DNA of 64,000 bases from Pseudaquabacterium pictum (GTDB taxonomy: Bacteria; Pseudomonadota; Gammaproteobacteria; Burkholderiales; Burkholderiaceae_C), in NCBI RefSeq assembly GCF_005403045.1, contig NZ_BJCL01000009.1, positions 124,001 to 188,000 on the forward strand, given 5' to 3'. Positions 1-64,000 of this stretch are shown in pieces. The translations under genes and the position numbers were made by a program. The notes under the pieces are model-generated. The model made no database searches. It had not been told where the DNA came from and saw only the letters and a list, made by a program, of their open reading frames with translations. Position 1 is the stretch's first letter. Each line of letters opens with the position of its first letter.

Positions 1-1023
1 GCCCACCAGGGTGTTGGTGCCCTGCTCGGCGGTGATCGGGCGCTCGGTGTTCTCGCGCAGCGTCAGGCAGGGCACACCGAGTGCCGTGGTCTCTTCCTGC
101 AGGCCACCCGAGTCGGTCAGCACCAGGGTGGCGTCCCGCATCAGGCCCAGCATCTCCAGGTAACCCTGGGGCGGCAACAAGGCCGTGCGCTGCGTGTCGA
201 TCAGGCCGGCCAGGCCGAAGCGCTCGATGTTGTTGCGGGTACGGGGGTGCAGCGCGAACACCAGCGGCAGCTGCGCCGCCACCTCGCCCAGCACCGACAG
301 CAGTGCGCGCAGGGTGTCGGCGTCATCGACATTGGAGGGCCGGTGCAGCGTGACGACGCCGTAACCACCCGCCTGGCGGACCAGCGATGGATCAAAGCCG
401 TGGGCCTGCAAGGTCTCGGCCGCGGGCCGGGCCTTGGGCTTGTTGGCGACCAGGGAGTCGATCATCACGTTGCCCGCGAAGCAGACACGCGCCTCGTCGA
501 TGCCTTCACGCAGCAGGTTGTCCAGCGCGCTGCGCTCGGTGGTGTACAGGCGGTCGGCCACCTGGTCGGTCAACACCCGGTTGATCTCCTCGGGCATCTT
601 GCGGTCCCAGCTGCGCAGCCCGGCCTCCACATGCACCACCGGCACGCTCTTCTTCACCGCGACCAGGGTGCAGGCCAGGGTCGAATTGACGTCGCCGACC
701 ACCAGCACGCAGCTGGGCTGGTGGGCATCGAGCGCGGGCTCGAAGCGCTTCATCACTTCGGCCGTCTGCACCGCATGGGAACCAGAGCCCACCTCCAGGT
801 TCAGGTCGGGCCGGGGCAGGCCCAGGTCATCGAACAGCTGGTGGCTCATGCCCTGGTCGTAGTGCTGGCCGGTGTGCACCAGCAGCGCCGGCAACGGAGG
901 CTGGTGGGTTGCCAGGGCGCGCAGGATCGGCGCCATCTTCATGAAATTGGGGCGGGCCCCCACCACGCACATCACCGGGCCAGTCCGGGGTGCTGCCGTG
1001 GCCACCTGCTCTCGGGTCGTCAT
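1..1023 (-). CDS. wecB: UDP-N-acetylglucosamine 2-epimerase (non-hydrolysing), 3' end cut by window edge
   Basis: Interconverts UDP-GlcNAc and UDP-ManNAc in the cytoplasm, supplying an activated sugar for the exopolysaccharide. The frame is open from an ATG at 1023-1021 to the window edge (341 codons, no stop seen). Family motifs are clear: VVGARPNFMKMAPI near residue 19, GDVNST, HVEAGLRS, PEEINR, a TLHRPSNVD stretch and SGGLQEE near the cut end. The ATG overlaps the stop of the preceding gene as ATGA (1020-1023), so the two are translationally coupled. Full-length homologues are about 370-380 aa, so only some 30-40 residues are missing. wecB is a usual member of PEP-CTERM polysaccharide loci. 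Confidence 0.93.
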   Translation of the reverse strand, partial: MTTREQVATAAPRTGPVMCVVGARPNFMKMAPILRALATHQPPLPALLVHTGQHYDQGMSHQLFDDLGLPRPDLNLEVGSGSHAVQTAEVMKRFEPALDAHQPSCVLVVGDVNSTLACTLVAVKKSVPVVHVEAGLRSWDRKMPEEINRVLTDQVADRLYTTERSALDNLLREGIDEARVCFAGNVMIDSLVANKPKARPAAETLQAHGFDPSLVRQAGGYGVVTLHRPSNVDDADTLRALLSVLGEVAAQLPLVFALHPRTRNNIERFGLAGLIDTQRTALLPPQGYLEMLGLMRDATLVLTDSGGLQEETTALGVPCLTLRENTERPITAEQGTNTLVG

Positions 1024-2132
1024 TTGGGTCCTTCGTCACTGGGCTTCTTCACGGCGGCGACCAGCTGCTGCAGCATCGCGAGCACCTGCAGATTGCTGCG
1101 CTCCAGGCGCAGCAGTCCGCGCTCCAGGCGCTGGATCTGGTCGCCGCGCTGGTCGGCCGACAGCCGCACCAGCTGGCGCGACATCGTGTCGGCGGCCGCC
1201 GGATCGAGTTGCAGCTGGCCCAGGTCGACATCCAGCGCAGCAGCGCCGGTGACCGGGCCGGCAGCGGCGGACAGCTCGCTGTTCATGCTGTCGGCCACCA
1301 CCGGGCGGCGCTGCGGCACGGCGGCCTCCTGGGCGAACTCCTTGACCACGTCGTCGACGTCGACCGCCTCCAGGTGGGTCTTGTCGGCCAGGAAGCCGGC
1401 CAGCAGCACCCGGTCGCACACCGAGTTGATGCGCCGCGGCACACCACCGCTGGCCTTGTAGATGGCCTCGTAGGCGTCGGCACTGAAACTGGGCTTGCCG
1501 GTGGAGCCGGCGCACTTCAGCCGGTGCTCGATGTAGTGCTGCGTCTCGTCCAGGTCCATGGGACCGATGTGGCAGGTGGCCGCCACGCGCTGGCGGAACT
1601 GCTCCATCTCGGGCCGCTGCAGGATCTCCCGGAACTCGGGCTGGCCGACCAGGAAGCTCTGCATCAGCGCCTGGTTGCCGAACTGGAAGTTCGACAGCAT
1701 GCGCAACTCTTCCACCGCACGCGGCGTGAGGTTCTGCGCCTCGTCGACGATCAGCAGGCAACGCTTGCCCTTGCTGGTCTGGCTGATCAGGAAGGCCTCG
1801 AGCGTGATCAGCAGCTCGCTCTTGGGCACATCCTTGACCTTGAAGCCGAAGGACGCACCGACCATGCGCAAGGTGTCCTCGGCGCCCAGCTGGGTGGTGA
1901 CCAGGTGGCCCACCACCACGTTGGTGCCGTGCAGGCCGTCGATCAAGGCCCGCAGCAGCGTGGTCTTGCCGGCACCGATCTCGCCGGTGATGACGATGAA
2001 GCCTTCGTTGCGCGAGACACCATAGTCCAGGTAGGCCTTGGCGCGCCGATGCTGCTTGCTGCCGAAGTAGAAGCTGGGATCGGGATTGAGCTGGAAGGGC
2101 TTGTTGGTCAGCCCGTAGAAGGATTCATACAT
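1020..2132 (-). CDS. XrtA/PEP-CTERM system-associated ATPase (ExeA-like)
   Basis: A 370-aa AAA-type ATPase of the family that accompanies exosortase A polysaccharide loci and resembles ExeA/GspA ATPases. Residues 1-45 carry the YESFYGL/PFQLNPDP opening typical of the family. Walker A is G50-EIGAG-K56-TT, and Walker B is LLIVD130-E131. The C-terminal ~90 residues look like a helical, low-complexity extension. The gene follows the barrel-protein gene after 2 nt and overlaps wecB, so it sits mid-operon. Its exact role is not established; an energising or assembly role in surface polysaccharide or PEP-CTERM export is inferred from gene company. Confidence 0.9.
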   Translation of the reverse strand: MYESFYGLTNKPFQLNPDPSFYFGSKQHRRAKAYLDYGVSRNEGFIVITGEIGAGKTTLLRALIDGLHGTNVVVGHLVTTQLGAEDTLRMVGASFGFKVKDVPKSELLITLEAFLISQTSKGKRCLLIVDEAQNLTPRAVEELRMLSNFQFGNQALMQSFLVGQPEFREILQRPEMEQFRQRVAATCHIGPMDLDETQHYIEHRLKCAGSTGKPSFSADAYEAIYKASGGVPRRINSVCDRVLLAGFLADKTHLEAVDVDDVVKEFAQEAAVPQRRPVVADSMNSELSAAAGPVTGAAALDVDLGQLQLDPAAADTMSRQLVRLSADQRGDQIQRLERGLLRLERSNLQVLAMLQQLVAAVKKPSDEGPK

Positions 2133-2134
2133 GG

Positions 2135-3700
2135 CTAGAACCGGATGCCGTACGAGGCGGCGATCGCGCTCTCGTCGTAAGGTTTCAGGGCCGTCCTGTA
2201 GGCGCCGCGCCGCACCGAGACCGTGGCGAAGCTGGCAGGTGTCAGGCTCGTGTTGTAGAGCAGTTCCACACGGGTCTGCCGGTTGGACTGCACCGCTGTG
2301 TCGCCGTTGCCGCGCATGGCGGTCAGCGTCAGCGCCATCGACGAGCCGGGGGTGAGCTGGTGTGACCAGCTGACCGACAGGTTCGACAGCGCGACCGCGC
2401 CCGACAGGCCCAGATCATCGGCCGCCGCCGACAGCGTGTCGGCCCGTTGCGTGTTGCTGCGGCTGATCGACGCCGCCACGCTGTCGCGACGGCCGTTCCA
2501 GACGACGGAAAACTCCTGCGCCTCCTGGATGGTCACCGCCGACGAGAGAAAGCCGATCGACGGGATGCGGGTCGGGTCGAGGCCCAGCTCGACCAGCCGC
2601 CGCCGGACGGCCGCGTCGCGCTCCACTGCGTTGGTGATCGACGCGAACTGCAACGCCACCAGCTGGTAGATCACATCCGGCCCGCCCTGCGCCAGATTGC
2701 CGGCCGTCGACAGCGAACGGCTGTTCCGGTAGCTGAAGCTCAGTCTGGCCAAGCGGTGCTGCGCGGTCACCGAATGGGATCGCCCGAACGCGCGCTGGTC
2801 CAGATCGGCGGAGACCCGCGTTCTGGGCGACGGCGCCCAGACGGCACCCACGCCCCAGGTGGCATCGCTCTGGCGCTCCAGGCTGGTCAGGTTGGACTGC
2901 TCGACACCTGCACGCACGTTGACCGACAGGTCGATGTCGTCGAGGTTGCTGCCCAGTCCGGCGGTCAGCCGGTTGGTCTGGGTGACACGGCCGCGCTTGA
3001 AGTCCGAGGTCAGGTGCGACGCCTCGACCGACCAGCCGACGCGTGCGGCCGTCCGCGGCTCGAACTTGGCATTGGCCGACGTGGTGACCGAATCGCCGGT
3101 GCCACGGCCGGATGCATCGGTGATGGCGTGCGACACCGACGCGGTGTACCGCATCCCGGGCCCCAGATTGCCGCGCAGCGTCGGCGCCACCTGCAATGTG
3201 CGCACCTCGGTGCTGTTGACGTTGTTGCTGGCGACACCACCTGGCTGGACGCCGAAGGCAGACACGGCACTCTGCGCGATGCTGGCAGAGGCGTTCAGCC
3301 GCAGCCGGTTTTCCAGCAGGTCGGCCAGCAAGCTGGCGTTCAGCGCGTTCTGTACCGTGTTGCGACCACTGTGGCGCGCATGCAGATCACCGCTGAGTGT
3401 GTAGTCCAGCAAGCCCTGCGCGGCGCTGGAACGTGTGCGCAAGCCCACCCCCGCATTCAAGCGCGTGATGGCGTCACCGCGACCCAGTTCACTCATCAGG
3501 TGGTTGTCGGTGAACGTCTGGGTGACGGAGATGAACGGCGTCACGGCGACGGTGCGTGCCAGCCCTGGCTGATCGGCGGCCAGCACGACGCCACTGGCCA
3601 GCGCACCGGCGGCGGCCGACACGACAGCCCTGGGCCAACCACCCGCGCGCAGCGAAGTCGGCGGCAGCGCGGACGCTCGCCTAGCCGGCTTTCGCGGCAT
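2135..3700 (-). CDS. PEP-CTERM system-associated outer-membrane beta-barrel protein
   Basis: Predicted 521-aa outer-membrane protein found beside the tyrosine kinase and ATPase in exosortase A polysaccharide loci. From the ATG at 3700 it has an arginine-rich N-terminus, a hydrophobic stretch (residues ~25-40) and a likely signal-peptidase site after VVLAA near residue 42. The mature part is rich in alternating polar/hydrophobic strands (VGWSVEASHL, LSVSWSHQLT) and ends in GIRF, a typical barrel-terminal aromatic. The frame is open further upstream to 3787, but those 29 residues are an out-of-frame reading of the kinase's Tyr-Gly repeat and lack signal-peptide character, so the start at 3700 (20-nt overlap with the kinase) is preferred. 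A polysaccharide outer-membrane conduit role is inferred. Confidence 0.8.
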   Translation of the reverse strand: MPRKPARRASALPPTSLRAGGWPRAVVSAAAGALASGVVLAADQPGLARTVAVTPFISVTQTFTDNHLMSELGRGDAITRLNAGVGLRTRSSAAQGLLDYTLSGDLHARHSGRNTVQNALNASLLADLLENRLRLNASASIAQSAVSAFGVQPGGVASNNVNSTEVRTLQVAPTLRGNLGPGMRYTASVSHAITDASGRGTGDSVTTSANAKFEPRTAARVGWSVEASHLTSDFKRGRVTQTNRLTAGLGSNLDDIDLSVNVRAGVEQSNLTSLERQSDATWGVGAVWAPSPRTRVSADLDQRAFGRSHSVTAQHRLARLSFSYRNSRSLSTAGNLAQGGPDVIYQLVALQFASITNAVERDAAVRRRLVELGLDPTRIPSIGFLSSAVTIQEAQEFSVVWNGRRDSVAASISRSNTQRADTLSAAADDLGLSGAVALSNLSVSWSHQLTPGSSMALTLTAMRGNGDTAVQSNRQTRVELLYNTSLTPASFATVSVRRGAYRTALKPYDESAIAASYGIRF

Positions 3701-4646
3701 TGGGCAGCCCCCCGCCTTCCGCTGGCGCGGCATCGCCATAGCCATAAGTCTCACCGTAGCCGTACCCGTAGCCATAGCCGTAGCCATAGGCGCCCTGCGT
3801 GTCCGTGCGCGCCTTGTTCAGCAACATCATCCGGATCGGGCACTGGTCGATGGTGGACAGGGCATGTTCCACATCGGCCTGCAAGGTCTTGCCGGCATGC
3901 ACGACCAGCACCACCTGCCCCATCTGCGTGGCCAGCACCCGTGCCTCGGTCGTCAGCAGCAACGGCGGAGAATCAAAGATGATGATCCGGTCGGGGTAGC
4001 GGGAGGCCATGTCGCTGAGTAGCTGGCGCATCGCATCGCTGGCCAGCAATTCCGTGGACTTGGGATGCGGCCGACCGCTCGGCAGGATGGTCAGCTTGTC
4101 GATGTTGGTGCGCATGAGCACATCGCTCATCTCAGCCTTGCCTTCCAGCAGATCGAGCAAGCCGGGCGCCTCGGTGAGCCCCAGCTTCTTCAGCACGGAC
4201 GGCCGGGCCACATCGGCGTCGACCAGCATCACCGTGTGGTCCAGTTCCGAGGCGATGCTCATCGCCAGGTTGATGGCCGTGAAGCTCTTGCCCTCGCCCG
4301 GCATGGCACTGGTCATCATGATCAGGTTGCCATGGTTGACCCGCGCACCGTCCTTCCCGACGGCGTTCTTGATCAAGGGCCGCTTGATCACGCGGTACTG
4401 GTCAGCGGTGTGCGAGCGCGGGGCCGCGGGCACCAGATAGCCGGCGGCAGCCAATGCGACCAAGTCGAGCTGCACCTGCTTGGACAGGACCGCAGCGGGC
4501 GCCTCGACCGGGACTGGCACCGGTTGCGGCGGTGCGATGGCCGGCGCCCCAGCGGGCACGGCGGGTACCGGATCATCCGCCAGCTCGATGCCTGCCGCCC
4601 GGATCTTGGCCAGCCGTTCCGCCGCCTGTTCAATCAAGCTGCTCAT
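3681..4646 (-). CDS. epsG: XrtA-associated tyrosine autokinase (BY-kinase)
   Basis: Cytoplasmic bacterial tyrosine kinase that works with the chain-length protein encoded just upstream to control polysaccharide length and export. The ATG at 4646 gives 321 aa; an in-frame TTG at 4655 overlapping the previous stop is possible but less likely. Seen: a Pro/Ala linker (residues ~25-55), Walker A AMPGEGKS near residue 115, Walker A' MLVDADVARPS near 143, and Walker B IIIFDSPP. The C-terminus has eight tyrosines in an 18-residue Tyr-Gly run, the usual place for the autophosphorylated tyrosine cluster, here unusually regular. The symbol follows epsG of methylotroph loci; assignment to the family is firm, the symbol less so. 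Confidence 0.9.
   Translation of the reverse strand: MSSLIEQAAERLAKIRAAGIELADDPVPAVPAGAPAIAPPQPVPVPVEAPAAVLSKQVQLDLVALAAAGYLVPAAPRSHTADQYRVIKRPLIKNAVGKDGARVNHGNLIMMTSAMPGEGKSFTAINLAMSIASELDHTVMLVDADVARPSVLKKLGLTEAPGLLDLLEGKAEMSDVLMRTNIDKLTILPSGRPHPKSTELLASDAMRQLLSDMASRYPDRIIIFDSPPLLLTTEARVLATQMGQVVLVVHAGKTLQADVEHALSTIDQCPIRMMLLNKARTDTQGAYGYGYGYGYGYGETYGYGDAAPAEGGGLPNAAKAG
3735..3788 (-). repeat. 6-bp tandem repeat encoding the (Tyr-Gly)n tail of the BY-kinase
   Basis: On the minus strand TAT/TAC-GGC/GGT/GGG units run six times, are broken by GAG ACT (Glu-Thr), then occur twice more: 18 codons with eight tyrosines. Codon alternation (TAT vs TAC, GGC vs GGG) shows the array is not a very recent pure slippage product. 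A 6-bp unit keeps frame on expansion or contraction, so the number of phosphorylatable tyrosines could vary between strains. Confidence 0.9.
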
Positions 4647-4651
4647 GCGAT

Positions 4652-6238
4652 TCAACCCACTTGCCGCGCGGCAAGAATCGAGACCGTGACGATCGCCACC
4701 AGATAGGACGCCAGCAGGCCGCCAGAGCCAGCCAGGAACCGGATGCGCCCGGAGCGCTCACGCTTGCGGTCGTCGTCGCTCAGGATCATCGAGACCACGC
4801 CCAGCAAGGGCAGACCGGTCTTGGCGCGCAACTGGTGCACGTCGTCGAAGACCGGGCGCACCTGGGACGCCACGAAGGTCACGCCCAATCCTGCGGCGAC
4901 CGACAAGCCCAGCGCCACCAGCAGCAACAGCATGCGGTTCGGCGACACCGGCTTGGGCGATACCCGCGGCGGATCGATCAGCCGGAAGTCCACCACGCCC
5001 GAGGCCATGTCCAGGTCGCCCGACATCACGGCGGACTGCCTGCGCGCCACCAGGTCTTCGTAGTTCTTCTTGACGATGGCGTAGTCGCGGTTCAGCTGCG
5101 CCGCCTCCGCCTCGATCTGGGGCGACGTCCGGGTGAGCGACTTCGCCTGTGCGTAGCGGGCCTGGAACTCCGAGACGCGGGCGCGCAAGGCCGCGACCTG
5201 CACCTCGGATGTGGCCAACATCCGCGCCAGCTCCTGCGATGCCAGGCTGGCGTTCGGCCCGCCGTTGGACGCCGGCATGGCCAGGGCAGCCTTGCGCAGC
5301 TCGGCAACTTCCTTGGCCTTCTGCCGTTCCAGGTCGGCAATCAGGCGGCGCGTGCTCGCGACATCCGGATGCTGTTCGGTGTAGCGCTGCAGCAGGCCGT
5401 CCAGGTTGCGACGCTGCGCTTCCAACCGCCCATCGATCTCAGGCGTTGCAACCGAGATCGAGGACTCCTGCAACAGGCTCTGCGTGACGGAATCGGCCGC
5501 GCTGCCACCCCTTTCGGCAGCCAGCTGCTTCTTCGCCGCATCGCGCGACTGCTCGGCTTCGCGCAGCTGCAGCTTTGCTGCCTCCAGCGCCTGCGAGGCC
5601 TCGGCCAGGCGGCTGGCGGAGTCCTTGCCGTCGCCCGTCTGCAAGTCGATGTTGCGCAGCCGGAAATCCTTCAGGCGCCCTTCCGCCTCTTCCAGCTTGG
5701 TCTCGTAGGTCTTGATCTGCTCGTCCAGGAACACCTTGGCCGAATCCGTGTCCTTGCGGCTGGCGCCGAGGCTGGACTCGACGAAGATGGACACCATCGA
5801 CTGGATCACCCGCTTGGACTTGTCCTTGTCCGACTCCTGGTAGCTCAAGGTGTACAGGTTGTCGCGGCCGGTGGACCTGATGGAGACCTCCTTCATCAGC
5901 CGTTCGATCAGCGCCTCCTGCTGCGCCTTGGACTCGCTCTTGAGGTCCAGATCGGCCATGCGCACCAGCTTCTCGATGTTCGGCCGGCTGAGCAGCGTGC
6001 GGCTGAGCATCGCCACCTGCTGATCCACGTTGGGCTGGACGGCCAGCCCCGACATCAGCGGCTTCAGGATCGACTGGGTGTCGACGTAGATGCGTGCAGT
6101 GGCCTCGAACCGGTCGGGCACCTTGAACGCCACGACCGCGCCGACAGCACCCACCACCCAGGCCACCACCAGGCCGGCCCAGCGGAAACGCCACATGCCG
6201 CGCGCGACCGCGCCAATCTGTGCGATCAGTTCTTCCAT
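4652..6238 (-). CDS. XrtA-associated polysaccharide chain-length determinant (Wzz/EpsF-like)
   Basis: Inner-membrane polysaccharide co-polymerase of 528 aa that sets polymer length and recruits the tyrosine kinase. A first membrane segment lies at residues ~18-38 (GLVVAWVVGAVGAVVAF), followed by a long, charged, coiled-coil periplasmic region (residues ~120-400, rich in EAKLQLREAEQ-type heptads). Two more hydrophobic segments occur: one after the PxxP-like SPKPVSPNRM (residues ~425-450) and one at the C-terminus (GLLASYLVAIVTVSILAA). The stop lies only a few bases from the kinase ATG, indicating one transcript. Length and topology match the PEP-CTERM chain-length family. Confidence 0.9.
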   Translation of the reverse strand: MEELIAQIGAVARGMWRFRWAGLVVAWVVGAVGAVVAFKVPDRFEATARIYVDTQSILKPLMSGLAVQPNVDQQVAMLSRTLLSRPNIEKLVRMADLDLKSESKAQQEALIERLMKEVSIRSTGRDNLYTLSYQESDKDKSKRVIQSMVSIFVESSLGASRKDTDSAKVFLDEQIKTYETKLEEAEGRLKDFRLRNIDLQTGDGKDSASRLAEASQALEAAKLQLREAEQSRDAAKKQLAAERGGSAADSVTQSLLQESSISVATPEIDGRLEAQRRNLDGLLQRYTEQHPDVASTRRLIADLERQKAKEVAELRKAALAMPASNGGPNASLASQELARMLATSEVQVAALRARVSEFQARYAQAKSLTRTSPQIEAEAAQLNRDYAIVKKNYEDLVARRQSAVMSGDLDMASGVVDFRLIDPPRVSPKPVSPNRMLLLLVALGLSVAAGLGVTFVASQVRPVFDDVHQLRAKTGLPLLGVVSMILSDDDRKRERSGRIRFLAGSGGLLASYLVAIVTVSILAARQVG

Positions 6239-6283
6239 GTTTGTCGCCCGGTCAGGTCAGGTCGTGGGACGTCAGGCGAAGTC

Positions 6284-6919
6284 TCAAAAGAGGCTTTGCG
6301 GAATGACCAGGATGTCACCCGGCCGCATCTCGACGTTGGCCGACACGTCACCACGCTTGATCAGGTCCTTCAGGCGCACCGCGTACTGCTTGCCGCCATC
6401 GCTGGTGCGCAGGATGGTGGCGCTGTTGCCCGCCGCGAAGTCGGTGAGGCCGCCCACGGCGATCATGACGTCCAGCAACGTCATGTTCTTTTTGTAGTTC
6501 AGAAACTGCGGCTTGGCGGCCTCGCCCACCACGCGGATCTGCTCGCTGTAGGGGCCGACGAAGCTGGTCACCAGCACGGTGACCACAGGATCGCGCACGT
6601 ACTTCGACAGCTGCGCCTCGACATCGCGCGCCAGTTGGGTCGATGTCTTGCCCTGCGCGACGATTTCCTCCACCAGCGGCGCGGCCACCTTGCCATCGGG
6701 CCGAACGGGCACCGACATGGACAGCTCCGGATTGCGCCAGACGATGATGTTGAGGTTGTCGCCTGCGCCGATGATGTAGGTGTAGGCGTCCGACGTCTCG
6801 GCCGTGGCCGGCGCAGGCGGATGGGTCGGCCCTGACGCGCAGGCCGTGAGCCCGACCACAGCCGCACCGAGGGCACCCCAGGCAATCCAGCGCGACAGGC
6901 TGTCCAGAATCAACTTCAT
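6284..6919 (-). CDS. Polysaccharide export lipoprotein, Wza/KpsD-type (XrtA-associated)
   Basis: Outer-membrane polysaccharide export lipoprotein, 211 aa, first gene of the exopolysaccharide operon. The ATG at 6919 is supported by AAGGA eight bases upstream and by the signal peptide it creates: a hydrophobic run at residues 12-26 ending in lipobox L24-T-A-C27. The mature protein has the polysaccharide-export domain (YIIGAGDNLNIIVWRNPEL; RPDGKVAAPLVEEI) and an SLBB-like segment (VVGEAAKPQFLNY). Further upstream codons are open but give no signal peptide. It is short compared with E. coli Wza, as usual for this sub-family, so the barrel protein in the same operon may supply the outer-membrane pore. 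Confidence 0.9.
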   Translation of the reverse strand: MKLILDSLSRWIAWGALGAAVVGLTACASGPTHPPAPATAETSDAYTYIIGAGDNLNIIVWRNPELSMSVPVRPDGKVAAPLVEEIVAQGKTSTQLARDVEAQLSKYVRDPVVTVLVTSFVGPYSEQIRVVGEAAKPQFLNYKKNMTLLDVMIAVGGLTDFAAGNSATILRTSDGGKQYAVRLKDLIKRGDVSANVEMRPGDILVIPQSLF

Positions 6920-6976
6920 CTTCGGGTCCTTGTTCAGATCGGTGCGCGCCAGGCGAATTCGACCAGGCGGAGCCGG

Positions 6977-6992
6977 CGCGCGGCGCATGCCA
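6977..6992 (-). promoter_or_regulatory. Possible sigma-54 promoter of the exopolysaccharide operon
   Basis: Minus-strand TGGCATGCGCCGCGCC has TGGCA at -24 and GC at -12 with exactly 10 nt between GG and GC; the -12 box lacks the preferred TT. It lies about 58 nt upstream of the wza-type ATG. The match is partial and chance occurrence in GC-rich DNA is possible. Confidence 0.3.
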
Positions 6993-7227
6993 GCATGGCA
7001 GCCTGCCACCGGCAATCGCAGGACGCAGATGATCGCATAGCGTCTGTGCGTGGCGAACACCGGACAGGTGACCCGTCGGCCACCCGCACCCAAGACTTCA
7101 CGGATTCATCGTCACCCAGCCCGAAATCCATCGCCGCCAACGACGAATGAACGGCTGAACCCGACTTCCAGCGGAGTTCGACGGAACCACTTTGGCGCAC
7201 TGCGGCAACATCCGGCTGGTCCAGGAT

Positions 7228-7243
7228 TGGCACCGGACGCGCA
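7228..7243 (+). promoter_or_regulatory. Possible sigma-54 promoter of the oxidase/ligase cluster
   Basis: TGGCACCGGACGCGCA has a perfect TGGCAC -24 element and GC at -12 with the required 10-nt spacing; the bases before GC are CG-rich instead of TT. It lies about 75 nt before the ATG of the flavoenzyme gene. Suggestive only. Confidence 0.3.
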
Positions 7244-7319
7244 CAATCCCAACGCCGATGCCGCACGGCGCCACCCAATGCGCAGGCCGTGCCGCCACCC
7301 CCTGCTGGAGTCCCATCCC

Positions 7320-8975
7320 ATGAATGCCCGCCTACCGACTGACCAGCTCGCTGCCGCCCTGATCCAGCAGTTGCAGTCCATCGTCGGACCCGATGGTGTG
7401 AAGTCCGAGCCGGCGGCCGTCGAGCAGGTCACCCGCACCTGCGTGCCGATGCGCACGCTGCCCAGCGCCGTGGTGTACCCCCGGTCGACGTCCGAGGTGC
7501 AGGCCGTCGTGCAGGCCGCGGCGGCCGCCGATGTCCCGCTCTGGCCCGTCAGCACCGGCAAGAACTGGGGCTATGGCGAGCGATCCGCCGCGTACGACCG
7601 GGGGATCACCGTCATCCTCGAACGGATGAACCAGATCGTGCAGGTCGATGAACAGCTGGGCTATGCCGTCATCGAGCCTGGCGTCACCTACAAGCAGCTC
7701 AATGACCACCTGAAGCAGTCGGGGTCGCGCCTGTGGGCCGACTGCGCTGGCAGCACGCAGTACGCCAGCGTGATCGGCAATGCGCTGGACAAGGGCCGCG
7801 GCCTCACGCCCATGGCGGACCACTTCGGCAGCCTGTGCGGCATGGATGTGGTGCTGCCCGACGGCCGGCTGCTGGAAACCGGCGGCGGGCCGACCGGCCA
7901 CAACACGGTGCGCCACGGCTACAAGTGGGGTGTCGGGCCGTACATGGACGGCCTGTTCGTGCAGTCCAACCTGGGCGTGGTGGTGCGCGCCGGCGTCTGG
8001 CTGATGCCTGCGCCGGAGGTCTTCGACTTCGCGGCGTTCGAGTACAAGGCCGACCCGTCGCGCCTGGGGGCGTTCATCGACGATCTGCGGGAGCTGGTGA
8101 TGTCGCGCGCGCTGCGCTCGCACCCGCACCTGGCGAACAGCTTCGCGATGATGTGCATCCTGGCGCAGTACCCGAAGGATCTGCTGGGCGGACGGCGGCA
8201 CCTCAGCGAGGAGGCGGCGGCCCGGTGGCGGCAGGAGCACGGCGTTGCCAGCTGGACCTTCGGTGCCGGGCTCTACGGCAGCAAGGAGGAAGTGCGCTAC
8301 CAGAAGCGCATGCTGCGCAAGGTGCTGGGCCGCTACGGCATGGTGCAGTTCATCGGCGCGGCCGTGCGGGATGACTGGTATGGCCAGCTGGTGCGCAAGG
8401 TGGCGCCAGTGGTCAACCGCTGGCTGGGCAAGTCGCCCGAGTTCACCGATGTGATGGTGCCGGCCATCAACCTGTTCCGCGGCATCCCGACGGACGACTT
8501 CGTGCGTCAGGCCTATTTCAAGTCGCATCCCGAAAAGCCCGCCACCGACATCGACCCGGCGCGCGACGGCTGCGGTTTCGTCTGGATCGGGCCAGTGGTG
8601 CCCTTCAATGCCGAGCATGTGATGCGTGCGCTGGCGGTCACCAAGCAGGTCTTCGACAAGCACGAGTTCGACTTCTTCGTCGAAGTGATCGTCGAAAGCG
8701 CGCGGGCGGTGATCCTGCTCGTCGGCGTGTTCTACGACCGCCATGATCCGGTCGAGGCTGAGCGCGCACGCGCCTGGTACGACGAGGCCCGCGAGGTCTA
8801 CATCCGCGAGGGCTATCCGCCATACCGCGCCACCAGCATGAGCATGCCCGGCGCCATGGACAGCAATCCCGTCGCGCGCGACCTGTTGGCGACGATCAAG
8901 GCCGCCGTCGACCCGCAGAACCTGATCGCCCCTGGCCGCTACGGCACGCCGTTGCGGCCCGCTGATCGCCCATGA
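7320..8975 (+). CDS. FAD-binding oxidase of the vanillyl-alcohol oxidase / p-cresol methylhydroxylase family
   Basis: A 551-aa flavoprotein predicted to oxidise a para-substituted phenol or related alcohol. The FAD-binding PP-loop is plain: YPRSTSEVQ then WPVSTGKNWGYG, near-identical in layout to p-cresol methylhydroxylase flavoprotein. A SxxGNALDKGRG-like loop, VVLPDGRLLETGGG and a C-terminal DPQNLIAPGRYG follow, all usual for the family. The ATG at 7320 is preferred over open upstream codons because GGAG precedes it and the N-terminus then matches family length. Its stop overlaps the next ATG (ATGA, 8972-8975). The substrate cannot be read from sequence. The adjacent reductase and CoA ligase suggest work on an aromatic or acyl compound rather than simple cresol catabolism. 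Confidence 0.85.
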   Translation: MNARLPTDQLAAALIQQLQSIVGPDGVKSEPAAVEQVTRTCVPMRTLPSAVVYPRSTSEVQAVVQAAAAADVPLWPVSTGKNWGYGERSAAYDRGITVILERMNQIVQVDEQLGYAVIEPGVTYKQLNDHLKQSGSRLWADCAGSTQYASVIGNALDKGRGLTPMADHFGSLCGMDVVLPDGRLLETGGGPTGHNTVRHGYKWGVGPYMDGLFVQSNLGVVVRAGVWLMPAPEVFDFAAFEYKADPSRLGAFIDDLRELVMSRALRSHPHLANSFAMMCILAQYPKDLLGGRRHLSEEAAARWRQEHGVASWTFGAGLYGSKEEVRYQKRMLRKVLGRYGMVQFIGAAVRDDWYGQLVRKVAPVVNRWLGKSPEFTDVMVPAINLFRGIPTDDFVRQAYFKSHPEKPATDIDPARDGCGFVWIGPVVPFNAEHVMRALAVTKQVFDKHEFDFFVEVIVESARAVILLVGVFYDRHDPVEAERARAWYDEAREVYIREGYPPYRATSMSMPGAMDSNPVARDLLATIKAAVDPQNLIAPGRYGTPLRPADRP

Positions 8976-10108
8976 GCCATGTCTTCCTGACCGGTGCCAG
9001 CGGCACCATCGGCAGCGCCCTGCTGCCCAGACTGCTGGCCGATCCGAACCAGCAGGTCACCGTGCTGCTGCGCGCCAGCGACAGCGCAGACCTGCGGAAC
9101 CGGCTGACCGGCTTGCACGCGGCCTGGACCTTGGCCGACGGTGACCCGCGGCTGCAGCGGCTGCACGCCGTGCGCGGCGACATCGCGCAGCCGCAGCTCG
9201 GGCTGTCAGGCGCGCAGCACGCAGACCTGGCGCAGCAGGTCACCCACATCATCCACTGCGCCGCCAGCGTCAAGCTCAACATGGCGCTGGGCGAAGCCCG
9301 CGCCACCGCCGTGACGCCGACGCGCAGCGTGCTGGCGCTGGCGCGTGACTGCGCCACCCAGGGCCAACTGCGCAAGGTGGACCTGGTGAGCACCGTCGGG
9401 GTCTGGGGCCGCAGCCCCGGGACGATGCCGGAACGCCCGCTGCCCGAGGTGAGCGACTTCCACAACACCTACGAAGCCGCCAAAGCCGAGGCCGAACGCG
9501 TGATCTGGGCCGAAGGCCGCGGATTGCCGATCACGGTGCACCGCCCCAGCATGGTGGTGGGCGACTCGCGCGATGGCCGGGTGATTCACTTCCAGGTTTT
9601 CTATCACCTTTGCGAATTTCTCAGCGGCGGCCGCACCTTCGGGATCATGCCCACCTTGGGCCACACCCGGCTGGACACGGTGCCGGTGGACTGGGTGGCC
9701 GACGCCATCGCCTGGGCCAGCGCCCATCCGCAGACGGCAGGCCAGATCTTCCACCTGTGCTCCGGGCCCGCGCACGCCATCCCGATCACCACGCTGCAGC
9801 AAGTGGTGCGCGAGACCTGGCAACGCCACGGCCGCCCGCTGCCCACGCTACGCACCCTGGACCGGCGCTGGCTGGAGCGGCTGGTGCCGGTGATCGGCGC
9901 GCTGGCCGGCGCCCGCACCCGGCGCGCGCTGCGCGGGCTGCCGCCCGTGCTGGCCTACCTGGCCGAAGACCAGGGCTTCAGCAACACCGACAGCCTGCGC
10001 CGCTTGCAGGACGCCGGCCTGCCGCTGCCGGACGTTGCCGACTATCTGCAACCGGTGCTGCAGCACTATCTGGCGCACCTGGCTGCACGCGCAGCGGCAC
10101 GGCACTGA
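8972..10108 (+). CDS. Extended SDR, thioester-reductase / fatty-acyl-reductase-like (NAD_binding_4)
   Basis: A 378-aa extended short-chain dehydrogenase. The NAD(P) motif TGASGTIGSALL is at residues 8-19, an HCAASVK segment follows, and the catalytic YEAAK (Y-x3-K) lies mid-protein before an HRPSMVVGDSRDG segment; this arrangement is seen in thioester-reductase domains and acyl-CoA reductases. It starts inside the previous gene's stop (ATGA) and its own TGA shares an A with the ATG of the ligase (TGATG at 10106-10110), so the three enzymes are coupled. A plausible step is reduction of an acyl-thioester made by the ligase to aldehyde or alcohol. Action as an ordinary alcohol dehydrogenase is not excluded. 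Confidence 0.8.
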   Translation: MSHVFLTGASGTIGSALLPRLLADPNQQVTVLLRASDSADLRNRLTGLHAAWTLADGDPRLQRLHAVRGDIAQPQLGLSGAQHADLAQQVTHIIHCAASVKLNMALGEARATAVTPTRSVLALARDCATQGQLRKVDLVSTVGVWGRSPGTMPERPLPEVSDFHNTYEAAKAEAERVIWAEGRGLPITVHRPSMVVGDSRDGRVIHFQVFYHLCEFLSGGRTFGIMPTLGHTRLDTVPVDWVADAIAWASAHPQTAGQIFHLCSGPAHAIPITTLQQVVRETWQRHGRPLPTLRTLDRRWLERLVPVIGALAGARTRRALRGLPPVLAYLAEDQGFSNTDSLRRLQDAGLPLPDVADYLQPVLQHYLAHLAARAAARH

Positions 10109-11901
10109 TGGCCGGCCTCCCGTCAGACGACACCGTGCCCGCCCGGCTGGCACGCCGTGTGGCGGCCAGCCCAGGCGCCATCGCCTTCCGCCACCAGACG
10201 GCCGACGGTCGATGGCAGACACTGAGCTGGCAGGATTTCAGCCGCCAGGTCGAGCAGCTGCGGTGCGGTCTGGCCGCTGCCGGGCTGCGCCAGGGTGACC
10301 GGCTCGCGCTCGTCGCCCCGGTGTCGCTGGGCTGGGAACTGCTGCACCATGCGTCGCTGGGCCTCGGCGCCTCGGTGGTCGGGCTCGATGCCCACGACCT
10401 GCCGGAGCGGTTGGCCGCCATGGCCGACTTGGCCGACGTGACCGCCTTCGCGGTGGTCGACCCCGGCGTGCTGGCCGGACTGTCGGCCGAGCGGCGCGCC
10501 GCCACCCGCCTGTGGATCGCCATCGGTCCGGTGGCCGACGGTGCGCCGCCGCCCCAGTGGACGACGCTGGACGCCTTGGCGCGTCAAGGCCAGGGCCGCA
10601 CGCCGCCGCCTGGCCCCACCACAGCCGACGAAGCCACCGTGATCTTCACCTCAGGCACCACCGGGGCGCCGAAGGGGATCGCCTACAGCCATGGGCAGCT
10701 GGGCCTGGCGATCGACGCCATTGCCGCCGCCTTCTCGTTCGTGGGCACCAATGGCCGCCTGCTGTGCTGGCTGCCGCTGTCGAACCTGTTCCAGCGGGTG
10801 GTGAATCTGGCGGCCGTCCAGAATGGCGCTGGCACCGACCTGCTGGGTGACCCGCGCGAGGTGATGGCGCAAGTCGCCAACACGGCACCGGATGTGTTCA
10901 TCGGCGTCCCACGCTTTTATGAAAAGCTGCATGAGGGCCTGGTCGCCCGCGTCGGCGGCATGCCCGGCCCGCTGCAGGCCGCCGTGCGCTGGGGCTGGGA
11001 GACCGGGCGCCGCGTGCTGGCCTGCCAACGGGCGCGCCGACCGCTGCCTGCAACCCTGGCAGCGCAACACTGGCTGGCAGAACGCCTGGTGCTGCGGCGC
11101 ATCCGCCTGGTGATGGGCGGACGGCTGCGTTGCCTGGTGTCGGGCTCGGCACCGATGCCACGGCCCCTGCTCGACGACTTCGAGGCGCTCGGTTGGCCGT
11201 TGCTGGAAGCCTATGGCCTCAGCGAGAACGTGCTGCCGATGGCCATGAACCGACTGGGCGAGAGCCGGCCCGGCACCGTCGGCCGGCCGCTGGCTGGCAA
11301 CGACATCCGCATCGGCGCCGACGGCATGGTGCAGGTGCGTGGCCCTGGTCTGTTTGCAGGTTACCTGGGCGACGCCAGCGACGGTGGACGGGATGCCGAC
11401 GGCTTCTACAGCACCGGCGACCTCGGCAGCCTGGACGCCGATGGCTTCCTCAGCCTGACCGGCCGGCTGGGCGACCTGATCAAGACATCCACCGGCCGCC
11501 GCATTGCGCCTGCGGGCGTTGAAGCCGTGCTGCAGAGCGTCGACGGCGTGGACCAGGCCGTGCTGTTGGGGGCGGGGCGCAAGTTTCCGGTGGCGCTGTG
11601 CACGTGCGCACCGGCCGCCCTGGAGCCGGCGCGTTGGGCAGCCCTGCAACTCGGCCTGCGCCTGGCCGCCGGGCGGCTGAACCCGCATGAACGGCCGGCC
11701 GGTGTGCTGGTGCTGCCCCAGGCCTTCAGCATGGCCCATGGCGAACTGACCCCCAACCTGAAGTTGCGGCGCAACGCCATCGCCCAGCGGCACGCCGCCA
11801 GCATCGACTGGCTGGACGCGCAGCTTGCACGCCAGCCGGGCGGCGCAGGTGCCGAGCTGCTGGTGCTGGCCCCGCCCTCGGACATCCTGGCGCCACCTTG
11901 A
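10108..11901 (+). CDS. AMP-forming acyl-CoA ligase, long-chain/FadD15-like (ANL superfamily)
   Basis: A 597-aa adenylate-forming enzyme that would activate a carboxylic acid as AMP ester and then CoA thioester. The P-loop-like TSGTTGAPKG is near residue 180, a PLSNLFQRV stretch and GVPRFYEKLHE follow as in long-chain acyl-CoA synthetases, and then GSAPM, EAYGLSE, FYSTGDLG and the hinge GRLGDLIKTSTGR with the late lysine region NLKLRR. The N-terminal 90 residues carry the usual adenylation-domain start. It is coupled to the SDR by TGATG and followed by ~125 nt before the ABC genes. The long-chain type is inferred from motif spacing; an aromatic acid substrate is possible. Confidence 0.87.
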   Translation: MAGLPSDDTVPARLARRVAASPGAIAFRHQTADGRWQTLSWQDFSRQVEQLRCGLAAAGLRQGDRLALVAPVSLGWELLHHASLGLGASVVGLDAHDLPERLAAMADLADVTAFAVVDPGVLAGLSAERRAATRLWIAIGPVADGAPPPQWTTLDALARQGQGRTPPPGPTTADEATVIFTSGTTGAPKGIAYSHGQLGLAIDAIAAAFSFVGTNGRLLCWLPLSNLFQRVVNLAAVQNGAGTDLLGDPREVMAQVANTAPDVFIGVPRFYEKLHEGLVARVGGMPGPLQAAVRWGWETGRRVLACQRARRPLPATLAAQHWLAERLVLRRIRLVMGGRLRCLVSGSAPMPRPLLDDFEALGWPLLEAYGLSENVLPMAMNRLGESRPGTVGRPLAGNDIRIGADGMVQVRGPGLFAGYLGDASDGGRDADGFYSTGDLGSLDADGFLSLTGRLGDLIKTSTGRRIAPAGVEAVLQSVDGVDQAVLLGAGRKFPVALCTCAPAALEPARWAALQLGLRLAAGRLNPHERPAGVLVLPQAFSMAHGELTPNLKLRRNAIAQRHAASIDWLDAQLARQPGGAGAELLVLAPPSDILAPP

Positions 11902-12026
11902 TGCAAATGCACCGGGATCGCCTGTCCACTGGCAGATTCAGCCGCCGCCCGCACTGCTAGAGTGCCAGGGGCAACAGCTGCCGGCTTGCCGGCCTCGCTG
12001 TCGATCCAACCAGAACGGGAGCGTGT

Positions 12027-12785
12027 TTGTCCACCGAACCAGCCGCCATCCTCAGCGGCGTCGTCAAGAGTTACCAGATGGACGCCGTCGAGGTCCCGGT
12101 TCTGCGCGGGATCGATCTGCTGATCCGCCCCGGCCAGTTCACGGTGCTGCTCGGACCGTCGGGCAGCGGCAAGACCACCTTGCTCAACCTGGTGGGCTGT
12201 GTCGACCGGGCCGATGCCGGCGACGTGGTCGTGGCCGGGCAGCGCATCGATGCGCTGTCTGACGACGCGCTGGCCGACTTCCGGGCCGCCAACATCGGCT
12301 TCATCTTCCAGAACTTCAATCTGATCCCGGTGCTGACCGCCTTCGAGAACGTCGAGTACCCGCTGATCCTGGCCGGCATGGCCACGGAGCGTCGGCGCAA
12401 GCGTGTCACCCGGCTGCTGGAGGCGGTGGGCCTGGCCGACCGCGGCAACAACCTGCCAGGCCAGTTGTCGGGCGGGCAACGGCAGCGGGTGGCGATCGCC
12501 CGCGCCCTGGCGCGCCGGCCCAAGCTGGTGATCGCCGACGAACCCACGGCCAACCTCGACAGCCGCACCGGCGAAGCGGTGCTCAACCTGATGCGGCGCA
12601 TGCAGGACCGCTACAAGATCTCGTTCCTGTTCTCGTCGCATGACCGCAGCCTGATGAAGGCCGCCGACGACCTGGTCAGCCTGAAGGATGGCGTGATCCA
12701 GTCGATCCGCCGCAAGGCCGCGGACACGCCCACAGAGTCCGCCTACGAAAGCACCACCCCCGGGCAGCTGGAGGACCATGGCTGA
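12027..12785 (+). CDS. ABC transporter ATP-binding protein, LolD/MacB type
   Basis: A 252-aa ATPase of the LolD/MacB class that powers extraction of lipoproteins or hydrophobic molecules from the inner membrane. Walker A GPSGSGKTT (Lys near residue 49), Q-loop FIFQNFNLIPVLTAFENVEYPL (the LolD/MacB-like form), signature LSGGQRQR and Walker B LVIADEPTANLDS are all present. The likely start is TTG at 12027, with GGGAG six to eight bases upstream; the first in-frame ATG is 17 codons later and would remove the first beta-strand. The 3' end overlaps the permease gene by 8 nt. The ~125 nt before the gene contain no clear terminator, so co-transcription with the ligase is likely. Confidence 0.9.
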   Translation: MSTEPAAILSGVVKSYQMDAVEVPVLRGIDLLIRPGQFTVLLGPSGSGKTTLLNLVGCVDRADAGDVVVAGQRIDALSDDALADFRAANIGFIFQNFNLIPVLTAFENVEYPLILAGMATERRRKRVTRLLEAVGLADRGNNLPGQLSGGQRQRVAIARALARRPKLVIADEPTANLDSRTGEAVLNLMRRMQDRYKISFLFSSHDRSLMKAADDLVSLKDGVIQSIRRKAADTPTESAYESTTPGQLEDHG

Positions 12786-14184
12786 CCTGCTGCTGGCCGT
12801 CCGCAACCTGCTGCGCAACCGGCGGCGGTCCGTCTCGACCTTGGTGGCGCTGGCCATCGGGCTGGCGTCGATCATGCTGTTCAGCGGGTTCCAGACCAAC
12901 CTGGGCGCCACCATGCTGACGGCCGTGGTGCGGGCCGGCGGCCATCTGCAGATCCAGCACCGCGACTACTTCCTGTTCGGCGGCAGCAATCCCAGCGCCT
13001 ATGGCATTGCGGGCTACGAGGATCTCGTCAAGGCCATCCGCAACGACACCGTGCTCGGTCCGATGGTGTCGGTGGCCACGCCGATGATGCGGTTCGGCGG
13101 ACTGGCCGGCAACTTCGAGGCCGGCATCTCGCGCACGGTGATCGGCACCGGCTACGTGGCCGAGGACATGAGCCGGATGCGCCAGTGGAACGAGTACGCC
13201 ATCCCGGTGACGCGGCCGAAGTTCCCGCTGGAAGGCACGGCGCCGGATTCGGCCATCGTCGGTGTCGGCGTGGCCCGTGTGCTGCAGCTGTGCGCGCCGT
13301 TGCGCATTGCCGATTGCCCAGTGCCCGAGCAGGCCGCACCCAAGGCGCCGCCCGGCAAGGCCAAGGCGCTGCCCAGCGACATTGCCGATCTGGCGATGGC
13401 GGAGAACGCGTCGCAAGCCGCACCGGCCGGCACCGGCGCCCGGCTCGAACTGCTGGCCAGCAGTGCACGCGGCGCGCCGAACGTGGCCGCGCTGAATGTC
13501 GTGGCCGCTGAGGACCAGGTCTTCAAGGAGCTGGACGAGGTGGCCGTGCTGGTGCACCTGGGTCATGCGCAGCGCCTGGTGTTTGGCCGGGCGCCACCGC
13601 AGGCCACCGCGGTGATGGTGCTGTTGCCGCGCACGGCCGACCTGGAGGCCGCCACGCAGCGTCTGCAGCAGATCGTCGACGCACTGCCTGGCGGCAAGGC
13701 ACTGGCGGTGCGCAGCTTCGTCGAGCTGAATCCGTTCTATGCGCAGAGCGAACAGCTGTTCGACTTCATCTTCGGCTTCATCTTCGTGCTGATCGGCGGC
13801 ATCGTGCTCTTCACCGTGAGCAACACGATGAACACGGCGGTGGTCGAGCGCACCGTCGAGATCGGTACCCTGCGCGCCATCGGACTGCGGCAGAGCGGCA
13901 TCCGCCGGCTGTTTCTGCTGGAAGGGTTCATGCTCGGCTGCGCCGGCGCTGTCACCGGCATTCTGATGGCGGTGCTGCTGGGTGAAATCGTGAACCGGTC
14001 GGGCCTGACTTGGCTGCCGCCCGGCAGCTCGGAACGCCTGCCGCTGCAACTGCGTGTGCTGGGTGATGTTGGCACCGTCGCCGGCACCGCGCTGGGTCTG
14101 GTGGCCATCGCCACCGCGTCGGCCTGGTGGCCGGCCTGGCGTGCGGCGCAACTGAAGATCGTGGAGGCCCTGCGCCATGCCTGA
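12778..14184 (+). CDS. ABC transporter permease, FtsX/MacB/LolCE family
   Basis: A 468-aa inner-membrane permease. A first membrane segment (residues ~20-38, VALAIGLASIMLFSGF) precedes a large periplasmic domain. Three segments follow: FIFGFIFVLIGGIVLF, then after the FtsX-type VERTVEIGTLRAIGLRQSGIRRLFLLEGFMLG core a GAVTGILMAVLLG stretch, and VAGTALGLVAIATASAWWPAW. Four-segment topology with one big loop is that of MacB/LolC/LolE. The periplasmic domain contains an odd Pro/Ala/Lys-rich insert (around residues 180-215) of unknown meaning. Overlaps on both sides place it firmly with the ATPase and the LolA-like carrier. The cargo is unknown. Confidence 0.9.
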   Translation: MADLLLAVRNLLRNRRRSVSTLVALAIGLASIMLFSGFQTNLGATMLTAVVRAGGHLQIQHRDYFLFGGSNPSAYGIAGYEDLVKAIRNDTVLGPMVSVATPMMRFGGLAGNFEAGISRTVIGTGYVAEDMSRMRQWNEYAIPVTRPKFPLEGTAPDSAIVGVGVARVLQLCAPLRIADCPVPEQAAPKAPPGKAKALPSDIADLAMAENASQAAPAGTGARLELLASSARGAPNVAALNVVAAEDQVFKELDEVAVLVHLGHAQRLVFGRAPPQATAVMVLLPRTADLEAATQRLQQIVDALPGGKALAVRSFVELNPFYAQSEQLFDFIFGFIFVLIGGIVLFTVSNTMNTAVVERTVEIGTLRAIGLRQSGIRRLFLLEGFMLGCAGAVTGILMAVLLGEIVNRSGLTWLPPGSSERLPLQLRVLGDVGTVAGTALGLVAIATASAWWPAWRAAQLKIVEALRHA

Positions 14185-15004
14185 CATTCCCTGCCATCCT
14201 GTGACTCCGATGCATGTTCTCAACCGCCGGCAGGCCGCCGGCACCCTGCTGGCGCTGGCCGGCGCATCGGCCTGGCCTGGCGCTGCAAGCGCCGCACCGG
14301 ACGCCCAGGCCCTGCTGGCGCAGAGCGACGCCATCCGCAATCCCAACCAGCCCTTCAAGGTGACGGTGACACTCACCGAGTTCGAGAAGGGCGTTCAGGT
14401 CAACACCACCACGTTGCTCAGCCTGGCCCGCACGCTGGAGGCCGGTGGCCAGTTCGCCAGCCTGGTGCGCTTCGTGCAGCCGGCGCGCGATGCCGGCAAG
14501 GTCATGCTGAAGAACGGCAGCGACCTGTGGTTCTATGACCCGGGCACGAAGTCGGCGGTGCGCATCTCGCCCCAGCAGCGGCTGATGGGACAGGCTGCCA
14601 ACGGCGACGTGGTGACGGTCAACTTCGCCCGCGACTACCAGGCCACGGTGGCTGCCGAAGAAGCCGTGCGCGACGGCGAGAAACAGACGCGCAAGTCCTA
14701 CAAGCTGATGCTGGCAGCGGCCAGCAGCGACGCCACCTACGGCGCCATCGAACTGTGGGTGGACGCCGGCAACAGCGCCCCGATCAAGGCCCGGTTCTTT
14801 GCAGAGTCCGGCCGGCTGCTGAAGACGGCGTTCTACCGCAAGTTCCAGCCCCAGCTGGGGGTGGACCGACCGACAGAGACTGTCATCATCGACGGACTGG
14901 ACCCGCAGGCCGTGACCCTGGTGCGGCTGTCAGACTACGGTCTGCGCAATGCGCCGACCAGTTGGTTCCAGCGCGACTACCTGCCACGCTTTTCAGCCGA
15001 GTAA
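14177..15004 (+). CDS. LolA-like outer-membrane lipoprotein-sorting protein
   Basis: A 275-aa exported protein of the LolA-like fold, expected to carry a lipid-modified or hydrophobic molecule across the periplasm. GGAGG about nine bases upstream supports the ATG at 14177; a second ATG at 14210 would give a shorter signal peptide. The N-terminus has NRRQAAGTLLALAGASAW and an ASAA cleavage site, so Sec export is likely and Tat possible. The body shows the half-barrel pattern of LolA relatives (VTVTLTEFEKG, LWFYDPGTKSAVRISP, KLMLAAAS, ELWVDAGNSAPIKARFF). It overlaps the permease by 8 nt and is followed by the outer-membrane protein gene after 4 nt. Together these make a complete inner-to-outer membrane route. 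Confidence 0.83.
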   Translation: MPDIPCHPVTPMHVLNRRQAAGTLLALAGASAWPGAASAAPDAQALLAQSDAIRNPNQPFKVTVTLTEFEKGVQVNTTTLLSLARTLEAGGQFASLVRFVQPARDAGKVMLKNGSDLWFYDPGTKSAVRISPQQRLMGQAANGDVVTVNFARDYQATVAAEEAVRDGEKQTRKSYKLMLAAASSDATYGAIELWVDAGNSAPIKARFFAESGRLLKTAFYRKFQPQLGVDRPTETVIIDGLDPQAVTLVRLSDYGLRNAPTSWFQRDYLPRFSAE

Positions 15005-15008
15005 TGCC

Positions 15009-16277
15009 ATGACACCACCCTTCAAGCCCGCGTTGATCGCGCTGGCGCTGGCCAGCGGACTGGCCAACGCGGCTGACGACGACGACGCGCTCGACCTGAA
15101 GTCTGCTGAGCCGGCGCCAGCGGCTGCCACCCAGGCTGCCACCGGACCGCGCCTGACGCTGGAGCTGGTCGCCCTGCAGGCCCGTGGCCAGGCGCTCGGA
15201 TCAGACAGCGGGCACCGTGCCGCAGTGGATCTGCGCTGGACCGGCAAACTGGCCGGGCCGTGGCGCTTCGGCCTGTCAAACCGCCTGGACGACATCCACC
15301 CCGTGCTGCCCGGGCAGCGCAGCACGCGCCACCATCTGCGCGAAGCCTATCTGGGCTGGCAGTCCGAGAGCGGGCAGCGCAGCGTGGACCTGGGCCGGAT
15401 CAACCAGCGCCATGGACCGGCCTACAGCTACAACCCGACCGACTTCTTCCGCCGTGGCGCCACCCGCTCGGTGGTGACGGCCGACCCGATCGCCCTGCGT
15501 GAGAACCGCACCGGCACCTTCATGGTGCGCGCCAGTCAATTGTGGGATGGCGGCGGCGCCAGCCTCGCCTGGGCGCCGCAGCTCACCCGCAGCGGACGGG
15601 AGAACAGCACGTTCTCGCTCGACCTCGATGGCACCAATGCCACCGACCGCGTGGTGCTGACCGTGGGGGCCAAGGCCTCTGATCGCTGGAGCGGCGAAGC
15701 CCTGTGGATGGTGGAGGAAGGTCGCAGCCCGCGGCTGGGCCTGAACATGACCGGGTTGGTGACGGATGCCGCCGTGGTGCACGCCGAATGGTCGATGGCG
15801 CGCAGCCCGCGCTTGTTGGACACCGCATTGGGCGGCCCGGCACCGCGCCTGCGCCACCACCAGGCCACACTGGGCCTGACGTACAACCTGCCCGGCGGGC
15901 TGTCGATCACCGCGGAAGCCGCCTACAACGGCGCGGGCCTGACCCGTGCCGGTTGGCAACAGCTGTTCGCGCAAGGGCCCGTCCCGGTCGCTGCGCTGTT
16001 CAGCACGGCCCAGGCCGATCAGGAGCTGGCTGCGCGCCGTGCCTGGATGTTGTATGCCACGCAGAAGGGCGTGCTGCTCAAGCAGTTGGACGTGACAGCG
16101 TTTGTGCGGCAGAACGCGGTGGACAACAGTCGCGTGGTCTGGGCAGAGTTGCGCTACCACTGGCCGAGGTTTGACTTGGCGCTGCAGTGGCAGCGCACTG
16201 CCGGTGCGCCATCCACGGAGTACGGCGCCTATCCGTACCGTCAAGTCACGCAGGTGATCGGTTTCGTCTACTTCTGA
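15009..16277 (+). CDS. Predicted outer-membrane beta-barrel protein of the Lol-like cluster
   Basis: A 422-aa protein with a signal peptide (residues 1-21, cleavage after GLANA) and an acidic DDDDALDL start to the mature part. The rest is built of amphipathic strands (RLTLELVALQARG, WRFGLSNRLDD, EALWMVEEG) ending in VIGFVYF, a C-terminal aromatic typical of barrels assembled by BAM. A YNPTDFFRRGATRS segment recalls DUF1302-like or related porins, but I cannot name the family with confidence. It is the last gene of the cluster; a terminator-like hairpin lies ~100 nt downstream. It may be the terminal receiver of whatever the ABC/LolA-like proteins move. Confidence 0.72.
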   Translation: MTPPFKPALIALALASGLANAADDDDALDLKSAEPAPAAATQAATGPRLTLELVALQARGQALGSDSGHRAAVDLRWTGKLAGPWRFGLSNRLDDIHPVLPGQRSTRHHLREAYLGWQSESGQRSVDLGRINQRHGPAYSYNPTDFFRRGATRSVVTADPIALRENRTGTFMVRASQLWDGGGASLAWAPQLTRSGRENSTFSLDLDGTNATDRVVLTVGAKASDRWSGEALWMVEEGRSPRLGLNMTGLVTDAAVVHAEWSMARSPRLLDTALGGPAPRLRHHQATLGLTYNLPGGLSITAEAAYNGAGLTRAGWQQLFAQGPVPVAALFSTAQADQELAARRAWMLYATQKGVLLKQLDVTAFVRQNAVDNSRVVWAELRYHWPRFDLALQWQRTAGAPSTEYGAYPYRQVTQVIGFVYF

Positions 16278-16374
16278 AGTCCACCAGAGCCGCTCCGGGT
16301 TGTGCAGCGGACGGTCGCCACTGTCCGCAAACCCGAAGCTTCCGATGACCTGCTTGTTGCAGCGTCACCAAAAG

Positions 16375-16400
16375 AAAAGGGCTGCCGAGGCAGCCCTTTT
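16375..16400. terminator. Bidirectional rho-independent terminator
   Basis: AAAAGGGCTGCC and GGCAGCCCTTTT form a perfect inverted repeat (12 bp, or 11 bp with a CGAG loop) with T-runs on both strands. It lies between the convergent outer-membrane protein gene (ends 16277) and PEP-CTERM gene (ends 16419) and can stop both. Confidence 0.9.
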
Positions 16401-16418
16401 TCAACCGAAGCGTGAAGC

Positions 16419-17354
16419 TCAGGCAGTCTTCGACTTGCGACGCGACGCGATGCCGGCAGCGGCCAGTGCCAGACCCACCAGGGCCAGGGCGCCCGGCTCC
16501 GGAACCACGGCGAAGGTCAGGCTGCCACCACCACGGTTGGCGTTCTGGGTGGTCCAGCGAACACCGGCGCCGTTGGCCGACACCGACGTGTTCAGGGTGT
16601 TACCACCGGCCTGCGAGCCGATCGCGATCACGAACGGATCCGGACCTTGGAAGAAGCCGGTCGCGCCAGTGGTGCCAGCGCTCGGGGTGAAGTCGAGCGT
16701 CGCGGTCAGGCTCGTGGACCCACGGCCACCAGCCAGGCCAGAAGCGGAACCCAGGGCGGTGCCATCATTGACGTAGGTCGACACACCCAGCAGGACGTTG
16801 TCCAGAGGAATGGTCACGCCGCCAGTGGCGTCGGTGCCGTTCGTCGGATCGCCCAGCGTCTCCAGGGTCGCGCCCATGGGCGAGGCATAGAACTTCACCG
16901 TGATGTTGGTGATCGATGCCACCGTGAAGTTCGAGTTGCTCAGCCAGATGCCGGTGCCCGTCGCCAGGAAGGTGGCGTACAGGTCGTACTCGCCAGAGGC
17001 CAGCGACTTGTTCAGGCCGGTGACGAGCGGGTCGATTTCGACGCCGCCCAGCGAAAACTGGGTCAGCTTGATATTGGCAGACTCAGCCCAGGTCGAGCCA
17101 CCGCCGAAACCACCACCAATGGAGTTGGCGCGGCTCAGCGCCACGTCCAGCTTGCCAGCGTAGGTGAGCGTGGCCTGGTCCAGGTCGAACGCGGCCTTGG
17201 TGCCCAGCGCGCCAGCGGCACCGCCGCCCACGTTGGTGGCACCGACGTTGGTGGCCGACGGATCAAAGGTCAGCACGCCCACGGCGTGCGCGGCGGGGCC
17301 GAAAGCTGCGGCGCCAGCGAGGGCTGCGACAGCTGCGAGTTGCTTGAGTTTCAT
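16419..17354 (-). CDS. PEP-CTERM sorting-domain surface protein
   Basis: Secreted 311-aa protein destined for exosortase processing. The ATG at 17354 is chosen for GGAG eight bases upstream and the clean signal peptide (residues 1-24, cleavage after AHA). The middle is Gly/Thr/Asn-rich, low in Cys and without a known catalytic motif. The C-terminus has the tripartite sorting signal: VVPEPG near residue 284, a hydrophobic segment ALALVGLALAAAGIA, then basic RRKSK. A strong sigma-54 promoter match sits upstream and prsT/prsR/prsK lie directly behind it, so it is the best candidate for the main PrsR-controlled target here. The in-frame upstream extension is untranslated leader. Confidence 0.92.
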   Translation of the reverse strand: MKLKQLAAVAALAGAAAFGPAAHAVGVLTFDPSATNVGATNVGGGAAGALGTKAAFDLDQATLTYAGKLDVALSRANSIGGGFGGGSTWAESANIKLTQFSLGGVEIDPLVTGLNKSLASGEYDLYATFLATGTGIWLSNSNFTVASITNITVKFYASPMGATLETLGDPTNGTDATGGVTIPLDNVLLGVSTYVNDGTALGSASGLAGGRGSTSLTATLDFTPSAGTTGATGFFQGPDPFVIAIGSQAGGNTLNTSVSANGAGVRWTTQNANRGGGSLTFAVVPEPGALALVGLALAAAGIASRRKSKTA

Positions 17355-17406
17355 GAGACGCTCCGATGGGTTGTTGGTGGGAAGACGTCCACCACGACCA
17401 AATACT

Positions 17407-17422
17407 AGCAATCGGTGGGCCA
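17407..17422 (-). promoter_or_regulatory. Sigma-54 (-24/-12) promoter of the PEP-CTERM gene
   Basis: Minus-strand TGGCCCACCGATTGCT matches TGGCACG-N4-TTGCW in the -24 GG, the -12 TTGC and the exact 10-nt spacing. A start site near 17396 would give a leader of about 40 nt before the ATG at 17354. The response regulator PrsR encoded nearby has the GAFTGA loop needed to activate such promoters. An AT-rich stretch (around 17495-17515) further upstream could hold the activator site. Confidence 0.75.
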
Positions 17423-17552
17423 GCTCTCGGACTTTTTGCAAGTCGTTGTCGCATCAGCACTTTTCTGGTCTGCCCGATCAGCCGGGAATCGCGCTGTAAG
17501 AAAATTCGACGGCTTGCAGGCGTTCCGCGGCGCAGGAAGAGGCTGGACGATT

Positions 17553-20333
17553 TCAGCGCAGGCCGCGCAACATCGCCTCCGCGCTCGCGCGGCCTTCGAA
17601 CTTGGGGTGTGCCGCGAGCAGCGCCTCCAGCTCGGCCTTCGCATCCGCCTTGGCATCCTGCGCGGAGAGGGCCTTGGCCAGCTTCAGCCGGCCGACCGGG
17701 TTGTTCGGCGCCAGGGCGGCCGCCCGACGCAGGACGGCGACCGCGTCAGCCGGCCGGCCAGCCAGAGTCAGTGCGTCCGCCTGCGTATCCAGCAGCGCCG
17801 GATTGCCCGGCATCAGCGCCACCGCCTTGTCCGCATAGGCGACAGCATCGGCCTTGCCCGCCTTCAACATGGACCACGCCAAGTTGTTCAACGCAATCGC
17901 GTCTGACGGGTTCACGGCGACGATGCGCCGAAAGGCATCTTCTGCGGCGGCGTAGTCCGGCTTTTGCATCGCACGCTCACCCAGGAACCGGAGAAACAGC
18001 GTGTCCTTTGGATGGTCCCGCAACCACTCCTGCGTGAACCGTTCCGCGTCCTGTGGCTTCCCGGCTGCGAATTGAAGTCCGAGCACCCTCGGCGCCATGG
18101 AAATGCCGTCCTGTTTCCTCAGCGCAACCAGGGCGGGTGCGAGGGCCGCCTGGAAATCTCGCCGGGCTTCCGCCAGCTCCGACTCCAGAACCCAACCAGC
18201 TGCCTGATCGGGCAGGCGCCGTTGCAGTTCCTTGGCCGCGCGCTGCGCATCGGCCATGCGGGACTGGCGCAGGCTCAGTGCGATCAACCGGGCCCGCAAA
18301 GCCGACGACTCGGGCACCACCTCCACGGCAGCCAACAACACGGACAGGGCGGAACGCTCGTCGCGCTTCGCCAGATGGGCATCGGCCAACGTCAACTGAA
18401 CGGCGGCGTCGTCCGGCCGCAGCTTGACTGCGCGGGTCAGCACCACGATGGCCTGTTGCAGGTCTCCGCTGCGAATCAGCACATTCCCCAGTGCGCGCAT
18501 CACCGGCAGGTCATCCGGAAATGCTGCGGCAGCCTCTTGCGCCATCGTCTTGGCAGCTTCGTTCTTGTGCAGGGACGCCAAGTACTCGATGGTCATCACC
18601 CGGGGTGAGGCATCGGCGGTGCTGAGCCTGATGGCCTCCCGCAGGTGGCCCATGATCTTTTCGTCTGACCCGCCTGAGCGCTGCAACACGGCGGCGGCAA
18701 GCAGGTGCGCGCTGTAATTGCCGGGATCGGCCTTCAACAGGCTGTCGACGCGCTCGGCTGCAGGCGCAAACGCCCGCTCCATGAGATCGAGATTGACGAG
18801 GGCCGCCTTGGCCTGGAAATCGTCAGCGCGCACGCGCAACGCGTCTTCAAACGCTCGCCGCGCCTTGCCCGCATCGCCCAGCGACAAATGGATGCGGCCT
18901 CGCAACAGTGCAGGCAAGGGGCTGCCCGGCAACTTGGCGGCCAACCGGTCAGTGATGGCAAACGCTTCACCTGACTGACCGCGCCGAAGGCGGATGCTGA
19001 GCAATGCCAAATCAGCAAAGACCGACTTGTCATTCTCGGCAAGCGCCTGCAACTGACCGACACTCGTATCGGGCTTGCCATCCCTGGCGGCGAGGACCGC
19101 CAGCGCGGTCTTGGACAACGCGTCAGCCGGCGCCAGCTTGGACGCCCGCTCGAACCAATCAGCAGCCTGGTCGAGCTCTCCGAGCTGCATGCTGGCCTCG
19201 CCTGCAACTGCAAGTGACCTGGCATCAGGCGCGGCCGCAGCGAGGTTCGGTTTCAACACATCGAGCGCTGCCCTGGGCTGCCCCCGCGACAGGTAGATGC
19301 GCGCCAGCATTTGCCTGGCGACCACAAGATCCGGCTGAATCTGAATGGCCTTGGCCAAATGGGCCTCCGCACTGCGCTGCATGCCACGTTCAAAGTCGAC
19401 GGCGCCAGCAAGCTGCAGTGACAACGCATGATCGGGGGCGACACGCAAGAGTTCTTGCGCACTGGCAGACGCCTTGTCCAATGACCGACGCGCCAAGTGG
19501 AGGCGGGTCTCGAAGAAATAACGCAATGGTGTGCGAGAAAAACGCGCCTTCAATTTGTCCAAGACAGTCGCATACTCGTCGAAACGGGTCTGCTGCGCCA
19601 AGATGGACATCAAGGTCGAATACGCCGGCAGATACTCGGGTTGCTGCTCCAAAACCTCCTTCAGCAACGTCTCTGCACTCGCGGGATCGCTCTTGCCAAC
19701 CCAGAGCAACTCAGCCTTGAGGTGTTTGGCGCTTGCCAGCGACGGATCACTTGCGATGGCCTCGTTCACCAACGCCAAGCCGCCGTCCAGATCGCGCTTT
19801 CCGACCAGCATGCGGGCCTTGATCAATTTGGCCCGATTGGCGTTGGCATCCAGCTTCAACGCATCCTCAACAGCGGCTGCAGCCTTTGCCAGGTCTCCGA
19901 CTTCCAGTTGGGCCTCTGCCAGCCAGGACTTGAGAAGCGCGTTCGACTTCCCGTCACCGAGGTCGGTGGCGCCGTAGCGCTCGATGAGCGCCTTCGCAGC
20001 GCCGGAGCCGATCATCGCGTCCGCAAGCTTCGGCACCAGTTCGGCTTTGGGCCCGTTGAGTTCAAGGGCCTTCTCGAACTCGATTTGCGCTTCCGCAGCT
20101 GCACCGCCACGCAACAGCAAGTCGCCGAGCGCACTGCGCAAATCCCACTGTCCAGGCTGAGACTGGATCGCCTGCTTCAGCAAGACCGCAGCCGACTGGA
20201 GATCGCCCGCTTCGGTCTTGGCCTTTGCTTTGCCAAGGAGTTCTTGCGGACTGTCCGCCCCACAGGCGGACAACAGGATCACGACGCCGGCGGCCCAGAG
20301 GCGCATGCGCAAACCACGGACACGAACCCGCAT
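17553..20333 (-). CDS. prsT: PEP-CTERM system TPR-repeat lipoprotein PrsT
   Basis: A 926-aa lipoprotein built almost wholly of tetratricopeptide repeats, conserved beside prsK/prsR in exosortase A systems. The ATG at 20333 gives a basic N-terminus, a hydrophobic run and lipobox L21-S-A-C24; a TTG at 20369 is in frame but would make an atypically long leader. Repeats begin with SPQELLGKAKAKTEAGDLQSA and continue to the end (for example NPSDAIALNNLAWSMLKAGK). A periplasmic or outer-membrane scaffold role in polysaccharide or PEP-CTERM assembly is inferred. Codons in this gene are visibly less GC-rich than in the paralogue at 43662-46487. Confidence 0.9.
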   Translation of the reverse strand: MRVRVRGLRMRLWAAGVVILLSACGADSPQELLGKAKAKTEAGDLQSAAVLLKQAIQSQPGQWDLRSALGDLLLRGGAAAEAQIEFEKALELNGPKAELVPKLADAMIGSGAAKALIERYGATDLGDGKSNALLKSWLAEAQLEVGDLAKAAAAVEDALKLDANANRAKLIKARMLVGKRDLDGGLALVNEAIASDPSLASAKHLKAELLWVGKSDPASAETLLKEVLEQQPEYLPAYSTLMSILAQQTRFDEYATVLDKLKARFSRTPLRYFFETRLHLARRSLDKASASAQELLRVAPDHALSLQLAGAVDFERGMQRSAEAHLAKAIQIQPDLVVARQMLARIYLSRGQPRAALDVLKPNLAAAAPDARSLAVAGEASMQLGELDQAADWFERASKLAPADALSKTALAVLAARDGKPDTSVGQLQALAENDKSVFADLALLSIRLRRGQSGEAFAITDRLAAKLPGSPLPALLRGRIHLSLGDAGKARRAFEDALRVRADDFQAKAALVNLDLMERAFAPAAERVDSLLKADPGNYSAHLLAAAVLQRSGGSDEKIMGHLREAIRLSTADASPRVMTIEYLASLHKNEAAKTMAQEAAAAFPDDLPVMRALGNVLIRSGDLQQAIVVLTRAVKLRPDDAAVQLTLADAHLAKRDERSALSVLLAAVEVVPESSALRARLIALSLRQSRMADAQRAAKELQRRLPDQAAGWVLESELAEARRDFQAALAPALVALRKQDGISMAPRVLGLQFAAGKPQDAERFTQEWLRDHPKDTLFLRFLGERAMQKPDYAAAEDAFRRIVAVNPSDAIALNNLAWSMLKAGKADAVAYADKAVALMPGNPALLDTQADALTLAGRPADAVAVLRRAAALAPNNPVGRLKLAKALSAQDAKADAKAELEALLAAHPKFEGRASAEAMLRGLR

Positions 20334-20361
20334 GGAATCTGGCCCTTGAAGATTGGAGCGA

Positions 20362-21750
20362 TTAAGCAATGGACAGTCGTCGCATCAAATCGTAGAGCGT
20401 CGGCCGGCTCACACCCAGCAGTTCGGCAGCGCGCGCAATGTTGTTGTCCGTGCGAGACAACGCCGCCAGCACGGCGCTGCGCTCCGCGTGTTCGCGCACA
20501 GTCCTCAAATCCAGATCGCCACCACCCTCGGCGTCAACGTGATCGCCGTCCACGGGCCGATTGCTGGCCGTCGACAAACCGAGATCAGCCGCCGAGATGC
20601 GGTTGCCATCCGCCATGATGACAGCACGTCGGACAGCACTGAGCAACTCGCGCACGTTACCCGGCCAACCATTGGACTCGATGGCACGGATCGCGTCCTC
20701 GCCAAATGTCAACGTGCCACGCCGTTGCTCCAGCGCAAACCGCCGAAGAAACGCATGGGCCATGAGGACGGCGTCTCCAATGCGAGCGCGAACCGGCGGA
20801 ATGTCCACAACGATCTCTGCGAGCCGGTAGAACAGGTCTTCGCGAAATCTCTGTTCTGCGATCTGCCCCTTCAAGTTCTGATGGGTTGCGCAGACCACCC
20901 GCACATCAACAGCGATCTCCTGGCGGCCACCCACCCGCTCGATCTTGCGCTCCTGCAGAAAACGCAACAGCTTCGCCTGCAATGGATGCGGCAAATCACC
21001 GATCTCATCCAGGAAAAGCGTACCCCCATGGGCCAGTTCGATTTTTCCAGGCGTGGTTTTGGTCGCCCCTGTGAACGCTCCGCGTTCGTGCCCGAAGAGC
21101 TCGCTCTCCAGCAACGCCTCCGGTATGGCCGCGCAATTGATCGCGACAAACTTGCCGCCTCGCTTGCTGGCCTGGTGCAGTGCCTGCGCGAGCACCTCTT
21201 TGCCCGTTCCGCTTTCTCCAAGCAAGAGCACGGTGGCTTGACTGGCCGCGACCCGCTCGATCATCCGGCCAATCCGCAGCATTTCCGGATCTCGCGTGAT
21301 CAAGCCGCTGAGCGCATCCGGCTGACTGACCGCCTGCAAGCGCCGGTTTTCCGCCTGCAACTCCGCCAACCGAAACGCGCGATCGATCGTCAAGCCCAGC
21401 AGTTCCGGCTCGAACGGCTTCGCGAAGAAGTCATAGGCACCCATGGCCACCGCCCGCAGTGCGTTGGCCTGGTCGTTCTGCCCCGTCAGCACGATCACCT
21501 TGACGTTCGGGTCGGCGCTCAGCAACTGCTCGAGCAACTTGAACCCTTCGCTGGTCGCATCCGGATCGGGCGGCAAGCCCAGGTCCATCGTCACCACCGC
21601 CGGCTGGTGACGCCGGAATGCGATCAGCGCCGACTCCCGGTCGCTCGCGGTCACGCAGTCGAAACGGTCCAGGCTCCACTTGATCTGCTTCTGCAGCGCC
21701 AGATCGTCTTCGACGATCAGCAGCGGCGACGAAGGCGTGCCGGCGCTCAT
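20362..21750 (-). CDS. prsR: PEP-CTERM-box response regulator PrsR (sigma-54 activator)
   Basis: NtrC-type regulator of 462 aa. The receiver domain has acidic residues E14/D15/D16, phospho-acceptor D56 (TMDLGLP) and K111. The AAA+ domain has Walker A GESGTGK (Lys184), the sigma-54 contact loop GAFTGA at 224-229, Walker B LFLDEIGDL and WPGNVREL. The C-terminus is a Fis-type helix-turn-helix (NNIARAAELLGVSRPTLYDLMRRL). It overlaps prsK by 4 nt, so the pair is co-translated. It is expected to activate sigma-54 promoters of PEP-CTERM genes; the promoter at 17407-17422 is a ready local target. Confidence 0.95.
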   Translation of the reverse strand: MSAGTPSSPLLIVEDDLALQKQIKWSLDRFDCVTASDRESALIAFRRHQPAVVTMDLGLPPDPDATSEGFKLLEQLLSADPNVKVIVLTGQNDQANALRAVAMGAYDFFAKPFEPELLGLTIDRAFRLAELQAENRRLQAVSQPDALSGLITRDPEMLRIGRMIERVAASQATVLLLGESGTGKEVLAQALHQASKRGGKFVAINCAAIPEALLESELFGHERGAFTGATKTTPGKIELAHGGTLFLDEIGDLPHPLQAKLLRFLQERKIERVGGRQEIAVDVRVVCATHQNLKGQIAEQRFREDLFYRLAEIVVDIPPVRARIGDAVLMAHAFLRRFALEQRRGTLTFGEDAIRAIESNGWPGNVRELLSAVRRAVIMADGNRISAADLGLSTASNRPVDGDHVDAEGGGDLDLRTVREHAERSAVLAALSRTDNNIARAAELLGVSRPTLYDLMRRLSIA

Positions 21751-23891
21751 CGCACCAGCCCCGGCGCGCGCAGGTCGGTGCCGGTGCGCACATCGAACAA
21801 CGGCAACAGCACGGTCACCAAGGTGCCCTGCCCCAGTTCACTCTTCACGTCGATGCTCCCGCCCAGTTCCTTGACGTACTGGAAACTCTCATAAGACCCG
21901 ATGCCCATGCCGCTTCCCTTGGTGGAACTGAAGGGGCGGAACAAGCGATGCTGGATGAACTCCGCGCTCATGCCGGCACCAGTGTCGCCCACTTCCAGGC
22001 AGGCGCGGCCCGCCGCCTGGGACAGCCGCACCCACACCCTACCCGAGTTAGGTGTGGCGTCCAGGGCATTCTGCACAACATGGCCGATGACCCGCTCCAG
22101 CCGCTCTTCATGGCCGCGGGTGGCCACACGGTCGTCCACCAGCACCTCGAGCTGGCGCCCGCGCTGGCGTGCGGCTGTCTCGATGCGTTGCAACAACGGT
22201 GCCAGGTCCACGCCCGATGCCACGCCAGTCGGCTTGGCGCCCTCGCGCAGCTGCAACATCATCTGCCGCATCTTGTCCAGGCTGCTCTCCACCGTCATCA
22301 ACATGTCGGCCTGGAACTCGGGGTTGTCGCGGTGGCGCTCGGCGTTCTTCATCATCAACGACAGCTGCGTGATGATGTTCTTCAGGTCGTGCACCACGAA
22401 CGCACTCATCTTGTTGAAGGCGTCGAATTTGCGCGCCTCCAGCAGGGCCTCGGTGGCATGCATTTGGGCCAGAAAGCCGGCGGCCTGGCGGGCAGCGGTC
22501 TTCAACAGATCCCGCACCTCCCAGTCCAGGGTCACCTGCGTGCGCGGCCTGGCCAGCACCACGAAGCCCAGCAACTCGTCGCCCACCAGCAGGGGCACCA
22601 CCAGCCAGGCGTCGGGCAGCGCACCCAGCCAGCCAGGCACCACCTCGGCTTCGTCGGCGGCGCTGCGGCGGGCATGGGCGGCCGGCAGGTCGATGATCCA
22701 CTCGCGTTCGGCGATGAAGCGAGAGAACAGGGAGTCGGTCGGTTCGCGGGCCGGCAGCTCGGGCAGGTTCCAGGTGGCGGACTGCACGAACTGGTCGTCA
22801 CCCAAGGCCTTGAACCACAGTGCACCTGCCGCGCACTCCACCATGTCGGCCAGGCCGCGCACCACCAGCGCACCCACTTCCTGCGGATTGCTCTTGGTGG
22901 ACAGCATCGCGGTGAAGCGCAGCCACTCCACCCGGTAGTCGTAGCGGTAGCTGAAGAAGTTCTTGCCCAGGAAGACGCGCAGCCGCGCGCGCATCGCCCC
23001 CGAGAACACCAGCACCAACAGCAGCACACCAGCCGCAAACAGCAGCGCCACCTGCAGCGCACCGCCCCAGGTGCCCCCGAAGAAGCGCACGTAGTAGCCC
23101 ACCGCGGCGATGAACAGCAGGTACAGCCCGATCAGCAGCAGCGAGGCCGAGTAGAACGCCGCGGTCTTCGACACCTGCACCTTGGACAGCCAACCCTGGC
23201 TGCGGCTGCTGGCCATCAGCAACAGCGGCATGGCCACCGCATGCACCAGGCTGCGCGCGGTGAGCGCGTCGGTGTCGAAGGCACCGAACATCAGCGCCTG
23301 GCTGTACAGGTAGACGTCGAACAGGAAGAGGCCGCCCAGCCCCAGGCACAGCGGCTTGGCGCCCCAGCGGTTCTGCTCCGTCTGGTTGCGGAACACCTGT
23401 TCCACCAGCAGCAGGCCCAGCACCGCCCAGCCCAGCTGCGTCACCAACAGCGCTCGGCCGGCAACCGGCCAGGTGTCGCCAGACAGACCCAGCGCCAGAT
23501 TGCTGACCAGGCTGGCTGCCAGCAGCGCGGCTGGCACACCCAGCCAGAGCCTGGTGCGCCAGGTGCGCAACTGGACCGACATCGGCCGCAGCAGCATCAG
23601 CATGAAGGCGGCCAAGGCGGCGTACCGCAGCTGATCGAACAGCAGCGCCAGATGCCAGGTGAGCAGCTTGGTGCTGAACAGGTCGGCCAGGCCGATGAGA
23701 CCCCAGACCAGGGTGGCGACGACGGCAGCGAAAAAAGCGCGCGCCGATCCGCTGACCGGCCGGTGCAGCAGGCCGGTGCGCAGCAGGTGCCACGCATAAC
23801 CGCCGTACAACAGCGCGACCAGCGCAAAGCCGGCAGCCTGCAGGCTGGCGCTTTGCACGTCGAAGTTCAGCAGATCGTCGAAGCTGTCCAT
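21747..23891 (-). CDS. prsK: XrtA/PEP-CTERM system histidine kinase PrsK
   Basis: Membrane histidine kinase of 714 aa, partner of PrsR. The N-terminal ~300 residues hold about eight or more hydrophobic segments (from residue ~20 to ~298). A GAF-like domain (residues ~325-475) follows. The dimerisation/phosphorylation helix contains VVHDLKN with His501, and the ATPase domain shows NALDA (N-box), GDTGAGM and a SGMGIGSY G-box. The domain order is that of the PrsK family. It starts 87 nt downstream of the sugar-transferase stop and overlaps prsR by 4 nt. The signal sensed is unknown; the integral-membrane sensor suggests an envelope or lipid cue. Confidence 0.94.
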   Translation of the reverse strand: MDSFDDLLNFDVQSASLQAAGFALVALLYGGYAWHLLRTGLLHRPVSGSARAFFAAVVATLVWGLIGLADLFSTKLLTWHLALLFDQLRYAALAAFMLMLLRPMSVQLRTWRTRLWLGVPAALLAASLVSNLALGLSGDTWPVAGRALLVTQLGWAVLGLLLVEQVFRNQTEQNRWGAKPLCLGLGGLFLFDVYLYSQALMFGAFDTDALTARSLVHAVAMPLLLMASSRSQGWLSKVQVSKTAAFYSASLLLIGLYLLFIAAVGYYVRFFGGTWGGALQVALLFAAGVLLLVLVFSGAMRARLRVFLGKNFFSYRYDYRVEWLRFTAMLSTKSNPQEVGALVVRGLADMVECAAGALWFKALGDDQFVQSATWNLPELPAREPTDSLFSRFIAEREWIIDLPAAHARRSAADEAEVVPGWLGALPDAWLVVPLLVGDELLGFVVLARPRTQVTLDWEVRDLLKTAARQAAGFLAQMHATEALLEARKFDAFNKMSAFVVHDLKNIITQLSLMMKNAERHRDNPEFQADMLMTVESSLDKMRQMMLQLREGAKPTGVASGVDLAPLLQRIETAARQRGRQLEVLVDDRVATRGHEERLERVIGHVVQNALDATPNSGRVWVRLSQAAGRACLEVGDTGAGMSAEFIQHRLFRPFSSTKGSGMGIGSYESFQYVKELGGSIDVKSELGQGTLVTVLLPLFDVRTGTDLRAPGLVR

Positions 23892-23978
23892 GGCAACGGC
23901 ATCACGCAGATGCGCCGCACAGCCGCGGCCGGGGCAGGGTGGCCCGGGGGGCTTGAAGCAAGCGAGGTTTCAACGCGC

Positions 23979-25361
23979 TCAGCGCGCGCCCTTGCCCGTG
24001 AGCACCACGCCCACCGTCTCGATCAGGATGACGAAATCGAGGAACAGGCTGTGGTTCTTCACGTAGTACAGGTCGTACTGCAGCTTCTCCTGCGAGTCTT
24101 CCACGGTCGACCCGTACTGGTAGCGCACCTGGGCCCAGCCGGTGACGCCGGGCTTGATGCTGTGGCGCACCGCGTAGTAGGGAATCTCGTTGGTGAGCTG
24201 CTCGACGAAGAACGGCCGCTCCGGGCGCGGGCCGACCAGGCTCATGTCGCCGGTGAGCACATTGAACAACTGGGGCAGTTCATCCACGCGGATCAGGCGG
24301 ATGATGTTGCCCACGCGGGTGACGCGGCTGTCGTTGGCGGTGGCCCAGCGCGGCTTGCCGTCTTTCTCGGCGTCGGTGCGCATGCTGCGGAACTTGGTCA
24401 CCAGGAACGGCTTGCCGTTGTAGCCCACCCGCTCCTGGCGGTAGAACACCGGGCCCTGGCTTTCCAGCTTGATGGCGATGGCGGTGATCAGCATCACCGG
24501 CGCGGCCAGGATGATCAGCACGCCGGAACACAGGATGTCGAAGATGCGCTTGACCGCGGTGCGGTAGAAGCCCTGGTTGAAGCCATCGCCGAAGATCAGC
24601 CACCCGGCATTGACGAAGTCGATGCGGATCTGGCCGAGCATGCGCTCGAAGTAGGTGGTGATGTCGAACACCTGCACGCCCGACAGCTTGCAGTCGAGCA
24701 GTTCGCGCAGCGGCATGCTGCCGGAGCGGCGCTCGGTCAGCGCGACGATGATCTCGTCGACGCCCAGCCGCTGGGCCGTCTGCGTCAGGGATTGCTCGGC
24801 GCTCAGCCGCTCGGCCTCGGGCACCGCGGTCTGCTTCTCGTTGGGGCCGGGAAAGTAGCCGACGATGGTGGCCAGCGGATCGGCGGCACGCAGGGTGCTG
24901 CCCACCATCTGGGCAGCCGGGCCGGAACCAAAGATCAGCACCCGGGCACCGGCGCGCGACTTGGTGGCCCAGTAGCCCATCACCACCCGGCGCAGGATCA
25001 GGGCGGCGATGACCAGCATGGCGGAGGCCCGGATCGCGTCCAGGTTGCCGAAGCCCACCGGCAGCACCTGGAAGATCTGGTAGGTCAGCAGCAGCGCCAG
25101 CACCAGGGCCAGCGCAGCGCGCAGCGTGGATTCGACCACCGACCAATCCTGGGCGCGCTGGTACAGGCCCGAGGCGCTGTTGATGACGAACAGGCCGGCG
25201 GCGAGGGACACCACCTGGGCGCCGGCCATCGGGATGGCCAGCTTCACGCTCTCGGCCTGGGCCAGCACCACACCCGCCAACGCCAGCAAGGACAGCAGGA
25301 AGTCGAAGAACACCCTGCGCAACGTCCACGCGTGGAAGTAATGGTTGAACAACCTGACCAT
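23979..25361 (-). CDS. Exopolysaccharide priming sugar transferase, EpsB/WcaJ type (XrtA-associated)
   Basis: A 460-aa polyprenyl-phosphate sugar-1-phosphate transferase that starts repeat-unit synthesis on the lipid carrier at the inner membrane. AGGAG seven bases before the ATG at 25361 fixes the start. Four hydrophobic segments (residues ~18-130) and a nucleotide-binding-like region (ARVLIFGSGPAAQMVGSTL) precede the catalytic domain, which opens with KRIFDILCSG and a re-entrant hydrophobic segment. Conserved catalytic stretches follow: GPVFYRQERVG, FRSMRTDAE, RVDELPQLFNVL and SLVGPRPERP. The family always travels with PEP-CTERM polysaccharide genes. It precedes prsK on the same strand. Confidence 0.94.
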   Translation of the reverse strand: MVRLFNHYFHAWTLRRVFFDFLLSLLALAGVVLAQAESVKLAIPMAGAQVVSLAAGLFVINSASGLYQRAQDWSVVESTLRAALALVLALLLTYQIFQVLPVGFGNLDAIRASAMLVIAALILRRVVMGYWATKSRAGARVLIFGSGPAAQMVGSTLRAADPLATIVGYFPGPNEKQTAVPEAERLSAEQSLTQTAQRLGVDEIIVALTERRSGSMPLRELLDCKLSGVQVFDITTYFERMLGQIRIDFVNAGWLIFGDGFNQGFYRTAVKRIFDILCSGVLIILAAPVMLITAIAIKLESQGPVFYRQERVGYNGKPFLVTKFRSMRTDAEKDGKPRWATANDSRVTRVGNIIRLIRVDELPQLFNVLTGDMSLVGPRPERPFFVEQLTNEIPYYAVRHSIKPGVTGWAQVRYQYGSTVEDSQEKLQYDLYYVKNHSLFLDFVILIETVGVVLTGKGAR

Positions 25362-25582
25362 GGAATTCTCCTGACAGGGCCCGGCGCGGGTTTCGCCGTG
25401 TCCCATGCAAACGCACGCCATGCACGGGCGCCCGATCGGGGCACCGGCCTGCAGGCCTTTGAATCGACCGACTGTAAGCACCACGCTGCCGTCGGGGCAA
25501 TCCCGCTGGCCGGGGGGCCTTGCGACCGATCTCACGCCAGCAGTGGATTGTTGCACCGGCGGACACCCGGCCCGGCGGAAGA

Positions 25583-26965
25583 TCAGTCCGGCGCCACCAG
25601 CTCCAGCGACAGCGGCCGCACGGGTGCAGCCACCGGGCGCAGCACCGGCGGCTGCGGTGCCGCCGGGGGCTGGACCGCGTCCAGATCGGCATGGGTGCTG
25701 CCGGTCTGCAGCGCCACCACGCAGCGCTGCCATGCGGCATCCGGCGCCGGCACCGCAAAGCCGTAGAACACCTGGCCGCCGACCTCGTGGCGCCGCACCG
25801 CAGTGGCCTCGGCCAGCGCTGTCTCGTTCTCGCCCAGTTCGATCTCGACCCAGCCGCGTGTGCCTTCGGGCAGCGGCAAGGCGCACTCGGCCTGGAAGCC
25901 GTGCAGCGACAGCTCGATCACCTGCAGCGGAAAGCTCAGCCGGGTGTCGTAGGAGCGCACCGACAGCCGTGCCGGGCAGCGGATCGAGAAGCGCTGGTGC
26001 TGCCGCAGCGACACCAGTTCGTCCGCGCCTTCGGACGGCGCCGGCAGCACCGCACGGTAGTCGGCGTGGTCGTAGATCGAGCGCAGCAGCAGGCGCTGGC
26101 GGTCGTTCAGCGACTGGAACACCGTGGTGCGCCGGTTGAAGAAGTGGTCCATCATCGCCGGCGTCAGCACCGGATCGTTGGTGGTGAAGAACCGCCGGTT
26201 CGGCGCCTTGATGTTGGCCAGCCGCGTCTCCACGAAATAGCGGAACAGGTTCTTGCGCGGCCGCTTGTGGGCATAGGCCTGGCGGAACACCTCGGGCGCG
26301 TGCAGCAGGTCCAGCGTGGCACCCACCGCCGGCGCGCCGTTGGCGAAGTCGTAGTTGTCCACCATCCGCGCCTGCAAGCGCTCGAAGAACAGCAGCGACT
26401 CGTACATCTCGATCTTGTTCGGATTGACCGCGATCACGATGTGGCGGGTGTCGAAGTACTCGCGGCAGTACTCGTACATGAACTTCATCAGCGGAAACAG
26501 GATGCGCCCGCCGGTGGCGCGGAACCGCGGATCAATCGCCAGGGCCGAGATTTCGGCGATCTTGCCGGTTTTTGAGCGCACCTGACCCAAATTGAAGACC
26601 GATTGCAGCGGGAAGCCGAACACCCCCTCGCGGATCATCGAGATCGTGCCGACCACCTGCCCATCCCACTTGGCGCACAGCGTGGTGGTGGTGGGCAGGG
26701 CGTGGTAGATCGTCACCCGCAGGCCCGAGGGGTCGGGCTGCATGAAGCCGGCGGCCACGTAGGCGTCATGCAGGATGCGGAAGCAGGCCTCCAGTTCGTC
26801 CTGGGTGTCGGCGATCTTCAGTTCCAGCCGCTGATCGGGCTGGTCGTCGCAGTCGATCAGGCTGCGGAAGAAGGCAAAGCGCCAGCGGCTGGGCAGCAAG
26901 GACAACGCCAGGCGCGCCGCCTGGTGCAGGGACTTGCGGGCGATCGAGGCCAGGGAACGTTTCAT
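25583..26965 (-). CDS. FeeM-type N-acyl amino acid synthase fused to a PilZ c-di-GMP-binding domain
   Basis: A 460-aa two-domain protein. Residues ~48-235 form a GNAT-like acyltransferase of the FeeM N-acyl amino acid synthase class (FRILHDAYVAAGFMQPD near 62-78; GQVVGTISMIRE; AEISALAIDPRFRATGG at 137-153; VIAVNPNK). Residues ~318-410 form a PilZ domain: R321-QHQ-R325 supplies the RxxxR c-di-GMP motif, and the second motif reads E351-LSLHG, with Glu where Asp/Asn is usual. The C-terminal ~45 residues are Pro/Ala-rich. The ATG at 26965 is chosen since upstream codons lack family sequence. Related acyltransferases occur with exosortase loci. Regulation of acyl-amino-acid synthesis by c-di-GMP is an inference. 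Confidence 0.82.
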   Translation of the reverse strand: MKRSLASIARKSLHQAARLALSLLPSRWRFAFFRSLIDCDDQPDQRLELKIADTQDELEACFRILHDAYVAAGFMQPDPSGLRVTIYHALPTTTTLCAKWDGQVVGTISMIREGVFGFPLQSVFNLGQVRSKTGKIAEISALAIDPRFRATGGRILFPLMKFMYEYCREYFDTRHIVIAVNPNKIEMYESLLFFERLQARMVDNYDFANGAPAVGATLDLLHAPEVFRQAYAHKRPRKNLFRYFVETRLANIKAPNRRFFTTNDPVLTPAMMDHFFNRRTTVFQSLNDRQRLLLRSIYDHADYRAVLPAPSEGADELVSLRQHQRFSIRCPARLSVRSYDTRLSFPLQVIELSLHGFQAECALPLPEGTRGWVEIELGENETALAEATAVRRHEVGGQVFYGFAVPAPDAAWQRCVVALQTGSTHADLDAVQPPAAPQPPVLRPVAAPVRPLSLELVAPD

Positions 26966-27235
26966 GGGTGGGTACAGCGCCAAGGCGGGCACCGGACGGC
27001 ACCCTTGACACCTTGTCTTGTTTGATCGGCAGAACCGCGCACCAATGAAGGGACACGCCGGCACCAACGGGTAACAGCTTGTGCACGCCGCGCCTGCGGG
27101 GCGGGCTGTCAGCGGCAGGCCGGCATCCCCAGTTCGGACCACGGCCAGCCGCGCCGGCGTCCGGCCAATCGGGCTACATTGCCCCAGCGCCACGCCGGCG
27201 TCATCTGCAATGCTGCATCCCCGAGGACCTTGACC

Positions 27236-28201
27236 ATGAAGATCGCGTTCACATCGTGCATGGCGTTCACCGTGTTCGCCCAGCAGCCGGTGTGGGACCA
27301 GATCGCCGCACAGCGGCCCGACCGGGTGCTGCTGCTGGGCGATTCGGTCTACATCGACGCACCGCCCTACCCAATCGGCATCACCCATCCCAAGCAGCTG
27401 GCGCCGGTGGACTTCCTGCAGCATGTGCTGGGCCGCTGGCGCACCCAGCTGGACCAGCCGCAGTTCCGCGCCCTGGTGTCGGCCGTGCCCACCGACGCGG
27501 TCTGGGATGACCACGACTTCCTGTGGGACGAGAGCTACGGCGAAGGCGCGATCGACAAGATCATCTACAAGGAGAACATCCGCATCTCGCGGGCGCTGTT
27601 CAATGCCTTCCGGCGCACGCTGGACGAGCGGCTGGCGCCGGGCAGCTTTCCCAGCGCCTACAACGATGCCAGCATCAACCAGACCAACGAGCCGCCGCCC
27701 GGCTACCGCCACCGCGCGCTGGCACCCGACCTGCACCTGCACCTGACCGACGGCCGCTCCTGGCGCATCGGCAAAGACCTGCTGGGCGCCGCCCAGCGCG
27801 CGCAGATCGAGGCCAAGCTGGCCGCGGCGCCAGCGGCGGTGCACCTGATCGCATCAGGATCGGTGGTGCAGGCCGACGACGACGCCCGTTGGGCGCTGTT
27901 CGACGACTTCAACTGGCTGCTCGGGCTGGCCCGCACCTACAAGATCCTGGTGCTCAGCGGCGACATCCATGCCAACCGCTTCAAGTCGATCAACCTGGGC
28001 AACGGCCGCTGGCTGCATGACGCCACATCGTCAGGCGCCGCCGTGTGCAAGCTGGTGGGCGTGGGCTCGAAGTGCCAGAACTACGCGCTTCTGACCACCG
28101 ACCCGGCCACGCTGCGGCTGGATTTCTTCAGCCACGGCACGCCGGATTCGGTGGGCGCCTGGGCGATCGACCGCCACACCTGGGGCGTGACCAGCGTCTG
28201 A
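27236..28201 (+). CDS. PhoD-like metallophosphatase / alkaline phosphatase D family protein
   Basis: A 321-aa enzyme of the PhoD-like metallophosphatase group. Seen: FTSCMAF at the N-terminus (the family's metal-ligand start), RVLLLGDSVYIDAPP (metal-binding Asp), AVWDDHDFLWDESYG (the DDHD metal motif) and VLSGDIHANRF (GD-H metal motif). It lacks the N-terminal Ig-like domain and twin-arginine leader of canonical secreted PhoD, and no signal peptide is visible, so it is probably cytoplasmic. The ATG at 27236 follows GAGGAC. It is divergent from the FeeM-PilZ gene across 270 nt in which I see no convincing promoter. The substrate is unknown; phosphodiesters are likely. Confidence 0.85.
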   Translation: MKIAFTSCMAFTVFAQQPVWDQIAAQRPDRVLLLGDSVYIDAPPYPIGITHPKQLAPVDFLQHVLGRWRTQLDQPQFRALVSAVPTDAVWDDHDFLWDESYGEGAIDKIIYKENIRISRALFNAFRRTLDERLAPGSFPSAYNDASINQTNEPPPGYRHRALAPDLHLHLTDGRSWRIGKDLLGAAQRAQIEAKLAAAPAAVHLIASGSVVQADDDARWALFDDFNWLLGLARTYKILVLSGDIHANRFKSINLGNGRWLHDATSSGAAVCKLVGVGSKCQNYALLTTDPATLRLDFFSHGTPDSVGAWAIDRHTWGVTSV

Positions 28202-28219
28202 CCGACGCCGGCGGCAGCC

Positions 28220-29497
28220 TCAACCGGCGGTGGCGCCGTGGTGCAGGAAGTCCGCCGCCAGGTGGGCCAGGCTGCGCACGCCGACGATCAGGCAGCCTTC
28301 GTCCACATAGAACCGCGGTGAGTGGTTGGGCGCCACCGTCAGCGGGTTGACGCCCTGCGGCACCACGCCGACGAAGTAGAACAGGCCGGGCGCCTCGCGC
28401 TGGAAGAACGAGAAATCCTCCGAGCCCATCACCTTGGGCACCAGCATCAGCTTGTCCTCGCCCACGCTGCGGGCCAGGCTGGGGCGCATGGCCTCGGTCA
28501 GCACCGGGTCGTTGACGGTGACCGGGTAGTGCTTGTTGATGCAGACCAGGCAGTTGGCCCGGTTGGCCTTGGCCAGGGTCTCGCCCAGGTACTTCACCCG
28601 CTCGTGCACATCGTCGCGCATGGCTTCGTCGAAGGTTCGGATGGTGCCGGTCATCACCACCTCGTCGGGGATGATGTTCTGCCGCAGGCCGCCATGGATG
28701 GTGCCGATGGTGACCACCGCCGGCTCCTGCGTCAGATCGATCTGGCGGCTGACCACCGTCTGCAGGCCCATCACCACCTGGGCGCTGGTGACGATGGGGT
28801 CGACGCCGAACCAGGGCATGGCGCCGTGGGTCTGGCTGCCGCGCACGGTGATCTTCAGGCTGTCGCTGCTGGCCATGGTGGGGCCGGGGCGGTAGCCGAT
28901 CACGCCCACCGGCAGCCGGCTGGTGACATGCAGGCCGAACACCGCATCGGGCTTGGGGTTCTGCATCGCGCCCTCGGCCACCATCATCTTGGCGCCGCCG
29001 TCTTCACCTTCGGGCGGCATCTCCTCGGCCGGCTGGAACAGGAACTTCACCGTGCCCGGCAGCTGCGCGCGCAGGCCGGCCAGCACCTCGGCCACGCCCA
29101 TCAGGATGGCGGTGTGGGTGTCGTGGCCGCAGGCATGCATCACGCCCACCTGCTCGCCGTTCCATTCGGCCTTGGTCTTGCTGGCGAAGGGGATGTCGAC
29201 CTCCTCGGCCACCGGCAGGCCGTCCATGTCGGCGCGCAGGGCCACCACCGGGCCGGGCAGGCCGCCCTTGAGCAGCCCCACCACGCCGGTGTGGGCGACG
29301 CCGGTCTTGACCTCGTCCAGACCCAGCGCGCGCAGGTGCTCGGCCACGATGCCGGCGGTGCGGAACTCGCGGTTGCCCAGCTCGGGGTGGGCGTGGAAGT
29401 CGCGCCGCCAGGCGGTCACGCGGTCCAGCACGGCCTGGGCGGCGGCTTCGATGGCGGCGGCCAGGGGGCTGGCGTTCACGGGGGTGTCGGTGTTCAT
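28220..29497 (-). CDS. M20 family amidohydrolase (hippurate/IAA-amino-acid hydrolase-like)
   Basis: A 425-aa zinc amidohydrolase expected to cleave N-acyl amino acids. Typical family segments are present: WRRDFHAHPELGNREFRT near the N-terminus, GPVVALRADMDGLPV, ACGHDTHTAILMG (metal-binding Cys/His/Asp), FQPAEE, QTHGAMP, and a late MGSEDFSFF with metal-binding residues. GGAGA precedes the ATG at 29497. The gene follows the M16 peptidase after 25 nt on the same strand, so a peptide/amide salvage operon is plausible. Because an N-acyl amino acid synthase is encoded 2 kb away, this could be the opposing hydrolase, but that is speculation. Confidence 0.9.
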   Translation of the reverse strand: MNTDTPVNASPLAAAIEAAAQAVLDRVTAWRRDFHAHPELGNREFRTAGIVAEHLRALGLDEVKTGVAHTGVVGLLKGGLPGPVVALRADMDGLPVAEEVDIPFASKTKAEWNGEQVGVMHACGHDTHTAILMGVAEVLAGLRAQLPGTVKFLFQPAEEMPPEGEDGGAKMMVAEGAMQNPKPDAVFGLHVTSRLPVGVIGYRPGPTMASSDSLKITVRGSQTHGAMPWFGVDPIVTSAQVVMGLQTVVSRQIDLTQEPAVVTIGTIHGGLRQNIIPDEVVMTGTIRTFDEAMRDDVHERVKYLGETLAKANRANCLVCINKHYPVTVNDPVLTEAMRPSLARSVGEDKLMLVPKVMGSEDFSFFQREAPGLFYFVGVVPQGVNPLTVAPNHSPRFYVDEGCLIVGVRSLAHLAADFLHHGATAG

Positions 29498-29522
29498 CGC
29501 GGGTCTCCTCGTTCGGGTGTTG

Positions 29523-32285
<2,763 letters not shown>

Positions 32286-32318
32286 GGCGGCAGACCGGAA
32301 GCGGGGACGGCCTGCAGT

Positions 32319-32768
32319 CTAGGCTGCGCCGGATTGCAGGCGTGCCAGCAGGGCCGGCAGCGACAGCGTCTGCGTCAGCACCTCGGCCATGTGGCGGGCG
32401 CAGCGGCGGTGCACGCGGTCGAAGCGGGTCCACTCGAAGCCGTCCATCTCGGGCCGGTCGCGGCCCCAGCCGTCGCTGTAGTGGCTGTCGCAGTGGCAGA
32501 TGGCGGCATCAAAACGATCGCTGAGCACCGCATACAAGTGCAGGTCCTTGCGCGGGCGGTAGGGCATCTGGCCCAGGTCGAGCAGCGGCTGGCCGGTGAA
32601 GTCGAGTCCGCATTCCTCGCGGGTCTCGCGCAGCGCGGCGGCCAGGGGTGCCTCGCCGGGGTTGACCCCACCCTTGGGAATGTCCCAGTGCCAGGCACCG
32701 GTGACGTGGCACAGCAGCAGTTCGTGCCGCGCGTTCACCACCAGGATGCCGCAGGACAGCGTCTTCAT
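32319..32768 (-). CDS. Nudix hydrolase
   Basis: A 149-aa Nudix-fold pyrophosphohydrolase. The signature GGVNPGE-x7-RETREECGL (residues ~33-55) is complete with its catalytic Glu residues. A WDIPKGG stretch before it is the form common in diadenosine-polyphosphate-type Nudix proteins, but the substrate cannot be fixed. The ATG at 32768 overlaps the MFS stop (ATGA), so it is translated together with that transporter. The C-terminus has an HRRCARHM stretch and no extra domain. Confidence 0.9.
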   Translation of the reverse strand: MKTLSCGILVVNARHELLLCHVTGAWHWDIPKGGVNPGEAPLAAALRETREECGLDFTGQPLLDLGQMPYRPRKDLHLYAVLSDRFDAAICHCDSHYSDGWGRDRPEMDGFEWTRFDRVHRRCARHMAEVLTQTLSLPALLARLQSGAA

Positions 32769-33988
32769 GCGGCAGCGGGCGCAGGCGGTGGCGGGCCCAC
32801 CAGGCGCCAGGCGGCCGCCGTGGCCAGCGCCGACAGCAGCAGGCAGCCCCAGATCACCGGCATGTAGCTGCCGGTGGCATCGAACACCGCGCCGGCCACC
32901 CAGGGCCCCAGCAGGTTGCCGGCGGCCGCGCCGGTGTACAGCGTGCCGATGATGGCCGACACCGCACGGGCGCCGAACAGGTCCATGCACATCGCCGGCA
33001 TCAGCGAGACGATGCCGCCGTAGCTCAACCCCATCCACAGCGAAAAGACCGCCATCGCCGCCCAGCCGCCGGCGGCCCACCAGGCCAGGAAGCACAGGCC
33101 CATCGAGGCCATGGCCAGGGCCAGCGTCAGCGGCCGGCCCACCCGGTCGGCCAGCGCGCCGATGGCGAAGCGCCCGGTCAGGCTGCCGATGCCGATCAGC
33201 CCGACCAGGCCAACGGCGCGGGCATCGTCCACGCCCAGGTCGCGGGCGGCGGCCGAGACATGGGCGAAGGGCACGAACATCACCGGCCCGGCCAGGAAGG
33301 TCATCAGATAGAACCAGCGGAAGTGTGGCGTGGCCATGGCCTGGCGCAGCGTGTGGCCGGCCACCGCCCGGCCGCCGGCACCGCTGGCCGCCGGCGCGCG
33401 CTGCAGCAGCAGCGTGGCGCCACCGCCGAGCAACACCACACCCAGCGCCAGCCACAGCATGGCACTGCGCCACTGCAGCGCGGCGATCAGCGCGGTGGCC
33501 AGCAGCGGCACCAGCACCGTGCCGGCGCCGATGCCGGCACTGGCGATGCCGGCTGCCAGGCCGCGCCGGCGGGTGAACCAGGGCTGCACGCAAGCGATCG
33601 ACGGCGTGTAGACCAGGGCGATGCCCACGCCGATGCCCACGCCGTAGGCCAGGTAGACCATCCACATCTGCGTGGCCAGGCTGCTGACCGCCAGGCCGGC
33701 GGCGATGCACAGCATGCCGGCGCCGCACACCAGGCGCGGGCCGAAGCGGTCGGCCGCCAGGCCGGCGGCAGCACCGCCGGTGAAGTACACCAGGCCGCAG
33801 AGGCCGAACACCAGCGACACATCGGCCCGGCGGGCGTTGAAGGCGGTGGTCAGGGATTCGAAGAAGGCGGCGAAGGAGTACGACACGCCGAAGATCACCG
33901 CCAGCGCGGTGAAGCAGGCCCAGACCACCACCCAGGCCTGGCGCGACTCTTCCGGTGCGGCGGCGGCTGCGGAGGGGGCGGCAGGCAT
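32765..33988 (-). CDS. MFS transporter, oxalate/formate-antiporter (OFA)-like
   Basis: A 407-aa major facilitator with 12 predicted membrane segments. Signposts: VWACFTALAVIFGVSYSFAAFFESL (segment 1), GLAADRFGPR (segment 2-3 loop motif), YGVGIGVGIALVYTPSI, RRGLAAGIASAGIGAGTVLVPLL, and in the second half GALADRVGRPLTLAL. The pattern fits the OFA/monocarboxylate subgroup. The ATG at 33988 is preferred; a GTG at 34015 is possible. The 5' neighbour is the hybrid kinase (37 nt away, same strand) and it overlaps the Nudix gene by 4 nt. The substrate is not evident. Confidence 0.87.
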   Translation of the reverse strand: MPAAPSAAAAAPEESRQAWVVVWACFTALAVIFGVSYSFAAFFESLTTAFNARRADVSLVFGLCGLVYFTGGAAAGLAADRFGPRLVCGAGMLCIAAGLAVSSLATQMWMVYLAYGVGIGVGIALVYTPSIACVQPWFTRRRGLAAGIASAGIGAGTVLVPLLATALIAALQWRSAMLWLALGVVLLGGGATLLLQRAPAASGAGGRAVAGHTLRQAMATPHFRWFYLMTFLAGPVMFVPFAHVSAAARDLGVDDARAVGLVGLIGIGSLTGRFAIGALADRVGRPLTLALAMASMGLCFLAWWAAGGWAAMAVFSLWMGLSYGGIVSLMPAMCMDLFGARAVSAIIGTLYTGAAAGNLLGPWVAGAVFDATGSYMPVIWGCLLLSALATAAAWRLVGPPPPAPAAA

Positions 33989-34024
33989 CGGCCCAGTGTA
34001 GGCCGCTGCCTGCACCGGCCGCTG

Positions 34025-35968
34025 TCAGCGCGGGGACTGCCGCGCCCGCGCCAGCAGGCTGTCGAAGCCGGCCAGCACCTCGTCGACCACCAGCGGCTTG
34101 GTCCAGTAGGCGGTGAAGCCGACCTCACGGGCGCGCAGCAGGTCGTCGCTGCGCGCAGCCGCCGACACCGCCACCGCCGGCACCGCCGCCAGCGCCGGGT
34201 GGGTGCGCATGCGCTGCAGCAGCCCGCTGCCGTCGCCGTCGGGCAGTTGCATGTCCAGCAACAGCAGGTCGGGCGGATCGGCCAGCGCGGCGGCCAGGCC
34301 GGCAGCGCCATCGGTGCACACCTGCATCTGCACGCCCGGCCGCAGGCCGACGATGGCCTCCATCAGCAACACGTTGACGGCGTTGTCCTCCACGTACAGC
34401 ACCCGGCCGCGGGTGGGCGACGGCACGCCGTCCGCGCCAGGGCCGGGCACCGCCGGCGGCGGCACCGGCACGCCGGCGGCCAGCGGCAGCCGCACCAGGA
34501 AGCAGCTGCCCAGCCCGGGCGTGCTCTGCACGCCGATGCTGCCCTGCATCAGCTGCACCAGCTGGCGGCTGATCACCAGGCCCAGGCCGGTGCCCTCGGC
34601 CGCGCCGCGCTCGGCGCCCAGGCGGTTGAAGGGCTGGAACAGCTGCGCCTGCTGCGCCTCGGTGAGACCGCAGCCGGTGTCGGCCACCTCGATGCAGGCC
34701 AGCGCCAGGCCGGGCTCGGCCGGCGCCTCGGAATGGGCCCGCACATCGACCCGGCCGCCGGGCCGGTTGTACTTGATGGCGTTGGACAACAGGTTCACCA
34801 GCACCTGCTGCAGCCGCCGGGCATCGGCCTGCAGCACCAGGCCGGTCATCGGTGCGCGGGCCAGGCGCACGCCGGCGGCCTGGGCCTGGGGCTCGACCAC
34901 CGCCAGCGCCGCGTCCACCGCCGGCGCCAGCGGCAGCGGCGTGGGGTGCAGGCTGAGCTGGCCCATCTCGATGCTGGTGATGTCGAGCACATCGTTGATC
35001 AGGTGTAGCAGGCCCTGGCCGGCGGTCTGCAGGATGGCCAGCCGGCGGCGCTGGTCGGCACGCAGGTTGTCGGCCTCCTGGCTGAGCAGCAGGTGGGCAA
35101 ACCCCAGGATGCCGTTGAGCGGCGTGCGCAGCTCATGGCTGACCCGCGCCAGGAACTCGCTCTTGGCCAGGCTGGCCTGGCGCGCGGCCTCGCGGTCGGC
35201 CAGTGCCTGCTCCATCACGCGGCGCTGGGTCACGTCGGCCACATGGCCATGCCACAGGGTGATGCCGTTGGCCAGCAGCCGCGGCGAGGCGTTGAACTCA
35301 TGCCAGGCCACGCTGCCGTCGGCACGGCGGATGCGGGCGCTGGCACGCCAGGGGCTGCTGGCGGCGGCAGCGGCATCGCGGGCCTGCAGCAGCGCGGCGC
35401 GGTCGTCCTCCAGCACCCGGCCGAAGACCACGTCGGCCGACTCGCGGGCGGCCTGCGGCGTGCTGTCGTAGAGCGCGCGCACCGCCTCGCTGACATAGGG
35501 GAAGTGCCCGCCGCCGCCGGGCAGGCACAGCAGCTGGAAGATCATGCCCGGCGCTTCGTCCGCGGCGCGCTTGACGCGCAGCATCTCCTCCTCGACCCGG
35601 CGGCGCTGGCGGATCGGCACCATCACCATGTCGTGCACCCGCTGCGCACCGCTGCCGCGGCTGCTGGCGTACAGCAGCACCTCCAGCGGCTGGCCGTCGC
35701 CGGTCTTCAGGCTGATCGAGAACTCCTGCAGGTGGCCGTGCAGGCGCAGCAGCGGCATCAGGTAGCTCTGGTAGATGACCGCGCCCGCGGTGGACAGCAG
35801 CGCGTCGAACGGCCCGCCGCACAGCGCCTGCACATCGCGGCCCAGCAGGCTGGCCAGCGCCGGGTTGACGGCGAGCAGCCGGCCGTCGCTGTCGACGCTG
35901 GCCAGCGCGCACGGCAGGGCGTCGGCGTTGGGCAGGTCGCGGGCGTGGTCCGGCGGGTCCGTCGTCAT
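34025..35968 (-). CDS. PAS-domain hybrid sensor histidine kinase / response regulator
   Basis: A 647-aa cytoplasmic hybrid kinase without membrane segments. Residues ~15-125 and ~130-250 form two PAS domains (LLAVNPALASLLGRD; MIFQLLCLPGGGGHFPYVSEAVRALY with a PAC-like HVADVTQRR end). The phospho-acceptor His278 lies in RVSHELRTPLNG. The ATPase domain has NLLSNAIKYN, VADTGCGL and GTGLGL. A C-terminal receiver (from ~525) has VLYVEDNAVNV and DLLLLDMQLPDGDG. The gene begins 10 nt after an RsbQ-like hydrolase gene ends, suggesting that hydrolase feeds a signal to the PAS domain. No separate output protein is adjacent. Confidence 0.92.
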   Translation of the reverse strand: MTTDPPDHARDLPNADALPCALASVDSDGRLLAVNPALASLLGRDVQALCGGPFDALLSTAGAVIYQSYLMPLLRLHGHLQEFSISLKTGDGQPLEVLLYASSRGSGAQRVHDMVMVPIRQRRRVEEEMLRVKRAADEAPGMIFQLLCLPGGGGHFPYVSEAVRALYDSTPQAARESADVVFGRVLEDDRAALLQARDAAAAASSPWRASARIRRADGSVAWHEFNASPRLLANGITLWHGHVADVTQRRVMEQALADREAARQASLAKSEFLARVSHELRTPLNGILGFAHLLLSQEADNLRADQRRRLAILQTAGQGLLHLINDVLDITSIEMGQLSLHPTPLPLAPAVDAALAVVEPQAQAAGVRLARAPMTGLVLQADARRLQQVLVNLLSNAIKYNRPGGRVDVRAHSEAPAEPGLALACIEVADTGCGLTEAQQAQLFQPFNRLGAERGAAEGTGLGLVISRQLVQLMQGSIGVQSTPGLGSCFLVRLPLAAGVPVPPPAVPGPGADGVPSPTRGRVLYVEDNAVNVLLMEAIVGLRPGVQMQVCTDGAAGLAAALADPPDLLLLDMQLPDGDGSGLLQRMRTHPALAAVPAVAVSAAARSDDLLRAREVGFTAYWTKPLVVDEVLAGFDSLLARARQSPR

Positions 35969-35978
35969 GGCGGGCCGG

Positions 35979-36791
35979 TCAGCCGGCCACCGCGGCCCGC
36001 AGCGCGTCGATGGTCAGCTGCGGATGGGTGAGGTGCGGGCAGTGCCCGGACACATCCAGCACCTGCAGGCGGCTGCCGGGCATGTGGGCGTGCATGTAGT
36101 CGCCCACCGCGCAGGGGGCGATGGCGTCGTGGGCGCACTGCAGGATCAGCGACGGCACGGTCACCCGGGGCAGGTCGGCCCGGTTGTCCCCCAGGAAAGT
36201 GGCCATCGCGAAGCGGCGGTTGATGTACGGGTCGGCCGCGCAGAAGCTGGACTTGAGCTCGTCGGTCAGCACCGGCGGGCTGTCGGGGCCCATCACCGCC
36301 GGCGCCAGGAAGTCGGCCCAGCCCAGCAGGTTGCTGTCCATCATGTCGACCAGACCATCGATGTCGGACCGCTCGAAGCCGCCCACGTAGCCGGTGGCCG
36401 GGTCGTTCAGGTAGCGGGGCGACGGGCCCACCAGCACCAGCTGGGCGAAGCGCTCGGGCCGGGCGATCGAGGCCAGCACGCCGATCATGGCGCTGACCGA
36501 GTGGCCGACGAAGACCACGTCGCGCAGGTCCAGCGCGTCGAGCAGGGTCACCACATCCTGGGCGTAGCCTTCCAGGCGGCTGTGGCGCTCGGCATCGTAG
36601 GTCGACAGGTCGGACTTGCCGCAGCCGATGTGGTCGAACAGCACCACGCGGTGGGTGGCCTCGAAGGCCGGCGCGACGAAGCGCCACATCTGCTGGTCGC
36701 AGCCGAAGCCGTGGGCAAAGACCATCGGCGGGTGGTCCTGGCCGCGCTGGGTGATGTGGTGGCGCCGGATGGCATCTTGGGGCATGGGCAT
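35979..36791 (-). CDS. RsbQ-like alpha/beta hydrolase (putative signal co-sensor)
   Basis: A 270-aa alpha/beta hydrolase with closest resemblance to RsbQ, the small-molecule hydrolase required for energy-stress signalling through the PAS phosphatase RsbP in Bacillus; plant KAI2/D14 receptors share the fold. Catalytic residues are S98 in GHSVS, D222 in HDAIAP and H250 in SGHCPHL, with nearly the same spacing as RsbQ Ser96/Asp219/His247. FAHGFGCDQQMWR supplies the oxyanion region and FDHIGCGKSD is family-typical. The start is taken at the ATG 36791; a GTG at 36824 is open in frame. Directly followed (10 nt) by a PAS hybrid kinase, an arrangement that parallels rsbQ-rsbP. Confidence 0.88.
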   Translation of the reverse strand: MPMPQDAIRRHHITQRGQDHPPMVFAHGFGCDQQMWRFVAPAFEATHRVVLFDHIGCGKSDLSTYDAERHSRLEGYAQDVVTLLDALDLRDVVFVGHSVSAMIGVLASIARPERFAQLVLVGPSPRYLNDPATGYVGGFERSDIDGLVDMMDSNLLGWADFLAPAVMGPDSPPVLTDELKSSFCAADPYINRRFAMATFLGDNRADLPRVTVPSLILQCAHDAIAPCAVGDYMHAHMPGSRLQVLDVSGHCPHLTHPQLTIDALRAAVAG

Positions 36792-36857
36792 CTCGCTGGA
36801 GTGGGGACAACCTGTGCGGGTCACCGGTACGGCGCGGGGCCGGTGGGGGGCGGCGTT

Positions 36858-37709
36858 TCAGGCCAGGCGCGCCGCCTCGGCCTGTGGCAGGCAGCGTACG
36901 CCCAAGGCCTGCATGGCGGCCAGAAACCCCTGGGCCTGTGGTTCGAAACCGGCCACCGGGCTCATGCAGTCGGTCAGCAACACCAGCCGCTGCGGGCGGC
37001 CGCCGGGCAGGTGCTGCACCAGGTGCTCGACCGTGGCCTTGACGCAATGGCTGCTGGCCTGGCCGGCCACCAGCAGGGTGTCGGCGGCGTCCAGCCGCTG
37101 CAGCAGCGCCTGGTTCAGCTGGGTGGCGGGCTCGGCCGGATCGGGCACCTCGGCCTGCAGGGCGCTGTAGTGCTCGCTCCAGGGGTAGCTGCCCTTGTCG
37201 ACCACCCGCACCGGGGTGTGGTGGGCTTCCTCCCAGGCATTGCAGGCGGCCAGCACCGCCGGATGCAGGCCATGGCCCCAGCTGCCCAGCTGGCAGTGCA
37301 CCGGCCAGACCATCAAGGTGTAGCGGCCGGTGGCCTCCAGCGCGTCCAGGTAGGCCAGACTGCGCGGCCGCTCGGCGGCCACGGCGGGCGTGAACTCGCC
37401 GGCGCGCACCTGGGCGGCGGTGATGGGGGTGAATGGCGCCACCGCCGCACCATCGGCCCGGCGCCAGTACGGCGGGTGGGCGATGTCATGGCGGTGGTGG
37501 GAATCCAGCGTGACGGTGATGCTGTCGATGCGCGCGCCCGCATCGGCGATGAAACCGGCCAGTCGCAGCAGGTCGGCATGGGCGCCGGGCACCGGCAGGG
37601 CCGGCTGCAGGCGCTGGCCGATGACGGGGTCGCTGGGGCACCAGCTGTCGGGCAGATCGCAGAAGTCATTCTGCGCGTCGATGATCAGCAGCTCGGTGCG
37701 GTGGGCCAT
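36858..37709 (-). CDS. Isochorismatase-family cysteine hydrolase (nicotinamidase-like)
   Basis: A 283-aa cysteine hydrolase. LLIIDAQNDFCD near the N-terminus gives the catalytic Asp; TVTLDSHHRHDIAHP supplies a nicotinamidase-like metal-site segment; the nucleophile Cys lies in VAGQASSHCVKATVEHL, followed by LTDCMSPV. The MVWPVHCQLGSWGHGLHP segment resembles the PncA family rather than simple isochorismatase. It is longer than E. coli PncA (about 213 aa), with an insertion in the middle, so an amidase on a related substrate remains possible. The ATG at 37709 lies in a minus-strand run with the RsbQ-like gene 66 nt downstream. Confidence 0.85.
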   Translation of the reverse strand: MAHRTELLIIDAQNDFCDLPDSWCPSDPVIGQRLQPALPVPGAHADLLRLAGFIADAGARIDSITVTLDSHHRHDIAHPPYWRRADGAAVAPFTPITAAQVRAGEFTPAVAAERPRSLAYLDALEATGRYTLMVWPVHCQLGSWGHGLHPAVLAACNAWEEAHHTPVRVVDKGSYPWSEHYSALQAEVPDPAEPATQLNQALLQRLDAADTLLVAGQASSHCVKATVEHLVQHLPGGRPQRLVLLTDCMSPVAGFEPQAQGFLAAMQALGVRCLPQAEAARLA

Positions 37710-37807
37710 GGCGGGTGCGGGTGGTCGCGGGCGGAGGCGCCCGGGCCACTTTAGCCCAGGCCGGGCCGCCCTAAACTGCCCGACCAACAACAGCCGAGGA
37801 AGCCACC

Positions 37808-38110
37808 ATGATTCTCGAGATCGCCGACATCCGCATCCAGCCCGGCCAGAACGCCGCCTTCGAAGCCGCCATCATCCGCGCGCTGGACACCGTGGCCAGC
37901 CAAGCGCAGGGCGTGCAGGGCTGGACGGTGACACGCGGTGTCGAAAGCCCGGAGCGCTATGTGCTGCAGATCGTCTGGGCCACGCTGGAAGACCACACCG
38001 TGGGCTTCCGCGAAGGGCCGCTGTTCCCGCAGTGGCGGGCGATCATCGGGCCGTTCTTCGCCCAGCCGCCGCATGTCGAGCATTTCAGCCTCGTCACCAA
38101 GTCCGCCTGA
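37808..38110 (+). CDS. Antibiotic-biosynthesis-monooxygenase (ABM) fold protein
   Basis: A 100-aa single-domain ferredoxin-like alpha+beta barrel of the ABM type. The pattern EIADIRIQPGQNAAFEAAI, GVQGWTVTRGVESPERYVLQIVWATLEDH, and a closing PHVEHFSLV are diagnostic for the fold. Such proteins include small quinol monooxygenases and heme-degrading enzymes, but many have no known activity. GAGGA precedes the ATG. It is followed 20 nt later by an M20 dipeptidase gene on the same strand, so co-transcription is likely. Confidence 0.85.
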   Translation: MILEIADIRIQPGQNAAFEAAIIRALDTVASQAQGVQGWTVTRGVESPERYVLQIVWATLEDHTVGFREGPLFPQWRAIIGPFFAQPPHVEHFSLVTKSA

Positions 38111-38129
38111 ACCCGCCTGAGGAGCCACC

Positions 38130-39542
38130 ATGTCGGAAGCCGCTGCCGTTGCCCATGCCGAGGCGCTGTTCGACAGCGGCGCCTTCTTCCGCACCCTGGC
38201 CGACCGGGTGGCCTGCCGCACCGAGAGCCAGAACGCCGAGCGTGCAGCCGAGCTGGCGGCCTACCTGAGCGGGCAGATCGCGCCGGCGCTGGCCGCGCTG
38301 GGCTTCACGTCGCAGATCCACCCCAACCCGGTGCCAGGCGCGCCGCCCTTCCTGATCGCCGAGCGGCTGGAAGATCCGGCCCTGCCCACGGTGCTGTTCT
38401 ACGGCCACGGCGACGTGGTGCGCGGCCACGAGGGCCAATGGGCCGACGGCCGCGACCCGTGGACGCTGACGCAGGCCGACGGCGCCCATGGCGCCCGCTG
38501 GTACGGCCGCGGCGCCGCCGACAACAAGGCCCAGCACAGCATCAACATCGCCGCACTGGGCGCGGTGCTGGCCGCCCGCGGCGGCCGCCTGGGCTTCAAC
38601 GCCAAGTGGCTGGTGGAGATGGGCGAGGAGACCGGCTCGCCCGGCCTGGCCGACTTCTGCACTGCCCAGCGTGCGGCGCTGGCCGCCGATGTGCTGATCG
38701 CCAGCGACGGCCCGCGCCTGCGCGCCGACCGGCCCACCGTCTTCCTGGGCTCGCGCGGCGTCACCAACTTCGAGCTGGTGCTCAAGGAACGGGACGGCGG
38801 GCACCATTCCGGCAACTGGGGCGGCCTGCTGCGCAACCCGGGCACGGTGCTGGCCAATGCCATCGCCAGCATGGTCGATGCCCGCGGCGGCATCCGCGTG
38901 CAGGGGCTGCGGCCGCCGCCGATCCCTGCTGCGGTGCGCGCGGCATTGGCCGACATCCAGGTGGGCGGCGGCCCGGGCGACCCCGCCGTGGACGCCGGCT
39001 GGGGCGAGCCCGGCCTGACGCCGGCCGAGCGGGTGTTCGGCTGGAACGCGCTGGAGGTGCTGGCCTTCGGCTGCGGCAACCCGGCGCAGCCGGTCAACGC
39101 CATCCCGCCGGTGGCGCGGGCCACGCTGCAGCTGCGCTTCGTGGTGGGCACCGAGGCCCACCGCATCCGTGAGCATGTGCAGCAGCACCTGCAGGACCAC
39201 GGCTTCCACGGCATCACCGTCAGCCAGCCGGAGCTGATGCACGCCACCCGGCTGGACCCCGACAACGCCTGGGTGCGGCTGGCCATGCAAAGCCTGCAGG
39301 CCAGCACCGGGGTGAAGCCGGCGCTGCTGCCCAACCTGGGCGGCAGCCTGCCCAACGACGTGTTCGCCGACATCCTGGGCCTGCCCACGGTGTGGGTGCC
39401 GCACAGCTACCCGGCCTGCAGCCAGCATGCGCCCAACGAGCATGTGCTGCCCGGCCTGATGCGCCAGGGCCTGGGCATGACGGCGGCCCTGCTGTGGCAG
39501 GTGGGCGCGCAGGCCGGCAGCCTGCCGCGCCGTCAGGCCTGA
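38130..39542 (+). CDS. M20 family metallopeptidase (carnosinase/DapE-type dipeptidase)
   Basis: A 470-aa zinc peptidase. The metal-site motifs are TVLFYGHGDVV (first His), WYGRGAADNKAQHSINIAAL (bridging Asp) and VEMGEETGSPG (catalytic Glu-Glu), followed by SDGPRLRADRP; a late HSYPACSQHAPNEH carries the last His ligand. The dimerisation domain sits between them. The ATG follows GAGG. It is distinct from the amidohydrolase-type M20 protein at 28220-29497. Its last codons overlap the convergent PEP-CTERM gene by 10 nt, leaving no room for a terminator. Confidence 0.9.
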   Translation: MSEAAAVAHAEALFDSGAFFRTLADRVACRTESQNAERAAELAAYLSGQIAPALAALGFTSQIHPNPVPGAPPFLIAERLEDPALPTVLFYGHGDVVRGHEGQWADGRDPWTLTQADGAHGARWYGRGAADNKAQHSINIAALGAVLAARGGRLGFNAKWLVEMGEETGSPGLADFCTAQRAALAADVLIASDGPRLRADRPTVFLGSRGVTNFELVLKERDGGHHSGNWGGLLRNPGTVLANAIASMVDARGGIRVQGLRPPPIPAAVRAALADIQVGGGPGDPAVDAGWGEPGLTPAERVFGWNALEVLAFGCGNPAQPVNAIPPVARATLQLRFVVGTEAHRIREHVQQHLQDHGFHGITVSQPELMHATRLDPDNAWVRLAMQSLQASTGVKPALLPNLGGSLPNDVFADILGLPTVWVPHSYPACSQHAPNEHVLPGLMRQGLGMTAALLWQVGAQAGSLPRRQA

Positions 39543-40255
39543 ACAACGGCCAGCGCGCGCCGGCGCCAGGCCAGGCCCGCCAGTCCGCCGGCCAGCAGCA
39601 GCGCGGTCGTGGGCTCGGGCACCGGCGGCGGCACCTGGGCGGTGATGCTGAAACCGGTGGTGTTGAACTCGCCGCTGGCCAGGTAGCCGGCCCGCGAGTT
39701 CTGAAAGCGGAAGTTGCCGTTGAAGCTCAGCGCACCAGGCACGCTGTCGGTCAGCGCCGCCGGCAAGGACAGGCCGTCGACCAGGCTGCGGCTGGCATCG
39801 AAGACGCTGAAGCTGATCCAGTCGTCGTAGTAGGTGCCGCCGTCGAAGTCGTCGCTGCGCGCGTCGATGCCCATCACGTCACGCGGCGTCGCGCCGTGGT
39901 TGTTGGCGACGTAGAAGCTGCCCTGCAGGGGCTGCACCTGGCGGGTGATGCCATTGACGGTGAGCCAGCCCAGCACCGGGTTGGTGGCGGCGCTGCCCAC
40001 GGTGAAACGCTCGCTCGGCGTGTTCGAGAACACGTAGGCACCGGGCACGGCATCGTCGACCCGGTAGCGGATGGCGAAGGCCTTGCCGTTCAGCAGCGTC
40101 CTGGCCGGCCCGAAGATGCCGGCGTTGTCCCAGGCACCGGACAGCGTGCCGGTGATGTGGACGTCGTACACCGTGGCGTGGGCCGGCAGTGCCTGCAGGG
40201 CCGCCACGGCGGCCAGGGCGGCGACAACGGCCACGGGGCGGAGGTGAAGAGACAT
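39533..40255 (-). CDS. PEP-CTERM sorting-domain protein
   Basis: A 240-aa exported protein with signal peptide (residues 1-27, cleavage after PAHA) and the C-terminal sorting signal PPVPEPTTALLLAGGLAGLAWRRRA. The body is beta-rich with a GGTYYDDWISFSVFD segment and has no enzyme motif I recognise. AAGGG eight bases upstream supports the ATG at 40255. It lies far from the prs genes, between an M20 peptidase and putA, as is common for PEP-CTERM substrates scattered round a genome. A possible sigma-54 element precedes it. Confidence 0.9.
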   Translation of the reverse strand: MSLHLRPVAVVAALAAVAALQALPAHATVYDVHITGTLSGAWDNAGIFGPARTLLNGKAFAIRYRVDDAVPGAYVFSNTPSERFTVGSAATNPVLGWLTVNGITRQVQPLQGSFYVANNHGATPRDVMGIDARSDDFDGGTYYDDWISFSVFDASRSLVDGLSLPAALTDSVPGALSFNGNFRFQNSRAGYLASGEFNTTGFSITAQVPPPVPEPTTALLLAGGLAGLAWRRRALAVVQA

Positions 40256-40289
40256 GGTCGGAACCCTTTCTGGTCATGCGCGGTCGCTC

Positions 40290-40305
40290 TGCACGCCGCT
40301 TGCCG
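40290..40305 (-). promoter_or_regulatory. Possible sigma-54 promoter of the second PEP-CTERM gene
   Basis: Minus-strand CGGCAAGCGGCGTGCA agrees with TGGCACG-N4-TTGCW at the invariant GG and GC, keeps the 10-nt spacing and matches TGCA at -12. It lies about 35 nt upstream of the ATG at 40255, close to the layout at 17407-17422. Two core positions differ, so it is a candidate only. Confidence 0.4.
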
Positions 40306-40479
40306 GTTCACGCAGCCAATGACGCGCACAAGGCGCACGTGCCCGGGCACCCAGTCAGGGGGGCGGGTAGCCGGCCAGCCGGCCGAGGCTTCTTCGGCCG
40401 CTGCACCGAAATCCAGACAAAGATTCGGCCCGGCGGCCCCTAAGCTGGCGCGTCTGTCGACATCCACCCGGAGACCGCC

Positions 40480-43400
40480 ATGCTGCCCATCGCCACCACC
40501 CTGCCCACCGCCTCACGCCTGCCGCCCCCCTGCCGCGACGAGGCCACCGTGCTGCAGGGCCTGCTGGCCGGCCTGCGGCGTGATGGCCCGATCGACTGGA
40601 GCGCGGTGGTGGCCACCGCCACGCCCTGGGTGACGGCGGTGCGCGACAAGCCGGCGCCGTTCTGGGCGATGGAATCGCTGCTGCGCGAGTACCCGATCAG
40701 CAGCGCCGAGGGCCTGGCCCTGATGCGCCTGGCCGAGGCCCTGCTGCGGGTGCCCGATGCCGCCACCGCCATCGCGCTGACGGCCGACCAGCTGGGCCGG
40801 GCCGATTTTTCCGGTGCCGCCGAGGGCTCGCCGCACAAGCTGCTGGCCGGGCTGTCGGCCAGCGCGCTGGGCCTGGCCAAGCGCCTGCTGCCGGCCGGCA
40901 GCGGCCAGCCGGGCCTGCTCGACAGGCTGGGCGCGCAGACGGTGGTGGCCGCCACGGTGCGGGCCATCGGCCTGCTGGGCCGGCAGTTCGTGTTGGGCCA
41001 GACCATCGACGCCGCGCTGGGCGAGGCACGCAGCGCCCGCCGTGCCGCGCCGCAGCTGCGCTTCTCGTTCGACATGCTGGGCGAAGGCGCGCGCACCGAT
41101 GCCGATGCGCTGCGCTACGGCGCGGCCTACCAGGCGGCGCTGCGGGCCATCGCGGCGCAGGCCACCGGCCAGGGCCCGGCCGAGCGCGACGGCCTGTCGA
41201 TCAAGCTGAGCGCGCTGCACCCGCGCTATGAAGAGAGCCAGCTCGACCGCGTGCTCACCGAGCTGGTGCCGCGGGTGGCCACGCTGATCGACCTGGCTGC
41301 CGCCGCCGACATCAACCTGACCATCGACGCCGAAGAGACCGACCGGCTGGAGCTGTCGCTGACCGTCTTCGAGGCCCTGGCCGACCATGTGGCCGCCACC
41401 GCGCCGCAGTGGACCGGCTTCGGCCTGGCCATCCAGAGCTACCAGACCCGGGCGCGGGAGATGATCGACGCGGTGGCCGCCATCGGCCGGGCGCGCGGGC
41501 TGCGCTTCATGGTGCGGCTGGTCAAGGGCGCCTACTGGGACGGCGAGATCAAGCGCGCGCAGGAGCTGGGGCTGGACGGCTACCCCGTCTTCACCCACAA
41601 GCACCACACCGACATCAGCTACCTGGCCTGCGCCCAGGCGCTGATCGGCCATGCCGAGATCATCCTGCCGCAGTTCGCCACCCACAACGCCGGCACCATC
41701 GCCGCCATCGTGGGCATGGCCCGCGCCGCCGGCTGGCCGCGCGCCGCCGACGACCCGCGGCCCGGCCTGCGCTTCGAGATGCAGCGCCTGCACGGCATGG
41801 GCGAAGGTGTCTACCGCGAGGTGATGGCCGCCCTGCCCATGCTGCCGCTGCGCATCTACGCGCCGGTGGGCGAGCACCGGGACCTGCTGGCCTACCTGGT
41901 GCGGCGGCTGCTGGAGAACGGCGCCAACTCCTCCTTCGTGCACCAACTGGCCGATCCGGCGGTGGGCACCGAGCTGCTGCTGCGCAGCCCGCTGCAGCCG
42001 GCCCTGGTGCCGGGCCAGCCGGCGCCGGTGGCGCTGTACGGCCCGGGCCGCGCCAACAGCCGCGGGCTGGACCTGGCCGTGCCCGAGCAGCGCGCACCGC
42101 TGCTGGCCGCGGTGGCCGGCGCCGCCGTGCCGCCGGTGGCCGAGGCCAGTGCCGCCGATGTGGCCGCGGCGATGGACCGGCTGCAGGCCGGCTTCGACGC
42201 CTGGAGCACCCAGCCGGTGACCGAGCGCGCCGCCATCGTGGCCCGCGCCGGCCAGCTGCTGGAGGCGCAGATGGCCCGCTTCTGCGGCCTGCTGGCGGCG
42301 GAGGCCGGCAAGACCCTGGGCGACGCGGTGGCCGAGGTGCGCGAGGCGGTCGACTTCTGCCGCTACTACGCCCAGCAGGCGGCCGAGAAGCTGCAGCCCA
42401 TCGCCCTGCCCGGTCCCACCGGCGAAAGCAACGCGCTGCGGCTGCATGGCCGCGGCGTGTTCGTCTGCATCTCGCCGTGGAACTTCCCGCTGGCGATCTT
42501 CGCCGGCCAGGTGGTGGCCGCGCTGGTGACCGGCAATGCCGTGGCCGCCAAGCCCGCCGAGCAGACACCCGGCGTGGCCGCCGCCTTCACCGCCCTGCTG
42601 CACGAGGCCGGCGTGCCCGCCGATGCCCTGGCCCTGCTGCACGGCCCCGGCGAGACGGTGGGCGCGCAGCTGGTGGCCCACCCGGCCACCGCCGGCGTGT
42701 GCTTCACCGGCAGCACCCAGGTGGCCAAGCTGATCCAGCGCAGCCTGGCCGCGGGGGATGGCGCGATCGTGCCGCTGATCGCCGAGACCGGCGGGCTCAA
42801 TGCGATGGTGGTCGATTCAAGCGCCCTGCCCGAGCAGGTGGTCGATGCGGTGGTGCAGAGCGCCTTCCGCTCGGCCGGCCAGCGCTGCTCGGCGCTGCGC
42901 CTCTTGTGCCTGCACGAGCGCATCGCCGAGCCGGTGATCGCCATGCTGCAGGGCGCGCTGGCCGAACTGCGCCTGGGCGCAGCCGGCGACGTGGCCACCG
43001 ATGTGGGCCCGGTGATCGACGCCGAGGCCCATGCCCACCTCAGCCGCGCGGTGACCCGGCTGGAAGCCAGCGCCCGGCTGCTGGGCCGCACGCCGATGGA
43101 GGCGCGCTGGGCCGCCACCCACATCGCGCCGGTGGCCTTCGAGATCGGTGCGGTGGAGGACCTGCAGCAGGAAGTCTTCGGCCCGGTGCTGCATGTCGTG
43201 CGCTGGGGCGGCGATGTGACTGCGCTGGTCGCCCGCATCAACCGCCTGGGCTACGGCCTGACGCTGGGCGTGCAGACCCGCATCGACAGCCGCGCCCTGC
43301 AGATCGCGGCGCAGGCCCGGGTGGGCAATGTCTACATCAACCGCAACATGGTCGGCGCCGTGGTGGGCGTGCAGCCGTTTGGCGGCGAGGGCCTGTCCGG

Positions 43401-43527
43401 CACCGGGCCCAAGGCCGGCGGGCCACACTACCTCTACCGGTTCTGCGCAGAGCAGACGCTCACCATCAACACGGCCGCGGCCGGCGGCAACGCCGCGCTG
43501 CTGACAGGCGAGGCCGAAACCGGCTGA
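40480..43527 (+). CDS. putA: Bifunctional proline dehydrogenase / L-glutamate-gamma-semialdehyde dehydrogenase
   Basis: A 1015-aa enzyme that oxidises proline to glutamate with FAD and NAD. Residues ~80-470 form the PRODH barrel (RFSFDMLGEGAR; GLSIKLSALHPRYE; RLVKGAYWDGEIKRAQ; QFATHNAGTIA; LRIYAPVGEHRDLLAYLVRRLLENGANSSFV, of which the last part is typical of PutA). Residues ~530-1000 form the ALDH domain (PWNFPLAIF; FTGSTQVAK; catalytic Glu in AETGG; catalytic Cys in SAGQRCSALR; VQPFGGEGLSGTGPKAGGP). It lacks the N-terminal ribbon-helix-helix DNA-binding domain of E. coli PutA, so it cannot repress itself. GGAG precedes the ATG. It is followed by a prsT paralogue. Confidence 0.96.
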   Translation: MLPIATTLPTASRLPPPCRDEATVLQGLLAGLRRDGPIDWSAVVATATPWVTAVRDKPAPFWAMESLLREYPISSAEGLALMRLAEALLRVPDAATAIALTADQLGRADFSGAAEGSPHKLLAGLSASALGLAKRLLPAGSGQPGLLDRLGAQTVVAATVRAIGLLGRQFVLGQTIDAALGEARSARRAAPQLRFSFDMLGEGARTDADALRYGAAYQAALRAIAAQATGQGPAERDGLSIKLSALHPRYEESQLDRVLTELVPRVATLIDLAAAADINLTIDAEETDRLELSLTVFEALADHVAATAPQWTGFGLAIQSYQTRAREMIDAVAAIGRARGLRFMVRLVKGAYWDGEIKRAQELGLDGYPVFTHKHHTDISYLACAQALIGHAEIILPQFATHNAGTIAAIVGMARAAGWPRAADDPRPGLRFEMQRLHGMGEGVYREVMAALPMLPLRIYAPVGEHRDLLAYLVRRLLENGANSSFVHQLADPAVGTELLLRSPLQPALVPGQPAPVALYGPGRANSRGLDLAVPEQRAPLLAAVAGAAVPPVAEASAADVAAAMDRLQAGFDAWSTQPVTERAAIVARAGQLLEAQMARFCGLLAAEAGKTLGDAVAEVREAVDFCRYYAQQAAEKLQPIALPGPTGESNALRLHGRGVFVCISPWNFPLAIFAGQVVAALVTGNAVAAKPAEQTPGVAAAFTALLHEAGVPADALALLHGPGETVGAQLVAHPATAGVCFTGSTQVAKLIQRSLAAGDGAIVPLIAETGGLNAMVVDSSALPEQVVDAVVQSAFRSAGQRCSALRLLCLHERIAEPVIAMLQGALAELRLGAAGDVATDVGPVIDAEAHAHLSRAVTRLEASARLLGRTPMEARWAATHIAPVAFEIGAVEDLQQEVFGPVLHVVRWGGDVTALVARINRLGYGLTLGVQTRIDSRALQIAAQARVGNVYINRNMVGAVVGVQPFGGEGLSGTGPKAGGPHYLYRFCAEQTLTINTAAAGGNAALLTGEAETG

Positions 43528-43549
43528 AGGCACCGCCGCCACCGCCGGG

Positions 43550-43565
43550 CCGTGATCCATCACGG
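43550..43565. promoter_or_regulatory. Inverted repeat upstream of the second prsT (possible operator)
   Basis: CCGTGAT-CC-ATCACGG is a perfect 7-2-7 inverted repeat in the 134-nt gap between putA and the prsT paralogue, about 100 nt before the latter's ATG. It has no T-run, so a terminator is unlikely; a dimeric regulator site fits better. No regulator can be named. Confidence 0.35.
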
Positions 43566-43661
43566 AAAGCCCCGAGCACGCATTCGCCCCCGGCGGCGAT
43601 ACTGCCGGCCTGTGAAGGCCGCCGGCGCGGTGCGCGGCGGCCACGATGCCGGGAGTGGTGC

Positions 43662-46487
43662 ATGGTTCAGCAGTTGCGCAGCAAGATCTGGAAGGGCACG
43701 GGCCACCGCGCCGCAGCGGGTGCCGTGGCACTGGCGCTGGCAGCCGGCCTGGCCGGGTGCGGCGGGCCCGACAGCGGCAAGCTGCTGGAGCAGGCCCGCA
43801 CGGCCATCGCCAAGAAGGACACCGAGGCGGCGCGCATCCAGCTCAAGAGTGCGCTGCAGAAGTCGCCCGACAACGCCGAGGCCCGCTTCCTGCTGGGCCA
43901 GCTGCTGCTGGACACCGGCGACGGGGCCGGCGCCGAGGTGGAGCTGCGCCGCGCGCTCGAGCTGCAGCACCCTGAGCAACTGGTCCTGCCGCTGCTGGCC
44001 AACAGCCTGCTGGGCCAGGGCAAGGGCGGCCTGCTGCTGCAGCAGTTCGGCAACACCCGGCTGGCCGATGCTGCTGCCCAGGCCCGTCTGCAGACCACCC
44101 TGGCCATGGCCGAGGCCAGCCAGGGCAACACCGATGCCGCCATGTCGCGGCTGGACGGCGTGCTGCGCGAGCAGCCCGCCCACGCGCCTGCCTTGACGCT
44201 GCGGGCCCAGCTGACCGCCAGCAAAGGGGACATGGCCGGTGCCCTGGCCCAGGTGACGTCGCTGCTGGCCAGCCAGCCCGACCTGCCCGACGCCTGGCTG
44301 CTGAAGGGCGACCTGCTGCAGCGCGCGCCGGCCGGCCAGCCGGCGCAGCCCAAGACCGAGGCCATCGCCGCCTACCAGGAGGCCATCAAGCGCAAGCCCG
44401 ACGCCGTGGCCGCGCACACCGCGCTGATCACCCTGTTCCTGGGGGCCGGCGACAAGGCCGCCGCCGCCACCCAGTGGACGGCGCTGCAGAAGGTGGCGCC
44501 ACGGCATCCGCAGACCATGTTCTTCGACGCCCTGTTGTCGGAGCAGCGCGGCGACCACAAGCATGCCCGCGAGGTGACCCAGCAGCTGCTGCGCGTCACG
44601 CCCGAGAGCCCGCAGCTGCTGCTGCTGGCCGGACAGGTGGAGATGAAGCTCAATGCGCTGGCCCAGGCCGAGGCGCACTTCACCAAGGCGGCGCAGCTGC
44701 TGCCCAAGGCGCCGGGCCCGCGGCTGCAGCTGGCCCAGCTGCAGCTGCGCAGCGGCCAGGCCGACAAGGCCCTGTCCGTGCTGGCGCCGCTGCTGGATGG
44801 CCCCGCCGCCTCGGTCGAGAGCCTCAGCCTGGCCGCCCAGGCCCAGCTGATGAAGGGCGACAGCGCCGCTGCCGACGCCCTGTTCTCCCGCGCCGCCAAG
44901 CTCAAGCCCGACGACCCGCGGGTGCGCATGGCCATGGCCCTGTCCAACGTGGGCAAGGGCAAGGCCGCCGCCGGCGTGGCCGAGCTGCGCACCTTGGCTG
45001 CGGCCGACAAGGGCACCACCGCCGACATGGCGCTGGTCAACGTGCTGCTGCGGACCAACGACCTGCCCGGCGCGCTGAAGGCGGTGGACGGGCTGGCCGC
45101 CAAGCTGCCCGGCGAGGCCCTGCCCGACCAGCTGCGCGGCCGCATCGCCCTGCAGGGCAAGGACCTGCCGGGCGCGCGCAAGCACTTCGAGGCGGCGCTC
45201 GCCAAGAACGCCGACTTCCTGCCCGCGCTGGCGGGCCTGGCCGCGCTGGACATGAACGACAAGCAGCCCGCCGCGGCCAAGGCCCGCTTCGAGGCGGTGC
45301 TGCAGCGCAACCCGAAGAACACCGGGGCCATGCTGGCGCTGGCCGAGCTGACCGCCCGCTCCGGCGGCAAGCCCGACGAGGTGGCCGACTGGCTGCGCAA
45401 GGCCGTGGCCGCCGACCCCAGCGACGCCACACCGCACATGCTGCTGGCCGACCACCTGCTGGCCAGCAACCAGGCCAAGGCAGCGCAGACCGCGGCCCAG
45501 GCCGGCCTGGCGGCCCTGCCCGACAACGCCGAGCTGCTGGACCGCCTGGGCCGCGCCCAGCTGGCCGACGGCGACGCCCAGCAGGCGGTGACCACCTTCG
45601 GCAAGCTGGCCGGCGTGTCGCCGCGCTCGGCCCTGGCCCAGCTGCGTCTGGCCGATGCCCAAAGCGCCGCCGGCAATGCCGCGGGCACCGCCGCCGCGGT
45701 GCGCCGCGCGGCCGAGCTGGCCCCGGACACGCCGGCCGTGCAGCAGGCCCAGGTGGTGATGGCGCTGCAGGAGAACAAGCTCGACCAGGCCCTGGCCATC
45801 GCCCGCAAGGTGCAGACCCAGCGCCCCGACCAGGCTGCCGGCTACAACATGGAAGCCGAAGTGGAACTGCGGCGCAAGAACTGGGACGCGGCCGCCGCGA
45901 TGCTGCGCAAGGCCCTGGCCCGCAGCAGCCCCGGCAACGCGCCGCAGCGGCTGCATGCGGCGCTGCAGGCTGGCGGCAAGGCCGCCGAGGCCGACGCCGT
46001 GGCGCAGGACTGGCGCAAGAAGCACCCCGATGACCTGGGCTTCGTGCTGTACCTCGGCGACCAGGCCATGGCCGGCAACAAGCTGGCCGAGGCCGAGGGC
46101 CACTACCGCCAGGTGATCGAACGGCAGCCGGGCCATGTGCTGGCCCTGAACAACCTGGCCTTCGTGCTGGCCACGCAGAAGAAGCCGGGCGCCGTGGCGC
46201 TGGCCGAGCAGGCGCTGAAGGGGGCGCCGAAATCGGGCGCGGTGATGGACACCCTGGCGCTGGCCCTGGCGGCCGAGAACCAGCTGCCGCGCGCGGTGGA
46301 CGTGCAGAAGCAGGCCGTGGCCGCCACGCCGCAGGCGCACAACTTCCGCCTGCAGCTGGCCAAGCTGATGCTGCAGGCCGGCGACAAGGCCAATGCCCGC
46401 AGCGAGCTGTCGACCCTGGCCGCGCTGGGCAGCAAGTTCCCGCGCCAGGCCGAGGTGGCCGAGCTGATCAAGACGGCCGACAAGTAG
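43662..46487 (+). CDS. Second PrsT-like TPR-repeat lipoprotein
   Basis: A 941-aa lipoprotein with lipobox L30-A-G-C33 and TPR repeats along nearly the whole length, starting SGKLLEQARTAIAKKDTEAA. It is laid out like PrsT at 17553-20333: the same SPQELL/SGKLLE entry, the QFGNTRLAD / RYGATDLGD stretch at similar positions, and a near-identical C-terminal VLALNNLAFVLA / AIALNNLAWSML repeat. GGGAG precedes the ATG at 43662. The frame is open far upstream through putA, but that is the shadow of putA. It is not next to other PEP-CTERM genes, so it may serve a second polysaccharide system or be under different control. Confidence 0.9.
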   Translation: MVQQLRSKIWKGTGHRAAAGAVALALAAGLAGCGGPDSGKLLEQARTAIAKKDTEAARIQLKSALQKSPDNAEARFLLGQLLLDTGDGAGAEVELRRALELQHPEQLVLPLLANSLLGQGKGGLLLQQFGNTRLADAAAQARLQTTLAMAEASQGNTDAAMSRLDGVLREQPAHAPALTLRAQLTASKGDMAGALAQVTSLLASQPDLPDAWLLKGDLLQRAPAGQPAQPKTEAIAAYQEAIKRKPDAVAAHTALITLFLGAGDKAAAATQWTALQKVAPRHPQTMFFDALLSEQRGDHKHAREVTQQLLRVTPESPQLLLLAGQVEMKLNALAQAEAHFTKAAQLLPKAPGPRLQLAQLQLRSGQADKALSVLAPLLDGPAASVESLSLAAQAQLMKGDSAAADALFSRAAKLKPDDPRVRMAMALSNVGKGKAAAGVAELRTLAAADKGTTADMALVNVLLRTNDLPGALKAVDGLAAKLPGEALPDQLRGRIALQGKDLPGARKHFEAALAKNADFLPALAGLAALDMNDKQPAAAKARFEAVLQRNPKNTGAMLALAELTARSGGKPDEVADWLRKAVAADPSDATPHMLLADHLLASNQAKAAQTAAQAGLAALPDNAELLDRLGRAQLADGDAQQAVTTFGKLAGVSPRSALAQLRLADAQSAAGNAAGTAAAVRRAAELAPDTPAVQQAQVVMALQENKLDQALAIARKVQTQRPDQAAGYNMEAEVELRRKNWDAAAAMLRKALARSSPGNAPQRLHAALQAGGKAAEADAVAQDWRKKHPDDLGFVLYLGDQAMAGNKLAEAEGHYRQVIERQPGHVLALNNLAFVLATQKKPGAVALAEQALKGAPKSGAVMDTLALALAAENQLPRAVDVQKQAVAATPQAHNFRLQLAKLMLQAGDKANARSELSTLAALGSKFPRQAEVAELIKTADK

Positions 46488-46511
46488 GCGGCGGGCCGGG
46501 CGGCCCGGCAG

Positions 46512-47696
46512 TCAGTGCCCGGCTGCGGCGTACAGCTGGCGCTTGTAGGCGAACCAGAACGGGTGCCAAAAGCCGAAGTGGCGCTGGCACATCACCACCC
46601 CGGCCAGGCCGTTGACCGGGTTGATGAACCAGTGCGTGCCGGCCAGGCCGCCCCACTGCAGCTCGCCCACCGCGCCGGGGGGCTCCAGGCTGGACGCGCG
46701 CCGCACCACCGCTCCGCCCAGGCCGAAACCCAGGCTGGGGATGGGCCCGGGCACCGGGAAATTGACGCACTGCGCCCCGGGCAGCTGGTCGACCGCCATC
46801 GCCGCCAGCGTGGCCGGCTGCAGCAGCGGCGAGGGCTGGCCGGGCATCAGCGCACGCAGCAGCGCCAGCATGTCGGCCTGGGTGCTGACCAGGCCGCCGG
46901 CGCCCGACTGGCGCGGCACCGGCTTCAGATAGGCCTCGGGCCAGGGCGTGGTGTCCAGCCGCTCCAGGCCGGGCTTCATCGGATCGAGCAGGTCGCCCTT
47001 GTACAGCGCAGCCAGGCGCGGCACCTGATCGGGCCGCAGCACGAAACCGGTGTCCACCAGGCCCAGCGGCCCGCAGATGTGCTGCTGCAGCGCAGCCTCG
47101 AACGACAGGCCGGTGGCGATCTCGCACAGCCGCGCCAGCACGTCGATGCCCAGGGCGTACTCCCACTGCGTGCCGGGCTGCGACGACAGCGGCAGCTGCA
47201 CCAGCAGGTCCATCTGCTCGGCCAGCGTGGTCTGGTAGCCGCGCACGCCGGTGGCGAAGTAGGCCTTGTAGAGCAGGCCGTCGGGGTCGAACACGCCGTG
47301 CGCCAGGCCCGACGTGTGCGTGACCAGCTGGCGGATGGTGATGTCGGACCGCAGCGGCTCGGTGTCGTCCAGCGTGGTGGCGCCGGGCCGCAGCACCCGC
47401 AGTGCGCCGAAGCCGGGAATCCAGCGCTTCACCGCGTCGTCGAGCTGCCAGTGGCCGCGCTCGGCCAGCATCAGCACCAGCACGGTGGTGAACAGCTTGG
47501 TGTTGCTGAAGGCACGGTGGATGGTGTCGGGCCGCATGGCCACGCCCGCCTCGCGGTCGGCGAAGCCGGTGCAGAAGCTGTCGATCAGTTCGCCGTGGCG
47601 CATGGTGGCGCAGGAGACACCGGCCAGCCGGCCGGCATCGACCTCGGCCTGCAGCACCGCATGTGCCGCCGCGAATGCGCCGCTGATGCCACTCAC
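46512..47696 (-). CDS. Serine hydrolase, beta-lactamase/LACTB-type esterase family
   Basis: A 394-aa penicillin-binding-protein-like hydrolase. The nucleophile motif SxxK is SNTK in HRAFSNTKLFTT; an HTSGLAHG segment is typical of EstB/LACTB-type enzymes; the middle motif reads YALG rather than YxN with Asn. There is no signal peptide, which argues for a cytoplasmic esterase rather than a cell-wall enzyme. A GTG start at 47696 overlaps the previous stop (GTGA), indicating coupling to the Nudix-MBL gene. With the CaiB-type CoA-transferase upstream, an ester or CoA-linked substrate is plausible. Confidence 0.87.
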   Translation of the reverse strand: MSGISGAFAAAHAVLQAEVDAGRLAGVSCATMRHGELIDSFCTGFADREAGVAMRPDTIHRAFSNTKLFTTVLVLMLAERGHWQLDDAVKRWIPGFGALRVLRPGATTLDDTEPLRSDITIRQLVTHTSGLAHGVFDPDGLLYKAYFATGVRGYQTTLAEQMDLLVQLPLSSQPGTQWEYALGIDVLARLCEIATGLSFEAALQQHICGPLGLVDTGFVLRPDQVPRLAALYKGDLLDPMKPGLERLDTTPWPEAYLKPVPRQSGAGGLVSTQADMLALLRALMPGQPSPLLQPATLAAMAVDQLPGAQCVNFPVPGPIPSLGFGLGGAVVRRASSLEPPGAVGELQWGGLAGTHWFINPVNGLAGVVMCQRHFGFWHPFWFAYKRQLYAAAGH

Positions 47697-49402
47697 GCCG
47701 CCACCTGCCACTGGTCGCCCTGCCGTCGTGCGCGGCCTTCGGCCTGCAGCTTGTGCAGGTGCGCGCGCAGCGAGCGCAGCGCCATGGCATGCAGTTGCTT
47801 CGGCGTGTCGGCATAGACCTCGACCACCAGCGCGGCCTCGTCCACCGGCGCGGTGGTGGCCAGCTTCTGCAGGCCGGCCAGCACCTTGGCCTCGCGGCCC
47901 AGGCGGTGGGCAATCGTCTTCTGCACGACGGCGTGCGGCTCGTCGATCAGGAAGCCGTGACCCGGTGCCAGCCACTGCAGCGGGATGTCGAGCAGCCGGC
48001 GCAGGTTGGCGATGTAGACCGCCATGTCGCCGTCGGGCGGGTTGATCACCACGGTGCTGCCCTGCATCAGGTGGTCGCCGGTGAACAGCAGCTGTTCTTC
48101 CTCCAGCAGGAAGCACAGGTGGTTGCTGGCATGGCCGGGGGTGTGGATGGCGCGCACGGTGACGCCCTCGCCCAGGTTCAGCACATCGCCGTCGTTCAGC
48201 ACATGGGTCGGCTGGAAGCTGGCGTCCTGCCATTCCATGTGATCCGCCACCCGGCCGAAGGTGGGCGCGCCGGTGGCCGCGGCGATGGCGGCGGCGGCGG
48301 GCGAGTGGTCCTTGTGGGTGTGGGTGCAGAGGATGCGGGTGATCTTGCCGGGCGCGGCGGCCAGCAGCGCCTTCACGTGAGCCTCATCGTCCGGCCCGGG
48401 GTCGAGCAGCGCCCAGCTGTCGCTGCCCGGCGCGCCGATGAAGTAGGCGTTGGTGCCGGGGCCGGTCATCATGCTGCCGTTGTCGGCAGTGACGCGCAGC
48501 ACCCGCGGGCTGAGCCACACGCCCTGGCCGGGCACCAGCTCGATGCTGGCGGTGCCGTTGCCCTCGGGGTCGAGCCGGCCCAGCTCGGCATAAGCCCAAT
48601 CACCACGGTTCAGCGGCCGGCGGCCCTTCGACGACAGGCCGATGCGCGGCCGGTTCAGCGGCACCGTGGTCTGCGCCCGCGCCCAGGCCACCGCGTCGGC
48701 GGCCTTGCTGAAGGTGGCGATGTGCTTGAGCGTGATCTCGGTGACGTTCATCAGCCGCAGGCCGTTGTTCTTGTCCAGCACCTCGGCCGGCGTCATCCAC
48801 AGCAGGTCCACCGTCTCGGTGGCATCGGCCACGGCGGTCTGGCCGGCCGGCGCCTCGGTGACGAAGAAGCGGGTGTCGAAGATCTTGGGCAGGCCCTTGG
48901 GCGTGATCCAGTGGCTGTAGTAGGCCAGCCGGTCGGTGGCCAGGCGCACGTTGAAGCGGGCGCAGACCTCGGCCATGCCGGTCTGGTTGGCATGCAGGGC
49001 GCGGCGCAGGGCCACCACCTCGTCCTGCGGCAGGGCGTCCAGGTCGACGGCCTGGCCGTCGGCATCGGTGGCGAACAGCAGGCCGGCTTCCTCGAAGCAT
49101 TCCCGCACCGCCGCCACCCAGTAGTGCAGGCCATCAGCGGGCAGGCCCAGGCGGGCGCTGGCGGTGGCATCGTCCAGGCCGTTGCAGCGCTCGTAGTGGC
49201 CGCGGTCGCTGGCGTCGAGCAGGCCGCCGGGGAAGACGGTGGCGCCGCTGTTCTGGTCGCCGGGGCGCTCGGCGCGGCGGATCATCAGCACCTCCAGCCC
49301 GCGGGGGCTGTCGCGCAGCACGATCAGCGACGCAGCCGCACGCGGCTTGGGCGGCTCCTTCGGCGCGGGCAGGTCGAGGTAGGGGCGGTTCTCGGTGGTC
49401 AT
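47693..49402 (-). CDS. Nudix domain - metallo-beta-lactamase fusion protein (LACTB2-like C-half)
   Basis: A 569-aa fusion. Residues ~20-250 are Nudix-like: SLIVLRDSPRGLEVLMIRRAE, FPGGLLDASD, then after an insertion AAVRECFEEAGLLF, so the Nudix box is split but keeps its Glu residues (NUDT19-like arrangement). Residues ~300-500 are a metallo-beta-lactamase domain with THTHKDHSPAA (HxHxDH), a TPGHASNHLCF and a FTGDHLMQGSTVV metal segment. The C-terminal ~60 residues look like a winged helix, as in LACTB2-type proteins. NUDT19-type Nudix proteins act on CoA, so a CoA-related role fits its place between the CaiB and serine hydrolase genes. Confidence 0.88.
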   Translation of the reverse strand: MTTENRPYLDLPAPKEPPKPRAAASLIVLRDSPRGLEVLMIRRAERPGDQNSGATVFPGGLLDASDRGHYERCNGLDDATASARLGLPADGLHYWVAAVRECFEEAGLLFATDADGQAVDLDALPQDEVVALRRALHANQTGMAEVCARFNVRLATDRLAYYSHWITPKGLPKIFDTRFFVTEAPAGQTAVADATETVDLLWMTPAEVLDKNNGLRLMNVTEITLKHIATFSKAADAVAWARAQTTVPLNRPRIGLSSKGRRPLNRGDWAYAELGRLDPEGNGTASIELVPGQGVWLSPRVLRVTADNGSMMTGPGTNAYFIGAPGSDSWALLDPGPDDEAHVKALLAAAPGKITRILCTHTHKDHSPAAAAIAAATGAPTFGRVADHMEWQDASFQPTHVLNDGDVLNLGEGVTVRAIHTPGHASNHLCFLLEEEQLLFTGDHLMQGSTVVINPPDGDMAVYIANLRRLLDIPLQWLAPGHGFLIDEPHAVVQKTIAHRLGREAKVLAGLQKLATTAPVDEAALVVEVYADTPKQLHAMALRSLRAHLHKLQAEGRARRQGDQWQVAA

Positions 49403-49420
49403 GGCGGGCTTTCGGGAGAC

Positions 49421-50581
49421 TCAATCACCCATCGCCGCGCCGGATGCGCGCAGCGCTGCAATCTCGTCGGCACTGAAGCCGGCCGCTGCCAGCACGGCGC
49501 CGGTGTGCGCACCGGCGGCCACCGGCGCGGTGGGCAGGGTCGGCTGGCTGCGCGAGAAGCGCGGGGCCGGCGCCGGCTGAAGCACGCCGCCCAGGTCGAT
49601 GTAGGCATTGCGGGCCTGGGCATGCGGGTGGTTGGCCACCTCGTCCAGGCGCAGCACCGGCGCGAAGCAGACATCGGTGCCTTCCAGCAGCTGGCTCCAT
49701 TCATCCCGCGTCTTGGCGCCGATCTTCGCCACCATGTCGGCACGCATCTGCGGCCAGCAGCTCTTGTCGTGCTGGCGCTTCACGTAGGACGGATCGAGCC
49801 CGATGCGCTCGACCATCTCGGCGAAGAACTTGGGCTCCAGCGAGCCGATCGACACCCACTGGCCATCGGACGTGGCATAGGTGTCGTAGAACGGCGTGCC
49901 GCCGTCGAGGATGTTGGCCGCGCGCTCCTTGGTGTTCCAGGCGCCGCTGGCCATCATGCCGAAGAAGATGCTCATCAGGCTGGACGCGCCGTCGACCATG
50001 GCCGCGTCCACCACCTGGCCCTTGCCGGAGCGGCTGCGCTCGAAGACGGCGGCCAGGATGCCGAAGGCCAGGTACAGCGCGCCGCCGCCGTAGTCGCCCA
50101 CCAGGTTCAGCGGCGGGATGGGCTTGTCGGTGCCCGACTTGCCGCCGCCGATGGCATGCAGGGCGCCGGTCAGCGCGATGTAGTTCAGGTCATGGCCGGC
50201 GGCCTGCGACAGCGGGCCGGTCTGGCCGAAGCCGGTCATGCGGCCGAACACCAGGCCGGGGTTGCGGGCGTGGCACACCTCGGGGCCCATGCCCAGCCGC
50301 TCGGCCACGCCAGGGCGCCAGCCTTCGATCAGCACGTCGGCCTTGTCGATCAGGCGCAGCGCGGCATCCAGCCCGGCCTTCTGCTTGATGTCCAGCGCCA
50401 CCGACTGGCGGTTGCGGCCGGTGATCTCGAAGCGGGTCTTGGTCGGCACGCCCAGGCCGCTGGGCTCGGTGCGGTCGATGCGGATGACCTCGGCCCCCAG
50501 GTCGGCCAGCAGCATGGCGCACAGCGGGCCGGGGCCGATGCTGGCGAGTTCAACAACGCGCAATCCGGTCAACGGGCCCAT
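49421..50581 (-). CDS. CaiB/BaiF family CoA-transferase (alpha-methylacyl-CoA racemase-like)
   Basis: A 386-aa class III CoA-transferase fold enzyme. [34 protein letters not shown] opens the family; [10 protein letters not shown] and [21 protein letters not shown] follow; [23 protein letters not shown] contains the catalytic His/Asp region seen in alpha-methylacyl-CoA racemases (GHDxNY). This makes racemisation of 2-methylacyl-CoA, as in branched-chain or sterol side-chain degradation, the likelier activity over CoA transfer. It heads a minus-strand set with the Nudix-MBL and serine hydrolase genes (18-nt gap, then a 4-nt overlap). Confidence 0.9.
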
Positions 50582-50871
50582 GGTGTGCTGTCTCCTGCGG
50601 TGGAATGTGAGCGGATCAGTGTGCCGCAGCGCGCGGCGCGGCCGGTGTCAAGCGGGAGACGGCTGGGATGGATGGGCGGCTGCGGGCTCATTCCGGTCTT
50701 CGGGTTCTGCGCGATCGCGCCGGGCCGGGAGGCCCTGCGCTCAGGCACGACCGAGGCGTCCGCCCTCGTGCTGAAGATGGTGAACCGGCAACTTCCGCAA
50801 CGAGCCCGAAGCCGCCCCACCCCGGGCATGCCCGATCCCCAGGCCAGAACACAGGGAAATATGCTGCGCCC
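50582..50871. other. Divergent intergenic region
   Basis: About 290 nt between the CaiB-type gene (minus) and the halohydrin dehalogenase gene (plus). It should hold promoters for both. I see no clear terminator, RNA, repeat or promoter box; frames open across it are extensions of the flanking reading frames. Confidence 0.5.
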
Positions 50872-51573
50872 ATGACCCTCGCCACCACCCCCGCCACCGA
50901 CCTGACCGGCCTGCGCGTGCTGCTGACCCAGGCCGACACCTTCATGGGCCCGACGCTCAGCGAGGTGTTCACCGCCCAGGGCGCCACCGTCATCGCCGAC
51001 ACCCGTTCGCTGGCAGACGACCCTGCAGCCGCCGCCGCGGCGGTGGCCGATGCCGGCCACGTCGACGTGCTGCTGCTGCACCTGGCGCTGCCCGCGCCGG
51101 CCACCGCGGCACAGGACATCGGCGAGGCCGAATGGCGCAGCGTGTTCGCCCACATGGTCGACCCGATGCCACGCCTGGTGGCGGCCGTGCTGCCGCAGAT
51201 GCTGGCGCGCAAATCGGGCCGCATCCTGCTGATGGGCAGCGCCGCCGCGCTGCGCGGGCAGAAACGCACCGGCAGCTACAGCGCCGCGCGCGGCGCGCAG
51301 CTGGCCTACATGCAGTCGGTGGCGCTGGAGCTGGCGCCGCACCACATCCAGTTCAACGCCATCGCGCAGAACTTCGTCGCCAACCCGACCTACTTTCCGC
51401 CCAGCGTGCAGGCCAATCCGCGCTTCCAGGAACGGCTGGCGCGCGAGGTGCCGCTGGGCCGCCTGGTCGGCGCCGAAGAGGACGCGCTGTTCGCCGCCTA
51501 CCTGTGCAGCCCGGCAGCGGCCTGCTTCGTCGGCCAGGTGTTCCCGGTCAGCGGCGGCTGGGCGCTGAAGTAG
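50872..51573 (+). CDS. Halohydrin dehalogenase (SDR-derived haloalcohol dehalogenase)
   Basis: A 233-aa SDR-fold protein that carries the full halohydrin dehalogenase signature. The dinucleotide glycine motif is replaced by T19-QADT-F24-M-G26, matching T-x4-F/Y-x-G, and the triad is S123-x12-Y136-x3-R140, with Arg instead of the SDR Lys. The spacing equals Ser132/Tyr145/Arg149 of HheC. Downstream, NAIAQNFVANPTYFPP parallels the halide-site segment of HheC, and GQVFPVSGGW the C-terminal FLAG-like end. The predicted reaction is reversible vicinal haloalcohol to epoxide plus halide, or epoxide opening by anions. The start at 50872 is the first in-frame Met after a stop. Automated tools would probably call it a generic SDR. 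Confidence 0.9.
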   Translation: MTLATTPATDLTGLRVLLTQADTFMGPTLSEVFTAQGATVIADTRSLADDPAAAAAAVADAGHVDVLLLHLALPAPATAAQDIGEAEWRSVFAHMVDPMPRLVAAVLPQMLARKSGRILLMGSAAALRGQKRTGSYSAARGAQLAYMQSVALELAPHHIQFNAIAQNFVANPTYFPPSVQANPRFQERLAREVPLGRLVGAEEDALFAAYLCSPAAACFVGQVFPVSGGWALK

Positions 51574-51991
51574 CCCGCGCCGCCCGGTGCGCCAGCAGCG
51601 GCAGGCCGCCCAGCAGCAGCAGCCAGGCCGCCGGCTCGGGCACCACGCCGACGTTGATGGTCACCGTGGCATCGCTGAAGCGGCCCGGTTCGTCCACCGA
51701 GACACAGCGGAACGTGGCCACGCCGTTGACATCGGCCGCCGGCCGGTCGACGAAACCGCCGTCGGTGACGACACGGTTCAGCGTGCCGGCACCCGGGTTG
51801 AAGTCGCCGCTCAGCAGCAGCTGGGTACCGCTGTCGTTCTCGAGCAAGCCGGGCGCCGGGATGTTCAGCGTCAGGCTGTCGAGCAGGTAGACGTCATCAC
51901 GCGCCACCAGCAGCGGCGGCGGCAGGGTGAGGGCCTGGGCGGCACCGGAGCAGACCAGGGCAGACACGGCCAGCAACTTGAACGGGGGCAT
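51548..51991 (-). CDS. Small PEP-CTERM sorting-domain protein
   Basis: A 147-aa exported protein: signal peptide (residues 1-20, cleavage after AAQA), a short beta-rich mature part (LLVARDDVYLLDSLTLNI; TFRCVSVDEPGRFSDATVTINV) and the C-terminal VVPEPAAWLLLLGGLPLLAHRAAR sorting signal. The mature part resembles one cadherin/Ig-like repeat. The ATG at 51991 follows a weak GGAG. Its 3' end overlaps the convergent halohydrin dehalogenase gene by 26 nt. No sigma-54 element with proper spacing is visible upstream. Confidence 0.85.
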   Translation of the reverse strand: MPPFKLLAVSALVCSGAAQALTLPPPLLVARDDVYLLDSLTLNIPAPGLLENDSGTQLLLSGDFNPGAGTLNRVVTDGGFVDRPAADVNGVATFRCVSVDEPGRFSDATVTINVGVVPEPAAWLLLLGGLPLLAHRAARATSAPSRR

Positions 51992-52113
51992 GGGAACTCC
52001 AGCAACGGCGGACCGGAAAGTGCGGCGATCCGCCCCGCCGCTGTCGTCCAACCGGCAAGGGGGACGCACCGAGGCGACACCCGGACAGGGGGTGGCGCTT
52101 CTAGACTGCGGCC

Positions 52114-53031
52114 ATGAAAACCCAAGCTTGGCGGCGCCAGCCCGCCGCCTACCCGGACGCCGGCACGCTGCTGCCCCGCGTGACCGATCTGGACGCCTGG
52201 CAGCACATGAACAACGTGGCGCAGATCGGCCTGCATGGCGAACTGCTGCAGCACTGGCTGCTGACCCACCTGGGCCCGGACCTGTGGCGCAGCACCCAGC
52301 CGCTGCTGGCGATGCAGGCCAATGCCACCGACTTCCTGGCCGAGGCCCACTACCCCACGCCGCTGGCCACCGGCACGCGGCTGCTGGGCGTGGATGATGG
52401 CGGCTTCCAGATCGGCACCGCGCTGTTCCAGCATGGCCACTGCGCCGGCCTGCACCAGGCCACGCTGTCGGTCTGGGCCGACGGCCGGCCGGCGCCGCTG
52501 CCGGCCGATCTGCGCACCCGGCTGCAGGCCCTGCTGGCGGCCCAGCCGGCGCTGGCCGACGGCAGCGCCGCCACGCCGGTGGCCGCGGCCCCACCGGCCA
52601 CCGGCATGCCGGCCCATCCCGATGCCTGGCCCTGGCAGCTGGGCATGACCGCCCGCTTCGCCGACGCCGACCCGCGCGGCCAGACCAGCGACCACACGCT
52701 GGCCCGCTGTGTCGAGCAGGGCCGGGTGCAGTTCCTCACCCGGGTGTTCGGTGCCGAGCGGGTGCAGGCCGCGGTGGGCTTCATGGTGGCCCATGTGGCG
52801 CTGCGCTGGCTGCAGCGGCGGCCCATCCCGGCGGGCTGGCAGCTGGGCACCGGCGTGTCGCGGGTGGGCGAGCGGTCGATGGCCGTGCGCAGCATGGTCT
52901 TCGACGGTGCCGACTGCCTGGCCGAGGCCACCTCGGTGATGGTGGCGATCGACCACGCCAGCCGCCGCCCCGCGGCGCTGCCCGAGGCCTCGCGCGCGGC
53001 GCTGGCGCCGTACCTGCTGCCGGGGGCCTGA
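52114..53031 (+). CDS. Acyl-CoA thioesterase-like protein with two hot-dog domains
   Basis: A 305-aa protein made of two tandem 4HBT-type hot-dog halves. Half one has TDLDAWQHMNNVAQI near residues 26-40, the Asp-x-Asp/His-Met-Asn-Asn form of 4-hydroxybenzoyl-CoA-type thioesterases. Half two has FADADPRGQTSDHTLARCVEQGR near 185-210, where HMNN is replaced by GQTSDH. The first half carries the better catalytic Asp region. It is likely a cytoplasmic acyl-CoA thioesterase working with the CoA genes nearby. The ATG is at 52114; no strong ribosome-binding site is seen. Confidence 0.82.
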   Translation: MKTQAWRRQPAAYPDAGTLLPRVTDLDAWQHMNNVAQIGLHGELLQHWLLTHLGPDLWRSTQPLLAMQANATDFLAEAHYPTPLATGTRLLGVDDGGFQIGTALFQHGHCAGLHQATLSVWADGRPAPLPADLRTRLQALLAAQPALADGSAATPVAAAPPATGMPAHPDAWPWQLGMTARFADADPRGQTSDHTLARCVEQGRVQFLTRVFGAERVQAAVGFMVAHVALRWLQRRPIPAGWQLGTGVSRVGERSMAVRSMVFDGADCLAEATSVMVAIDHASRRPAALPEASRAALAPYLLPGA

Positions 53032-53046
53032 GCGGGCGCTGCGCCG

Positions 53047-54108
53047 TCAGGGCGCCAGGCGGGGCGCGGTGCGCAGCAGGTTGTCGAGCTCGGCCTTCCA
53101 CCATCTGGCCTGGCCGGTGGTGCCGTGGCCGGCGGTGGCCTCGCTGCCGGGGATCAGCAGGATGCGGCCGCCCTTGACCCGCTTGATCTCGCGGTCGAGC
53201 ACACCCAGCTCGGGCGGGTTGCGCTCGTCGTCGGCCGAGTTGATGGCCAGCAGCACGCCCTGGATCTTCTCCAGCCCGGCCGAGGGGTCGTAGTCGCGCG
53301 ACGAATCCCACTGGTAGAGCACATCGTTGGCGTCGCCGGCGAACGGCGCCTGCAGGCGGGCATCGACCAGGGCGTCGGCCTTCTCGCGCGAGGGCGCGGC
53401 CTTGTACAGCGCCTGGTTGCCGCCGTTGGTGCCCAGCGCATAGAACACCGAGGCCACCCGCGCGCTGGCCGGCTGCGTGGTGTAGTTGCCACCCTGCCAG
53501 GCCGGATCGTTGCGGATGCTGTCGACGATCAGCCGCCGCATCATCCAGTTGCGGCCCGACATGGCCACCGGCAGGCTGGCCATGGGCACGGCGATGTCGG
53601 CGAAGCCGGGGTACATCTGGGCGAACAGCCAGGTCTCCATGCCGCCCATGGAATTGCCCAGCACCAGGCGCAGGCGCTTGATGCCCAGGTGCTCGGTCAG
53701 CAGGCGGTGGTGAGCCACCACCATGTCCTCGTAGCCGTACTTCGGGAAGCCGGCGCGCAGGCCGTCGGACGGCTTGCTGCTCTTGCCGTGGCCGATGGCA
53801 TCGGGCAGCACGATGAAGTACTTCTGCGCGTCCAGCGGCTGGCCGGGGCCGAACAGCTCACCACCGAAGGCCGGCGACAGCAGGCCGCGGCCGTTGCCAG
53901 TGGTGCCGTGCAGCAGCAGCACCGGCTCGCCCTGCGGGTTGCCGACGGTGGTGTAGTGCAGCCGCAGCTCGGGCAGCACCTCGCCCGACTTGAAGCGGAA
54001 GTTGCGGATGACCCAGCTGCCGTCGGTGGCAGTCTGGGCGGCAGCGGGCAGCGCGGTGGCCAGGCACAGGGCCAGGGCGGCCAGGGCGCGCCAGAACAGG
54101 TGGGACAT
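53047..54108 (-). CDS. Exported alpha/beta hydrolase, MetX (homoserine acetyltransferase)-like
   Basis: A 353-aa alpha/beta hydrolase with a signal peptide (residues 1-24, ATALPAAAQ). The core resembles homoserine O-acetyltransferase: LRLHYTTVGNPQGEPVLLLHGTTG, VLPDAIGHGKSSKP, the nucleophile elbow LGNSMGGMETW, a late Asp in SADDERNPPE and a His in ATAGHGTTGQA. Export to the periplasm rules against methionine synthesis and favours an ester or amide hydrolase. GAGGAGC precedes the ATG at 54108. The gene lies convergent with the thioesterase gene and downstream of the VOC gene. Confidence 0.88.
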   Translation of the reverse strand: MSHLFWRALAALALCLATALPAAAQTATDGSWVIRNFRFKSGEVLPELRLHYTTVGNPQGEPVLLLHGTTGNGRGLLSPAFGGELFGPGQPLDAQKYFIVLPDAIGHGKSSKPSDGLRAGFPKYGYEDMVVAHHRLLTEHLGIKRLRLVLGNSMGGMETWLFAQMYPGFADIAVPMASLPVAMSGRNWMMRRLIVDSIRNDPAWQGGNYTTQPASARVASVFYALGTNGGNQALYKAAPSREKADALVDARLQAPFAGDANDVLYQWDSSRDYDPSAGLEKIQGVLLAINSADDERNPPELGVLDREIKRVKGGRILLIPGSEATAGHGTTGQARWWKAELDNLLRTAPRLAP

Positions 54109-54191
54109 CGGCAGCTCCTCGGTGGACAGACACCCAGTACACCCCGCGCGGCGCGGCGCGGCCATCGGGTCCGGCCCGATGGGCGGCCGGC

Positions 54192-54680
54192 TCAGCCGGC
54201 GGCAGCCTTGGCCGCCGTCCAGCGCGCCAGGATGTCGCGGGCGCCGTTGTGCGCCGGGTCCATCAGCCGGTCGTGCCCGGGGCGGGGCGTGCACAGCTCG
54301 ATGACGTAGCCGTTCGGGTCGCGGAAGTAGATCGAGTCGATGAAGCCGTGGTCGGACACGCCGCGGGTCTCGATGCCCAGTGCCCGGCCTTTGGCGAACA
54401 TCGCATCGAGCACCGGCCGGTCGACCCGCAGCGCGATGTGCAGGTCGAAGTCATGCTGGGGCTTGAAGTCGAAGGGCATGTCCGGCGCCTCGAAGAAGGC
54501 CAGGAACGAGCCCTCGGCCAGCCGGTAGAAGGTGTGCAGCACATGGGTGTCGCGGCCGCTCTTGGTCTGGGTGATCTCCAGCGTGCCGGCCAGCGGCAGG
54601 CCGAGGAAGTCTTCGTAGAACGCGCGTGTCTGCTCCGAATCGCGGCAGCGGTAGGCGTTGTGGTGCAGCTGGTGGATCAC
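54192..54680 (-). CDS. VOC superfamily protein (glyoxalase/dioxygenase fold)
   Basis: A 162-aa vicinal-oxygen-chelate protein with two beta-alpha-beta3 modules. The first metal-site His lies in IHQLHHNAYRCRDSEQTRAFYEDFLGLPL, the second in HDFDLHIALRV, and the Glu in DPNGYVIELCTPR, the usual three ligands for a divalent metal. This pattern fits extradiol-dioxygenase-like or glyoxalase-like enzymes; the substrate is unknown. The start at 54680 is the natural family start (M-I-H). It precedes the exported hydrolase gene on the same strand, with an 83-nt gap. Confidence 0.88.
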   Translation of the reverse strand: MIHQLHHNAYRCRDSEQTRAFYEDFLGLPLAGTLEITQTKSGRDTHVLHTFYRLAEGSFLAFFEAPDMPFDFKPQHDFDLHIALRVDRPVLDAMFAKGRALGIETRGVSDHGFIDSIYFRDPNGYVIELCTPRPGHDRLMDPAHNGARDILARWTAAKAAAG

Positions 54681-54749
54681 GGCAGTCTCCGGGGCGCGGT
54701 CGGCAGGCAGCCAGTGTGCCTGTTCACCAGGCCAGCGGGGGCACCTGGC

Positions 54750-55604
54750 CTACCAGGCCAGCGGATGCACCTGGTAGAGCAGGGCCAGCTCGCGGTAGAC
54801 CTCGGGCTCGGCCGCGGCCAGGGCCTGCGGCTGCTCGAAGAACAGCTCGCTGACCACGGCGAAGAACTCCGCCGGTGCCGTGGCGGCGTAGCTGCCGATC
54901 AGCGCCGAGGGCTGTTCCTGCAGGCGCCAGTAGGCGGCGTCCATCACTGCGGCCCAGCGCCGCCGCCGCGCCCGGCCGGGCAACCAGGGGCGGCCGTCGG
55001 CGGTGCCGCTGTCCTGGTCGATCTGGTGGGCGAACTCATGCACCACCACGTTCTGGCCGTCGCCGGGATCGGCCGCGCCGGCCAGCACCTCGGCCCAGCC
55101 CAGCACCACCTGGCCATGGGCCCAGCTCTGCCCGGCCAGGGCCTGGCGCTGCTCCTGCACCACGCCGCCCTCGGCCGCCTGCGCGGCCTGCACCGCAAAG
55201 GCGCCCGGGTACACCAGCACCTGGCGCAGCCGTGGGTAGGGCGGCCCACCGGCCTGGCCCAGCAGCAGCAGGCAGGCCTGGGCGGCGATGGTCAGCCGCA
55301 CCTCGTCGTCGACCACCTGGCCGGCACAGCCGACGAACGGCTTCTCGGCCAGGAAGACCAGGATGTGTGCTTTCAGCCGCTGCTGCAGATCGGCCGGCAG
55401 CCGCGCCACCGCCGGCACCCGCCGGCGCAGGATGCGCCGCCAGGCCGGCGGGAACGGCTGCGCCGCGATGGCCGCACGGCGCCGCGCCTGCCGCCATGGC
55501 TGGCTCAGCAGCGCGGCCACGCCGGCCAGCGCAGCACCCGCCACGGCGAGCATGGCCCAGGCGCCCGGGGCCAGGGCGGCAGCGGTGGCGGGATCGGCAG
55601 TCAC
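54750..55604 (-). CDS. MtfA-like zinc-dependent peptidase (M90)
   Basis: A 284-aa homologue of MtfA, the E. coli aminopeptidase that binds the glucose regulator Mlc. The zinc motif H189-EFA-H193 sits in VVVHEFAHQIDQDSGTADG, and an SYAATAPAEFFAVVSELFFEQP segment holds the further ligand Glu; both are diagnostic. The N-terminus has one hydrophobic segment (residues ~15-33), so it may be membrane-anchored, unlike E. coli MtfA. The start is a GTG at 55604; an ATG at 55553 is the alternative. It stands divergent from the hydroxyacid dehydrogenase gene. Confidence 0.88.
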   Translation of the reverse strand: MTADPATAAALAPGAWAMLAVAGAALAGVAALLSQPWRQARRRAAIAAQPFPPAWRRILRRRVPAVARLPADLQQRLKAHILVFLAEKPFVGCAGQVVDDEVRLTIAAQACLLLLGQAGGPPYPRLRQVLVYPGAFAVQAAQAAEGGVVQEQRQALAGQSWAHGQVVLGWAEVLAGAADPGDGQNVVVHEFAHQIDQDSGTADGRPWLPGRARRRRWAAVMDAAYWRLQEQPSALIGSYAATAPAEFFAVVSELFFEQPQALAAAEPEVYRELALLYQVHPLAW

Positions 55605-55685
55605 CCGGTGGCAGATGGGCCGGCGGCGGCGCAAATCAAGGGCCCCTGGTCCGGTGGACGCTGCCGGCCATGGCAGCATGCGGCC

Positions 55686-56669
55686 ATGCCCGACACCCCA
55701 ACCCCCGCACCGCTGCAGCCGCCGCCGGTCATCGCCCTGCTCAGCCGCGCGGTGGACCTGGCCTTCCTGGTGCCGGCCTTCGAGGCCGCCTGCCCTGGCG
55801 TGCAGTTGCGCCTGGGCAGCGATCTGGGCGCGCTGGACGACATCGAGGCCGCCGCCTGCTGGCAGCCGGCGCCCGGCGTGCTGGCCACGCTGCCGCGGCT
55901 GCGGCTGGTGCAGTCCCTGGCCGCCGGCATCGACCACCTCAGCAGCGACCCCACGCTGCCACGCGGTGTGCCGCTGTGCCGCATCGTCGACCCCGAAATG
56001 GCCAGCGGCATGGCCGCCTACGTGGTGTGGGCGGTGGTGCACCAGCAGCGCCACCTGGGCCAGCTGCTGCGCCAGGCCGGCCAGCAGCTGTGGAAGACGC
56101 AGCCGGTGCAGCCCACCGGCCACCATCGGGTGGGCATTGCCGGCCTGGGCACGCTGGGCGTGGCCTGTGCCCGCGCGCTGCAGGCGCTGGGCTACAGCGT
56201 GCGCGGCTGGCGCCGCAGCGCGCCCGCGGCTGGCGAGGCGCTGCCCGACGACGTGGCCCTCTTCCACGGCGACGACCAGCGCGCCGGTTTCCTGGCCGGC
56301 TGCGACACCCTGGTCAACCTGCTGCCGCTGACCGACGCCACCCGCGGCCTGCTGGATGCGGCACTGTTCGCCCAGCTGCCGCGCGGCGCCCACCTGGTGA
56401 ACGTGGGCCGCGGCGAGCACCTGGTGGAGGCCGACCTGCTCACCGCGCTGGCCAGCGGCCAGCTGGGCGCGGCCACGCTGGACACCTTCGCGCAGGAGCC
56501 GCTGCCCGCCGGCCATCCGTTCTGGACCCATCCGCAGATCACGGTGACGCCGCACATCGCCACCCGCACCCATCCGGCGGTGATGGTGCGGCAGACGCTG
56601 GACAACCTGGCCGCCGTGCGCGCCGGACAGCGGCCCGCCGCGGCGGTGGACCTGGCCCGCGGCTACTGA
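55686..56669 (+). CDS. ghrA: D-2-hydroxyacid dehydrogenase, glyoxylate/hydroxypyruvate reductase A type
   Basis: A 327-aa NAD(P)-dependent reductase. The Rossmann motif VGIAGLGTLGVACARALQ is at residues ~142-158 followed by GWRRS, where Arg suggests NADPH preference. Catalytic residues lie in VNVGRGEHLVE (Arg region), DTFAQEPLP (Glu) and VTPHIATRTHP (His). The short substrate domain and the QSLAAGIDHL segment match GhrA. The ATG at 55686 is chosen over a long open upstream frame that shadows minus-strand genes. Glyoxylate or hydroxypyruvate is the likely substrate; the symbol is by resemblance. Confidence 0.87.
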   Translation: MPDTPTPAPLQPPPVIALLSRAVDLAFLVPAFEAACPGVQLRLGSDLGALDDIEAAACWQPAPGVLATLPRLRLVQSLAAGIDHLSSDPTLPRGVPLCRIVDPEMASGMAAYVVWAVVHQQRHLGQLLRQAGQQLWKTQPVQPTGHHRVGIAGLGTLGVACARALQALGYSVRGWRRSAPAAGEALPDDVALFHGDDQRAGFLAGCDTLVNLLPLTDATRGLLDAALFAQLPRGAHLVNVGRGEHLVEADLLTALASGQLGAATLDTFAQEPLPAGHPFWTHPQITVTPHIATRTHPAVMVRQTLDNLAAVRAGQRPAAAVDLARGY

Positions 56670-56689
56670 CCGGGCCGACCCACGCCGCC

Positions 56690-57133
56690 ATGCCAGCGCC
56701 GCCGATCCGCCTGTTCGTCTACGGCACGCTGAAGCAAGGCTTTCCCAACCACGGCATCAACACCGGCCGCCGGCTGCCCGGCCGCTTCCGCACCCGGCTG
56801 GCGTATCCGCTGCTGGTGGTGCGGCTGCCGCAGGAGGACCGCGCGCCCTGGCTGCTCGACCAGCCCGGCCAGGGCCTGCCGGTCTGGGGCGAGGTGTACG
56901 AGGTGGACGCCGCCACGCTGGCGGCGATGGACGTGCTGGAGGAAGTGGGCCGGCCGACCGGCTACGTGCGCCGGCCGGTCAGCCTGCTGGATGCCGACAG
57001 CGCTGACGAACCCTGCGAGGCCCAGGCCTACCTGAAGCCGGCGGATCACCTGCCGCAATGCCTGGCGACCGAGGGCCCGTTCGCCGAGTACACCCTGGAC
57101 CTGGCACGCGGCTACTGGCTGCGGCAGGGCTGA
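56690..57133 (+). CDS. Gamma-glutamylcyclotransferase-fold protein (AIG2/GGACT-like)
   Basis: A 147-aa protein of the gamma-glutamylcyclotransferase fold. The N-terminal loop VYGTLKQGFPNHGI (family YGSLxxG) and the GEVYEVDAATLAAMDVLEEVGRPTGYVRRPV segment with the catalytic-type Glu match GGACT/AIG2-like proteins, which release 5-oxoproline from gamma-glutamyl amines. It follows the hydroxyacid dehydrogenase by 20 nt and converges on the patatin gene. A role in glutathione or gamma-glutamyl turnover is inferred. Confidence 0.87.
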   Translation: MPAPPIRLFVYGTLKQGFPNHGINTGRRLPGRFRTRLAYPLLVVRLPQEDRAPWLLDQPGQGLPVWGEVYEVDAATLAAMDVLEEVGRPTGYVRRPVSLLDADSADEPCEAQAYLKPADHLPQCLATEGPFAEYTLDLARGYWLRQG

Positions 57134-57136
57134 CGC

Positions 57137-58231
57137 TCAGCCCGGTGCAAGGCGCCCCGGTGCCGTGCGCGGCGCGAGGAAGGTGCCGCGCAGGTCCAGC
57201 GACGACCGCACGCCCACATCGGCCCGGTGGGCTGCCAGCCAGCGCTCGGCCGCCGCCCGGCCCAGCGCATGCAGCGCCTCCAGGAAGCCACGGTCGGTGT
57301 TGACCTTGCTGGAGCCCTGCAGCGGCGCCAGGCCGGCATCGTCGGCCACCATGTGCAGGCGCAGGCCCTTGTAGCTGCCGGCGCTCAGCTTGCCCTCGGC
57401 CAGCAGCCGGTTGACGAAGTCGATGGCCCGCATCTCGCCCACCAGCGACTGGTTGAAGGTGATCTCGTTGACGCGGTCGGCGATCTCGGCCGGCGTGTCG
57501 GGCGTGCCCGGGCGCACCAGCGGGTTGATCTTGACCAGCACCAGGTCCAGCGAGGGCGTGTTGTAGACCAGCGGCCACAGCGCCGGATTGCCGCTGTAGC
57601 CGCCGTCCCAGTACGGCTCGCCGTCGATCTGCACCGCACGGAACAGCTGCGGCAGGCAGGCCGAGGCCAGCAGCGGATCGATGTCCAGATCGGCCCGCTC
57701 GAACACCCGCGGCTGGCCGGTGCGCACCGCGGTGGCGATGATGAACAGCGGGATCGGGCTGGCCTCCAGCCGCGCGCGGCTGACATGGCGCTGCAGCACC
57801 TCGCGCAGCGGGTCGGCGCCCAGCGGGTTGAACTGGTAGGGGCTGAACAGCCGCAGGAACTGCTGCTGCCAGGCATAGAGCGGGTGGTTGTCGAGGTTGT
57901 AGGCCGCCAGCCCACGCGGGCCGCCGAAGCAGCCGCCGCGCCAGGGCGACTGCTGGCTGGCCACGTCCAGCCAGAAGGCCCGCAGCGCCGCCCGCGCGCC
58001 GGCCCGGCCGCCATCCACCCAGCCGCAGGCCAGCACCGCCGCGTTCAGCGCGCCGGCGCTGGTGCCGGAGATGCCGCCGATCGGCAGCGTCTCGTCTTCC
58101 AGCAGGCGGTCGAGCACGCCCCAGGTGAAGGCGCCGTGCGAGCCGCCGCCCTGCAGCGCCAGGGCGATGGGGTTGTCCTTCGGCGCGACGGGGCGGGGGG
58201 TGCGGCGGCTGGGCATGGTGGTGGCAATCAT
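57137..58231 (-). CDS. Patatin-like phospholipase
   Basis: A 364-aa lipid acyl hydrolase using a Ser-Asp dyad. The oxyanion loop is ALQGGGSHGAF near residue 30, the nucleophile serine lies in GISGTSAGALNA, and the Asp in YWDGGYSGNPAL. There is no signal peptide, so it acts in the cytoplasm or at the inner-membrane face. The ATG at 58231 shares a base with the stop of the M16 gene upstream (TGATG), so its translation depends on that transcript. The C-terminal third (NQSLVGEMRAIDFVNRLLAEGKL) is typical for the DUF3734-lacking short patatins. The link to M16 peptidases is unusual. Confidence 0.92.
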   Translation of the reverse strand: MIATTMPSRRTPRPVAPKDNPIALALQGGGSHGAFTWGVLDRLLEDETLPIGGISGTSAGALNAAVLACGWVDGGRAGARAALRAFWLDVASQQSPWRGGCFGGPRGLAAYNLDNHPLYAWQQQFLRLFSPYQFNPLGADPLREVLQRHVSRARLEASPIPLFIIATAVRTGQPRVFERADLDIDPLLASACLPQLFRAVQIDGEPYWDGGYSGNPALWPLVYNTPSLDLVLVKINPLVRPGTPDTPAEIADRVNEITFNQSLVGEMRAIDFVNRLLAEGKLSAGSYKGLRLHMVADDAGLAPLQGSSKVNTDRGFLEALHALGRAAAERWLAAHRADVGVRSSLDLRGTFLAPRTAPGRLAPG

Positions 58232-59724
58232 CAGCCCGGCTTGCGCAGGCCGGCCTGTTCCAGATCGAGTTCCGACAGGCGCAGGCGCAGCGTGCCGGGC
58301 TGCTGGGCGCCCAGCGCATCGCCGGCGGCAGCCAGGTCGCCCACCACCACCGCACGCAGCGCGCCGGCCGTCCAGTGCTGGCGGGCGAAGGCCTGCACCT
58401 GGGCCGGGGTGACGGCCAGGATGGCCGGCACGTGGCGGGCCAGGTCGGCCAGCGGCCGGCCGGCGGCCCACTGGCCCACCAGCACCGCCGACAGCCCGGC
58501 GGTGGTCTCCAGCCGGCGGGCGAAGCCGCCCACCAGCGTGGCCTGGCGGGCGGCCAGTTCGTCGGCCGTGGGCGGTGCATCGGCCAGGCGGGTGAGCTCG
58601 CCGCGCAGCAGGGCCAGCACCTCGGCCGCGGTGGGGTGGTTGGTCTGGCTCTGGGCCACCACCATGCCGCCGCCGGCAAAGCTCTCGGCCAGGCTGCGGG
58701 CGTCGTAGCTGAGGCCGCGCTGGATGCGCACCACCTGGCTCAGCCGCGCCGAGTAGCCGCCGCCCAGCACCGCATTGGCCACCAGCGCCACCGGCCGCTC
58801 GGCCGCCGCCTGGGCAACGAAGGGCGCGGCCACCACCACGCCGGACTGGCCGGCGCCGGGCAGGTCGACCAGCACCAGCGGCTTGTCCAGCGGGCGCGGC
58901 GCCGCCAGCGCCAGTGCCGGTGGCGGCGCGGCCGGTGCACGCCAGTCGCCCAGCAGGCGCTGGGCCAGGGCCAGGCCGGCCTCGGGCGTGGTGTCGCCGG
59001 CCAGCACCAGGGCCACCTGGTCGGGCCGCACCCAGGTGGACTGGAAGGCCTGCACGTCGGCCAGTGTCAGCCGCTGCACCGCCGCCGGCGGCGCCACGCG
59101 GCCATGCGGCACATCGCCCCAGAAGCTGCGCCGCAGCACCAGCCGCGCCACCTCGCCGGGGTCACCCAGGGTGACGCGCAGCGCATCCAGCGCCTGGGCG
59201 CGGGCGCGCTCCAGTTCATCCGCGGCCAGCAGCGGACGGCGCAGCACATCGGCCATCAGCGCCAGCGCCGCCTCGGCGCGGGTGGTGGTGACGGTCATCG
59301 CCAGCGTGCTGGCGCCCCAGCTGCTGCGGGCGTCGAGCGCGCTGCCCAGGGCCTCGGCCTGGCGGGCGATCTCGGACGCGCCGACCCGGCGGCCGCCGCG
59401 GGTGGCGCCCTTGGGCCACAGCGTGGCCAGCATCTCGGCCACGCCGGGGCGGCCGGCGGGGTCGGCCTCGGGGCCGGCGCGCAGCGCCAGCGTCAGGCTC
59501 AGCAGCGGCAGGCCGGGCCGCGGCGCCACCACCACGGTCAGGCCGTTGGCCAGGGTCTGCTGGCTGAAGGCGGGCAGCTGCAGCGGCCGCGGCGGCTGCG
59601 GCAGCGGCGGCTCGTCGACGCCGGGCGCGGCCGCGGCACGGGTGGCCAGCATGGCGGCCGGCAGGGCGATGGCGCCGGTGAGCGCGCTGGCAAGGGCACG
59701 GCGGCGGGGAATGGACATGGTCAT
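58231..59724 (-). CDS. M16 peptidase-like subunit lacking zinc ligands, probable Tat substrate
   Basis: A 497-aa M16-fold protein without HxxEH; the position reads GVAEMLATLWPKG, so it is catalytically inactive by itself. The N-terminus SIPRRRALASALTGAIALPAAML has twin arginines and a hydrophobic run, suggesting Tat (or Sec) export. It retains the substrate-groove R/Y segment IQRGLSYDARS near its C-terminal half. The ATG overlaps the stop of the active M16 gene (ATGA at 59721-59724). Together they recall the alpha/beta heterodimer of mitochondrial processing peptidase and of bacterial two-subunit M16 enzymes. Confidence 0.9.
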   Translation of the reverse strand: MTMSIPRRRALASALTGAIALPAAMLATRAAAAPGVDEPPLPQPPRPLQLPAFSQQTLANGLTVVVAPRPGLPLLSLTLALRAGPEADPAGRPGVAEMLATLWPKGATRGGRRVGASEIARQAEALGSALDARSSWGASTLAMTVTTTRAEAALALMADVLRRPLLAADELERARAQALDALRVTLGDPGEVARLVLRRSFWGDVPHGRVAPPAAVQRLTLADVQAFQSTWVRPDQVALVLAGDTTPEAGLALAQRLLGDWRAPAAPPPALALAAPRPLDKPLVLVDLPGAGQSGVVVAAPFVAQAAAERPVALVANAVLGGGYSARLSQVVRIQRGLSYDARSLAESFAGGGMVVAQSQTNHPTAAEVLALLRGELTRLADAPPTADELAARQATLVGGFARRLETTAGLSAVLVGQWAAGRPLADLARHVPAILAVTPAQVQAFARQHWTAGALRAVVVGDLAAAGDALGAQQPGTLRLRLSELDLEQAGLRKPG

Positions 59725-61136
59725 GCGGCCGGACCCTGGGTGTAGTCGATGGTGACGCGGCGGGCGTTCAGCACATGCTGCTGCAGCACCCGCTGCACAT
59801 CGGCCACCCGCACCGCCTGCAGGCGGGCGATGCGGCCGTCGGCCTCGCGGGCGTCGCCGGTCTGCAGCATGGCCATGCCGATGTCCTGCGCCAGGCCCTG
59901 CGGCGTCTGCCGGCGCAGCAGTGCGCCGGTCAGCACCTGGGTGCGCACCTTGTCGATCTCGTCGTAGCCCACCTTGCCGCGGGCCAGCAGCACGAGCTGG
60001 TCGAGCAGCGCCGTCTCCAGCTTGCGCAGGCTCTGGCCGCTGCCGGCAATCGCATAGGCGGCCAGCAAGCCGGCATCGGCATACAGGTCGGCGCTGAAGC
60101 CGGCCGCCTGGGCGGTGCGGGCGCTGTAGACCAGGGCCTGGTTCAGCCGCGATGACTCACCGGCCGACAGCAGGGCCTGGACCAGCTCCAGCGCCGGCGC
60201 ATCGGGGTGGGTGACCGGCGGGCCCTTCCACACCAGGGCCACGGCCGGCAGCGGCACGCTGGGGCCGGTGACGCGGGCCTGGCTGTCCTGCATGCGCGGC
60301 GGCTCGCGCTCGGTCACCCGGGGGATCGGCGCCGCAGGCCGCGCCAGCGGGCCGAAGTAGCGGTCGACCCAGGCATCGAGCTGCGGCACGTCGAAGTCGC
60401 CCACCACGATCAGCACCGCGTTGTCGGGCCGGTAGTAGGTGGCGTGGAAGCGGCGCACGTCGTCCAGCGTGGCAGCGTTCAGGTCGGCCTCGCTGCCGAT
60501 CACCGGCCGGCGGTAGGGGTGGCGCTCGAAGGCCAGGCCGGGCAGCGCATTGAACAGCCGGCCGTAGGGGTCGGCCAGCACGCGCTGGCGCAGTTCTTCG
60601 ATGACCACCTTGCGTTCGCTCTCGAAGGCGGCCTGATCGACCAGCAGGTTGGCCAGGCGTTCGGCCTCGGCCCAGAGGATGCGTTCCAGGTGGTTGGACG
60701 GCACCTCGCTCTGGTAGGCCGTCATGTCCTCGGCGGTGAAGGCGTTGTTCTGGCCGCCCACGTCCTCGGTCAGGCGGTCGAACATCTCGTCGGGCATGTG
60801 CTTGGTGCGCTTGAACATCAGGTGTTCGAAGAGATGCGCAAAGCCCGAGCGGCCGGCCGGATCGTCCTTGCCACCCACCCGGTACCAGACCTGCACGCTG
60901 ACGGTGCCGCCCGCGTCCGGCCCGGCGGTGGGCAGACTGACCACCTGCAGGCCGTTGGCCAGCGTGCGCTGGCGCAGCGCCAGCGGCGGCAGCGCGATGC
61001 CCAGGCGTGGCGGGGCGGCGGTGGGAGCAGTGGCCGGGGCAGGCACCGGCGGCGTGGCCTGCGCGGCGGCACCGGCCGGCAGACCGGCGGCAGCCAGCCA
61101 GGCCAGCGTGTGGCGGCGGTTGGGCATCAGGGGCAT
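59721..61136 (-). CDS. M16 family zinc metallopeptidase, catalytic subunit
   Basis: A 471-aa M16 peptidase with intact zinc site H101-LFE-H105 in GFAHLFEHLMFKRTKHMP, and ERKVVIEELRQRVLADPYGRLF carrying the distal Glu ligand. The N-terminus PNRRHTLAWLAAAGLPAGAAAQA is a possible Tat signal. The start could be 61136 or the in-frame ATG at 61127. It is followed at once by its inactive partner (4-nt overlap). Both are single-unit M16 proteins of about 50 kDa, so a periplasmic heterodimer is the natural reading, in contrast to the fused two-repeat enzyme at 29523-32285. Confidence 0.92.
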   Translation of the reverse strand: MPLMPNRRHTLAWLAAAGLPAGAAAQATPPVPAPATAPTAAPPRLGIALPPLALRQRTLANGLQVVSLPTAGPDAGGTVSVQVWYRVGGKDDPAGRSGFAHLFEHLMFKRTKHMPDEMFDRLTEDVGGQNNAFTAEDMTAYQSEVPSNHLERILWAEAERLANLLVDQAAFESERKVVIEELRQRVLADPYGRLFNALPGLAFERHPYRRPVIGSEADLNAATLDDVRRFHATYYRPDNAVLIVVGDFDVPQLDAWVDRYFGPLARPAAPIPRVTEREPPRMQDSQARVTGPSVPLPAVALVWKGPPVTHPDAPALELVQALLSAGESSRLNQALVYSARTAQAAGFSADLYADAGLLAAYAIAGSGQSLRKLETALLDQLVLLARGKVGYDEIDKVRTQVLTGALLRRQTPQGLAQDIGMAMLQTGDAREADGRIARLQAVRVADVQRVLQQHVLNARRVTIDYTQGPAA

Positions 61137-61210
61137 GGGCGGTTTCTGCAACAGCGTCGGAGCGGCGACGCCGGCATCATCGCCGATGCTGCAGCCGCCC
61201 AGGCTGTCCG

Positions 61211-62440
61211 CTAGAACAGCCCGGCCTGTTGCGGCAGCGGCCAGCCTGGCAGTTCGTCGAGTGTGGCGATGCGCCGCGTGGCCTGGCGCCAGTACTGCGA
61301 GAACGAGCTGCAGGCACTGCCAGGCTCGGGCAGGAAGGGCGTCGGCGGCTGGCGCCAGGCGGTGGGCCAACTGGCCGGCAGCTCGGGATGCTGGATGGTG
61401 CGCACCCGCGCGGCCGGCCGCAGCGCCCGCTGCAGGCCGGCGGTGTTGGCCCACACCACCAGCGGGCACACCGCCGCCATGCGCGCGGCCACGAAGGCGA
61501 AGCGCCGCGCCGTCCAGGGCCAGCGGCTGAAGTGCTCGGCCGGCCACACGCCCAGGCGCAGCACGGCGGGGTCGGCATCGGCGGGCGGCTCGGCCAGCGC
61601 CCAGGGGTGCACCAGCTGCACCTGGCGGCCGGCCACCAGATCGGCAGGCGGCAGTTCACCCGGTGCTGGCACGCCGGGCGGCAGTTGTTGCCACAGCACC
61701 GGCTCGGTCACGCCCCCACCGGCGGGCCGGTGGCGCGGCAGCGGCGCCTGGCCGCGGGCCCAGGTCTCCAGCGTGTCGTAGCCGGTGTCGATCATGCTGC
61801 CGCGGCTGTCCCAGGCGTCATGGCTGCCGGCGGTGTAGCGGGCCACGTTCTCGGCATTGAACAGGTAGGGCTTGTGGCTGGCGGTGCCGGCCACCCACTG
61901 CCAGCTGAGGTGGTTGCTGGCGCGGTCGCCATCGAGCAGGTGGGCCAGCATCCAGTCGGCACCGGCGCGCCAGTGCACACCGCGCACATGCACCACATAG
62001 CTGGCCAGCCACATGCGCGCATGGTTGTGCAGCCAGCCGGTGGCATACAGCGCACGCACCGCCTGGTCGATGGCCGGCACGCCGGTGCGGGCCTGGCGCA
62101 CATCGTCGGGCAGCGCCGGGTCGTAGTCGGCCTCGGGGCGCGGGCCGGCATGCAGGCTCTGCAGGATGTCCTCGCCCCGGTGCCGGGCCACATGGTGGAA
62201 GAAGGCGCGCCAGCCCAGCTCCTGCACCAGCTTGTGGGTCAGCGGCAGGGCATGGCGTTCGGCCACGCCGGCGGCCACCTGGGTCAGGCTGACGATGCCG
62301 TGCGCCAGGTAGGGCGACAGCCGGGTGACGGCCCCGCCCAGGTGGTTGCGGCTGCGGGCATAGGCCGCGGGGTCGATGGCGGCGATGCGCAGCTGCGCGG
62401 CGGCCAGGGTGGGCGGGAACAGCTCGCTGGGCATGGGCAT
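61211..62440 (-). CDS. FAD-binding photolyase-fold protein without the N-terminal antenna domain
   Basis: A 409-aa protein whose first ~240 residues are the FAD-binding helical domain of photolyases/cryptochromes: RNHLGGAVTRLSPYLAHGIVS, QELGWRAFFHHV, ALYATGWLHNHARMWLASYVVH and LLDGDRASNHLSWQWVAGTASHKPYLFNAENV. The N-terminal alpha/beta antenna domain of standard photolyases is absent. The last ~160 residues (VQLVHPWALAEPP onward) form a separate region I cannot assign. The ATG overlaps the (6-4) photolyase stop (TGATG at 62438-62442), so the two are co-translated. A partner or independent photoreceptor role is possible; repair activity is uncertain. Confidence 0.85.
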   Translation of the reverse strand: MPMPSELFPPTLAAAQLRIAAIDPAAYARSRNHLGGAVTRLSPYLAHGIVSLTQVAAGVAERHALPLTHKLVQELGWRAFFHHVARHRGEDILQSLHAGPRPEADYDPALPDDVRQARTGVPAIDQAVRALYATGWLHNHARMWLASYVVHVRGVHWRAGADWMLAHLLDGDRASNHLSWQWVAGTASHKPYLFNAENVARYTAGSHDAWDSRGSMIDTGYDTLETWARGQAPLPRHRPAGGGVTEPVLWQQLPPGVPAPGELPPADLVAGRQVQLVHPWALAEPPADADPAVLRLGVWPAEHFSRWPWTARRFAFVAARMAAVCPLVVWANTAGLQRALRPAARVRTIQHPELPASWPTAWRQPPTPFLPEPGSACSSFSQYWRQATRRIATLDELPGWPLPQQAGLF

Positions 62441-63987
62441 CAGGTGGCCAGGGCACCGGCACGGATGGCATCGGCCCGCGCGGCAATGGCGCTGCGCTGG
62501 TCGGCCGACAGCCGGGCCAGGTTCTTCACCTGCAGCGCCATGCGCGGGTTGGCGGCCAGCCGCGCTTCATGCCGGCCCAGGAAGTCCCAGTACAGCGTGG
62601 TGAAGGGGCAGGCCTTGTCGCCGGTGGATTGCGCCGGGTCGAAGCGGCAGCCGCTGCAGTGGTTGCCCATGCGCTGGATGTACTTGCCGGTGGCGGCGTA
62701 GGGCTTGCTGGCCATCACGCCGCCATCGGCGAACAGCGCCATGCCCAGCACGTTGGGCAGCTCCACCCATTCCACCGCGTCCACGTAGACGCCCAGGTAC
62801 CAGGCATGCACCTGCTGCGGCTGCACGCCCAGCAGCAGGGTGTACAGGCCGGTGACCATCAGCCGCTGGATGTGGTGGGCATAGCCATGCTGCAAGGTCT
62901 GGCCGATGGCGTCGCGCAGGCAGGCCATCGGCGTGTCGCCCGTCCAGAAGAAGGCCGGCAGCGGCTGCTGTGCGTCCAGCGCGTTGTGCTCGGCGTAGCC
63001 AGGCATCATCGTCCAGTAGATGCCGCGCACGTACTCGCGCCAGCCCAGGATCTGGCGGATGAAACCCTCCACCGCCGGCAGCGGCGCCTGGCCCGCACGG
63101 TACGCGGCCTCGGCACGGGCCACCACCTCGCGCGGGTTGAGCAGCTTGAGGTTGAGCGCCGCACCGAGGTGGGCGTGGTACAGCCAGGGCTCGCCGGCCC
63201 ACATCGCGTCCTGCCAGGTGCCGAAGTGCGGCAGGCGGTGGGTGATGAAGTCGTCCAGCGCCTGCAGGGCCTGGGCGCGGGTGACCGGCCAGCCGAAGGG
63301 CCGGGCCTGGCCGGGATGGCCGGCGAAGCGCTGCGCCACCAGCGTGATCACCGCCTCGGTGGTGGCATCGGGCGCCACGCGGGTGGGTGGCGGCAGCAGG
63401 CCGGGGCCGTCGCGGCCGAAGGCCTGGCGGTTGTCGGCGTCGAAGTTCCACTGCCCGCCGCAGGGCTGGTCGCCATCCATCAGGATGCGGTGGCGCTGGC
63501 GCATTGCCCGGTAGAAGTACTCCATGCGCAGCTGCTTGCGGCCGCTGGCATGGTCGGCGAAGTCACGCACGGTGCTGAAGAAGTGGCGGTCGTCGCGCAG
63601 GTCCAGCGGCAGGCCGTGCTGGCGGGCCACGCCGCGCAGCGCCTGCAGCACCCGCCAGTCGCCAGGGGCCGTCAGCACCAGCCCGGCGGGGCGCAGGCGG
63701 GTGATGGCGGCGTCCAGCTCGGCAGCCAGGCTGTGCTGGTTGGCGGGGTCGTCCAACTGGCGGTGGTGCAGCGGGATGCCGTCGCGGCGCAGGTCGTGCG
63801 CGAAGTGCCGCATCGCCGACAGGAACAGCACGGTGCGCTGCTTGGAGGACGGGATGTGGGTCGATTCCTCGGCCACCTCGGCCATCCACACCGCGTCCTG
63901 CGCGGCGTCGAAGCCGTCGAAGGCGCTGCTGCTGCGGTCGAGCTGGTCGCCCAGCACCAGCACCAGGTGGCGCAACGGTTCAGGCAC
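62440..63987 (-). CDS. phrB: Prokaryotic (6-4) photolyase, Fe-S type (PhrB/CryPro family)
   Basis: A 515-aa Fe-S bacterial cryptochrome/photolyase that repairs (6-4) photoproducts with blue light. The four [4Fe-4S] cysteines are C356, C444, C447 and C460, each exactly six positions after Cys350/438/441/454 of Agrobacterium PhrB, and H371-H372 correspond to its catalytic His365-His366. The N-terminal HLVLVLGDQLDRSSSAFDGFD and HIPSSKQRTVLFLSAMRHFA form the antenna (lumazine) domain. The start is GTG at 63987 with GGGGGAG about eight bases upstream; no ATG is near. The coordinates end just inside the window, so the gene is complete. Confidence 0.93.
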   Translation of the reverse strand: MPEPLRHLVLVLGDQLDRSSSAFDGFDAAQDAVWMAEVAEESTHIPSSKQRTVLFLSAMRHFAHDLRRDGIPLHHRQLDDPANQHSLAAELDAAITRLRPAGLVLTAPGDWRVLQALRGVARQHGLPLDLRDDRHFFSTVRDFADHASGRKQLRMEYFYRAMRQRHRILMDGDQPCGGQWNFDADNRQAFGRDGPGLLPPPTRVAPDATTEAVITLVAQRFAGHPGQARPFGWPVTRAQALQALDDFITHRLPHFGTWQDAMWAGEPWLYHAHLGAALNLKLLNPREVVARAEAAYRAGQAPLPAVEGFIRQILGWREYVRGIYWTMMPGYAEHNALDAQQPLPAFFWTGDTPMACLRDAIGQTLQHGYAHHIQRLMVTGLYTLLLGVQPQQVHAWYLGVYVDAVEWVELPNVLGMALFADGGVMASKPYAATGKYIQRMGNHCSGCRFDPAQSTGDKACPFTTLYWDFLGRHEARLAANPRMALQVKNLARLSADQRSAIAARADAIRAGALAT

Positions 63988-64000
63988 GCTGCACTCCCCC

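Follow-up and report, generated by a model that had tools for sequence, protein, structure and literature searches.

The analysed window is a stretch of 64,000 nucleotides from a contig of Pseudaquabacterium pictum (NZ_BJCL01000009.1), and all positions are counted from its first letter. On its plus strand lies one unbroken frame of 233 residues followed by a stop, as read from the translation, which the original prediction had taken for a halohydrin dehalogenase (HHDH) gene behind a generic short-chain dehydrogenase (SDR) annotation. We refer to this gene as hheD. The features in and around it are as follows:

47693-49402, minus strand: NUDIX/metallo-beta-lactamase protein, upstream of hheD and divergent from it
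49421-50581, minus strand: family III CoA-transferase, upstream of hheD and divergent from it (PF02515, E 1.6e-82)
50872-51573, plus strand: hheD, predicted D-type halohydrin dehalogenase, 233 aa plus stop (translation, sequence match, model match, tree)
50926-50949, plus strand: motif 1, T19-x4-F24-x-G26, replacing the SDR glycine motif, putative nucleophile/halide pocket (translation and alignment)
51238-51291, plus strand: motif 2, putative catalytic S123-x12-Y136-x3-R140 (translation and alignment)
51259-51261, plus strand: codon of Q130, aligned with Q125 of HheB and the M124P site of HheD8 (alignment; mutant names from PDB titles)
51370-51402, plus strand: NFVANPTYFPP loop, aligned with the NYLHSEDSPYFYP region of HheC (alignment)
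about 51548-51991, minus strand: short PEP-CTERM-like gene between hheD and the thioesterase gene (sequence reading)
52114-53031, plus strand: thioesterase-like protein (4HBT_2), downstream of hheD (family match)
53047-54231, minus strand: alpha/beta hydrolase, downstream (best PDB match 5e4y, homoserine O-acetyltransferase-like, E 1.2e-18)
54192-54680, minus strand: glyoxalase-family gene, downstream

The gene had been described as sitting among acyl-CoA genes. This description held in that a CoA-transferase gene lies upstream and a 4HBT_2 thioesterase gene downstream, but a gene on the opposite strand parts hheD from the latter. The 3' ends of hheD and this intervening gene overlap by about 26 bp. 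The C-terminus encoded by the short gene, VPEPAAWLLLLGGLPLLAHRAAR plus a few residues, resembles a PEP-CTERM sorting signal on reading. No promoter- or terminator-like sites were found in 50540-52140.

Family assignment of the hheD product

Two motifs separate HHDHs from SDRs in print, T-x4-F/Y-x-G and S-x12-Y-x3-R (PMC11976700, PMC4989007). Both had been claimed for the window protein, the second with the triad spacing of HheC, and both were borne out at residues 19-26 and 123-140 by translation and by alignment with HheC (1pwx) and HheD2. In a MAFFT alignment T19, F24, G26, S123, Y136 and R140 each matched identical residues of HheC (1pwx) and HheD2, and the F24 column held a Tyr in HheB. 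The NFVANPTYFPP segment that had been said to parallel the HheC loop was also present and aligned as listed above.

To gauge conservation across relatives we used 71 of the 77 loci found plus the window, leaving out the six weakest (L080-L085), of which five had 26-30% identity and one (L084) had 88% over only 26 residues; with added genome stretches, 152 sites gave 141 distinct loci. The Ser, Tyr and Arg of motif 2 were each present in 140/140 aligned proteins, window included. The motif 1 columns were nearly as constant over the same 140 proteins, gaps counted (T in 139, F in 135 plus Y in 2, G in 136), and so were those of the loop (N167 in 137/140, Y174 in 139/140). Among the full-length proteins from the 141 distinct loci, window included, motif 1 was found in 135/137 and motif 2 in 137/137. 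Two D-type relatives (L167, L181) had the catalytic motif intact and the motif 1 region shortened or altered.

Among the best 60 of 406 PDB sequence matches, the window protein matched 7b73 (E 1e-93), 8xxb (1e-82), HheB (4zd6, 4e-46), a HheB mutant (5b12), the dehalogenase 6a41 (2.5e-31) and HheA (3e-21), and the highest FabG match stood at E 1e-17. Entry 7b73 is the halohydrin dehalogenase HheD2 (PMC9629495; PDB entry title), and the title of 8xxb names a HheD8 triple mutant complexed with chloride. The product of one relative, from HTCC2207 (L039), equalled the 7b73 sequence letter for letter by eye over the aligned part, with tree branch lengths of 0. The AlphaFold model of the window protein had a mean pLDDT of 86.2 and a pTM of 0.87, with residues 227-233 below pLDDT 50. 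Its top Foldseek match was again 7b73 (E 4e-30, TMq 0.86-0.87, 64% identity), followed by 8xxb (E 3e-28, TMq 0.84) and HheB (1e-20 to 1e-21, TMq 0.83-0.84). For ordinary SDRs, the first 50 Foldseek rows gave E of about 1e-15 and TMq of 0.74-0.82, so the fold alone is not decisive and the sequence decides.

In the tree, the window protein grouped with HheD2, HheD8 and HheB (31 rows, 100/98), and six SDRs from its genome lay apart. HheC adjoined these SDRs on a long branch, and because of the long branches the deeper part of the tree is unsure. We disregarded one of the seven SDR rows (L004), a wrong-frame reading that ended up inside the D-type group on a very long branch. The tree was built without L021, L079, L067 and L069, which were collapsed as duplicate sites.

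The SDRs of the same genome served as a control: there were 34 other SDR-like matches, of which 32 were readable (6 of these with an uncertain frame, at E of 0.04 or worse) and 2 gave no hit. Neither HHDH motif occurred in any of the 32, which led us to reject a chance match of the motifs, and the SDR glycine motif and the Ser-Tyr-Lys motif were each found in 23. In the translated window protein, both classical SDR marks, TGxxxGxG and the Ser-Tyr-Lys triad, are absent. It is therefore highly improbable that hheD encodes an ordinary NAD(P)-dependent, FabG-like SDR with the HHDH motifs by chance: Pfam and NCBIfam name only a generic SDR (adh_short_C2 and adh_short in Pfam) and the fold is common to ordinary SDRs, but no NCBIfam model passed its cut-off among the 25 listed of 169 (best 89.8 bits vs 215), another motif stands in place of the glycine motif, the invariant Arg of motif 2 occupies the SDR Lys column, and the match to HheD2 far exceeds that to FabG.

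Together, the motifs, the PDB sequence match, the model match and the tree support the identification as an HHDH. The protein belongs to this family, has its fold and retains its catalytic and putative pocket residues, and from sequence and model we infer, with a probability of about 0.93, that it acts as a cofactor-free D-type halohydrin dehalogenase. The putative halide pocket in place of a nicotinamide site was judged from sequence features and the fold match. Its 64% identity to HheD2 lies inside the 57-95% published for HheD19-HheD38 against verified D-type enzymes (PMC4989007). The D-type is an already published HHDH subtype, to which the window gene adds one member.

The named enzymes differ in how closely they resemble the window protein. 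HheD2 (7b73), from the marine gammaproteobacterium HTCC2207, shares 64% identity over nearly the full length, both motifs, the fold and the NPTYFP loop; it comes from another organism and differs at residues 130 (M, Q in the window protein), 133 (A, T in the window protein) and 77 (F, A in the window protein). HheD8 (8xxb, with chloride by title) shares 60% identity in the Foldseek alignment and both motifs, but the solved form carries A69F/M124P/R127G, and the window enzyme has a Q in the M124 column. HheB (4zd6) of Corynebacterium sp. N-1074, at 41-42% identity, has both motifs and, like the window protein, a Q in the Q130 column, whereas it has Tyr for Phe in motif 1 and the loop HWTQNKEYFWP. 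HheC (1pwx) of Agrobacterium radiobacter AD1 shares the spacing of the catalytic triad and motif 1, but is of another subtype and was absent from the best 60 of 406 PDB rows for the window protein.

Column 130 held Q in 32/140 proteins, a set that includes the window protein and its 16 close relatives, and M in 98/140. Two engineered substitutions, Q125T of HheB and M124P of HheD8, fall in this column of the alignment. That Q130 affects selectivity is a guess on our part. For biocatalysis, the window enzyme would be one more D-type HHDH, whose glutamine at 130 occupies a site altered by engineering in both HheB and HheD8.

Distribution of hheD and its genomic context

At E 1e-60, D-type matches were present in 58/399 sampled genomes of the family, 33/399 of the order, 5/369 of the class and 17/21 of the genus, with the own genome counted and the samples overlapping in part. 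The relatives include Aquabacterium, Ideonella, Rubrivivax, Curvibacter, Noviherbaspirillum, Ferrovibrio, Desulfatitalea and SAR92-group bacteria. These counts make the earlier statement that few natural HHDHs are known out of date, the more so as the D-type is a named subtype whose members were listed up to HheD38 by a 2016 review (PMC4989007). There was one D-type copy per genome with a single exception, G1156, which alone among the 21 genomes of the genus had two at this threshold (L234, L235). A divergent HHDH-like group of about 41% identity has a Tyr in motif 1, and both motifs are readable in two of its members (L190 and L191, from G579 and G416); the group occurred in 6/399 order genomes, all of one genus and 1.6-2.1 Mb in size.

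When genes within 8 kb of hheD were clustered across the 141 distinct loci and annotated in part, no gene family emerged as a general partner. Same-strand neighbours within 400 bp were present upstream in 83/131 and downstream in 54/130 assessable loci, based on raw gene calls of which some are doubtful. AMP-binding acyl-CoA ligases, named by sequence reading, lay near 14/141 loci; we judged this to be chance because such genes are, by our estimate, numerous. A shared gene order in the SAR92 group, with a GNAT-like gene upstream and others (named by reading), was attributed to close kinship. D-type HHDHs are thus common and nearly always single-copy in this bacterial family and frequent in the genus, without a generally accompanying gene family. 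This commonness without a steady partner sharpens the question of what HHDHs do in nature, as posed in the review (PMC4989007).

In the window, some 1.5 kb separate hheD from the gene with NUDIX and metallo-beta-lactamase parts. In four other loci (L116, L120, L169, L170), from two families, such a gene lies within 1 kb, as read from gene calls of which some were in a wrong frame.

The link between glpK and hheD

In six distinct loci (L014, L018, L020, L017, L026 and L021), the glycerol kinase gene glpK lies upstream of hheD on the same strand, and each of the six also has glpR, glpD or both upstream (in the case of L021 as seen in L155, which is the same site; L014 is likewise the same site as L125). 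Measured from glpK to the point where hheD begins in the alignment, the distance came to 35 bp (L020), 49 bp (L014) and 148 bp (L018), and the separation was larger in L017 (about 1.0 kb), L026 (1.3 kb) and L021 (5.6 kb). Eighteen genomes of the genus had sequence on the downstream side of glpK (less than 2 kb in 2 cases), and in these hheD was the commonest gene within 5 kb (5/18), followed by a penicillin-binding-protein-like gene named by reading (4/18). At the window glpK is absent beside hheD, and the own genome keeps a glpD-glpR-glpK block on another contig, without hheD.

We lean toward the view that this adjacency is a chance placement that was inherited and has no function. It is confined to one group of relatives, in which 6 of 17 tree rows have it, and unrelated sequence can part the two genes, as in the three loci with the larger separations. 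We traced the link on a tree of 22 rows, made up of the window with its close relatives (17 rows) and 5 outgroup rows. It needed 4 changes there, and an equally low number came up in 45/500 shuffles; the link is therefore no clean single gain. Four of the rows labelled as not linked (L011, L012, L013 and L023) have less than 1.5 kb upstream of hheD, so this label is weak. What speaks against mere chance is that within the genus no gene follows glpK more often than hheD, always on the same strand, and that the gaps narrow to 35-49 bp in two species. The significance of the link is modest because it was noticed after all neighbours had been viewed. Our literature search, thin in subscription journals, found no paper joining a halohydrin or haloalcohol dehalogenase with glycerol kinase. 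We regard the glpK neighbourhood as a weak lead on natural function.

Proposed chemistry and natural role

By analogy with HheC, Ser123 and Tyr136 would hold the hydroxyl of a vicinal haloalcohol, while Arg140 would lower the pKa of Tyr136, which would take the proton. The alkoxide could then displace the neighbouring halide to give an epoxide, and the halide would leave into a pocket made up of two loops, that of T19, F24 and G26 and that of N167 and F168. In the reverse direction, epoxides would be opened with halide or other anions. Both the mechanism and its reversibility are as described for HHDHs in the 2016 review (PMC4989007).

As to the natural substrate in the genus, we infer more weakly a small C3 haloalcohol or epoxide such as 3-halo-1,2-propanediol or glycidol, whose product would join glycerol metabolism via glycerol kinase; a haloglycerol or glycidol is a plausible substrate. 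The fuller version, in which hheD is a gene of the glycerol regulon in this genus that turns 3-halo-1,2-propanediols into glycidol (or consumes glycidol) and feeds the product into the metabolism of glycerol and glycerol kinase, we consider unlikely. If true, it would give D-type HHDHs a native role beyond xenobiotic catabolism.

It is also possible, although doubtful, that the protein derives from an HHDH and serves another natural substrate, for instance by using an anion to open metabolic epoxides or by converting intermediates linked to acyl-CoA, in which case its haloalcohol activity would only be a side reaction. The CoA-transferase and thioesterase-like genes of the window would fit such a role, as would the spread of hheD through most genomes of the genus, and the review leaves room for other physiological functions (PMC4989007). 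The acyl-CoA neighbours are, however, barely conserved in relatives. No CoA-transferase counterpart of more than 33% identity lay beside hheD in any locus searched; the matches found near hheD elsewhere were only 27-32% identical, and we rejected the CoA-transferase as conserved context. The thioesterase was found only in L009 (91% identity), about 45 bp after hheD, and no counterpart was found beside hheD in L010, which has only 562 bp downstream, or in L013. The active-site columns that were checked, moreover, equal those of verified HHDHs except where these differ among themselves, and in one relative hheD forms a pair with a gene that resembles epoxide hydrolases.

This pair, which bears on the HHDH role with an epoxide product, is found in a genome of another family of the same order (L183, in G400), whose HheD is 57% identical to that of the window. 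The epoxide hydrolase-like gene (10248-11207 of L183, plus strand) lies directly 3' of hheD on the same strand; its best PDB match, at E 1.4e-51, was the putative epoxide hydrolase 5bov, and epoxide hydrolases were numerous among the 26 matches. The protein carries GHDWG, which we take to be the nucleophile motif. A scan for the Asp-nucleophile hydrolase motif in the open reading frames of the 141 loci returned 15 frames, of which only that of L183, for which the PDB search was made, reads as an epoxide hydrolase-type protein; the other 14 look wrong-frame or unrelated by eye. As a pairing in 1/141 loci, it counts as a lead toward an epoxide product. The 2016 review (PMC4989007) already mentioned two HHDH genes that share an operon with an epoxide hydrolase gene.

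In the window, no epoxide hydrolase adjoins hheD. The alpha/beta hydrolase at 53047-54231 (minus strand) was considered for this role and rejected, its best PDB matches being homoserine O-acetyltransferases. Contigs of the own genome other than that of hheD encode an EHN-type epoxide hydrolase and, scoring above the cut-off, three haloacid dehalogenases of type II. Acting jointly, which is hypothetical, the enzymes of this genome would allow a route from haloglycerol through glycidol and glycerol to glycerol 3-phosphate.
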